A program made the translations under genes and the position numbers. Under the pieces are notes generated by a model, which was given only the letters and a program-made list of their open reading frames with translations, had not been told where the DNA came from and did not search any database. Below are positions 1-32,634 of a stretch of DNA of 32,634 nt, in pieces; the stretch's first letter is position 1, and each line of letters opens with the position of its first letter. This stretch comes from Anaerolineae bacterium (GTDB lineage: Bacteria; Chloroflexota; Anaerolineae; Anaerolineales; Villigracilaceae), in the NCBI GenBank assembly GCA_017303655.1, contig JAFLCE010000049.1:1-32634 (forward strand). The letters run 5' to 3'.

Positions 1-48
1 CCCAATAATCCCAACGACCCGAATAACCCCAACAACCCCAACCCCTAA
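1..48 (+). CDS. C-terminal end of an Asn/Pro-repeat protein (5' partial)
   Basis: Frame 1 reads Pro-Asn-Asn-Pro-Asn-Asp-Pro-Asn-Asn-Pro and similar, then TAA at 46-48. Only 15 residues lie in the window. The Pro-Asn periodicity resembles a low-complexity wall-spanning or linker tail of a surface protein. It is followed immediately by a palindromic AT-rich tract. No function can be given from this fragment. Confidence 0.5.
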   Translation, partial: PNNPNDPNNPNNPNP

Positions 49-50
49 TG

Positions 51-80
51 GCTAATAGCTAATAGCTGTTAGCTATTAGC
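51..80. repeat. AT-rich inverted repeat abutting a stop codon
   Basis: Two perfect 12-nt arms (51-62, GCTAATAGCTAA, and 69-80) flank a 6-nt spacer. The tract is also internally periodic in TAGCTAA. It begins two bases after the preceding stop codon and lacks the GC-rich stem and T-run of a standard intrinsic terminator. Confidence 0.6.
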
Positions 81-167
81 TAATCCCCCCATAACTCCTA
101 CACCCAAATAGTGTTCTTTCAACGACTTAATCCACAACATCAAACCTTAGCCATACAGGAGAAATCA

Positions 168-947
168 ATGCACACCAACCGCAAAAGGATCTTGTTTTAC
201 TCGTTCTTCCTATTCTTCATCATGGCGTGCCGAACCTGGGGCTGCAGCCGCCCACAAAATGTTTTAACAGCAGAGGGTCCTGCCGTGTCCGGTAATTTCA
301 AGTGTCAGAGTTTTATTCAACTTGAAGCAGATGCGCCTTCTGGGGGCTTTGTGTGTACGCTCGTCTGCCCAACCGGCGTCCATACCTTCGATCTTTATGA
401 TAAACAAATCACTGAGTTTGTTACCATGACGCTTCCCCAAGTGCAGGCACAGTATTGCCCGGGCGGCGCCTCCGCCTCTAGCTCAATCGCTCCCACCGAA
501 GAACCCACACAAGAACCGACGGAAGAACCTGCGCCTCCCACCGAAGCCGCTACCGACCCCGCCCCATTGAAGCCCTACCTCACCGGAGCCTTCACCACCT
601 GCGATAACGTCGCTGGCTACGTCAACTTCAGCATCGCCGAAGACGCCCCCGCCTACGACCCCGCCACCTTCAAAGTCACCTTCAACGGCTACCCGGTCAA
701 CTGCGCGCCTGCTGCCAATAACCCCAGCGTGCTCACCTGCAACTATCCGCCCCCTTCCTATGCACCGCCTGCCGGGGTACAAGTCTTCATCAGTGAAGAA
801 CTCGTCAACGAGTTCGACTTCAACGGCGGAGAGATCTGCAACCCCGCTCCGCAACCCAACCCCAACGACAATAACGATAATGAAGAAGGAGAGCAGCAAC
901 CCGCTCCCACCGAAGAACCTACCCCCACAGAAGAGCCTACCGACTAA
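168..947 (+). CDS. Secreted lipoprotein with Pro/Thr/Glu-rich segments, unknown function
   Basis: The start at 168 is chosen over an in-frame ATG at 111 because AGGAG lies 6 nt upstream of 168. The 259-residue product begins with a short basic N-terminus and a hydrophobic core ending in Ile-Met-Ala-Cys, which fits a lipobox. The mature protein has several cysteines, so disulfides are possible, plus two PTEEP-type low-complexity segments, one central and one at the C-terminus. These look like flexible stalks. No known enzymatic domain is recognised. It is probably an envelope-anchored protein. The strong terminator that follows is shared with the convergent muramidase gene. Confidence 0.75.
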   Translation: MHTNRKRILFYSFFLFFIMACRTWGCSRPQNVLTAEGPAVSGNFKCQSFIQLEADAPSGGFVCTLVCPTGVHTFDLYDKQITEFVTMTLPQVQAQYCPGGASASSSIAPTEEPTQEPTEEPAPPTEAATDPAPLKPYLTGAFTTCDNVAGYVNFSIAEDAPAYDPATFKVTFNGYPVNCAPAANNPSVLTCNYPPPSYAPPAGVQVFISEELVNEFDFNGGEICNPAPQPNPNDNNDNEEGEQQPAPTEEPTPTEEPTD

Positions 948-962
948 ATATCTCTCATACTG

Positions 963-1005
963 ATAATAAAAGTCACCCGCAACTCCTGCGGGTGACTTTT
1001 ATTAT
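963..1005. terminator. Bidirectional intrinsic terminator
   Basis: Perfect 19-bp inverted repeat (963-981 and 987-1005) with a 5-nt loop. The GC core GTCACCCGCA is flanked by A- and T-rich ends. It lies between convergent genes ending at 947 (+) and 1025 (-), so it can serve both. Confidence 0.9.
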
Positions 1006-1024
1006 AGGAACCTACCTTCGCACG

Positions 1025-1723
1025 CTAGCCGTATTGCGCATTCAATATAGCTTTATATTCCGGCGAGATCGTATTCAAATCTTCTGCCATGTGCCCATCC
1101 AGAATCCCGGTCTGGCTGTATTGCCATAGCGCCCACTTGCCAAAACCGGCGGGCATCAAGGCGGGGGCGGGCACCGGGTTGGCATCCACAAATTGCGAGT
1201 GCGGGTACCACGCCACCCACAACGGATACTTGTTCGCCCATACCGGCGGCTTGCCTTTACGGCTAAAGGTTTGCGTCCAATACAATTGATTGGTGTAGAT
1301 CATCGGTCGAATGCCCGTTCCGGCTTCCACCAGGTCCAGCCAAACCTTCACATGCCCCGCCCAATCTTCGGTAGTGATGAGCCGAACCCCCGGCTGCTTC
1401 TTCGGCAGCATCACCTCCACATCCAAAACTGGGGGCATATCTGCGCCGCCGACTTTGTTCCACACACTCAAGAACAACTTGGCTTGCTCGCTAATATTGT
1501 TGGGGCGCAGAAAATGATACAGCCCGATCTTAATCCCCAGCGCGCGGCATTGTGCGGCATGGCTCACCACCCGTTTATCCTCTCGCCGCACCCCATCCTT
1601 AAACTTGGCAGAAGCCCGCATAATGGCGCGGTAAGGCTTCGGGTTCAGCTCTGCCCACGGGATAACCCCCGCACCTTCCGACACATCACAAATGAACGGA
1701 GTCTTAAGTTGATATTTTGGCAT
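1025..1723 (-). CDS. GH25-family muramidase (lysozyme), copy 1
   Basis: This 232-residue protein spans a single GH25 catalytic domain, a family that cleaves the MurNAc-GlcNAc beta-1,4 bond of peptidoglycan. Visible family motifs are an N-terminal Asp in FICDVSEG, the catalytic D-x-E in VLDVE, MIYTN, LWVAWYP, and the C-terminal WALWQYSQTG...DGHMAEDLN segment. AGGAGG precedes the ATG and overlaps the stop codon of the upstream paralogue, so the two are one transcription unit. No signal peptide or wall-binding domain is visible, so export would need a non-Sec route or lysis. The length matches a bare GH25 domain. Confidence 0.9.
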   Translation of the reverse strand: MPKYQLKTPFICDVSEGAGVIPWAELNPKPYRAIMRASAKFKDGVRREDKRVVSHAAQCRALGIKIGLYHFLRPNNISEQAKLFLSVWNKVGGADMPPVLDVEVMLPKKQPGVRLITTEDWAGHVKVWLDLVEAGTGIRPMIYTNQLYWTQTFSRKGKPPVWANKYPLWVAWYPHSQFVDANPVPAPALMPAGFGKWALWQYSQTGILDGHMAEDLNTISPEYKAILNAQYG

Positions 1724-1733
1724 CTTACACCTC

Positions 1734-2435
1734 CTACGGGAAACGTGCGTCCAGAATAGCTTTGTATTCAGGCGAGATCATATTCATATCATTGGCAAGG
1801 TAGCCGTCGGTGCGTCCGCTCTCGCTATATTGCCACAGGTCCCAGGCATCCCAGCCTACCGGCATGCGGTTGGCGCTGGGCGCATTCAACCCGTCAATGA
1901 TGCTTTTCTTCGGGTACCACGCTACCCACAGCGGATAATCATTCGTCCACTCGGGCGGGCGTCCACTGATCTCATTTGAAACATAGAACCAGAAATTGCG
2001 GCTGGTATAGATCATGGGCTTCTCACCGCACCAGGCTTCAACCAGGTCAAGGCATTTCTTTACCTGCTCTGCCCAGGCTTTGTTGCGCGGCATATTATCC
2101 ACCTGCCCTTTCTTTGCCTTCCTAGGCTCATACTCCACATCGATCACCGGCGGGAAGTGCCCCAGCCCGCCCACTGCATCCACCCCGCGCTTGAACATCT
2201 CCACCTGTTCGGTGATGTTATTGGGGAAAAGGAAATGGTACAAACCATACTTAATACCCAGCGCATTGCACTCTTGAATATACGCCGCACATTTCTCATC
2301 TTGGTGAAAGTGTCCCTTCGTAACTTGCAGGATGGCGCGATAGGGCAGCGGGTCCATCTGCGTCCATTTGATGGGATACTCTCCCTGGTATACGTCTACA
2401 ATAATGGGAGCTTTGAGCTTATAAGGCGGTGTCAT
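1734..2435 (-). CDS. GH25-family muramidase (lysozyme), copy 2
   Basis: The start at 2435 (Met-Thr-Pro-Pro) is preferred over an in-frame upstream start because GAGGAG sits just before it and the length (233 aa) then matches the neighbouring paralogue. GH25 features include IIVDVYQG, the catalytic D-x-E in VIDVE, MIYTS, LWVAWYP and WDLWQYSESG...DMN. It is clearly paralogous to the gene 10 bp downstream, so this is a tandem duplication. Like its partner it has no signal peptide. Family assignment is secure; the biological role (wall turnover, competition or lysis) is inferred. Confidence 0.9.
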   Translation of the reverse strand: MTPPYKLKAPIIVDVYQGEYPIKWTQMDPLPYRAILQVTKGHFHQDEKCAAYIQECNALGIKYGLYHFLFPNNITEQVEMFKRGVDAVGGLGHFPPVIDVEYEPRKAKKGQVDNMPRNKAWAEQVKKCLDLVEAWCGEKPMIYTSRNFWFYVSNEISGRPPEWTNDYPLWVAWYPKKSIIDGLNAPSANRMPVGWDAWDLWQYSESGRTDGYLANDMNMISPEYKAILDARFP

Positions 2436-2490
2436 ACAGGTCTCCTCTATTAACAGAAATACACGCCCCTGTGAGTTGGTTCCACTTTTC

Positions 2491-2518
2491 ATTATAAGGA
2501 ATTTGACTCTCGATACAA
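2491..2518 (-). promoter_or_regulatory. Probable sigma70-type promoter for the muramidase pair
   Basis: On the minus strand TATAAT lies at 2491-2496 with TTGTAT 16 nt upstream (2513-2518). It points toward the gene starting at 2435. The -35 match is only partial. Confidence 0.4.
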
Positions 2519-2532
2519 GCCTCAATACTGGA

Positions 2533-2538
2533 TATAAT
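2533..2538 (+). promoter_or_regulatory. Probable -10 box for the YqaE/Pmp3-like gene
   Basis: TATAAT lies 39 nt upstream of the ATG at 2578, and AAAGGAG (2564-2570) gives a good ribosome site. No convincing -35 box is visible at the right distance. Confidence 0.35.
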
Positions 2539-2577
2539 CAGCCTGTTCTCAACCACCCACCCCAAAGGAGAAACACA

Positions 2578-2742
2578 ATGGATAACAAAGTATTGCAAAT
2601 CATCGTCGCGCTCTTCATCCCGCCCCTCGCCGTCTACATGAAGAACGGCAAGATCGACAACGACTTCTGGATCAACATCGTTGCCACCCTCATCGGCGGC
2701 ATCCCCGGCGTCATCCACGCCCTGTGGGTCATCCTGCGCTAA
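2578..2742 (+). CDS. YqaE/Pmp3 (UPF0057)-family small membrane protein
   Basis: A 54-residue protein with two hydrophobic segments (about residues 6-19 and 32-52) separated by a short charged loop. The LFIPPLAVYMKNG stretch and the Gly-Gly-Ile-Pro-Gly-Val-Ile-His-Ala turn in the second helix are characteristic of the Pmp3/YqaE family. Members are plasma-membrane proteolipids linked to ion homeostasis and stress. AAAGGAG precedes the ATG at a good distance. It is divergent from the muramidase pair and followed by its own terminator. Confidence 0.85.
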   Translation: MDNKVLQIIVALFIPPLAVYMKNGKIDNDFWINIVATLIGGIPGVIHALWVILR

Positions 2743-2757
2743 GAGATTGATTGCAAC

Positions 2758-2798
2758 AAAAAACGTCCGCGAGCCATTGTGCTCCCGGACGTTTTTTT
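2758..2798. terminator. Bidirectional intrinsic terminator
   Basis: Arms 2758-2769 and 2786-2797 (AAAAAACGTCCG and complement) pair perfectly. After one mismatch, GAGC/GCTC extends the stem around a 6-nt loop, and a T-run ends at 2798. It lies between the convergent genes ending at 2742 and 2819. Confidence 0.9.
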
Positions 2799-2818
2799 GT
2801 GATTGCATCCCAATCGCT

Positions 2819-3466
2819 TTATTCCAACCAGCTACTCCCGATCTCTTTGGCTTGCGTTCGAAACCAGTTCTTCACGGTTTCCCATTCCACCGCTTCAATC
2901 AGCGGTATAGGTTTTTCCTGCTCGGCGCGCTCAAAGTAAACCATGTGACGCGTCACCTGTGATTCAAAATCTCGTACCGAAGGATATTTCTTCGGAGCTA
3001 GTGCAAACAGATTACGCAAGGTCATACTTTGGCAAATGACATAGAGGTCAAGAAAATCCTTCCGGCTTGCACGGGCGAGCAAGGCGTCCATTTTCATCAA
3101 GCCGATATCTTCCACGCTGGCGAGTTCAACGGTCCCTGTTTTTAAGAGGGGACTCACCAACGGATAGCCATAACCATAAAACCCTACGCGTACATTATCT
3201 GCTAGAAAAACAAGGTTTCCCCACGAACTATCCGATAAGACAGGTGTATGATCTTTCAAGGTGCTGCGCAGGGCTTCGGTCAGCGCAGGAATATCACTCT
3301 GGGTCGGCGAGAAAAAATCGAGGTCAACCGAGAGGCGGTGTCCCACTTGCAAAGCCAATGCCGTTCCGCCTGCCAGATAAAATTCTTTCGCCAGCGGGCT
3401 TGTTGAGAACGTGGTCATGATGTTTCGCATGACGGGCGTGATGGTATTCCAATGCAGTTCACTCAT
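2819..3466 (-). CDS. AbiEii-like nucleotidyltransferase (putative toxin)
   Basis: This 215-residue protein has the layout of AbiEii/AbiGii-type nucleotidyltransferases: GGTALAL around residues 33-39, the paired acidic metal ligands in VDLDFF, and the later segment LMKMDALLARASRKDFLDLY, whose Lys/Arg/Asp pattern is diagnostic. In AbiE systems the toxin transfers nucleotides to RNA and is countered by a cognate partner. Its start codon overlaps the stop of the upstream small gene by 4 nt (ATGA), so the two are translationally coupled. That arrangement suits a toxin-antitoxin or defence pair, but activity is inferred. Confidence 0.8.
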   Translation of the reverse strand: MSELHWNTITPVMRNIMTTFSTSPLAKEFYLAGGTALALQVGHRLSVDLDFFSPTQSDIPALTEALRSTLKDHTPVLSDSSWGNLVFLADNVRVGFYGYGYPLVSPLLKTGTVELASVEDIGLMKMDALLARASRKDFLDLYVICQSMTLRNLFALAPKKYPSVRDFESQVTRHMVYFERAEQEKPIPLIEAVEWETVKNWFRTQAKEIGSSWLE

Positions 3467-3714
3467 GGGGTTTCGATCTCCAACATCAAACGCCAGAAAG
3501 TCAGGTGCGGTTCGGGTAGGGCATATTTACCCCACGCCTTTACCCACTCCGTCACTTGCGTGTGGGAATAGGTGGAGAACAGCCAGTGCAATTCCGAACG
3601 CGACCCAAAGCGCAGAGCGCGCTCGATGATCGTGGCTGAATCACGCTGTTGATTCAAACTTGCGAAGTCATATTCTTGAAAAAAGGGGGCAAGAGTTAAT
3701 GGGATGGGGCGCAT
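3463..3714 (-). CDS. Small DUF6922-like protein, putative antitoxin partner of the AbiEii-like gene
   Basis: This 83-residue protein shows FFQEYDFASLN, IIERALRFGS, ELHWLFSTYS and LTFWRLMLEI. I associate this pattern with DUF6922 proteins commonly encoded immediately upstream of AbiEii-like nucleotidyltransferases. Its stop overlaps the downstream start by 4 nt. It has no obvious helix-turn-helix, unlike AbiEi antitoxins, so a direct antitoxin role is inferred from genome position only. Confidence 0.6.
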   Translation of the reverse strand: MRPIPLTLAPFFQEYDFASLNQQRDSATIIERALRFGSRSELHWLFSTYSHTQVTEWVKAWGKYALPEPHLTFWRLMLEIETP

Positions 3715-3818
3715 GATCGTTCCGTTAAATACCTAGATGCTATCACTTCACGTTCCCCTTAATTCTACTCGACACCTCGCCAAAATATCGACATGGGAGC
3801 TGAGAGACCATGTAGCAA

Positions 3819-3865
3819 TCAACCTTCTAACCTTCCAACTTTTCAACTATCAAACTATCAAACCC
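3819..3865. repeat. Low-complexity CAACTATCAAA-type tract at the 3' end of the glycosyltransferase gene
   Basis: A quasi-periodic run of AACCTTC, CAACTTTT and CAACTATCAAA units overlaps and follows the stop codon (3858-3860, minus strand). Read on the minus strand it is TAG/GTT-rich. A similar tract occurs at 7361-7403. The rest of the 143-bp gap (3715-3857) shows nothing else convincing. Confidence 0.55.
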
Positions 3866-5393
3866 ATAGCTCTTCCGCATACCTCTTCTTATCCCTCAAC
3901 CATCCCACCAAATCTCCCATGAACGGCAACGTAAACACCCACGAGACAGTGAACGGCGTCATGATCTTGAAGTAATCCCAATACGGCGCCAGCGGACCGG
4001 TGAGCCCCCACTCCCAATAGCGCCAATGCCAACGCCATAAAATGTAATAGCTAAGAACACTAAACTCCACGCTCAAGCTAAAGAGAAAGCTGCGCCAGAA
4101 CGTGCGCGAGTTCAAATTCAACGCCGCAAACGGCATGAACCACAACGGGTACCACATGCGAAAGGCATTGCTCAAATAGATCAGGAAGAAGAACGCCAGG
4201 AACCCCGCTTCGAGCAAAGTCAACCTACGGCGCAACATCAACACCGCAATGCCCACATAGATCAACGCAAACAGATTGCGCGTGTTCGGTAAGATCAGTC
4301 CGCTTAGGCTGGGGGCAAGCTCACGCAAGATCACAAAGGTCGCATACGCAGGCGAGAAACTTCTGCGCCCAAACGACTGCAGGATGCCAGAGAACACCTC
4401 GGGGAAGGGTCCCATCAGTCGGTACGAGATAAAGAAAAGGCTCAGGATGATCGCTCCCATTGCGAGCGCGCGCACGAGCCGTTCCTTCCAGGTGGGGGTG
4501 TCCATCAACACCGAGAGTCCGAACAGCGGCAACACGATCAACGCCGGGAGTTTGATCAACGCCGCCAGGCTCAATGCGACGGTTGCCCATGCCCATTTGC
4601 CGCGCTGCCATAGGATCAGTCCCAGCATCAGGAAGGCGACCATGCTCATGTCGTTGTGACCATTGCCGACCGCCTCCAACAATACCAGTGGGTTGAGTGC
4701 AAAGAACGCCATAGCCGTTACCCCGCTGACGGCGAAACCTGAGCTTTGCTGTTTGCCGTACCAGCCGATCAGATACGCCATGCCCGCATACGCCAACAAG
4801 CTGATGATCTTCATGGCAACGATGCCCGCGCCAATATCCATGATGCCAAGCTGCACCGGAATGCGCCCAAGCACCTCCCACACCGGACCATATGGTGAGG
4901 TCTTATCTACATATTCCCCGGCAAGCTGGCTGAGCGGGTCATCGGGGAAGGCGCCCGGCGGCACGAGCAAGGGGTTGGCATCATACAACACCCAGTTGCG
5001 CGCATTGACCACATACACCGCCACATCCAACGCGGTGATCGGGTACAAGCCCAAAAGGATCACGCCGCTCAAGAGACCCAGTCCCAACGTCAGCTTGCGT
5101 AATTCATTGCTCTTCTGAGCATGTTCCTTCGAGAAGTGATGCAAGGCTCGCAGCATGCGCCAGAAGGCATAGAACAAGACCGCCAGCCCAACGATATACA
5201 CGAACACCAACGCACGCACGCCATCCCGCAAGATCATTTCCAGATCCAGCATTTTGCCTTCACGGTAAATATACGGGAACAACGGGAAGATCAACACGAA
5301 AGCGAAATAGAGCGCCGCACTAACGCCACCCCAACGGATCAATTCCTTGCGGGCAGCCTCATAGGCTTGAGTTTCTTTTTGCATTTTAGCCAT
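3858..5393 (-). CDS. GT-C fold membrane glycosyltransferase (GT87/MptB-like)
   Basis: A 511-residue polytopic protein with roughly ten to eleven hydrophobic helices. After the first helices comes the loop TALDVAVYVVNAR...ANPLL, whose acidic residue is where GT-C enzymes place the catalytic Asp. This is followed by YGPVWE and the NGHNDMSM motif typical of polyprenyl-phosphate-sugar-dependent mannosyltransferases. Such enzymes transfer a sugar from a lipid phosphate donor on the outer membrane face to glycolipids, glycans or proteins; the acceptor here is unknown. A -10 box lies only 8 nt upstream of the ATG and there is no Shine-Dalgarno sequence, so the mRNA may be leaderless. Confidence 0.75.
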   Translation of the reverse strand: MAKMQKETQAYEAARKELIRWGGVSAALYFAFVLIFPLFPYIYREGKMLDLEMILRDGVRALVFVYIVGLAVLFYAFWRMLRALHHFSKEHAQKSNELRKLTLGLGLLSGVILLGLYPITALDVAVYVVNARNWVLYDANPLLVPPGAFPDDPLSQLAGEYVDKTSPYGPVWEVLGRIPVQLGIMDIGAGIVAMKIISLLAYAGMAYLIGWYGKQQSSGFAVSGVTAMAFFALNPLVLLEAVGNGHNDMSMVAFLMLGLILWQRGKWAWATVALSLAALIKLPALIVLPLFGLSVLMDTPTWKERLVRALAMGAIILSLFFISYRLMGPFPEVFSGILQSFGRRSFSPAYATFVILRELAPSLSGLILPNTRNLFALIYVGIAVLMLRRRLTLLEAGFLAFFFLIYLSNAFRMWYPLWFMPFAALNLNSRTFWRSFLFSLSVEFSVLSYYILWRWHWRYWEWGLTGPLAPYWDYFKIMTPFTVSWVFTLPFMGDLVGWLRDKKRYAEELWV

Positions 5394-5401
5394 GGGCGAA
5401 G

Positions 5402-5407
5402 ATTATA
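5402..5407 (-). promoter_or_regulatory. -10 box 8 nt from the start codon (leaderless transcript)
   Basis: TATAAT on the minus strand, then an 8-nt spacer ending CGCCC, then ATG (5393-5391). Transcription would begin at or very near the A of ATG. No good -35 hexamer is visible; the position it would occupy lies in the hairpin arm at 5415-5428. Confidence 0.5.
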
Positions 5408-5414
5408 CCTACGA

Positions 5415-5682
5415 ATACAGCTCTGGCGGGGGCTTAGCCCACGCCAGAGCTGTATAGTCCATCCGTCATTGCGAGGAGGGCGATAGCCCGACGAAGCAAT
5501 CTCATCATTGCCCGCACGGACGTAAACGTCCGCGCTATTTTTACAAAGCCGATTGAAATCGGCTAATCCGCTTCAGCGGATTTTGGTTGAGTAGCCTGAC
5601 GGTTCATCGTCAGGCGGGTACGCCAAGCAAGGATGGCTAGCTTTAATTGTTAGTCTCTTGGCGACGAAGCAATCTCATCATT
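5415..5682. repeat. Cluster of six palindromes with a 20-nt direct repeat
   Basis: The gap between the genes ending at 5677 and starting at 5393 is filled by consecutive inverted repeats: 5415-5455 (14-bp arms with an inner GGGC/GCCC), 5468-5500 (ATTGC/GCAAT with GGGC/GCCC inside), 5517-5532 (CGGACGT/ACGTCCG), 5548-5563 (GCCGATT/AATCGGC), 5565-5582 (AATCCGCT/AGCGGATT) and 5594-5615 (GCCTGACG/CGTCAGGC). A 20-nt sequence beginning GACGAAGCAATC occurs at 5490-5509 and again at 5663-5682. The GCAATC-containing unit resembles widely dispersed bacterial REP-like palindromes. No coding potential is evident. Confidence 0.75.
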
Positions 5683-6676
5683 TCCCAACCAACTCCTGCC
5701 AGGTCAACGGACCCACCACGCCGTCGGGCGCCAGTCCGTGCTTACTCTGAAAGTCTTTCACGGCTTCAGTGGTCAGCGGACCAAAGACCCCGTCGATCTC
5801 AAGGGTGTAGCCGAACGAATTATTCAAGATGAATTGCAAACCTCGCACGGCATCGCCCTGACTCCCTTGTTGTACAGTGACGACCAACTGCTCCCATGTT
5901 TCTGGTCCGATCTGGTTCTCTTCATCACTGATATCGTTCTTATTCTGAAAGTTCTTGACCTTCTCGTTGGTTTCTGCTCCATAGATACCGTCCACCACCA
6001 GGTTGGTATAGCCCTGCTGGCGCAAAAGATATTGAGCCACTCGCACCTGTGGGGCGCTATCGCCCTGCTTGAAGACATACCACACCACCACGCCGCCGCG
6101 CTTGGCGACGATCTGCACCCAGAATGGTCCACTGGCAAGCGCAAAGACTTCACCTTTCTCATCTTTGATCTTCCAATTCCCGCGATGCGTCCCTGCCAAC
6201 GCCGGGGCGATCAAGTCTACACTGATCTCCACTCTTTCACCCGGGGCAACGCTCCCCGTCGTCAGCGGCTTTGAGAGCGGTCCGCCCATGCGTTCGCCCG
6301 AATCGAACACCAGCTGATACCCCGACGTCCATGTGCAGGTGCCTTCATTCTTGATCTGCCATACTTTCGTAAACGGTTTTTGCACGATGAAGTTGGTATT
6401 GTCTGGCACGGTTTCGCCAACAAAGCTGGCGCGGTTGCAAGGCGTACCGGTTTGGGTCGGGCTCACGGCGGCAGGGCTGCCCACGCTGGCAGTCTCACCC
6501 GGAGATGTGGCAAACGCTTGCGGCGTTTCCACCACCACGGTCCCTGCCGCGATCTTGGTCTGTGCCGCAAAGGTCGCCAGTTGATTGATGTCAAGCGGTG
6601 TCTCCTTCGCAGGCATGTTGCAAGCCGCAAGGATCAACGCCAATATAATGAATAGGATGGATGAACGCATACGCAT
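5678..6676 (-). CDS. Lipoprotein with an NBR1-Ig-like domain and two peptidoglycan-binding (PG_binding_1) domains
   Basis: 332 residues. The N-terminus MRMRSSILFIILALILAAC is a lipoprotein signal with the lipid-accepting Cys at 19. Residues about 78-190 match the beta-sandwich NBR1-type Ig-like domain: FTKVWQIKNEGTCTWTSGY, then V.PGE..EI.VDL.AP..AGTHRG.WK. Two PG_binding_1 repeats follow, each with the VDGIYG/IDGVFG turn, a VKNFQ/VKDFQ helix and a GP.TW..L end. The protein probably tethers the membrane to peptidoglycan. AGGAG lies 6 nt before the ATG at 6676. Two overlapping Mets occur; the first fits the ribosome site best. Confidence 0.85.
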   Translation of the reverse strand: MRMRSSILFIILALILAACNMPAKETPLDINQLATFAAQTKIAAGTVVVETPQAFATSPGETASVGSPAAVSPTQTGTPCNRASFVGETVPDNTNFIVQKPFTKVWQIKNEGTCTWTSGYQLVFDSGERMGGPLSKPLTTGSVAPGERVEISVDLIAPALAGTHRGNWKIKDEKGEVFALASGPFWVQIVAKRGGVVVWYVFKQGDSAPQVRVAQYLLRQQGYTNLVVDGIYGAETNEKVKNFQNKNDISDEENQIGPETWEQLVVTVQQGSQGDAVRGLQFILNNSFGYTLEIDGVFGPLTTEAVKDFQSKHGLAPDGVVGPLTWQELVGK

Positions 6677-6727
6677 GGGAAACTCCTTTATCGGCTAAAG
6701 TGTACTGCAAGAAGAAGCAATGCGGCT

Positions 6728-7297
6728 CTACTTGTCTTCGGGCTGGTTCGCGTACTCATCCACTACCACGCCCAAGCCGTCTGCCACCCGGTTGACGTAG
6801 GCATAATAGGCTGTGGTTTGGTTAATGTCTAAGATCGCACGGTCATCCCATCCGGCTTCGCGCAGGGGCGCAAGGTCCGCTTCGGTCATATCCCAGGGTG
6901 TGCGGGTGAGCTTGTCGGCATAATCGAGCATCGCACGTTGACGCGGCTTCAATTCAGCCATGCGGTAATCTGTTTTCAGGGCTTGCACCAATTCGGGCTT
7001 CTTCGTAAATCGCAGCAGACCGCGCGAATGATGCACAATTCAATAATGACATTTGTTGATGGCACTGACCACCACCGCGATCATCTCCCGCTCCGAGCGG
7101 CTCAGCGGACTCTTGGCATGCATCACCGTATGATACAAGTCGGCGTGTGCTCGCAGAGTAGGTGGGTTGAGCGAATGCACAGCCAGAATGTTATCAACAC
7201 CCTGCTTTTCAGCATCCCACTCTTGCTGATAGTATTCTGCCAGTTCGCCCTCGGCTTCTGTTTCAGGAACTACATGAATCCATGCACGTTTTTCCAT
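6728..7297 (-). CDS. Candidate selenoprotein: AhpD/CMD-family peroxidase-related enzyme with a CxxU motif
   Basis: The frame is open from ATG 7297 to the stop at 6728 except for one TGA at 7040-7042. Read through, it gives 189 residues, the usual size of the uncharacterized peroxidase-related (AhpD-like) family. The TGA is codon 86, in Asn-Lys-Cys83-His-Tyr-[TGA]-Ile-Val-His-His-Ser. Family members have CxxC followed by a valine-histidine segment there, so the TGA replaces exactly the second redox Cys. The upstream half (LSRSEREMIAVVVSAINKCHY) and the downstream half (WDMTEADLAPLREAGWDDRA, then ILDINQTTAYYAYVNRVADGLG) are both intact. A SECIS-like hairpin follows. The enzyme would reduce peroxides through a Cys/Sec pair. 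ATG 7297 has GAGG 5 nt upstream and is preferred over GTG 7303. The alternative is a nonsense mutation or sequencing error. Confidence 0.75.
7010..7027 (-). promoter_or_regulatory. SECIS-like hairpin downstream of the in-frame TGA
   Basis: In mRNA sense, counting the U of UGA as 1, bases 16-21 pair with 27-33 (U-A, C-G, G-C, C-G, G-U, one bulged C, then C-G) and close a GGUCU loop at 22-26. E. coli fdhF carries GGUCU at the same 22-26 position, where G23 and U24 are the SelB contacts. The bulged U17 of fdhF is not conserved: position 17 is C, with U at 15 and 16. Confidence 0.65.
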
Positions 7298-7317
7298 CTG
7301 CACCTCACTGAAAGAAA

Positions 7318-7347
7318 ACAGCCTTCAGAGTATTTCCCGAAGGCTGT
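7318..7347 (-). terminator. Intrinsic terminator of the mrp end of the nuo unit
   Basis: 9-bp perfect arms (ACAGCCTTC and complement) with a 12-nt loop. On the minus strand the stem is followed by TTTTCTTTC, as expected downstream of the gene ending at 7402. It overlaps the leader of the candidate selenoprotein gene, so read-through would feed that gene. Confidence 0.7.
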
Positions 7348-7360
7348 CCTTATTTGGTTG

Positions 7361-7403
7361 GCTACTTAACTACAAAACTATCCAACTACTAAACTACCCA
7401 ACT
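7361..7403. repeat. Low-complexity CTACTAAACTACCCAA-type tract at a stop codon
   Basis: A quasi-periodic sequence of AACTAC/AACTATCC units reaches the stop codon of mrp at 7402-7404. On the coding strand it is a succession of TAGTT units, similar in style to 3819-3865. Confidence 0.55.
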
Positions 7404-8475
7404 ACTCAACAATATTGATCGGCAGAGAATTATTCGCGCCCAGCGCCGCCACCGAGACCTTTTGCGCGATCTTCATGGCAATGTCTGTAAAGGCTTTCGC
7501 TACTGGCGAGTCAGGGTAGGAATCGACGATCGGCTTGCCCGTGTCACCGCCGATGCGCACGTTCTGGTCAATCGGCACGCCGCCGAGGAAGGTCGTGTCG
7601 GTCGCTTGTGCCAGTTTTTCGCCGCCACCCGAACCGAACAAGTCCATTCGCGAGCCGTCTGGCATTTCGAGATATGACATATTCTCAACCACGCCCAAGA
7701 TCGGCACTTCCAGCGTCTTGAACATGTTAAGTCCACGGCTGGCATCTTCCAGCGAGACCAACTGTGGCAGGGTCACGATCACCGCTCCACTTAAGGGAAG
7801 AGCCTGCGCCAGTGAGAGTGCGGCATCACCGGTTCCGGGGGGCAGGTCTACGATCAGATAATCCAACTCGCCCCATTCCACGTCACCGAGGAATTGACGA
7901 ATGGCAGAGTTGAGCATCGGTCCACGCCAGATCAGCGGCTGACCCGGTTTTACGAGCAGACCCATCGAAACCATCTTCAGTCCATACGCTTCGGCAGGGA
8001 TGATGCGCGGTCCGTTCGGGGGCGGCAGTTTCTCCACGCCCAGCATGGTGGGGGTGTTGGGTCCGTAAATATCCGCATCCATCAAGCCGACGCGCGCGCC
8101 CGTCTTTGCCAGCGCCACCGCCACATTGACCGACACAGTCGATTTGCCTACGCCGCCTTTGCCCGAGCCGATGGCGATTGCATTGCGAATGGGGGTGTTG
8201 ACCAGTCCGCGCATGCGCCCGTCGTTGGGCACATCCGAGTCCATTTTGATGTCAACCGATTTGACGCCGTCCACGGTCTTGAGCGCATTGCGGCAGTCGG
8301 CTTCGATCTTGCCTTTCAAAGGGCAAGCCGGTGTGGTGAGCATCACTGAAAACGAGACCTTGTCACCGTCCACTTCTAAATTGCGGATCATGTTCAGGGT
8401 CACAAGATCTTGCCCGAGGTCCGGTTCTTGAACCGTACCGAGCGCTTGTAGTACTGCTTCTTTAGTTGGGGTCAT
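7402..8475 (-). CDS. mrp: Mrp/ApbC/Ind1-family P-loop Fe-S cluster carrier ATPase
   Basis: 357 residues from ATG 8475, with AAGGAA upstream; an earlier in-frame start is rejected for lack of a site. Residues 1-75 form a MIP18/DUF59 domain with TPACPL (Cys51). Residues 103-112 are the deviant Walker A GSGKGGVGKS, followed by GLMDADIYGPN and DLPPGTGDA. These proteins bind and deliver 4Fe-4S clusters; the mitochondrial homologue Ind1/NUBPL serves complex I. The gene follows nuoI here, supporting a role in maturing this complex. The usual C-terminal CPxC is absent: the segment reads ENMSYLEMPDGSRMDLFG, as in some actinobacterial and other homologues, so cluster ligands must differ. Confidence 0.9.
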   Translation of the reverse strand: MTPTKEAVLQALGTVQEPDLGQDLVTLNMIRNLEVDGDKVSFSVMLTTPACPLKGKIEADCRNALKTVDGVKSVDIKMDSDVPNDGRMRGLVNTPIRNAIAIGSGKGGVGKSTVSVNVAVALAKTGARVGLMDADIYGPNTPTMLGVEKLPPPNGPRIIPAEAYGLKMVSMGLLVKPGQPLIWRGPMLNSAIRQFLGDVEWGELDYLIVDLPPGTGDAALSLAQALPLSGAVIVTLPQLVSLEDASRGLNMFKTLEVPILGVVENMSYLEMPDGSRMDLFGSGGGEKLAQATDTTFLGGVPIDQNVRIGGDTGKPIVDSYPDSPVAKAFTDIAMKIAQKVSVAALGANNSLPINIVE

Positions 8476-8510
8476 GAGTTTCCTTGGTATACGGGTAAAA
8501 AGTGAGAGGT

Positions 8511-8550
8511 AAACAGTAGACAAGTCGATAAACTTACTTGTCTACTGTTT
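8511..8550. terminator. Strong hairpin between nuoI and mrp
   Basis: Perfect 15-bp arms (8511-8525 and 8536-8550, AAACAGTAGACAAGT and complement) with a 10-nt loop. In the nuoI-to-mrp (minus) direction the stem is followed by only a short T-run, so it may act as a partial terminator, processing site or mRNA stabiliser. A further copy of the TTGTCTAC core occurs just beyond it (about 8555-8562). Confidence 0.6.
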
Positions 8551-8571
8551 TTTTCCTTGTCTACAACAACA

Positions 8572-9198
8572 CTACGCCGCCGGAGCAGCAGTGGATGCCG
8601 CAGCTTCTGCCTTGGCAGCTTTTGCGGCTTCTTTGGCTTTGCGGGCTTCTTCTTCCTTATTGTAGTTCAGCGGGCGGATCTCCGCATAATACGAAGCGGG
8701 CTTGAGCAATTTCTCAAGGTTGTACACGTTGCGCTCATAGGTCGCGATGGCGAAATCGTGATCCATTTTGATGGCGTCAAACGGGCAGTATTCCGCGCAG
8801 AAGCCGCAGTTCATGCAGATGTCCATATCAATGTAGAACTCTGCAGGCTGGGGCACGGGTTTGCCGGTCTTCGGGTCATTGGTACGCACGATCCAGATGC
8901 ATTGCGGCGGGCAGACCTTGGCACAAATACCGCAGGAGGTACAGCGGATATCGGCTTTGTCATCGCCATCATGCACCAGGAACGGCACGTAGCGAAATTC
9001 CTCAGGCTGGAGCAATTGCTCTTCAGGGTATTGCACCGTGAAGATACCGCGCGCATCTTTCGAAGCGCGATGGGCAATGCCTTCAGCGGAGTTGTAGCGT
9101 TTCTTGCCGCGCACCCACCACGAAATATCATCGAGGTAGGTTTCCATAAAGCGATTCAGGGTAACGCCCAACCCTTTTAAGATGCCTTTTCCATACAT
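8572..9198 (-). CDS. nuoI: NADH-quinone oxidoreductase subunit I (NuoI)
   Basis: 208 residues. Two 4Fe-4S ferredoxin motifs, CTSCGICAKVCPP and CMNCGFCAEYCPF, bind clusters N6a and N6b, which carry electrons from the hydrophilic arm toward the quinone site. The N-terminal ISWWVRGKKRY segment is the usual membrane-contact part. A C-terminal Lys/Glu/Ala-rich tail of about 35 residues (KEEEARKAKEAAKAAKAEA) extends beyond the usual fold and probably forms a long charged helix. The gene lies 11 bp after nuoCD. Confidence 0.95.
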   Translation of the reverse strand: MYGKGILKGLGVTLNRFMETYLDDISWWVRGKKRYNSAEGIAHRASKDARGIFTVQYPEEQLLQPEEFRYVPFLVHDGDDKADIRCTSCGICAKVCPPQCIWIVRTNDPKTGKPVPQPAEFYIDMDICMNCGFCAEYCPFDAIKMDHDFAIATYERNVYNLEKLLKPASYYAEIRPLNYNKEEEARKAKEAAKAAKAEAAASTAAPAA

Positions 9199-9209
9199 AG
9201 TCAGTTCTC

Positions 9210-10955
9210 CTATCGATCCACTTCACCCATCACGATGTCTAGCATCGCGAGCAGGGCAACGAAGTCGGCGATCTTCACGCCTTTGCACATCGACTCAACC
9301 GCGGTCAGGTTGACGAACGAAGGCGCACGGACATGATAGCGATACGGATTCGGCTTGCCGTTCGAGACGACATAGAAAGCGAGTTCACCCTTCGGCGATT
9401 CCACGCGACCATACGCCTCACCTGCCGGAACTCGAACCTGGTACGCCGGTTTCTGCGAGTTGATCGGCCCGCCGGGAATTTGTTTAAGAGCCTGCTCCAA
9501 AATGCGCAGCGACTGGCGAATTTCATCGAAGCGGATGAGATAGTTATCGTACATGTCGCCGTTCTGGCGGGTGACCACATCGAACTCAAAGCGGTCATAC
9601 ACCGAGTATGGGTCGGCACGGCGCAAGTCATACGGCACCCCTGCCGCACGCAAGACGGGTCCCGTCACCGAGTGGCGGATGGCTTCTTCAGCATTCAGAA
9701 CATGCACACCTTGCAAGCGCGCCACCAATATTTCATTCTCATTGAGGAAGCGTTCCATTTCATCGGTCTTGGCGGGCAGGCGTTCAAAGACCAGGTCTTT
9801 GATCTTCTGCATCACATCCTCAGGGATATCTCGCACCACACCGCCAAAGCGGAAGTAGTTGCACATCATGCGCGCGCCGGAGATGGCTTCAAAGATATCG
9901 AGGATCAGTTCACGCTCTTCGAAGACATACAACGACGGCGTGTACATCGAGCCGAGGTCATTGATAAGCATACCGATGAAGATAAGGTGGTTCTGAACAC
10001 GGCTCAACTCTGCCATGATCACGCGGATGTATTCCGCCCGTTCTGCCACAGGGATCTTCATCAGTTTTTCAACGGTCACCGCATACCCGAAATTATTCGC
10101 CATCGAGTTGAAGTAATCGAGGCGGTCGGTGTACGGCATGATCTGAAGATACGTATTGCGTTCACCGATCTTGTCGTGGTTGCGGTGCAGATAGCCCATG
10201 ACTGGTTTGAGACTGGTAATGGTTTCACCGTCTAATTTGACCGCCACACGCAGCACGCCGTGGGTGGAAGGATGGTGCGGACCCATATTGACCACGATCT
10301 CATCCGTGCCCATCGCGTCATCTGACTTTTTCATGCCAGAACGTTCAAGCGAGAAGTACAGTTGTTCTTCGGTCTCCGGCTTGTAGGTATCGAGGTTGAA
10401 ATCTGCAGGGAGTTTGACGTTATCGCGGAAGGGATTCTTGAATTCTGCATAGGTGTGCTTGCCTTCAGGCCAGCGACTCTTATACGGCTTCACTTCTTCT
10501 TCGAAGAAGGCTTCTTTATAATCCTTGCGCAGCGGGTGACCTTCAAAGCCTTCCCACATCAGAATGCGACGCAGGTCCGGGTGACCTGTGAACTTGATAC
10601 CCATTAAGTCCCAGGCTTCGCGTTCCTGAAAGTCTGCGCCAGCCCATACATCAATGAGCGAGGGCACTTCGACAGGGTCAACACGGTCTACCTGAACCTT
10701 GAAGACCAAGCCGGGTCCACCCGTGGTGCGGTGCAGGTGATAGACCACTTCCATTTTGTTTTCGGCGATATAGTCCACGCCGGTGACGGAGGAGAGCAAG
10801 TCGAAGCTGAATTCATCGCGCAGGGCGGTGGCAACTTCCACGAGGTTTTCTTTTTTGACGATAAAGCCTGAGAACCCGGGGCGGGCATCAGCGCTGACAG
10901 TGTCTGGGAAACGAGCAACCAGATCGATGGTAGTAGTAGAGGCGGGAGCGGTCAT
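9210..10955 (-). CDS. nuoC: Fused NADH-quinone oxidoreductase subunit C/D (NuoCD)
   Basis: 581 residues. The NuoC part spans about residues 1-190 ([20 protein letters not shown], then [16 protein letters not shown]). The NuoD part follows a short linker from about residue 215 ([44 protein letters not shown] at the end). NuoD builds much of the quinone-reduction pocket with NuoB, and the conserved HHPSTHG loop is present. The C/D fusion resembles that of E. coli. The start overlaps the nuoB stop by 4 nt (ATGA), indicating coupling. Two Nuo functions in one chain is normal for this variant. Confidence 0.95.
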
Positions 10956-11596
10956 GCGACACCTTCCTTCTTTGCGGCGGCGGCTTTGAATTCTTCACTG
11001 CGGCGCACGTCGATCAGATCCGGTCCGAGGATGGGCATCGGCACGTAGTTCGAATCCACTTTGCCTTTTTCGTACCAACGGACTTTCTTGATGGATTGCT
11101 TGTCGATCTTCTCTTGCAGTTTGATCATGCCTGCGATCAATGCCTGCGGGGTGGGGGGGCAGCCGGGGATGTAGACGTCGACGGGCAGGAACTTATCGAT
11201 ACCAGCCACGACGTTATAGCCTTCCTTGAAAGGTCCACCGCTGGAGGCGCAAGCGCCCATTGCCACGACATATTTCGGCTCAGGCATCTGGTTGTACAAG
11301 CGGATGATGGATGGCAGCATTTTCTTCGTCACAGTGCCCGAGACCAGCATCATATCTGCCTGACGCGGGGTGGGGCGCATGACTTCCATACCAAAGCGCG
11401 CCATATCGTAACGTGCAGTTTGTGCTGCGTTCATTTCGATCGCGCAGCATGCCAGACCGAACATCAAGGGCCACACCGACCAGCGGCGTCCCCAATTGTA
11501 GAGGCGGTCGATCGTAGTGATCGAGATCGAGTTCTGAATATCCTCCGGAATGTTGTAGTTCGGCAGGTTCAAGCCTTCGTATTTATTTTCTTCCAT
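10952..11596 (-). CDS. nuoB: NADH-quinone oxidoreductase subunit B (NuoB)
   Basis: 214 residues from ATG 11596, preferred because GAGGAG precedes it inside the 3' end of iscX; a longer in-frame start is less likely. Fe-S cluster N2 ligands are visible in [17 protein letters not shown] and [10 protein letters not shown], alongside ARYDMARFG. NuoB carries the terminal cluster that reduces quinone. Its first 14 nt overlap iscX, so the two are coupled. No nuoA, E-H or J-N is in the window, so the remaining subunits must lie elsewhere or the complex is a variant. Confidence 0.95.
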
Positions 11597-11795
11597 GGAT
11601 GTGCTCCTCGTACCAGTCTTGGTATATCGCGTATAGGATGTCATCGTTCACGAGCGCGGGATCATCCTCAAATTCCGAAAGTTCAAGCGTCCAATCAAAT
11701 ATCTGTTGCAGGGTCACTTCTTCGATGTTCACATCGTTATGTCTGCGGCGCAATTCCATCGCGATGGCGAATGTGGCGTCCCAGTGCAAGCTCAT
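11583..11795 (-). CDS. iscX: IscX-like iron-sulfur assembly protein
   Basis: A 70-residue acidic protein that follows the IscX pattern throughout: MSLHWD...[13 protein letters not shown], then a Trp in [21 protein letters not shown], and a C-terminal IYQDWYEE. IscX is an adaptor that binds IscS and iron and tunes Fe-S cluster synthesis; it is normally in isc operons. Here it overlaps nuoB by 14 nt and overlaps the preceding membrane-protein gene by 4 nt, so it is in the nuo unit. Confidence 0.85.
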
Positions 11796-12121
11796 TGTTC
11801 AAGCTGTTGTTCGCGAAAATAAAGAAAGAGCGGCAATGCAAATGAAAGCCCGACCATTAAAGTCGCTAGCGGATACGCCCACCAATACTTCATCCTCAAT
11901 CTCTTGGCTTCGTTATAAAAGAAAGTCCACGCGGCGAAAACGGAGATCGTCAAATCTACGGCGAGCAATGCGCCCCAGTCCAGGGCGGTCAACTGCGCCA
12001 GGGCGGCGGTCGTGCTCATTTCATTGGCTGTATAAAATTTGAAGATGAAATAATAAGGAAGGACAAATCCAATTACAGTGAGGATTAGGTAAATGTTCTT
12101 TTTCACAGTGGTGTTTTTCAT
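11792..12121 (-). CDS. DUF2834-family small membrane protein
   Basis: 109 residues from ATG 12121 (an upstream in-frame start lies inside the promoter). Three hydrophobic segments are visible: IYLILTVIGFVLPYYFIF, then LLAVDLTISVFAAWTFF, then a final one ending GLSFALPLFLYFRE. The LPYYF and GLSFALPLFLYFRE signatures are those of DUF2834. It occupies the position nuoA often holds but lacks NuoA signatures. A textbook promoter lies 13 nt upstream and there is no Shine-Dalgarno sequence. It starts the transcription unit through iscX and nuo. Confidence 0.75.
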   Translation of the reverse strand: MKNTTVKKNIYLILTVIGFVLPYYFIFKFYTANEMSTTAALAQLTALDWGALLAVDLTISVFAAWTFFYNEAKRLRMKYWWAYPLATLMVGLSFALPLFLYFREQQLEQ

Positions 12122-12134
12122 CACAATGAAATCG

Positions 12135-12163
12135 ATTATAGCCACCGGATGGAAATACGTCAA
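12135..12163 (-). promoter_or_regulatory. Promoter of the DUF2834-iscX-nuo unit
   Basis: TTGACG (12158-12163) and TATAAT (12135-12140) on the minus strand, spaced by 17 nt. The expected start is near 12128, leaving about 7 nt before the ATG. This suggests a leaderless or nearly leaderless message. Confidence 0.8.
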
Positions 12164-12170
12164 TTGAATT

Positions 12171-12190
12171 ATGTAAATATATGTTTACAT
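12171..12190. promoter_or_regulatory. Putative regulator operator (20-bp palindrome)
   Basis: ATGTAAA and TTTACAT arms flank a 6-bp centre that is itself nearly symmetric, with one mismatched pair. It overlaps the -35 box of the plus-strand regulator promoter and sits just upstream of the -35 box of the divergent nuo-unit promoter. That position suits a repressor or activator site used by the adjacent HTH regulator. Confidence 0.6.
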
Positions 12191-12211
12191 AAATAAGAAA
12201 GTGAATATAAT
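12184..12211 (+). promoter_or_regulatory. Promoter of the SufR-like regulator gene
   Basis: TTTACA (12184-12189) and TATAAT (12206-12211) with 16-nt spacing. The expected start is near 12218, giving a leader of about 90 nt before the ATG at 12307. The -35 box lies in the right half of the palindrome, consistent with autoregulation. Confidence 0.6.
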
Positions 12212-12306
12212 CACTCTATGTGGATGACACACCCGCCTCGCCCTTAACTCGGGCTTGATCCAGTTTCTGAAAAACTTCCTACTCTGATAACTTGCGTATA
12301 GACACA

Positions 12307-12891
12307 ATGACAACTTCTCGCCAACGAATCCTCACTCATCTCAAAAAGACTCGCTCTGCTTCAGCACGCGAGATCGCGCGCGCGTTGAAACTGTCCGCGC
12401 CCAATGTGCGCCATCATTTGTCTGTGCTGTCTTCGGATGGACGCGTGGAGATGACAGCCGTCCACAGTCGTGAGGGGAGAGGCAGACCCGAGAAAGTGTA
12501 TTCGCTTTCAGAGGCGGCGTTGGGAGATAATCTGTCCGCGTTGGCTCAGGCTATTTTGACAGAAGCAGGTTCCACGTTAAGTATGGAGGCGGTAGCGAGT
12601 CTCGTTTTGGATGAAAGCCTGTTCGTGGGTCAATCCATGAATAAGCGCCTCGCATTGTTGATCGAAAAATTAAATGAGATGCATTATCAAGCACGCTGGG
12701 AGGCAGGCGCGGGCGGACCACGAGTCCTGTTTGGTCGTTGCCCGTACGCAAGGGTGATTGATGCTCATCCTGAAATCTGTACAATGGACACAGCCTTATT
12801 GCAGAAGACTTTAGCGCGCCCGGTTTCAGCTTTGAAGAAGAACGAAGCGCCTGTAAGAGGCTTGTGCCCATTTATTTTTCAGATCGGATGA
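12307..12891 (+). CDS. SufR-like HTH transcriptional regulator with cysteine ligands
   Basis: 194 residues from ATG 12307, preferred over an upstream TTG. Residues 1-66 are a winged helix: QRILTHLKK, ASAREIARALKLSAPNVRHHLSVL and a basic wing RGRPEKVY. The C-terminal region holds Cys145, Cys158 and Cys187, spaced CX12C then X28. SufR-type regulators have CX12CX13CX14C binding an Fe-S cluster. Here the first, second and fourth positions match and the third is Pro, so three Cys could hold a cluster with another ligand. It is divergent from the iscX/nuo unit across a palindromic operator, suggesting Fe-S-status sensing. No ribosome site is obvious. Confidence 0.7.
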   Translation: MTTSRQRILTHLKKTRSASAREIARALKLSAPNVRHHLSVLSSDGRVEMTAVHSREGRGRPEKVYSLSEAALGDNLSALAQAILTEAGSTLSMEAVASLVLDESLFVGQSMNKRLALLIEKLNEMHYQARWEAGAGGPRVLFGRCPYARVIDAHPEICTMDTALLQKTLARPVSALKKNEAPVRGLCPFIFQIG

Positions 12892-12897
12892 TGACCC

Positions 12898-13422
12898 ATG
12901 CTATATGAATTTACAGAAGAAGATCTGCGCTCGAACCAACGCGGTTTTATCACGCCTGAGCAAATGAAATTCCTGAATGGCTTTGCGAAGGGTATCGTCG
13001 CTTCTCATCGCGGTGGCTGGCCCATTATTATTTTCTTTTTGATTTTAGGGCTTGGCATGATCCTGGCAATGAATCTCTCTAACGAAAGCACACGGCGTGC
13101 CTTTTTTGCAGACCCGATCATTGCAATCGTACTTTGTGCGACTGTCCCGGTGGTGTTGGGGATCTATGGTGTGAGTGCCATTTTTGCCAAACGTCGCGCA
13201 GATCAGATCGCCAACCCCGTGTTGAAAATTGCCGAAGGGACAATAACTCTGGATGAAGAGTCGTCAAGTGTTGGTCCCACTTATTTTGTTTTGGTGGGTG
13301 AGGATGAATTCAAGTTCGGCGGCGATATGAGCGCGTACTTTCCCGAGGGACAAAAATGTCGAATTTTTTATAGCGAAACCTCGATGTTGAAGATCATTCT
13401 TTCGTATGAGTTTTTGAGATAA
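12898..13422 (+). CDS. Membrane protein of unknown function
   Basis: 174 residues with two hydrophobic helices (about residues 41-59 and 73-97, IIIFFLILGLGMILAMNL and a second one ending LGIYGVSAIFA). It has a soluble N-terminal 40 residues and a C-terminal domain of about 75 residues predicted to be beta-rich (TITLDEES, TYFVLVGEDEFKFGG, KCRIFYSE). The gene begins 6 nt after the regulator stop, so the two are probably co-transcribed. The family is not recognised. Confidence 0.6.
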   Translation: MLYEFTEEDLRSNQRGFITPEQMKFLNGFAKGIVASHRGGWPIIIFFLILGLGMILAMNLSNESTRRAFFADPIIAIVLCATVPVVLGIYGVSAIFAKRRADQIANPVLKIAEGTITLDEESSSVGPTYFVLVGEDEFKFGGDMSAYFPEGQKCRIFYSETSMLKIILSYEFLR

Positions 13423-13436
13423 AAGCAACATGAAAC

Positions 13437-13471
13437 AAAAAAGGCTCGCCTAAAACAGGCGAGCCTTTTTT
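13437..13471. terminator. Bidirectional intrinsic terminator
   Basis: Near-perfect palindrome with GGCTCGCCT/AGGCGAGCC core arms, A- and T-runs on either side and a 5-nt loop. It lies between the convergent genes ending at 13422 and 13482. Confidence 0.9.
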
Positions 13472-13481
13472 ATAAGAACAA

Positions 13482-14171
13482 TTAGAAGGGGCAGATCAAG
13501 TCCCCTAAGGCTGGCTGGGGAGCGTAGCTGGGAAAGGTGACTGGAATAGACTCCGTCCGCGCATAAGAGCTGAGGATGGCGGCGAAATCGGAGGAGACGA
13601 TGGTTTCAGGCGGGTAGGAATTGAACACTAGGATGGTATCTGGTGCAAGGCGGGTGACGTACACCGAAAGCGCAGCAAGGTTCGGGTTCTGTTTATTCTT
13701 CAAGGTTAGAACGGTGTAGGCGTTCGTACCAAAATTTTGTGATTGTGAAGCCACGACTTCGGTGGTGGCTGGGTCCACATAGCTCAAGTAGGCATCTGCA
13801 TCTGAAAGAGATGGGTCTGCCACTGCGGCGGTAATGGTCATGGACATGACCCCTTGGGGTGGAACGCCGCCAATCCAATCGCCATCTTTTGAATATTCTT
13901 TAAAGAAGGCATCATCAAAGTTGCTGAGCGTCATGGTAGAGACATTCCCTTCCGCAGGCATGCCATCTACTTGCCACCAACAAGGGATGACGAGACCAAA
14001 CCCAAAACGAGTCTCACGCAGCTCCAGCCAGAAGACGCTTTGATCTTCAACGACGATGCCTCCCGGTGCAACTTCTGTGGCAGCTTCGGCGGTTGGAGTA
14101 ACTTCCGCTTGTGGTGTGCAGGCGGCTAGGAAAAACAGCAAAGTAACGAACAGGTTCAAACGTTTATACAC
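13482..14171 (-). CDS. Lipoprotein of unknown function
   Basis: 229 residues starting with GTG 14171, with GGAG 7 nt upstream. The N-terminal signal MYKRLNLFVTLLFFLAAC ends in a lipobox. After a short Thr/Ala/Glu-rich linker, the mature domain (about 190 aa, beginning FWLELRETRFGFGLVIPCWW) has mixed alpha/beta character and a C-terminal Cys in ICPF that could pair with the Cys in IPCWW. It could be a small ligand-binding or PsbP-like domain, but I do not recognise it. Confidence 0.7.
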   Translation of the reverse strand: MYKRLNLFVTLLFFLAACTPQAEVTPTAEAATEVAPGGIVVEDQSVFWLELRETRFGFGLVIPCWWQVDGMPAEGNVSTMTLSNFDDAFFKEYSKDGDWIGGVPPQGVMSMTITAAVADPSLSDADAYLSYVDPATTEVVASQSQNFGTNAYTVLTLKNKQNPNLAALSVYVTRLAPDTILVFNSYPPETIVSSDFAAILSSYARTESIPVTFPSYAPQPALGDLICPF

Positions 14172-14204
14172 AGGATTTCTCCATTTATTGAATTGAGTGG
14201 ATTT

Positions 14205-14642
14205 TTATGCGACAGGCGGAATGAAGTCGTTCTTCACGGTTTCAATATTTGCCGCTTTTAAGAAATTCATTGCGTTCTCGTCCAAGCGGTATGCCACACT
14301 ATAGACAATGCGGCTGATGCCTGCATTGATGAGTGCCTTGGTGCAGTTAATGCATGGCAAGTGTGTGACGTAGCAGGTGGCACCTTTGGTGGAAACACCA
14401 TGCAACGCCGCTTGAATGATGGCATTCGTCTCCGCATGAATCGTGCGGACGCAGTGCCCTTCCACCATTAGGTGACCGATCTCTTCGCAATGCTCCTGCC
14501 CGGCGGGTGAGCCGTTGAATCCGGTGGTCAGGATGCGCTTCTCGCGTACGATCACACAGCCCACAAAGGCGCGGTCGCAGGTGCTGCGTTCTGATACGGC
14601 GTAAGCGATCTTCATAAAATACGAGTCCCAGTCTGGGCGCAT
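14205..14642 (-). CDS. dCMP/cytidine deaminase-family zinc enzyme (ComEB-like)
   Basis: 145 residues from ATG 14642, with GGAGA upstream; a TTG start 2 codons earlier is less likely. The zinc-binding motifs are HAETNAI (His ligand and catalytic Glu) and LPCINCTKAL (two Cys). The pattern RAFVGCVIVREKRILTTGFNGSPAG at the N-terminus and SVAYRLDENAMNFLKAANI at the C-terminus identifies the dCMP deaminase/ComEB group, which hydrolyses dCMP to dUMP to feed thymidylate synthesis. It is divergent from the KAS III-like gene. Confidence 0.85.
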   Translation of the reverse strand: MRPDWDSYFMKIAYAVSERSTCDRAFVGCVIVREKRILTTGFNGSPAGQEHCEEIGHLMVEGHCVRTIHAETNAIIQAALHGVSTKGATCYVTHLPCINCTKALINAGISRIVYSVAYRLDENAMNFLKAANIETVKNDFIPPVA

Positions 14643-14747
14643 GGACAATCTCCGAAAATGTGATGCGCACTATTCTACCCGCTGATTTCCGCTTCGGGGT
14701 AGCTTTTTTGCCCGGCTGGGGTTTTAACCTGAAAAGGAGTTTACTGT

Positions 14748-15992
14748 ATGTCAGACAACCCTGTACCTGCTTCATTTTATGAACGTCCCAATGTAGAAAC
14801 ATCCGTCATTCCGGTAGGTTCCGGCGTGCCGCTCGGCATGGAAGGCGTATACAACTCACGGCTTGGTATTGGAGGCGCGTATGGTTCCTGGGGGCAGAGT
14901 TATAGCAACGCCTCCCTGCCATCGTTCCTCGCAGAGCGAAACGGCAGAGCTTTCGAAGCCAGCGATATTTTGAATCTGGCTGAGCTTGGCTTTAGCCATC
15001 GCCAGCACGTCCCAAAGCTGAATCAGGCAGAGAATCTCGAATTGGAATTGGAAGTCGGTTCGCGCTTATTGAGAAAGACTCTGGATGTATGCGGTTGGGA
15101 TGCCAGCGAAGTGGAAGGTGTCTTGATCGGCATGACCAGCCCGATCACGTTGGATTATATTCAGCGCATTTCTAAAATGGTCGGGATTCCTGAATCAGCA
15201 TTGAAGGTCTCTGTACACAAAGCTTGTGACGGCTCGATGGGCGCCTTGCATCTGGCTCTCAACCCCAGCCTTTCACAACCCGGAAAACTCAACATCGCAG
15301 ATCATTTGCGTGGGAAGAAAGTTTTGGTAGGCGGCATTGAAGGCTTGAGCCGCACCACTTGCCGGACTTCTGATAAAAATGCCTTACAGTTATTCGGCAA
15401 TGGCATGGGTGCGATTGGCGTGATCCCCGGCGAAACGATGCGATTCCTTGTAGGAAAAAGTTTCGAAGATTACGATGCAGATGGTTTACTGGCTGTAAAA
15501 ATGGAATATCCGCATTCCGGCTTGAAAAACGAGGCGTCTCAATTAGATATCACCCAGCAGCTTGAAAATGAGATTCGGGTTGCCGGGTTGATGAACGAGC
15601 CCAAGAATGGTGAATCGGTCGAAATGGCAGGCTTGATGGGCATGGTGAAATTGTTTGTCCGCAACGGCGTGCAGGTCGTGGAAGACGTCTATCGTGAATA
15701 TCAGGCGCTGATGGATCGCGTCGGCGACTCGGGCAAATCCATTACGATGGGCATTGTGCATCACGCCAATTTCAAGATCAATGCGTTGAAAGCCAAACAT
15801 CTTTCGAAGTTGGGCATTGAATTCCCCATGCCCTGGCTGTTGAGCGATTTTGGGAACGTGAGTGCGGCATCGAACATCATTGCATTTTTGCGCCAACTGC
15901 CAGAGATCAACCTTGGCGACCATATTCTCTTGGATGGCTTTGGTGCGGGCACATATTATGACGTGATGGCTGTTTCAATGGGCGAAGCCTAG
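14748..15992 (+). CDS. 3-oxoacyl-ACP synthase III-like (thiolase-fold) condensing enzyme
   Basis: 414 residues. The catalytic triad of KAS III/HMG-CoA synthase-type enzymes is visible: Cys160 in VHKACDGSMGALH, His in GIVHHANFKIN and Asn in DFGNVSAASNII, with GFGAG near the end. Condensing enzymes of this type join an acyl thioester to a malonyl or acyl partner. It is longer than FabH (about 320 residues), with an N-terminal extension of some 75 residues of unclear origin. Whether it acts in fatty acid, polyketide or other ketone formation is open. GGAG precedes the ATG. No other fatty-acid genes are adjacent. Confidence 0.75.
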   Translation: MSDNPVPASFYERPNVETSVIPVGSGVPLGMEGVYNSRLGIGGAYGSWGQSYSNASLPSFLAERNGRAFEASDILNLAELGFSHRQHVPKLNQAENLELELEVGSRLLRKTLDVCGWDASEVEGVLIGMTSPITLDYIQRISKMVGIPESALKVSVHKACDGSMGALHLALNPSLSQPGKLNIADHLRGKKVLVGGIEGLSRTTCRTSDKNALQLFGNGMGAIGVIPGETMRFLVGKSFEDYDADGLLAVKMEYPHSGLKNEASQLDITQQLENEIRVAGLMNEPKNGESVEMAGLMGMVKLFVRNGVQVVEDVYREYQALMDRVGDSGKSITMGIVHHANFKINALKAKHLSKLGIEFPMPWLLSDFGNVSAASNIIAFLRQLPEINLGDHILLDGFGAGTYYDVMAVSMGEA

Positions 15993-16031
15993 AGCAAACA
16001 GTCCCTGCGTTTTGCAGGGACTGTTTGCTCT
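15991..16031 (+). terminator. Long hairpin overlapping the KAS III-like stop codon
   Basis: Perfect 18-bp arms (15991-16008 and 16014-16031, CAAACAGTCCCTGC core) with a 5-nt loop. The left arm includes the last two bases of the TAG. A-rich rather than T-rich sequence follows on the plus strand, so it may work together with the next hairpin. Confidence 0.75.
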
Positions 16032-16070
16032 AAAAAATGAGAGCCACTTTCAAAGTGGCTCTCATTTTTT
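16032..16070. terminator. Bidirectional intrinsic terminator between the KAS III-like gene and glmS
   Basis: Stem of A-run, TGAGAGCCACTTT and its complement around a very small loop, with T-runs on both strands. It immediately follows the first hairpin and sits one base before the glmS stop. Confidence 0.9.
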
Positions 16071-17912
16071 TTATTCTACAGTTACGCTTTTCGCCAAATT
16101 TCTTGGTTGATCCACATCCAACCCGCGGATGGCGGCGATGTGATATGCCAGCATCTGCAGTGGTAGGACGGTGATGATGGGCGAGAGCATCCACGGTGCT
16201 TCAGGTACCCACAGCACATGGTCTGCCATGTTTTTCACGAGGTCATCGCCTTCGGTGGCAACGGCAATGACCATGCCGCCACGCGCCTTCGCCTGCTGGA
16301 TCTGCGAGATCATCTTCTCGTGCCAAGGGTCTTTTGGCGCGATGCACAACACCGGCATCTCTTCGTCGATCAACGCGATGGGACCGTGCTTCATTTCACC
16401 CGCCGGGTAGCCCTCGGCATGGATATAAGAAATTTCCTTGAGCTTCAAGGCGCCTTCATACGCGATCGGCATGTTGATGCCGCGTCCCAGATACAAACAG
16501 CCTTCAATATCCTTGAGCGCGTGCGCCACTTTCTCCACTTCAGCTTCGCTGTCCATCACGCGACCCGCCAAGTCTGGCACAAGGCGCAAGTCTGAGACGA
16601 GTTCACGGCGGGTCTTTTCATCGATCACACCACGCAGGTCTGCCAGCAAGATCGCCAGCATGTACTGATCCACCAGCGGCGCAGTGAATGCCTTGGTGGA
16701 CGCCACACCGATCTCAGGTCCGGTTTGCATCGAGATATATCCATCTGCCACGCGCATGGCTTGCGAACCAATCGCGTTGACGATGCTCCAGATGATGCCG
16801 CCCTTCTTGCGTCCCTCTTCCATGGCTGCCAGCGTATCCGCCGTTTCGCCCGATTGCGAAATGGCAAGCACAACGGTGTTCTCGTCCACGATCGGGTCAC
16901 TATAACGGAATTCAGAACCGATAACCACTTCCACGGGGATGCGCGCGATCTTTTCGATCAGATACTTGCCGACCATGCCCGCATACGCGGCGGTGCCACA
17001 GGCGGTGATGTAAATGCGCTGAATGCGCTTCGCCAATTCAGGCGTCAGGTTCAGCTCCGGCAGGCGGATGCGACCTTCTTTGAAGTCCACGCGCCCGGCG
17101 AGAGTGTCCGTCAACGCGCGGACTTGCTCATGAATTTCCTTCTGCATGAAGTGACGATACTCGCCCTTCTCAGCAGAAACAGCATCAAAGGCAATGGTAT
17201 GAATTTCCGGCTTTACTTCCTCGCCGTCAATGGTTTCAATGCGCACGCTATCCTTGGTCAACACCACCATCTGGCGCGACTCAAGGAAGATCATGCGGCG
17301 GGTATGTTCCAAAATAGCAGGGATATCCGAAGCGAGATAATTTTCACCTTCACCCAAACCTACAACGATGCCCCCGGCATTCCCGATGCGCGCGGCGATG
17401 ATCTTATCCGGTTCATCGGTAGAGAGCAGCAATACGACATTTGCGCCTTCGATCTGTTTGAAGGTGCGGCGCGCGGCTTCCTCAAAGGAAATACCAGCCG
17501 CTTTATTATGCTCTGCAAGATGTACGATGGTTTCCGTATCCGTTTCAGAGTTAAAGGTCACGCCTTCTGCGCCAAGTTCCTCTTTCAACTCCAAAAAATT
17601 TTCCACGATGCCGTTATGCACCACGACCATCTTGCTGGTGTTACCAACGTGCGGGTGAGCATTGCGAGCCGATGGCGCACCATGAGTCGCCCAGCGCGTA
17701 TGCCCAATGCCCGGCGCGCCTGTCAATGGCGACCTGCTTAGCAAGTCCACCAGTTGTTGCAATTTACCCGCGTCACGGCGAACGTCAATCTCACCGTTAT
17801 TAATGACGGCAACGCCCGCGGAGTCATAACCGCGATATTCCAAGCGCTTCAAGCCGTTGATGATGATCGGGGTCGCATCCTTCGGACCGACATAACCGAC
17901 GATTCCACACAT
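16071..17912 (-). CDS. glmS: Glutamine-fructose-6-phosphate aminotransferase (GlmS)
   Basis: 613 residues, full length. The N-terminal class II amidotransferase domain starts MCGIVGYVG with the Cys nucleophile at residue 2; RWATHGAPS and the DTETIVHL segment are present. Two SIS domains follow (AISQSGETADTLAA; ARGGMVIAVATEG) and the C-terminus ends LAKSVTVE. The enzyme converts fructose-6-phosphate and glutamine to glucosamine-6-phosphate for UDP-GlcNAc and peptidoglycan. GGAGG precedes the ATG. The leader carries a glmS-ribozyme-like RNA, giving feedback by GlcN6P. Confidence 0.95.
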   Translation of the reverse strand: MCGIVGYVGPKDATPIIINGLKRLEYRGYDSAGVAVINNGEIDVRRDAGKLQQLVDLLSRSPLTGAPGIGHTRWATHGAPSARNAHPHVGNTSKMVVVHNGIVENFLELKEELGAEGVTFNSETDTETIVHLAEHNKAAGISFEEAARRTFKQIEGANVVLLLSTDEPDKIIAARIGNAGGIVVGLGEGENYLASDIPAILEHTRRMIFLESRQMVVLTKDSVRIETIDGEEVKPEIHTIAFDAVSAEKGEYRHFMQKEIHEQVRALTDTLAGRVDFKEGRIRLPELNLTPELAKRIQRIYITACGTAAYAGMVGKYLIEKIARIPVEVVIGSEFRYSDPIVDENTVVLAISQSGETADTLAAMEEGRKKGGIIWSIVNAIGSQAMRVADGYISMQTGPEIGVASTKAFTAPLVDQYMLAILLADLRGVIDEKTRRELVSDLRLVPDLAGRVMDSEAEVEKVAHALKDIEGCLYLGRGINMPIAYEGALKLKEISYIHAEGYPAGEMKHGPIALIDEEMPVLCIAPKDPWHEKMISQIQQAKARGGMVIAVATEGDDLVKNMADHVLWVPEAPWMLSPIITVLPLQMLAYHIAAIRGLDVDQPRNLAKSVTVE

Positions 17913-17974
17913 ATAGGGATTCCTCCAATTGAAATAGATTTAAGAATCGACACCCGCAGCTTCGAACTTAACCG

Positions 17975-18210
17975 ATGCCTGCTGGCTCGACCCAAACATT
18001 GTGCCACTCGCTGCCTTTGCTTGAACAGCGATTCTCTCTGGAGGGAAAGATGGACGGGTTATGGCATCCCGGAAGGCTTCCGCTGATCTCTCGATTTTCC
18101 TACCTCACCCCAACCCTTTCCTACAAGGAGAGGGAAATAGTTAACTCCATCTCGCGATAGAGAACCTTCGTCCTCGTCAACTCCGCTGAATAGAACGGAG
18201 TCCATGCGCT
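17975..18210 (-). ncRNA. glmS ribozyme-like leader RNA
   Basis: On the minus strand the glmS leader carries the landmarks of the GlcN6P-activated self-cleaving ribozyme. Cleavage-site-like AGCGC is at 18210-18206, followed by P1 arms ACUCCG/CGGAGU, the conserved GUUGACGAGGAC, GAAGGUU...GCGGAAGCCUUC paired across a variable domain, P3 (CGGG/CCCG), then a UCGCUG/CAGCGA hairpin and AAAGGCAGCGAGUGGC. Cleavage would fall between A and G at 18210/18209. Consensus GCGCC and GGCGG are here GCGCA and AGCGG, so the P2.2 pseudoknot loses one pair and activity is not guaranteed. The 3' end is approximate. Confidence 0.82.
18099..18134. repeat. Dispersed-repeat-like insert in the ribozyme variable domain
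   Basis: The plus-strand sequence CCTACCTCACCCCAACCC, followed by a TTTCCT/AGGAGAGGG hairpin (18114-18122 and 18126-18134), matches a GC-rich palindromic intergenic repeat found widely in bacteria. It lies inside the loop of the UCUCU-CG/CG-AGAGA stem of the ribozyme, lengthening that domain. The remainder of the 418-bp gap between glmS and the next gene is the ribozyme, its promoter and a terminator. Confidence 0.6.
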
Positions 18211-18262
18211 GTCTTTCCCATTTGAAATTTGCCGTTACACCTCCTTTTGAAATAACGAAAAA

Positions 18263-18268
18263 ATTATA
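18263..18268 (-). promoter_or_regulatory. Probable -10 box of glmS
   Basis: TATAAT on the minus strand, about 45-50 nt upstream of the ribozyme cleavage site. No clear -35 box is visible; its position would fall in the terminator stem at 18273-18314. Confidence 0.5.
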
Positions 18269-18272
18269 CCGT

Positions 18273-18314
18273 AAAAAACAACCGCCAGCTTTTGAGGGCT
18301 GGCGGTTGTTTTTT
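18273..18314 (-). terminator. Intrinsic terminator after the TadE/TadG gene set
   Basis: Perfect 17-bp arms (AACAACCGCCAGC core, 18273-18289 and 18298-18314) with an 8-nt loop and T-run on the minus strand. It ends the pilus-region transcript 17 bp after the stop at 18331 and lies just upstream of the glmS promoter. Confidence 0.9.
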
Positions 18315-18330
18315 TACTTATTGTACTAAC

Positions 18331-19917
18331 TTAACAGTCGAAGCAGGCGGTTGGCGTGGGTGATGGTGTAGGTGTCCGCGTTCGAGTCGGCGTCGGTGTG
18401 ATCACCGTGGGCGTCCGTGTCGGCGTGTTCGTCGGTGTGAAGGTCGGTGTCCTCGTCGGTGTTCTCGTCGGCGTATTGGTAACCGTTGGCGTATTGGTAC
18501 GCGTTGGTGTACGAGATGGGGTCGGGGTACGAGACGGAGTAGGAGTGCGCGACGGGGTCAGGGTAATGGTCGGTGTATTGGTGATCGTCGGTGTTCTTGT
18601 AATGGTCGGCGTGCGAGTCGGTGTATTGGTATTTGTCGGTGTAGCTGTGTAATTGTTGATGCTGCCAGTGATGGTACAAGTACCCCAATTGGGGAAGTCA
18701 AAGGTTAGGCTAACGTTCCACAACCCGCCCCAGGTGGTGTTATTTGTATCTGCATCCCAGGTTGCTTGCGTGCCGCTGCCATTGATCGGTAGGGTGCCGG
18801 AAGCCGCTGAGGTGTTCTGTGGCGAGGCAGTAATGCCAGCACCGCTTGTACCTGCCGGGTTGTAATAAGTTGTGCCATTGAACCCTACATAATCGAAGTA
18901 CTTGCCACCAGTGAGTGGTGAGGGGTTCCAAGTGAGCGTGGAACTAATTAGGTAGGCAGTCACAAAATTATTGTTACGAACGCGGGCTTCGAAACTATCG
19001 CCATTGAAGCGGGTACGGTCAATAAAAATATTGCTGCAAGAAGGTGCGGGTGTATTGGTAACGGTAGGTGTGCGGGTAGGTGTACGCGTAATGGTGGGTG
19101 TCAGCGTAAGCGTAGGCGTGCGGGTCGGTGTCCGTGTGGGTGTCCGTGTCGGTGTATTGGTGATTGTTGGGGTAAGGGTAGCTGTGGGTGTATCCGTAGG
19201 GATGGGTGTATTGGTTGGCACGGTTGGGATGTTCAACGGCAGCGGGGTGTTGATGGCGCGAGTCGCACGGAATTGTTCCACAATGCCTTCGCGGTACGAA
19301 GCCAGGTGGATCATGCTGGGTTGAATGCCGAAAATAGGCAAGACCATAAAGCGGAAGTTGTAATCCGCGGCAACGACCACGCGGTTGCCAGGCGTGCCTG
19401 CATGTTCACTGCGGGTTCCATTCGGCAGGGTGCAGTTGGCATACACGGGGCGCGCCATCAGCGGCGGAACGAAAACACGTCCATCTTCTGCAGAACAGAC
19501 TGTAATGTTGAAATACTCATCATCTGTATTGCTGGCAGAAGCACCGAGGGTGACGTCTCTCAAGATAAAACCAACGATAATGCGACGGGTTTCATCGCGG
19601 ATCGAGAACACGCGCGTAGCAGTGTCTTCTTCATCTTCGGTCGAGCATAGGGTGCCATCACCATCAAGATCATAGGTAGCGACATTGTACACGCCGCCAC
19701 CATTACAGTAGGTCTGCTCGTACTGACCAGTGGTGGCATAGCGGATGCCGAAGCGAGTGGAATTTTCGATGATGATCCACGCGAACATCAGGCGTGAAAA
19801 CTCGATCACGCCTACCAGCACAAGCATCAGTAAAGGAATGATGAGGGCAAATTCAACCATTGCCTGTGCTTTTGGTTTTCTTTTTATTTCCTTATCTTTT
19901 GTATGAATCATGCCCAT
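18331..19917 (-). CDS. TadE-like protein with two Thr-Pro-rich stalks and a terminal Cys-bounded domain
   Basis: 528 residues from ATG 19917, chosen because AAGGAA stands 6-7 nt upstream. The N-terminus [21 protein letters not shown] then [11 protein letters not shown] is a TadE/pseudopilin-type hydrophobic segment. A pilin-like region follows to about residue 230, then a Thr-Pro-Arg stalk ([11 protein letters not shown]), a globular domain of about 130 residues starting [11 protein letters not shown] and closing with GTCTITG, and a second longer Thr-Pro stalk ending PTACFDC. It is a likely surface or pilus-associated protein. The antisense Gly-Val ORFs are shadows. Confidence 0.8.
18341..18652. 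repeat. Degenerate tandem repeat encoding a Thr-Pro stalk (C-terminal)
   Basis: GTCGGTGT-type units (plus strand) recur in triplet phase, giving Thr-Pro-Thr-Arg/Asn codons on the minus strand. Such tracts are prone to length change. Confidence 0.75.
19046..19246. repeat. Degenerate tandem repeat encoding a Thr-Pro stalk (central)
   Basis: The same unit type as the C-terminal tract, encoding the first stalk of the TadE-like protein between the pilin-like region and its globular domain. Confidence 0.7.
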
Positions 19918-19947
19918 GGTCATTTCCTTCTGAAAATAATTGACAAC

Positions 19948-21417
19948 TTATCTTGAAATTCTGGTAAAGATATTTCTGGCAATCGCATCGAAAATTGCAG
20001 CCAAACCCGAAGAATTTGGTGAGAAAAAGTATTCACCATGATTGGCAGAAACCCCACCAGCAGTTTCTGCGGCATACTCAAGGAGTTGTTCGCCTGCAGT
20101 GGCATCACCTTTGGAAGCATTACGAATTAGATTTCCTAAACCAATAGTAAAGACAGTCACACCTTGTCCGGTAACAGGGTCTGCCAGATAATCTGCCATA
20201 TCTCTGGCATAATCATCAGCATCGTAATTAGCATCGCCGTTTGAATGACGGGAAACCGCAGACGCGTCACGGCAAAAAGGGTTGGTCAGTGAGTTCCAGG
20301 TACTAGTTGGGCAGAAACCGTCCAAGTAGCCTGGGAAACTGTCAGTGGCGTTGGCAGGACCACCAGCTAATGCCAGCACGATCCACAAAGAGTCTTCGCG
20401 CACCAGCCCATTGGTAAATTCCAATGCCGCTCTACGGAATGCCCCACCGATGTTACTGGAGTTGCAGGAGGAAATATTATTAACCTCGTCACCAGTGTTT
20501 GCTAGAAGGTCAACCCCAAGACGATAAATTGGGCAATCTAACCCAATGAACGTACCACTAGTATAATTAATGCAAGGTCCGTTGGCTGGGTTGGCTGGCG
20601 ATCCCCAGTCGCAGGCAGGCGGTTGATAAACGCGTAAATTTCCTAAGGCTGTTCGCACAGCCGACTCATTATCATCCAGCCCAATCACGGTGACGTGGTC
20701 GCGGTTGGGGGCATTGGGAGATTGATTGGTCATGGCTACGATAGAAACTCTATCATACGGGAAGAACATATTATCCAAAAATTCATCAGCGACGTTTTTT
20801 ACAGTGTCTAATGGCTCACATGGGTTGGATATGGATGCATTACATGCTGATGGGTCTTCACTAGGATGATCAGGTATGTTGCCATTTCCGCCAGCATACG
20901 TTTCATATGCCATGGAAGCGGAAGTATCAATGATTAAGACCATATCGATGGAAGCGGCTTCACCGACCGCAGAAGTCGTCAGGTTTGCTGAAGTGAAACC
21001 CAATACACGCATGAAGCCGAATTGAACCGTGCGAGTCGCTTCCACACGTACGAGCTTTCTGCGTGGGAGGGTACAAAGGGTTTCATCATGCAAGGTTCCG
21101 TCTGTAGAGGTATCGAGAGTACCCGTATCAGGGTCTCTTTTGCAGCGATATACATTAATATTTGCAGCGTCAGACTGATTGAGATTTAAGAACGTTTCAG
21201 CAGCTGTTGAAAGGTCTGCACCTGTAAAACCACGGCGAAATTGCTGAGAAGCAGAAATCGAAGCGGCATCTACGGCGCGCTTTAATTTACCGTATTCGAT
21301 CAACATCATGCCGCCATCGGTCATCAAACCGACCATGGCGATTAAACCAACCATTGCCACCGCAATGAGGACGATGGCTTGACCGCGTTCCGATTTTCTT
21401 GGATTTGTTTTCAACAT
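19948..21417 (-). CDS. TadG-like protein with von Willebrand factor A domain
   Basis: 489 residues. N-terminal SERGQAIVLIAVAMVGLIAMVG then MTDGG is a TadG-type membrane segment. Asp164-Thr-Ser166-Ala-Ser168 (LIIDTSASM) is a MIDAS motif beginning a vWA domain, with DTVKNVADEFLDNM and RVSIVAMTN following. The insert region is rich in Cys pairs (for example SACNASISNPCEP), suggesting disulfides outside the cell. The vWA fold may bind divalent cations and partner proteins. GGTGAG lies upstream of the ATG. Confidence 0.85.
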   Translation of the reverse strand: MLKTNPRKSERGQAIVLIAVAMVGLIAMVGLMTDGGMMLIEYGKLKRAVDAASISASQQFRRGFTGADLSTAAETFLNLNQSDAANINVYRCKRDPDTGTLDTSTDGTLHDETLCTLPRRKLVRVEATRTVQFGFMRVLGFTSANLTTSAVGEAASIDMVLIIDTSASMAYETYAGGNGNIPDHPSEDPSACNASISNPCEPLDTVKNVADEFLDNMFFPYDRVSIVAMTNQSPNAPNRDHVTVIGLDDNESAVRTALGNLRVYQPPACDWGSPANPANGPCINYTSGTFIGLDCPIYRLGVDLLANTGDEVNNISSCNSSNIGGAFRRAALEFTNGLVREDSLWIVLALAGGPANATDSFPGYLDGFCPTSTWNSLTNPFCRDASAVSRHSNGDANYDADDYARDMADYLADPVTGQGVTVFTIGLGNLIRNASKGDATAGEQLLEYAAETAGGVSANHGEYFFSPNSSGLAAIFDAIARNIFTRISR

Positions 21418-21428
21418 AAATTTCTCAC

Positions 21429-22067
21429 CTAATCTGGTTCGGCAGCAGCGAGCGGCATAATGGTGTAGGCTCGCATAATAAAGGGGTCTGGCACAAAAAG
21501 AAGTAGCCAGGGTAATCTCAATACTTGATGGTAATGATAATGGACTTCCACCAATAAAATACCTGCATTCGGTGCCCCACTCACCAAAAGCGATTCGATG
21601 GCTGCATCTGAAAATGCGGGCGATTCGTTGTTGTATAAATGATAAGAACCAGAAGATGGAAAGCGTTCTACATTCCCACTTGATGCCCCGAAGGCAGTGA
21701 TGATCACATCATCATTAGAGGGGTCAAGGGGAATCCGCCGTCCCTGATAAGAGGGGTTGATCACTTGCGGGTCAAGGCTGGCTCGCACCATGGCAGCTGT
21801 ATCTGCATAAAAAGTCATATCATCAGCAGTGCCATACACGTCTACGAATGGATTTTCGTTGCTATAAAAACGGGCGGCTTCACGGGTGGCATCGATCAAT
21901 GAAAGATAATAATTCAGAGCAAAGCCAAATTCCACCACGCCGCCTAGTAACATGAGCAGGATGGGTAGTGTAATAGCAAACTCAACCAAGCTTTGAGCTT
22001 TAGATTTCTGCAGCCGGGTTGTCTTTTTATTGATTCGGGAAAATACTTTATTAAGTATTTTTTTCAT
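21429..22067 (-). CDS. TadE-like pseudopilin
   Basis: 212 residues. N-terminus KAQSLVEFAITLPILLMLLG then GVVEFGFALNYYLSL is the TadE hydrophobic segment, with acidic residue Glu after the SLV as in type IVb pilins. The rest is soluble with aromatic beta segments. It is 11 bp upstream of the vWA TadG-like gene, so they share a transcript. It probably localises with or is processed by the prepilin peptidase encoded at 25220-26008. Confidence 0.8.
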   Translation of the reverse strand: MKKILNKVFSRINKKTTRLQKSKAQSLVEFAITLPILLMLLGGVVEFGFALNYYLSLIDATREAARFYSNENPFVDVYGTADDMTFYADTAAMVRASLDPQVINPSYQGRRIPLDPSNDDVIITAFGASSGNVERFPSSGSYHLYNNESPAFSDAAIESLLVSGAPNAGILLVEVHYHYHQVLRLPWLLLFVPDPFIMRAYTIMPLAAAEPD

Positions 22068-22190
22068 TATCGTCTCTTATTTCTGTTTACAAACACACTG
22101 AATCCAACCATGGTTTACGAGCGATCATTTGATTTTGAAGACGAGGGGGATGTTGTTCGCGGATCGCCTACTGCATTAAAACTTATTCCT

Positions 22191-22196
22191 ATTATA
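22191..22196 (-). promoter_or_regulatory. Possible -10 box for the second half of the pilus region
   Basis: TATAAT in the 237-bp gap between two TadE/TadG gene groups. TTACTT lies 17 nt upstream. It would give an mRNA leader of about 120 nt for the gene starting at 22067. A short hairpin (CTTACA/TGTAAG, 22240-22255) is the only other structure seen in this gap. Confidence 0.35.
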
Positions 22197-22304
22197 AACT
22201 ACTTCTAATCTTGAAGTAATATGCAAGTAAATTGCAACGCTTACATTTCTGTAAGAACTTCTCGTGTCTTGGTTTTGAACACCATTGTCAGACATGCTGA
22301 GCGG

Positions 22305-23582
22305 TCATTTTATCAGAACCACCTCTGGCATGGTTAGGGTGTCCCAATTTTGCTCATCGGTATATTTGATTTCGATATTGTCCGTGCTGTTCACTTCGAG
22401 GTTATAGCCGATGATCTGGCTGTGGTAGGCACCTCCACGTAGAGAATCCAAGCCATTGATGCGAACGTCTGCACCAGGGGCAAGGATCGTTCCGATAAAG
22501 CTCGATTCGTCACTTCCGTTTAGGTTGATCAGCCCATGGTTGCCGATCGGCATGTAGATCAGCAACCCGGCATTCGGTCCGCCTTGAGGCGCACGTAGGT
22601 TGACTTCCGCATTGCCGCTGATCTTGATATCCCCGTCTTCCATGACGATGACGACATTTCCGCCTTCTAATACCTGTCCTTCACTCAAAATAAAGTCATC
22701 TTGTAGGCAATAGACACCACCTTCTAGTGAAGTCACGCCCTCGGGCGGAAAGGTACCTTCATCCCAATTACCAGATGATATGGAACCCAAACCGTCTGGT
22801 GTGGCGATCTTTGATCCGCAACCGGCTCTTGGCATGCGATACGGCGGCGGATAGGGGATCGGAGCGATGCCTGTGTTGATCGGGTATGGGGTAATGAGTT
22901 TTGGTTTTTGAATATCAGCGCCTCCCACTACCATGATCTGGCTGGCATCTTGTATCCTGACGCTGCCACTGCCGAAAGAAATAAAGGCGCAGGTTGGGTT
23001 ATTCGAATTGACGAACAGCCCGCCGCCGATAAGGTTGATCGTGGCTTCGCTATGAATCCAAAACGCTTGCTGCATGTCACACTTGCTTTTGGGAGCGAGA
23101 CTGACTAGCGCATAGCCATTGAACATTTCACCAAGCTCTGAAGGTTTTGATTGCGAGATCACGTGGGCTACAGTGGTAATTGTGGGAATGCCCACTACTA
23201 CAGCAAAATAGGTTTGAACGTGCGACGTGATGATCACTTCAATATATTCTGAATTGCCAGCGTAAGGTCCGCCCACTGGAGGGGTGTTCATTTCAACAGT
23301 GTTCGTAACCCCATTATTATCATATCCATTGGCAAAGGCGGTAGCCAGGGCAGCCGCACGCCAATCTCCGCCTTCGATGCGGGTGAGGGCGGCTGTGAGA
23401 GCAGCGGCTGATGCCGCTGTATCTGCGCGGCGGCTATCAATGAAAGCATTGACGCCATCCACCGCGAGGGCAGAAACGCCAATTAATCCGATAATTGTAA
23501 AGACGATCAGGATGATGGCTTGCCCGCGTTCACTGGGCAAATGCTTTTTACTTCTAAGGAAAGGGTTATTATTTATTCGCAT
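22305..23582 (-). CDS. TadG-like protein with bactofilin-like C-terminal repeats
   Basis: 425 residues. SERGQAIILIVFTIIGLIGV then SALAVDGVNAF is a TadG-type membrane helix. The C-terminal half (from about residue 290) contains successive short turns such as GDIKISGNAEVNLRAP, then GTILAPGADVRINGLDSLRG, resembling a right-handed beta solenoid as in polymer-forming bactofilin-like domains. The start overlaps the upstream gene by 10 bp. No clear ribosome site is visible, so translation may be coupled. Confidence 0.75.
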   Translation of the reverse strand: MRINNNPFLRSKKHLPSERGQAIILIVFTIIGLIGVSALAVDGVNAFIDSRRADTAASAAALTAALTRIEGGDWRAAALATAFANGYDNNGVTNTVEMNTPPVGGPYAGNSEYIEVIITSHVQTYFAVVVGIPTITTVAHVISQSKPSELGEMFNGYALVSLAPKSKCDMQQAFWIHSEATINLIGGGLFVNSNNPTCAFISFGSGSVRIQDASQIMVVGGADIQKPKLITPYPINTGIAPIPYPPPYRMPRAGCGSKIATPDGLGSISSGNWDEGTFPPEGVTSLEGGVYCLQDDFILSEGQVLEGGNVVIVMEDGDIKISGNAEVNLRAPQGGPNAGLLIYMPIGNHGLINLNGSDESSFIGTILAPGADVRINGLDSLRGGAYHSQIIGYNLEVNSTDNIEIKYTDEQNWDTLTMPEVVLIK

Positions 23583-24052
23583 GGTGGTTGAAGGATAACG
23601 TTTGAAGCATACCCATTTAATGGGATAGTCTCGGTACCAATGACTTCACCGGTAAAAGGCATGATGATCGGATACTGATACGAAACGGTGACCTGGATGT
23701 TATTTGCAACGCCTCTGGTTACGCCCTGGCATGCTCTGCCATTCACTTTTATGGCTACGCTGACAGTTTCCTCATTTCGCAGATCGATCGGTGAGGAGAA
23801 TACTTCTTCATCTTCTCGTGGCAGAATGTTTCGGGCACGGTTTTCGATCTCGGCTTTATTGCCTGGGTTGAAAGACGCATACAAGGCACCTTCTTGGGCG
23901 GCATCCCGCAGAATAGAGTAAGAGAAGAGCGCCATGCCAAAATCGAAGGTTCCCAACAAGATGAGCAGGATCACCGGCAAACTGATCGCAAGCTCGACCA
24001 AGCTTTGTCCTTTTTCAGGTGAAGGAGAAGTTTTCTTCAAACGTAACGACAT
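23573..24052 (-). CDS. TadE-like pseudopilin (short)
   Basis: 159 residues. KGQSLVELAISLPVILLILLG then TFDFGMALFSY forms the TadE hydrophobic segment. A soluble domain of about 110 residues follows, containing two cysteines (NGRACQGV; PPCE at the end) that may pair. The stop overlaps the downstream TadG-like start by 10 bp; the gap to the upstream gene is 2 nt. Confidence 0.8.
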   Translation of the reverse strand: MSLRLKKTSPSPEKGQSLVELAISLPVILLILLGTFDFGMALFSYSILRDAAQEGALYASFNPGNKAEIENRARNILPREDEEVFSSPIDLRNEETVSVAIKVNGRACQGVTRGVANNIQVTVSYQYPIIMPFTGEVIGTETIPLNGYASNVILQPPCE

Positions 24053-24054
24053 GG

Positions 24055-25197
24055 TTATTTACTTGAGTCTACTGGGTAGTTCAAGCACCCTGGGGTTCCA
24101 ATTGTGATGATGATGCGTTCGGTTCCATCTTTAAAACCATAATCTTGGTCAAACTCGAATTCTATGTATGATTGACCGGACGGAAGGGAGGGAAAATATC
24201 CCGGAATAAAACCAGAGGGTGTGAAGAGTTCACCGACCCATGTTTGCCCGGCAAGTTGGGCTTTATTTAACCTCAAGGATGGGTTGCCGCCTGTATCGTG
24301 ATTCCATTCTAGGTAAACGGATGCAACGCGCAGATTGTAGCCCGTGTTATTGAAGATCCACATCCGCATGATGTTGTCATCAAATTCTAAAGGTCCATGT
24401 GAAACACCAAATTCACCCGTACACATGATGGCGGTCGCCGTGCTGGAGGGGATCGCTGTCGGTGGGAGTGTGGCAGATGGAGTAAAGGTCAATGTTGGTG
24501 GAAGCGTATTGGTTGGAGTACGTGGATTTGCCGTGCGATAGGCTTCGTAGGTTGCATTAAACGTAGGCGGAATCGTCGGTGGTGTTGTCGCAGTTTCATT
24601 CCCTGAAGGGGTTCTAGATGGAACTCTAGATGGAGTACTGCTTTCTGCAGCAAAACCAGTCGGGAATGCCGAACCGAAGATCGGAACGGAGATCAAGAAC
24701 GTTCTCGCGTTGGCAGAGACTATTTCCAATGGATCGATGGGGATGATTGGTAGGATCGGTTCATAGGATGCGGAGACTTGCACAATGATGCGATCTCCAT
24801 TTCGAATGATGTTGTCGTCGACTGGGCAAGTATCTGAGTCAGGGTCAGAGTCGATATCAAGGATTGGAACCTGTTCACCATCTTCCGTTAATCCGCGGTC
24901 GTAGGTGATATTAATATCGTCAAACTCGGTTAAGAGTGCAGATCGATTTGCGGTGGCACGGATTCCATCGCAATCCTGATAGTAGGTGACGCCATCCAGT
25001 TCACCACTCCCGGCACCATAACGTGCTGCTTGTCTTGAAGCATTTGCAACAGATGCAAAGATGAAGATCAGGCGTGAAAGTTCGACGATGCCATACAAAA
25101 GTACGATCAACACCGGTAGGGCAAGCGCAAATTCCATCATGGCTTGCGCACGCTGGTTTTTCTTTCTGCGGGAAAATGGAATGTGTTTTATTTGCAT
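24055..25197 (-). CDS. TadE-like protein with a Thr-Pro stalk and terminal Cys-bounded domain
   Basis: 380 residues. N-terminus RAQAMMEFALALPVLIVLLYG then IVELSRLIFIF is the TadE segment. A Ser/Thr/Pro stalk spans about residues 190-260, then a domain of about 115 residues begins MCTGEFGVSHGP and ends IGTPGCLNY. Its layout (Cys, beta strands with LRVASVYLEWN, closing Cys) parallels that of the 528-residue TadE-like protein at 18331-19917. It is the first of the gene group after the prepilin peptidase, 22 nt downstream of it. Confidence 0.8.
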   Translation of the reverse strand: MQIKHIPFSRRKKNQRAQAMMEFALALPVLIVLLYGIVELSRLIFIFASVANASRQAARYGAGSGELDGVTYYQDCDGIRATANRSALLTEFDDINITYDRGLTEDGEQVPILDIDSDPDSDTCPVDDNIIRNGDRIIVQVSASYEPILPIIPIDPLEIVSANARTFLISVPIFGSAFPTGFAAESSTPSRVPSRTPSGNETATTPPTIPPTFNATYEAYRTANPRTPTNTLPPTLTFTPSATLPPTAIPSSTATAIMCTGEFGVSHGPLEFDDNIMRMWIFNNTGYNLRVASVYLEWNHDTGGNPSLRLNKAQLAGQTWVGELFTPSGFIPGYFPSLPSGQSYIEFEFDQDYGFKDGTERIIITIGTPGCLNYPVDSSK

Positions 25198-25219
25198 GGC
25201 TTAAGTCTTCATCTAGGGG

Positions 25220-26008
25220 TTAATTGGGCAGGAGGGTTCTAAGAAACTCAGGGAAGAATATGATCAGCCCAGCGCCGAGAATAAAATAGGGTCCATATGG
25301 AATGAACATCATTAGCGCATTGGTATTGTAGCGCCGAGTTAGCAAAAGCCATACGACTAATAGAAAACTGATGATGCCACCCAGCAAAATGCTGACAATA
25401 ATACAAAACCAGATCAGTGGCCAGCCAACAAGAAAGCCAAGCACGGTAACAAGGATAACATCTCCTGCTCCAAGCGATTCTTCATCATCAACTTCAAGTC
25501 CCTGTGCTTCCATTCGTTTGGCGCGATAGCGGGCAAAGAGCACACCTAAATAATAGAAGGCAAGCATGATGAGAAAGCCTGCCAGACCACCCCACATGGT
25601 AGGCATCAACCCATGCGAAAGAGTTCCCAGCCCAAAGGCAAGGATGGAACCGAAGATACTGGTCGGGTGAAGGATCAGCCGGTGTTCCATGTCAATGACA
25701 AACACTAGAGCAAAATAAATGAGAAGCAATAATCCTAACCAGTATCCAATTTTGGCGGGTGGTTGGAGATATGTATAAAGACTTAATGCGGTGAGGGTAA
25801 TTTGAACGATCCAAACTCTGGACGAACGTTGGTGTCCATTGGGGCAACGCTGAAATAGCAGATAGGCTTTGACTGAATGATTTGCTCCACATTGCAAGCA
25901 AACTGGCGCTGTGAAACGTCTAGTGATCGGGAGTACGTCGGAAAGGTAATTGACGAGCCACCCGGCGAGCCACCCAAGCAGTATCGGGATAATCCAACTC
26001 ATTAACAT
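25220..26008 (-). CDS. Prepilin peptidase (aspartic, GxGD/A24 family)
   Basis: 262 residues with seven to eight hydrophobic helices. The catalytic Asp residues are in FVIDMEHRLI and the LGAGDVIL (GxGD) motif. A Cys pair plus a CPNGH motif near the N-terminus (CLQCG, RCPNGH) fits the zinc-binding insert of PilD-type enzymes. It cleaves the leader of type IV-like prepilins at the cytoplasmic membrane face and often methylates the new N-terminus, although a separate methylase domain is not evident. It heads the TadE/TadG group and probably processes those proteins. Its -10 box is 6 nt from the ATG. Confidence 0.9.
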   Translation of the reverse strand: MLMSWIIPILLGWLAGWLVNYLSDVLPITRRFTAPVCLQCGANHSVKAYLLFQRCPNGHQRSSRVWIVQITLTALSLYTYLQPPAKIGYWLGLLLLIYFALVFVIDMEHRLILHPTSIFGSILAFGLGTLSHGLMPTMWGGLAGFLIMLAFYYLGVLFARYRAKRMEAQGLEVDDEESLGAGDVILVTVLGFLVGWPLIWFCIIVSILLGGIISFLLVVWLLLTRRYNTNALMMFIPYGPYFILGAGLIIFFPEFLRTLLPN

Positions 26009-26014
26009 GAAATT

Positions 26015-26020
26015 ATTATA
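26015..26020 (-). promoter_or_regulatory. -10 box 6 nt from the prepilin peptidase start (leaderless)
   Basis: TATAAT, then 6 nt, then ATG (26008). A weak TTCCCA lies 17 nt upstream. Transcription would begin at or near the start codon; no Shine-Dalgarno sequence is visible. Confidence 0.55.
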
Positions 26021-26076
26021 ATTCGATTTGATGGGGATGGGAAAATCCCCCTTTGGTGTAAGTCAACTGCAATGTG

Positions 26077-26106
26077 TTGGCGTAATAATCGAATTCCCAT
26101 TACAAT
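26077..26106 (+). promoter_or_regulatory. Promoter of murA
   Basis: TTGGCG (26077-26082) and TACAAT (26101-26106), 18-nt spacing. The expected start near 26113 leaves a 15-nt leader carrying AGGAG. Confidence 0.6.
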
Positions 26107-26127
26107 TTTGAAAGAACAGGAGTTCAA

Positions 26128-27408
26128 ATGGAAGAATTTATCATTGAAGGTGGAAAACCTCTGTCTGGAGAGATTACCCCGTCAGGGAATAAGAACGCGG
26201 CTCTGCCCTTGTTGGCAGCTTGTCTTTTAACAGATGAGCCGATTGTGCTGCGAAATGTTCCGCAGATCCGCGATGTGCTTGCAATGCGAAAATTGATCGA
26301 AAGTTTGGGTGCAGTCGTAGAAGAATTGGACTCGCATGTCTGGCAAATCACAACCAAGGAATTAATCGCCTCACACCTCGACCCGGAACTGTGTCGAAAA
26401 ATCCGGGCTTCCATTCTCATTGCAGGACCAGTGCTTGCCCGTGCTGGCGGATTGAAATTACCGCCTCCCGGTGGCGATGTGATTGGGCGGCGGCGGTTGG
26501 ATACACATATCCTGGCATTGCGAGCCCTCGGCGCCAAAATAGACTATAACCGGGTCTTTGAGATATCAGCTACAAAACTACGTGGTGCAGACATTCTTTT
26601 GGATGAAGCAAGTGTGACCGCAACAGAGAATGCGGTCATGGCTGCGGTCTTAGCTGAAGGAATGACTCAATTACGCAATGCTGCTTCTGAACCTCATGTC
26701 CAGGAGTTATGTAATTTCTTGAACATTTTGGGTGCAAAGATCGAGGGGATTGGATCGAACACTCTGCACATCACAGGTGTGTCTCGATTGCATGGCGGTG
26801 AATTCACGGTAGGACCTGATCTGTTGGAAGTTGTAAGTTATATCGGCGCGGCAGTCGTGACGAAGGGCAGCATCCGTATCCATAATGCTGGCGTTCAACA
26901 TCTTGAAATGATCGGGCAGGTCTTTAATCGTCTAGGTGTCTATTGGCAAGTGGAAGGGAGTAGCATCTTTGTTCCATCAGATCAAAAGCTTGAGGTTATG
27001 CCTGATTTGGATGGTGCCTTCCCCGAGATTAAAACGAATGTCTGGCCCGCTTTCCCAACGGACTTGACTAGTATTGCCATTACGGTTGCCACACAGGTAT
27101 CTGGCTCGGTCCTTTTTCATGATTGGATGTTCTCTGGAAGAATGTACTTTACCGATAAACTGGGCGGTATGGGTGCGCGCATCATTCTTTGCGATCCCTA
27201 TCGCGTTCTTGTGCAGGGACCGAATCAATTGTATGGAGAGAAATTAGAAAGCCCAGACATCCGCGCAGGTATGGCGATGTTGCTCGCTGCCTTGGCAGCA
27301 AAAGGAACCTCGAAGATCAGGAATATTGTCCAGATCGAACGGGGATATGAGCAAGTGGATGAAAAGCTGAGAAAGTTAGGGGCAAGAATCCGCAGGGAAG
27401 TTGAATAA
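26128..27408 (+). CDS. murA: UDP-N-acetylglucosamine 1-carboxyvinyltransferase with Asp at the active-site Cys position (MurA)
   Basis: 426 residues, full length. It transfers enolpyruvate from PEP to UDP-GlcNAc, the first committed step of peptidoglycan synthesis. Lys22 lies in SGNKNAALPLL, and the flexible loop reads PPPGGDVIGRRRLDTH. Asp117 (GAT at 26476-26478) replaces the Cys of the usual GGC-IG motif, while the neighbouring Arg is kept. A Cys-to-Asp change there is known in some bacteria and confers intrinsic fosfomycin insensitivity with retained activity. The end, QIERGYEQVDEKLRKLGA, is standard. AGGAG precedes the ATG. Confidence 0.95.
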   Translation: MEEFIIEGGKPLSGEITPSGNKNAALPLLAACLLTDEPIVLRNVPQIRDVLAMRKLIESLGAVVEELDSHVWQITTKELIASHLDPELCRKIRASILIAGPVLARAGGLKLPPPGGDVIGRRRLDTHILALRALGAKIDYNRVFEISATKLRGADILLDEASVTATENAVMAAVLAEGMTQLRNAASEPHVQELCNFLNILGAKIEGIGSNTLHITGVSRLHGGEFTVGPDLLEVVSYIGAAVVTKGSIRIHNAGVQHLEMIGQVFNRLGVYWQVEGSSIFVPSDQKLEVMPDLDGAFPEIKTNVWPAFPTDLTSIAITVATQVSGSVLFHDWMFSGRMYFTDKLGGMGARIILCDPYRVLVQGPNQLYGEKLESPDIRAGMAMLLAALAAKGTSKIRNIVQIERGYEQVDEKLRKLGARIRREVE

Positions 27409-27442
27409 AAAAAAGCCGCGAAATATTTCGCGGCTTTTTTTT
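27407..27442. terminator. Bidirectional intrinsic terminator after murA
   Basis: Perfect 36-nt palindrome: AAAAAAAA, then GCCGCGAAAT, then the complement and TTTTTTTT. It overlaps the last bases of the murA stop and also serves the convergent lipoprotein gene. Confidence 0.9.
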
Positions 27443-27454
27443 ATTCAACAATTT

Positions 27455-28066
27455 TTACTTCGAGACGATGACATCTTCTTTGATAAGTACTGGGAAGAGG
27501 TGATTATCACCCACTTTGTTCACAAAGAAGCCGGAAGCCGTGCTGGTATCACCGTTTTTATAAACGATCCACGCATAAGCGAAATATTCACCCTTAGGTA
27601 GGGAAACAACGAGCTTTTCATTCTTGCCCAATGTGTACACTAACGTACCGCACTGTCCGTGAAGATTCGTGGCAAGATTCAGAGAGAGGGTAATACTGGT
27701 GCCGCCGCTATCGTTCTCAAAGCGGACATTGGACTGTGGTCCAGCTTCGGCTACATTGAGTGGCTTAAGACAATTATCTTCACCACTACTAACTGGTGCC
27801 TGGGTTGCCGTTGGCAGAAGTGCGAAATCAGTTGTAGGAGTGGCAGGTGGCGGCAAAGTTGGCAACGGAGTAGGCGAAGGTGTCTCTGTAGGTGGCAGGG
27901 GGGTATTGGTCGGAATTGCCGCCTGAGTTTGTGCTACGATGGTGAATGCGGCTGAAATGGCGGTTTGCTGCACCTGCTCTGCTGGCAGTGTTGGTTCAGC
28001 TGGCTGACCGCCGCATGCGGTAAGGATCACGGCAAGAATCGCCAGAACAAAAACTATTTTTTTCAT
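27455..28066 (-). CDS. Lipoprotein with Pro/Thr linker, paralogue of the adjacent gene
   Basis: 203 residues. Lipobox ILTAC at the end of the signal MKKIVFVLAILAVILTAC. A Thr/Pro-rich linker (TPLPPTETPSPTPLPTLPPP) leads to a C-terminal domain with two Cys (DNCLKP; HGQCGTLV) and a Pro-Lys-Gly-Glu-Tyr-Phe-Ala-Tyr-Ala-Trp segment. The next upstream gene has the same layout with a Pro-Ala-Gly-Lys-Tyr-Thr-Tyr-Val-Ala-Trp segment. It follows that gene by 33 nt and ends at the terminator shared with murA. The domain may be a small Ig-like extracytoplasmic module; function unknown. Confidence 0.75.
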   Translation of the reverse strand: MKKIVFVLAILAVILTACGGQPAEPTLPAEQVQQTAISAAFTIVAQTQAAIPTNTPLPPTETPSPTPLPTLPPPATPTTDFALLPTATQAPVSSGEDNCLKPLNVAEAGPQSNVRFENDSGGTSITLSLNLATNLHGQCGTLVYTLGKNEKLVVSLPKGEYFAYAWIVYKNGDTSTASGFFVNKVGDNHLFPVLIKEDVIVSK

Positions 28067-28099
28067 TATTTAAATCTCCATTTTTAACTAAAAGACTAA

Positions 28100-28783
28100 T
28101 TATTTGGTCTTTACATTAACCTTGTCCTTGAAGAAGGTGATTGTGATGAATCCATCCTTATCAAGGTTGAAACTTCCCTGGAATTTTTGCCCGCCCACCC
28201 AGGCAACGTAAGTGTACTTTCCAGCAGGGGCACTGGCAGTAACGGTTTTCTTCACAGGATATTCTATGATCGTAACATATCCATCTTTCGTGACACACCG
28301 AAGAGAGATATATACTTCAACATGCGAGCGGTTGAAGAGATTTACAGTACCGTATGGCAGGTTGGGCGGTAATGTTCCGTAAAACAAAGGTTCAGGCGAG
28401 CCGGTGATTGGTCCCGTAGAGGCAACTGTCGTTGCTGAAGGAGTGGTGCTTGCCGCACTGTCCGTTCCTGCAACAGCTGTATTACCGGTTGGCGTGCCTG
28501 CCAAAAGAGTAGCGGTCAGGGTCAATAAAACCGGGTTGACGGTTTCAGTCGGTGTCGGTTGAGTGGCGGTTAGGGTAGGGGTAACAATGACCGGCGTTTC
28601 GCTGGGAAGCGCTGTATCGGTTGGAACAGATGCTTGCAAGGTTTGCCCGGCAAGAACAGCAGCAGTTTCTCGCAGAATCTCATCGGGAATTGGCGAAGGA
28701 TTTGTATCCTGGGATTGTGCAGGAGCCGGAAGACATGCAACTACCAATACTGCCACACTAAAAAAAAGAATTAACTTTTTCAC
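28100..28783 (-). CDS. Lipoprotein with Thr/Ala/Pro-rich linker
   Basis: 227 residues starting with GTG 28783, with GGGAG upstream. Signal MKKLILFFSVAVLVVAC has a lipobox with Cys17. A Thr/Ala/Pro/Ser-rich linker covers about residues 30-130; the C-terminal domain (about 95 residues) contains GTVNLFNRSHVEVYISLRC and the APAGKYTYVAWVGG segment. It is paralogous to the downstream gene. It starts 19 nt after the thioredoxin stop and is probably in the same transcript. Confidence 0.75.
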   Translation of the reverse strand: MKKLILFFSVAVLVVACLPAPAQSQDTNPSPIPDEILRETAAVLAGQTLQASVPTDTALPSETPVIVTPTLTATQPTPTETVNPVLLTLTATLLAGTPTGNTAVAGTDSAASTTPSATTVASTGPITGSPEPLFYGTLPPNLPYGTVNLFNRSHVEVYISLRCVTKDGYVTIIEYPVKKTVTASAPAGKYTYVAWVGGQKFQGSFNLDKDGFITITFFKDKVNVKTK

Positions 28784-28802
28784 ACCAACTCCCTTAAGCG
28801 AA

Positions 28803-29150
28803 CTACGCTTGCTGACCGGAGACTTCCATAAATTGAGTTACAACATCCCGCAGCATTCGCTCTGGCAATGCCCCTACCTGGCGATGAACAACTTTTCCGT
28901 TTGCAACAAACAATAATGTGGGAATGCCTTGAATACCGAACTTTTGCATCCATTCAGCATGGTCATCTGTGTTGACTTTCGCAATCACAATCTTGCCGTC
29001 TAATTCTTTTGCTAGCTTATCGAGAGTTGGAGCGATCATTTTACAGGGATTGCACCATGGTGCCCAAAAATCAACGATCACAGGCAGTTCAGACTGCATC
29101 ACTGTTTTCTCAAACTCTTCATCAGAAATATGAATGGGTTCTCCAGACAT
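28803..29150 (-). CDS. trxA: Thioredoxin-family protein with a CNPC active site
   Basis: 115 residues, the size of a classical thioredoxin. WAPWCNPCKMIAPTLDKLA carries the redox site Cys33-Asn-Pro-Cys36 in place of the usual CGPC; the cis-Pro is in GIPTLLF and GALPERML closes the domain. Substituting Gly with Asn in the dipeptide may shift the redox potential. No signal peptide is seen, so it is cytoplasmic. AAGGA lies upstream of the ATG. It heads a run of two lipoproteins. Confidence 0.9.
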   Translation of the reverse strand: MSGEPIHISDEEFEKTVMQSELPVIVDFWAPWCNPCKMIAPTLDKLAKELDGKIVIAKVNTDDHAEWMQKFGIQGIPTLLFVANGKVVHRQVGALPERMLRDVVTQFMEVSGQQA

Positions 29151-29199
29151 GTCTTATCCTTTCGATACTTTTTTCAAAAAATCTATATTTAGCCAAACG

Positions 29200-29205
29200 A
29201 GTATA
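29200..29205 (-). promoter_or_regulatory. Possible -10 box of the thioredoxin unit
   Basis: TATACT on the minus strand about 50 nt upstream of the thioredoxin start, in the 84-bp gap shared with the ftsY promoter. No convincing -35 hexamer is visible, so this is tentative. Confidence 0.3.
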
Positions 29206-29217
29206 ACATAAATTCCC

Positions 29218-29226
29218 TGATATAAT
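29218..29226 (+). promoter_or_regulatory. Extended -10 promoter of ftsY, leaderless
   Basis: TGATATAAT (TGn plus TATAAT), then 8 nt ending CGCCC, then ATG at 29235. The spacer and ending match the glycosyltransferase promoter at 5402-5407. No Shine-Dalgarno sequence is visible. Confidence 0.55.
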
Positions 29227-29234
29227 CGCCGCCC

Positions 29235-30143
29235 ATGAGCATTTTCTCACGTTGGCGTGAAGGACTCTCACGCACTAGCAAGTCTGCATTGGGGCAAATC
29301 GCCTCCATTCTTGGCGCATCTGAAATTAACGATGAAACCTGGGATGAGCTTGAGATGATTTTGATCCAGGCTGATCTTGGAATTGATACTACCACCTCTG
29401 TGTTGGATACATTAAAACGTCTCACACGAACCGAAGGCTGGACTCGTTCCAATGAGCTTTTTTCTGCGCTGAAACAGGAATTACGGACACGTCTCATCAC
29501 CCCTCCATCACTCTCATTCACAGAAAAGCCAGCGGTTATTCTGGTTGTGGGTGTCAATGGTTCTGGTAAAACTACTACGATCGCCAAACTCGCATCCCTG
29601 TATCATGCATCTGGACATAAAATTTTACTTGGCGCAGCCGACACATTTCGAGCCGCGGCAGTCGATCAACTTCAAGTTTGGGGCGACCGTTTGAATATTG
29701 AGGTGATCTCAGGCGCGCCAGAAAGCGATCCCGGAGCCGTGGCATTTAGTGCGGTTCAGGCAGGTGTTGCCCGCGGTATGGATATTGTCATGGTAGATAC
29801 TGCCGGGCGTTTGCATACTCGCTTTAACCTGATGGAAGAACTTAAGAAAGTGAATCGTGTAGTTGGCAAAGCACTTTCGGGTGCGCCACATCACGTTTGG
29901 CTAGTGTTGGATGCCACAACTGGGCAGAATGCCCTTCATCAGGCTCGTTCATTTAAAGATGCTGTAAATGTAACTGGTGTGATCTTAACGAAGCTGGATT
30001 CATCCGCACGAGGCGGGATGGCTTTTGCCATCCAGCACGAATTGGGTCTGCCAATCCTATATGCAGGTTTGGGTGAGAAACCCGAAGACCTCATGCCTTT
30101 CAATCCAGATGCTTTTGTAGATGGAATTATAACGAGCAATTAG
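29235..30143 (+). CDS. ftsY: Signal recognition particle receptor FtsY
   Basis: 302 residues, a short form with no long acidic A domain. The NG domain is complete: GVNGSGKTTTIAKLA (P loop), DTFRAAAVDQL, VDTAGRLHTRFNLMEELKK and TKLDSSARGG, followed by GEKPEDLMPF and the end. It binds the SRP-ribosome-nascent-chain complex at the membrane and hydrolyses GTP with Ffh. prfB starts 8 nt later. The -10 box lies 8 nt before the ATG. Confidence 0.95.
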   Translation: MSIFSRWREGLSRTSKSALGQIASILGASEINDETWDELEMILIQADLGIDTTTSVLDTLKRLTRTEGWTRSNELFSALKQELRTRLITPPSLSFTEKPAVILVVGVNGSGKTTTIAKLASLYHASGHKILLGAADTFRAAAVDQLQVWGDRLNIEVISGAPESDPGAVAFSAVQAGVARGMDIVMVDTAGRLHTRFNLMEELKKVNRVVGKALSGAPHHVWLVLDATTGQNALHQARSFKDAVNVTGVILTKLDSSARGGMAFAIQHELGLPILYAGLGEKPEDLMPFNPDAFVDGIITSN

Positions 30144-30151
30144 GAGACCTC

Positions 30152-31238
30152 ATGCAAGATTTAATTCAACGGCTGAATGCCATAAACGAGACTGTCCAGC
30201 AATTATTGGAGCGTCTTTGACCTAGTAGGGAAACAAAACCAACTTTCTGAGTTTGAGAGGAGTATTGAGCACCCGGATTTCTGGAACGACTCTACCAATG
30301 CTCAGAAGGTAATGAAGACAGTTTCAAGTTTGCGCAGTGAAGTTGATTCCTGGAACGTGATTAAGCAGCAAATTCATGACCTAACCGATTTAATCCAGCT
30401 CAATGATGCATCCCTTCGAATCGAGTTGGAGGCTGAGATATTAAAACTTGAGGGCGAACTCGAAAAGCGTTCTTTTGCCACCATGTTTTCTGGTCCATAC
30501 GATCATGATGATGCTATTCTTGCCATTCACGCCGGGGCGGGTGGCACGGACTCACAAGATTGGGCAGATATGCTTCAGCGCATGTACTTACGTTGGGCAG
30601 AAAGCCGTGGTTTTTCAGCAGAGATATTAGATATGACACCTGGTGAAGAAGCCGGGATCAAAAGTGCCACAATTTCTATTAGCGGACGTTTTGCCTTTGG
30701 CTATTTACGCTCTGAAAAAGGAGTGCATCGTTTAGTGCGTTTATCGCCCTTTGATGCGGCTCATCGGCGCCATACTTCCTTTGCGTTGATCGAGATCCTG
30801 CCGCAGGTTTCAATGGAAGAAGCGGATATTGATATTAATCCGAGTGATGTCAAACTGGATGTTTTTCGTTCGTCTGGGGCAGGTGGACAGAACGTTCAAA
30901 AAAATGCCACGGCTGTACGCCTTACGCATATCCCAACCGGGATCGTGGTGACTTGTCAGAATGAACGTTCGCAGACGCAGAATCGTGAATTTGCCATGCG
31001 AATTCTACGAGGGCGTCTGATCGAATTGAAGCATGCTCAAAGAGAAGAAGAACGCGCTGTATTGCGTGGTGAATATACCAAGGCAGAGTGGGGTAGTCAG
31101 ATCCGATCGTATGTGCTTCATCCCTATCAAATGGTTAAAGATCACCGAACCGATTTTCAAGTAGGAAATACCCAGTCCGTTCTTGATGGCGATCTTGACT
31201 CTTTTATGGAAGATTTCCTAAAGGCAAATTCAGGCTAG
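30152..31238 (+). CDS. prfB: Peptide chain release factor 2 with programmed +1 frameshift
   Basis: The gene reads as 30152-30217 joined to 30219-31238, total 361 residues. Frame zero from ATG 30152 (AGGAG before it) runs 22 codons to CTT TGA C at 30215-30221; a GGAG three bases before CTT (30208-30211) matches the RF2 frameshift layout. Slipping +1 gives GAC next, then 31 codons into the RF2 body. SPF (in RLSPFDAAHRR) identifies RF2, and GAGGQNVQKNATAVRLTH holds the GGQ catalytic loop. RF2 reads UAA and UGA and controls its own frameshift. If Sec is used at UGA elsewhere, RF2 competes with SelB. Confidence 0.93.
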
Positions 31239-31248
31239 GTTTGAAATT

Positions 31249-31288
31249 AAAAAAATAGAGCGGGCAATTTTGCCCGCTCTATTTTTTT
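31249..31288. terminator. Bidirectional intrinsic terminator after prfB
   Basis: 18-bp perfect arms (AAAAAAATAGAGCGGGCA and complement) with a 4-nt loop. It overlaps the stop codon of the convergent S1-domain gene at 31287. Confidence 0.9.
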
Positions 31289-32057
31289 AACCGCCAGTTG
31301 GCAGTCGTTTTTCAAGAGTGTTGTTGAACAGGGTTTCCTGTTCTTTTGATGTGGTCTTGATAGATTTCGCGCGGACTTTCTTTCCGTTGGCTTTATCCAG
31401 AGCTTGCTGCCAAGCAATTTGCATGGCGGTGTATTGCGGCTCGTTCGTGACGTCAGCTTCGATCTCGTAGTCTTCTTCCTTCTTGCCTTTACGTTTGCCT
31501 TTGCCTCTTCGTTCTGTCGTCATTTCTGGCATTGATTCTTCTACGTTGGCAAGTTCTTGCAAAGCCTTGATGCTCAAGCGTATCTGGCGTTTGCGACGAT
31601 CTACATCCAGAACTTTTGCTTCCACTTCATCGCCTTCTTTGACGACATCGCTGGCGGTCTTCACATATCCGTGAGCAAGCTCACTGACATGGATAAGACC
31701 GGGGCGTTCTGCACCGAAATCGACAAAAGCACCATAGGATTCAAGTCGGGTCACTTTGCCTTTCACAACAAGGTCAGGCTTGAGTTCTTTCCAATCGTAG
31801 GCGAGCGGTTGAATCATAGTCAATTCTACGCGGTCTTTGCGTACGCGCTTGACCCAAGTCACCACTTCTTGCCCTTCTTTGAGAGAATCTTCAACCTTGT
31901 TGATCGGCGTTTCGCTGATCTGTGAGATGTGAAGAACACCAGGGAGGCTTTGCCCAATATCTACTAGCGCGCCAGCCAGTGTGATCTTCAAGATTTTGCC
32001 GTTAAGTTGTGTTTTAGGTTCGAGTGCCACGGCGGGCACGTTGTCGGGTGTAGTCAT
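31287..32057 (-). CDS. S1-domain RNA-binding protein (two S1 domains)
   Basis: 256 residues from ATG 32057, with AGGAG before it; a start 22 codons upstream is rejected because it lies in the promoter. The first S1 domain is about residues 17-85 (KITLAGALVDIGQSLPGVLHI) and the second about 90-160 (GKVTRLESYGAFVDFGAERPG then LIHVSELA). A basic linker (RRGKGKRKGKKE) and a C-terminal tail follow. S1 domains bind single-stranded RNA, as in ribosomal protein S1. It could be a short S1-type translation or RNA-stability factor. Confidence 0.85.
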   Translation of the reverse strand: MTTPDNVPAVALEPKTQLNGKILKITLAGALVDIGQSLPGVLHISQISETPINKVEDSLKEGQEVVTWVKRVRKDRVELTMIQPLAYDWKELKPDLVVKGKVTRLESYGAFVDFGAERPGLIHVSELAHGYVKTASDVVKEGDEVEAKVLDVDRRKRQIRLSIKALQELANVEESMPEMTTERRGKGKRKGKKEEDYEIEADVTNEPQYTAMQIAWQQALDKANGKKVRAKSIKTTSKEQETLFNNTLEKRLPTGG

Positions 32058-32094
32058 AATTAGCTCCTGCTGATTGAAATAATGCCGAGGACGG

Positions 32095-32123
32095 ATTATA
32101 CCTTTCAGGCAATTAATCGTCAA
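32095..32123 (-). promoter_or_regulatory. Promoter of the S1-domain gene
   Basis: TTGACG (32118-32123) and TATAAT (32095-32100) spaced 17 nt. The same two hexamers and spacing occur upstream of the gene starting at 12121. The leader is about 30 nt and includes AGGAG. Confidence 0.8.
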
Positions 32124-32188
32124 TGTATTTATTGCAAAGGAATTATCTAACTTTAAGATGATAATCCAAAACGGGGTGTGATTGTGAT

Positions 32189-32634
32189 TTACGGCACGCC
32201 AAAGCGGAGCTGCCCATTGAGCGTGACATTATTGTAAGCAGGGAAGTAATAGGTGGGCGAAAGCGCCGCATCCGGGAGCCCCATGAGCTGGGCAAAACTC
32301 TCGAGCAGCCCGTTGACAAAGTAGGCATCGCGCAGCGCCGCAATGATCGGCACCCCACCCGAACTCTCCACAATGACCGGACCAGCATCCAACCCGGCGT
32401 AATTGACGCGCTGGGCTTGACCGGGGGCGAGATTGTAAGTCCCACGCACCACCCCCGCGATCGTCACCGTGACCGTGGTATTGCTGTTCCCAACATTCCC
32501 AAAGCGTAACTGCCCATCCAGGGTGACATTGTTATAGGCGGGGAAGTAGTACTTGGTAGAAAGCTGCCCAAGCGGCAAGCCCATCAACTGCACAAAACTG
32601 GTCACCTGCCCATTGACGAAATAGGCATCGCGCA
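32189..32634 (-). CDS. C-terminal part of a 100-residue-repeat extracellular-type protein (5' partial)
   Basis: The reading frame enters at the right edge of the window and stops at 32189. Two copies of one unit are seen, out of phase by exactly 300 bp: LRDAYFVNG, SF.QLMGLP, YYFPAYNNVTL, GQLRFG. Between them lies a beta-rich stretch with Thr-Val-Thr-Val-Thr and PGQAQRVNY. The last copy breaks off after QLRFG with only Val-Pro before the stop, so the gene ends in mid-unit and may be truncated. Such repeats look like stacked beta domains of a secreted or surface protein. Function is not recognised. Confidence 0.6.
   Translation of the reverse strand, partial: RDAYFVNGQVTSFVQLMGLPLGQLSTKYYFPAYNNVTLDGQLRFGNVGNSNTTVTVTIAGVVRGTYNLAPGQAQRVNYAGLDAGPVIVESSGGVPIIAALRDAYFVNGLLESFAQLMGLPDAALSPTYYFPAYNNVTLNGQLRFGVP

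Follow-up and report, generated by a model that had tools for sequence, protein, structure and literature searches.

The window (the whole stretch of 32,634 nucleotides that was analysed) very probably carries an intact gene for an AhpD-like selenoprotein of the TIGR01926 family, in which a hairpin would guide the decoding of UGA by SelB and the product would have an AhpD-type selenol/thiol centre. The reading of the codon itself, TGA 7042..7040 as selenocysteine (Sec), is strongly supported. The gene occupies 6728..7297 on the minus strand and runs from ATG 7297 to TAG 6728, with the start codon at 7297..7295, the TGA at 7042..7040 and the stop codon at 6730..6728. This frame of 190 codons corresponds to 189 residues, and the in-frame TGA is its sole interruption. 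The original prediction had described a single frame broken only by a TGA at 7040-7042, and its coordinates proved to be exact; the strand, which had been left unstated, is the minus strand, and a plus-strand reading of 6728..7297 makes no sense. By eye, a GAGG stretch resembling a ribosome-binding site lies immediately upstream of ATG 7297.

The TGA (7040..7042, minus strand) stands at the second position of a C-H-Y-U (CxxU) active-site motif. Its Sec would be residue 86 counted from ATG 7297, or residue 88 counted from GTG 7303. The codon for the first active-site cysteine, Cys83, is found at 7049..7051 on the minus strand; this cysteine is invariant in a 20-row alignment and is present in 66 of 67 homologue rows, the exception (L101) being itself a row with cysteine at the codon-86 column.

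When the read-through product was compared with TIGR01926 ('peroxidase-related enzyme'), it scored 163.3 bits against a curated cut-off of 81.8. The match was full length, covering profile positions 1-176 of 178, and the product also matched the Pfam CMD domain with 51.1 bits. A standard-code ORF listing gives two abutting fragments in place of the full gene: an N-terminal fragment of 87 codons from GTG 7303 to the TGA, and a C-terminal fragment of 102 codons from GTG 7036 to the TAG. Because standard-code ORF finding splits the gene in this way, 6728..7297 should be annotated as a single gene, and it merits annotation as one full-length selenoprotein.

A relative, locus L021 in genome G115 of the same genus, is 82% identical and keeps the TGA. 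Compared with L021, dN/dS was 0.063 before the TGA and 0.079 after it; these ratios are rough, as dS was 1.6-1.9 and near saturation. Judged from this comparison, both gene halves are under purifying selection and decay of either half is excluded. The original observation of one frame, with both halves intact and the family length kept, is confirmed.

The pattern of codons among homologues shows that the interruption is more than a chance event. We extracted 67 distinct homologues, the window gene included, and at the codon-86 column found TGA in 49, TGC in 13 and TGT in 5. Each of the 49 TGA homologues has exactly one TGA in its matched region, always at the codon-86 column, and within the matched regions of all 67 homologues no TGA was found away from that column. 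The 49 TGA and 18 cysteine codons share one column of the alignment, which agrees with the proposal that the TGA stands where CxxC has its second cysteine. The closest relatives, whose codon had been named as a check, have TGA and neither TGC nor TGT. The extracted loci gave 72 profile matches, of which 67 were distinct; five repeat loci (L020, L049, L050, L053 and L055) had been set aside before extraction. As the loci were best-scoring matches or hand picks, the 49 of 67 should not be taken as an unbiased frequency.

When 152 genomes of the family were searched with the protein, 23 had matches, and among the 29 matches listed, 20 had exactly one TGA and 9 had none. Among 400 genomes of the phylum searched with a profile, 122 had matches (E up to 1e-15). 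The best 17 of these phylum matches had one TGA each, and among the 150 matches listed, one TGA was counted by hand in 102 and none in 48; the position of the TGA was verified for the 67 extracted rows. A single-protein contig scan gave one result, a distant locus (L052, Thiotrichaceae, 30% identity) that lies below the inclusion threshold for the 67 rows and has a cysteine codon and no TGA at the codon-86 place.

These data bear on the possibility that the gene is a pseudogene, or that a cysteine or tryptophan codon appears as TGA through an error of sequencing or assembly. A recent nonsense mutation or such an error would also look like a single-codon interruption of an otherwise intact frame, and cysteine codons do stand at this place in 18 of the 67 homologues. 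However, the TGA recurs at the same codon in 48 further homologues, all from other assemblies and with no second TGA in the match, and constraint after the TGA equals constraint before it. As the TGA is shared with L021, this possibility is refuted in practice and we consider it extremely improbable.

The original prediction had called for a search for the Sec machinery, and all four components were found in the same assembly, each over its cut-off: selA (540.9 bits), selB (343.1 bits), selD (360.9 bits) and tRNA-Sec (selC; 68.5 bits against a gathering score of 47), the last with the anticodon tca according to ARAGORN. The assembly, of which the window is contig C117, has 4,605,709 bases in 172 contigs and is 93.55% complete; its contamination of 5.82% is a point against our explanation. 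Of the 152 genomes of the family, 141 had a selB match (E up to 1e-60; 139 over the cut-off), and Sec machinery is thus usual in the group. The selD gene (L018, G000:C129:40505-41434) has an in-frame TGA too, by eye near the N-terminus and in a GUASK-like motif, and SelD of this genome looks like a selenoprotein as well.

A dedicated Sec system in the genome also argues against the reading of the TGA as some other residue, either because the code is altered throughout the genome or by ordinary stop-codon readthrough. An open frame with TGA as a sense codon would fit any residue. However, TGA terminates 7 of 31 long ORFs of the window (ORFs picked by hand from the listing), and the TGA-interrupted homologues have TGA only at the column of the catalytic cysteine. 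We give this reading very little credence, and we favour the insertion of Sec.

Downstream of the TGA we found a SECIS-like hairpin, UCGCG-CGGUCUGC-UGCGA, at 7010..7027 on the minus strand. It has a 5-bp stem and an 8-nt loop, spans nucleotides +16 to +33 (numbered from the U in the UGA), and is identical in L021. By itself, the hairpin of the window gene does not exceed synonymous chance (p 0.198 and 0.240). Four stretches starting at or just before the TGA showed no excess folding stability (z 0.09 to 1.16), and a search of 6300-7800 with Rfam gave three matches only, all far under their gathering scores.

Across the homologues the result was clearer. For the 49 TGA genes the mean hairpin score was 7.32, compared with 3.42 in synonymous shuffles; the highest mean of any shuffle set was 4.51, and 0 of 200 sets reached the observed value. 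For the 18 cysteine genes the mean was 2.42 compared with 1.99 when shuffled, and 40 of 200 sets scored as high. The shuffles ignore kinship among the rows, and 0 of 200 is thus no strict probability. Our hairpin rule is our own (a stem of at least 4 bp, a loop of 3-9 nt, a G among the first two loop bases, and a range of distances) and was modelled on features of bacterial SECIS elements. By this rule one TGA homologue among the 49, L092, has no hairpin, and the cysteine homologues with a hairpin include L029, L030, L047, L074, L075 and L081. The putative SECIS signal is convincing only across the family, being clear over the set of TGA homologues with its related rows.

The codons shared by the window gene and L021 were also compared. 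Among conserved codons, 9 of 9 are identical from +3 to +11, compared with 63 of 129 at positions other than +1 to +14. Identity extends longest over 18 consecutive codons ending at +14, a length rarely matched in shuffles (p 0.00018); as this run starts before the TGA, it is no SECIS signal by itself.

The same genome has a second TIGR01926 paralogue (L044, G000:C13:43753-44304; 125.9 bits, over the cut-off), which is 41% identical and has a TGA at the active site as well. Its hairpin is longer, with a 7-bp stem, and its distance (+28) is not that of the window gene. Contig C141 has a third and distant match (20.6 bits, under the cut-off), with TGC at the column. Two shorter CMD-type homologues, L032 and L033 (genomes G027 and G022; about 125 matched residues), carry their TGA in this same column, followed at +21 by a GCAGUUGC-like hairpin, and are perhaps another AhpD-type selenoprotein subfamily.

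How Sec and cysteine forms are related was addressed with a tree of the 58 rows, out of 67, that reach at least 140 aa. The tree contains long branches and leaves 9 forks open. It requires at least 7 Sec/Cys changes, 3 of them forced by well-supported branches, compared with a shuffled mean of 15.0. The window gene groups with L021 at 100/100, and each of the five nearest rows has Sec. These results would fit a picture in which the TIGR01926-type proteins of the phylum are mainly selenoproteins, with Sec the usual and perhaps the older state, repeated changes between Sec and cysteine, and a SECIS distance that varies by subclade. The 48 of 150 listed phylum matches without a TGA weaken the reading of these proteins as mainly Sec, and for this picture as a whole we see the case as evenly balanced. 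If it is true, TIGR01926-type proteins offer a natural series for the loss and regain of Sec and for shifts of the SECIS element. In any case, the homologue set provides a useful series of Sec and Cys forms, with a SECIS signal to match.

We propose the following model for the gene and its product. SelB and Sec-tRNA would decode the UGA at 7042..7040, and the hairpin about 16 to 33 nt downstream would guide this decoding. Sec86 would replace the second cysteine of CxxC and, together with Cys83, Glu71, Tyr85 and His90, may form an AhpD-type selenol/thiol centre. This centre may reduce hydroperoxides, or it may hand on reducing power as a disulfide reductase. An AhpD-type peroxide or disulfide reductase is the likely role of the protein, predicted from its family.

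The arrangement of residues is consistent with such a centre. In the 20-row alignment E71, C83, position 86 and H90 are invariant, and Y85 is nearly so. The spacing of E71-C83-Y85-U86-H90 equals that of the AhpD proton relay, which PMC3141380 describes as Glu118-Cys130-His132-Cys133-His137 in Mycobacterium tuberculosis AhpD and as Glu36-Cys48-Tyr50-Cys51-His55 in Pseudomonas aeruginosa PA0269. A structural model predicted with cysteine written for Sec and an alignment of 10 (pLDDT 77.8, pTM 0.73) came nearest to 6k40, 3c1l, 2pfx, 2oyo and 2prr (TM 0.73-0.77), and these same entries were the best sequence matches of known structure.

The genomic neighbourhood raised another possibility for the function. 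In the window, as judged by eye, the gene has a gene for a Mrp-type ATPase on one side and a gene for a peptidoglycan-binding protein on the other. In genome G115 the orthologue (L083) has 8-oxoguanine deaminase (675.6 bits) on one side and adenine deaminase (498.4 bits) on the other, both over their cut-offs, with the selenium-linked hydrolase YgeY (486.6 bits, over the cut-off) nearby; a carbamoyltransferase-like protein in the cluster scored under every cut-off. The purine-breakdown cluster with YgeY spans 7390-14299 of L083 and 7904-16802 of L105. The protein might thus be a selenoprotein with a different CMD-fold redox function, perhaps linked to purine breakdown and without peroxide reduction, as its orthologue sits inside such a cluster near YgeY, and the CMD superfamily also contains a debrominase (6ohi) and sestrin. 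Against this, the genome of the window has the same purine cluster on contig C94 without the selenoprotein gene, which is located elsewhere. The main stretches of the C94 and G115 clusters are 81 to 96% identical (six genes compared), and the spot of the selenoprotein gene is taken in C94 by a different ORF of 526 aa that resembles a membrane protein. By eye, no purine cluster was seen beside the relatives' genes L084, L085 and L087. We considered a conserved operon and rejected it, as in the window's genome the gene lies without the purine-cluster neighbours that it has in L083. As the location of the gene differs between the two close lineages, purine breakdown is no more than a lead, and we regard a function of this kind as possible though rather unlikely. 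The AhpD-type reductase is the role that we prefer.

The rest of the window was scanned for other hidden Sec genes. A one-TGA read-through scan outside the listed genes gave 7 frames, this gene included; five of the remaining six had no Pfam match, and one matched PF04384 wholly after its TGA. This short ORF, at 11583-11885 on the minus strand (PF04384, Fe-S assembly, 44.1 bits), has its TGA before the likely start and is an ordinary small gene, too short for the ORF list with its 80-aa limit. A series of ORFs at 18331-25197, again on the minus strand, resembles by eye Tad-type pilus or secretion proteins and has threonine- and proline-rich repeat stretches.

AhpD-like CxxU selenoproteins were already known, as the original prediction had stated. 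They are reported from marine metagenomes, with 27 sequences in one account (PMC1088965, 2005) and, in another (PMC2398784, 2008), 299 sequences of AhpD-like 1 (COG2128) and 70 of AhpD-like 2 (pfam02627); they also appear in PMC9312934 (2022). AhpD-like selenoproteins are also listed in PMC1794560 (2006). Among known prokaryotic selenoproteins, the relevant entries of a 2026 review (PMC13188914) give an 'AhpD-like protein, TIGR01926, CxxU', with MCB9421940.1 as the example, and further AhpD/CMD CxxU families. Literature titles on Anaerolineae selenoproteins and Chloroflexota selenocysteine included none on this protein, a weak negative that covers titles only. It is well supported that the window protein is a new instance within an already listed selenoprotein family, and the finding leaves knowledge of the TIGR01926 family and of Sec decoding unchanged.

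Compared with known systems, the protein shares its relay spacing (Glu, Cys, His/Tyr, Cys, His) with M. tuberculosis AhpD and P. aeruginosa PA0269, which, as described, have cysteine and not Sec; M. tuberculosis AhpD also has a different chain topology according to the same account (PMC3141380). In two alignments, 6k40 (Deinococcus radiodurans AhpD) and 3c1l (Mlr4105) likewise have cysteine where the window protein has Sec. The alkylhydroperoxidase-related (seleno)protein CFYUT, NF041238, is a related CxxU AhpD-type selenoprotein; membership of the window protein in that family was rejected, as it scored 57.6 bits, far under the cut-off of 175. The marine-metagenome CxxU proteins are, by their description, alike in AhpD/CMD fold family and motif and come from another source. 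The TIGR01926 entry MCB9421940.1 (PMC13188914), again as described there, belongs to the same family model and has Sec second in CxxU.
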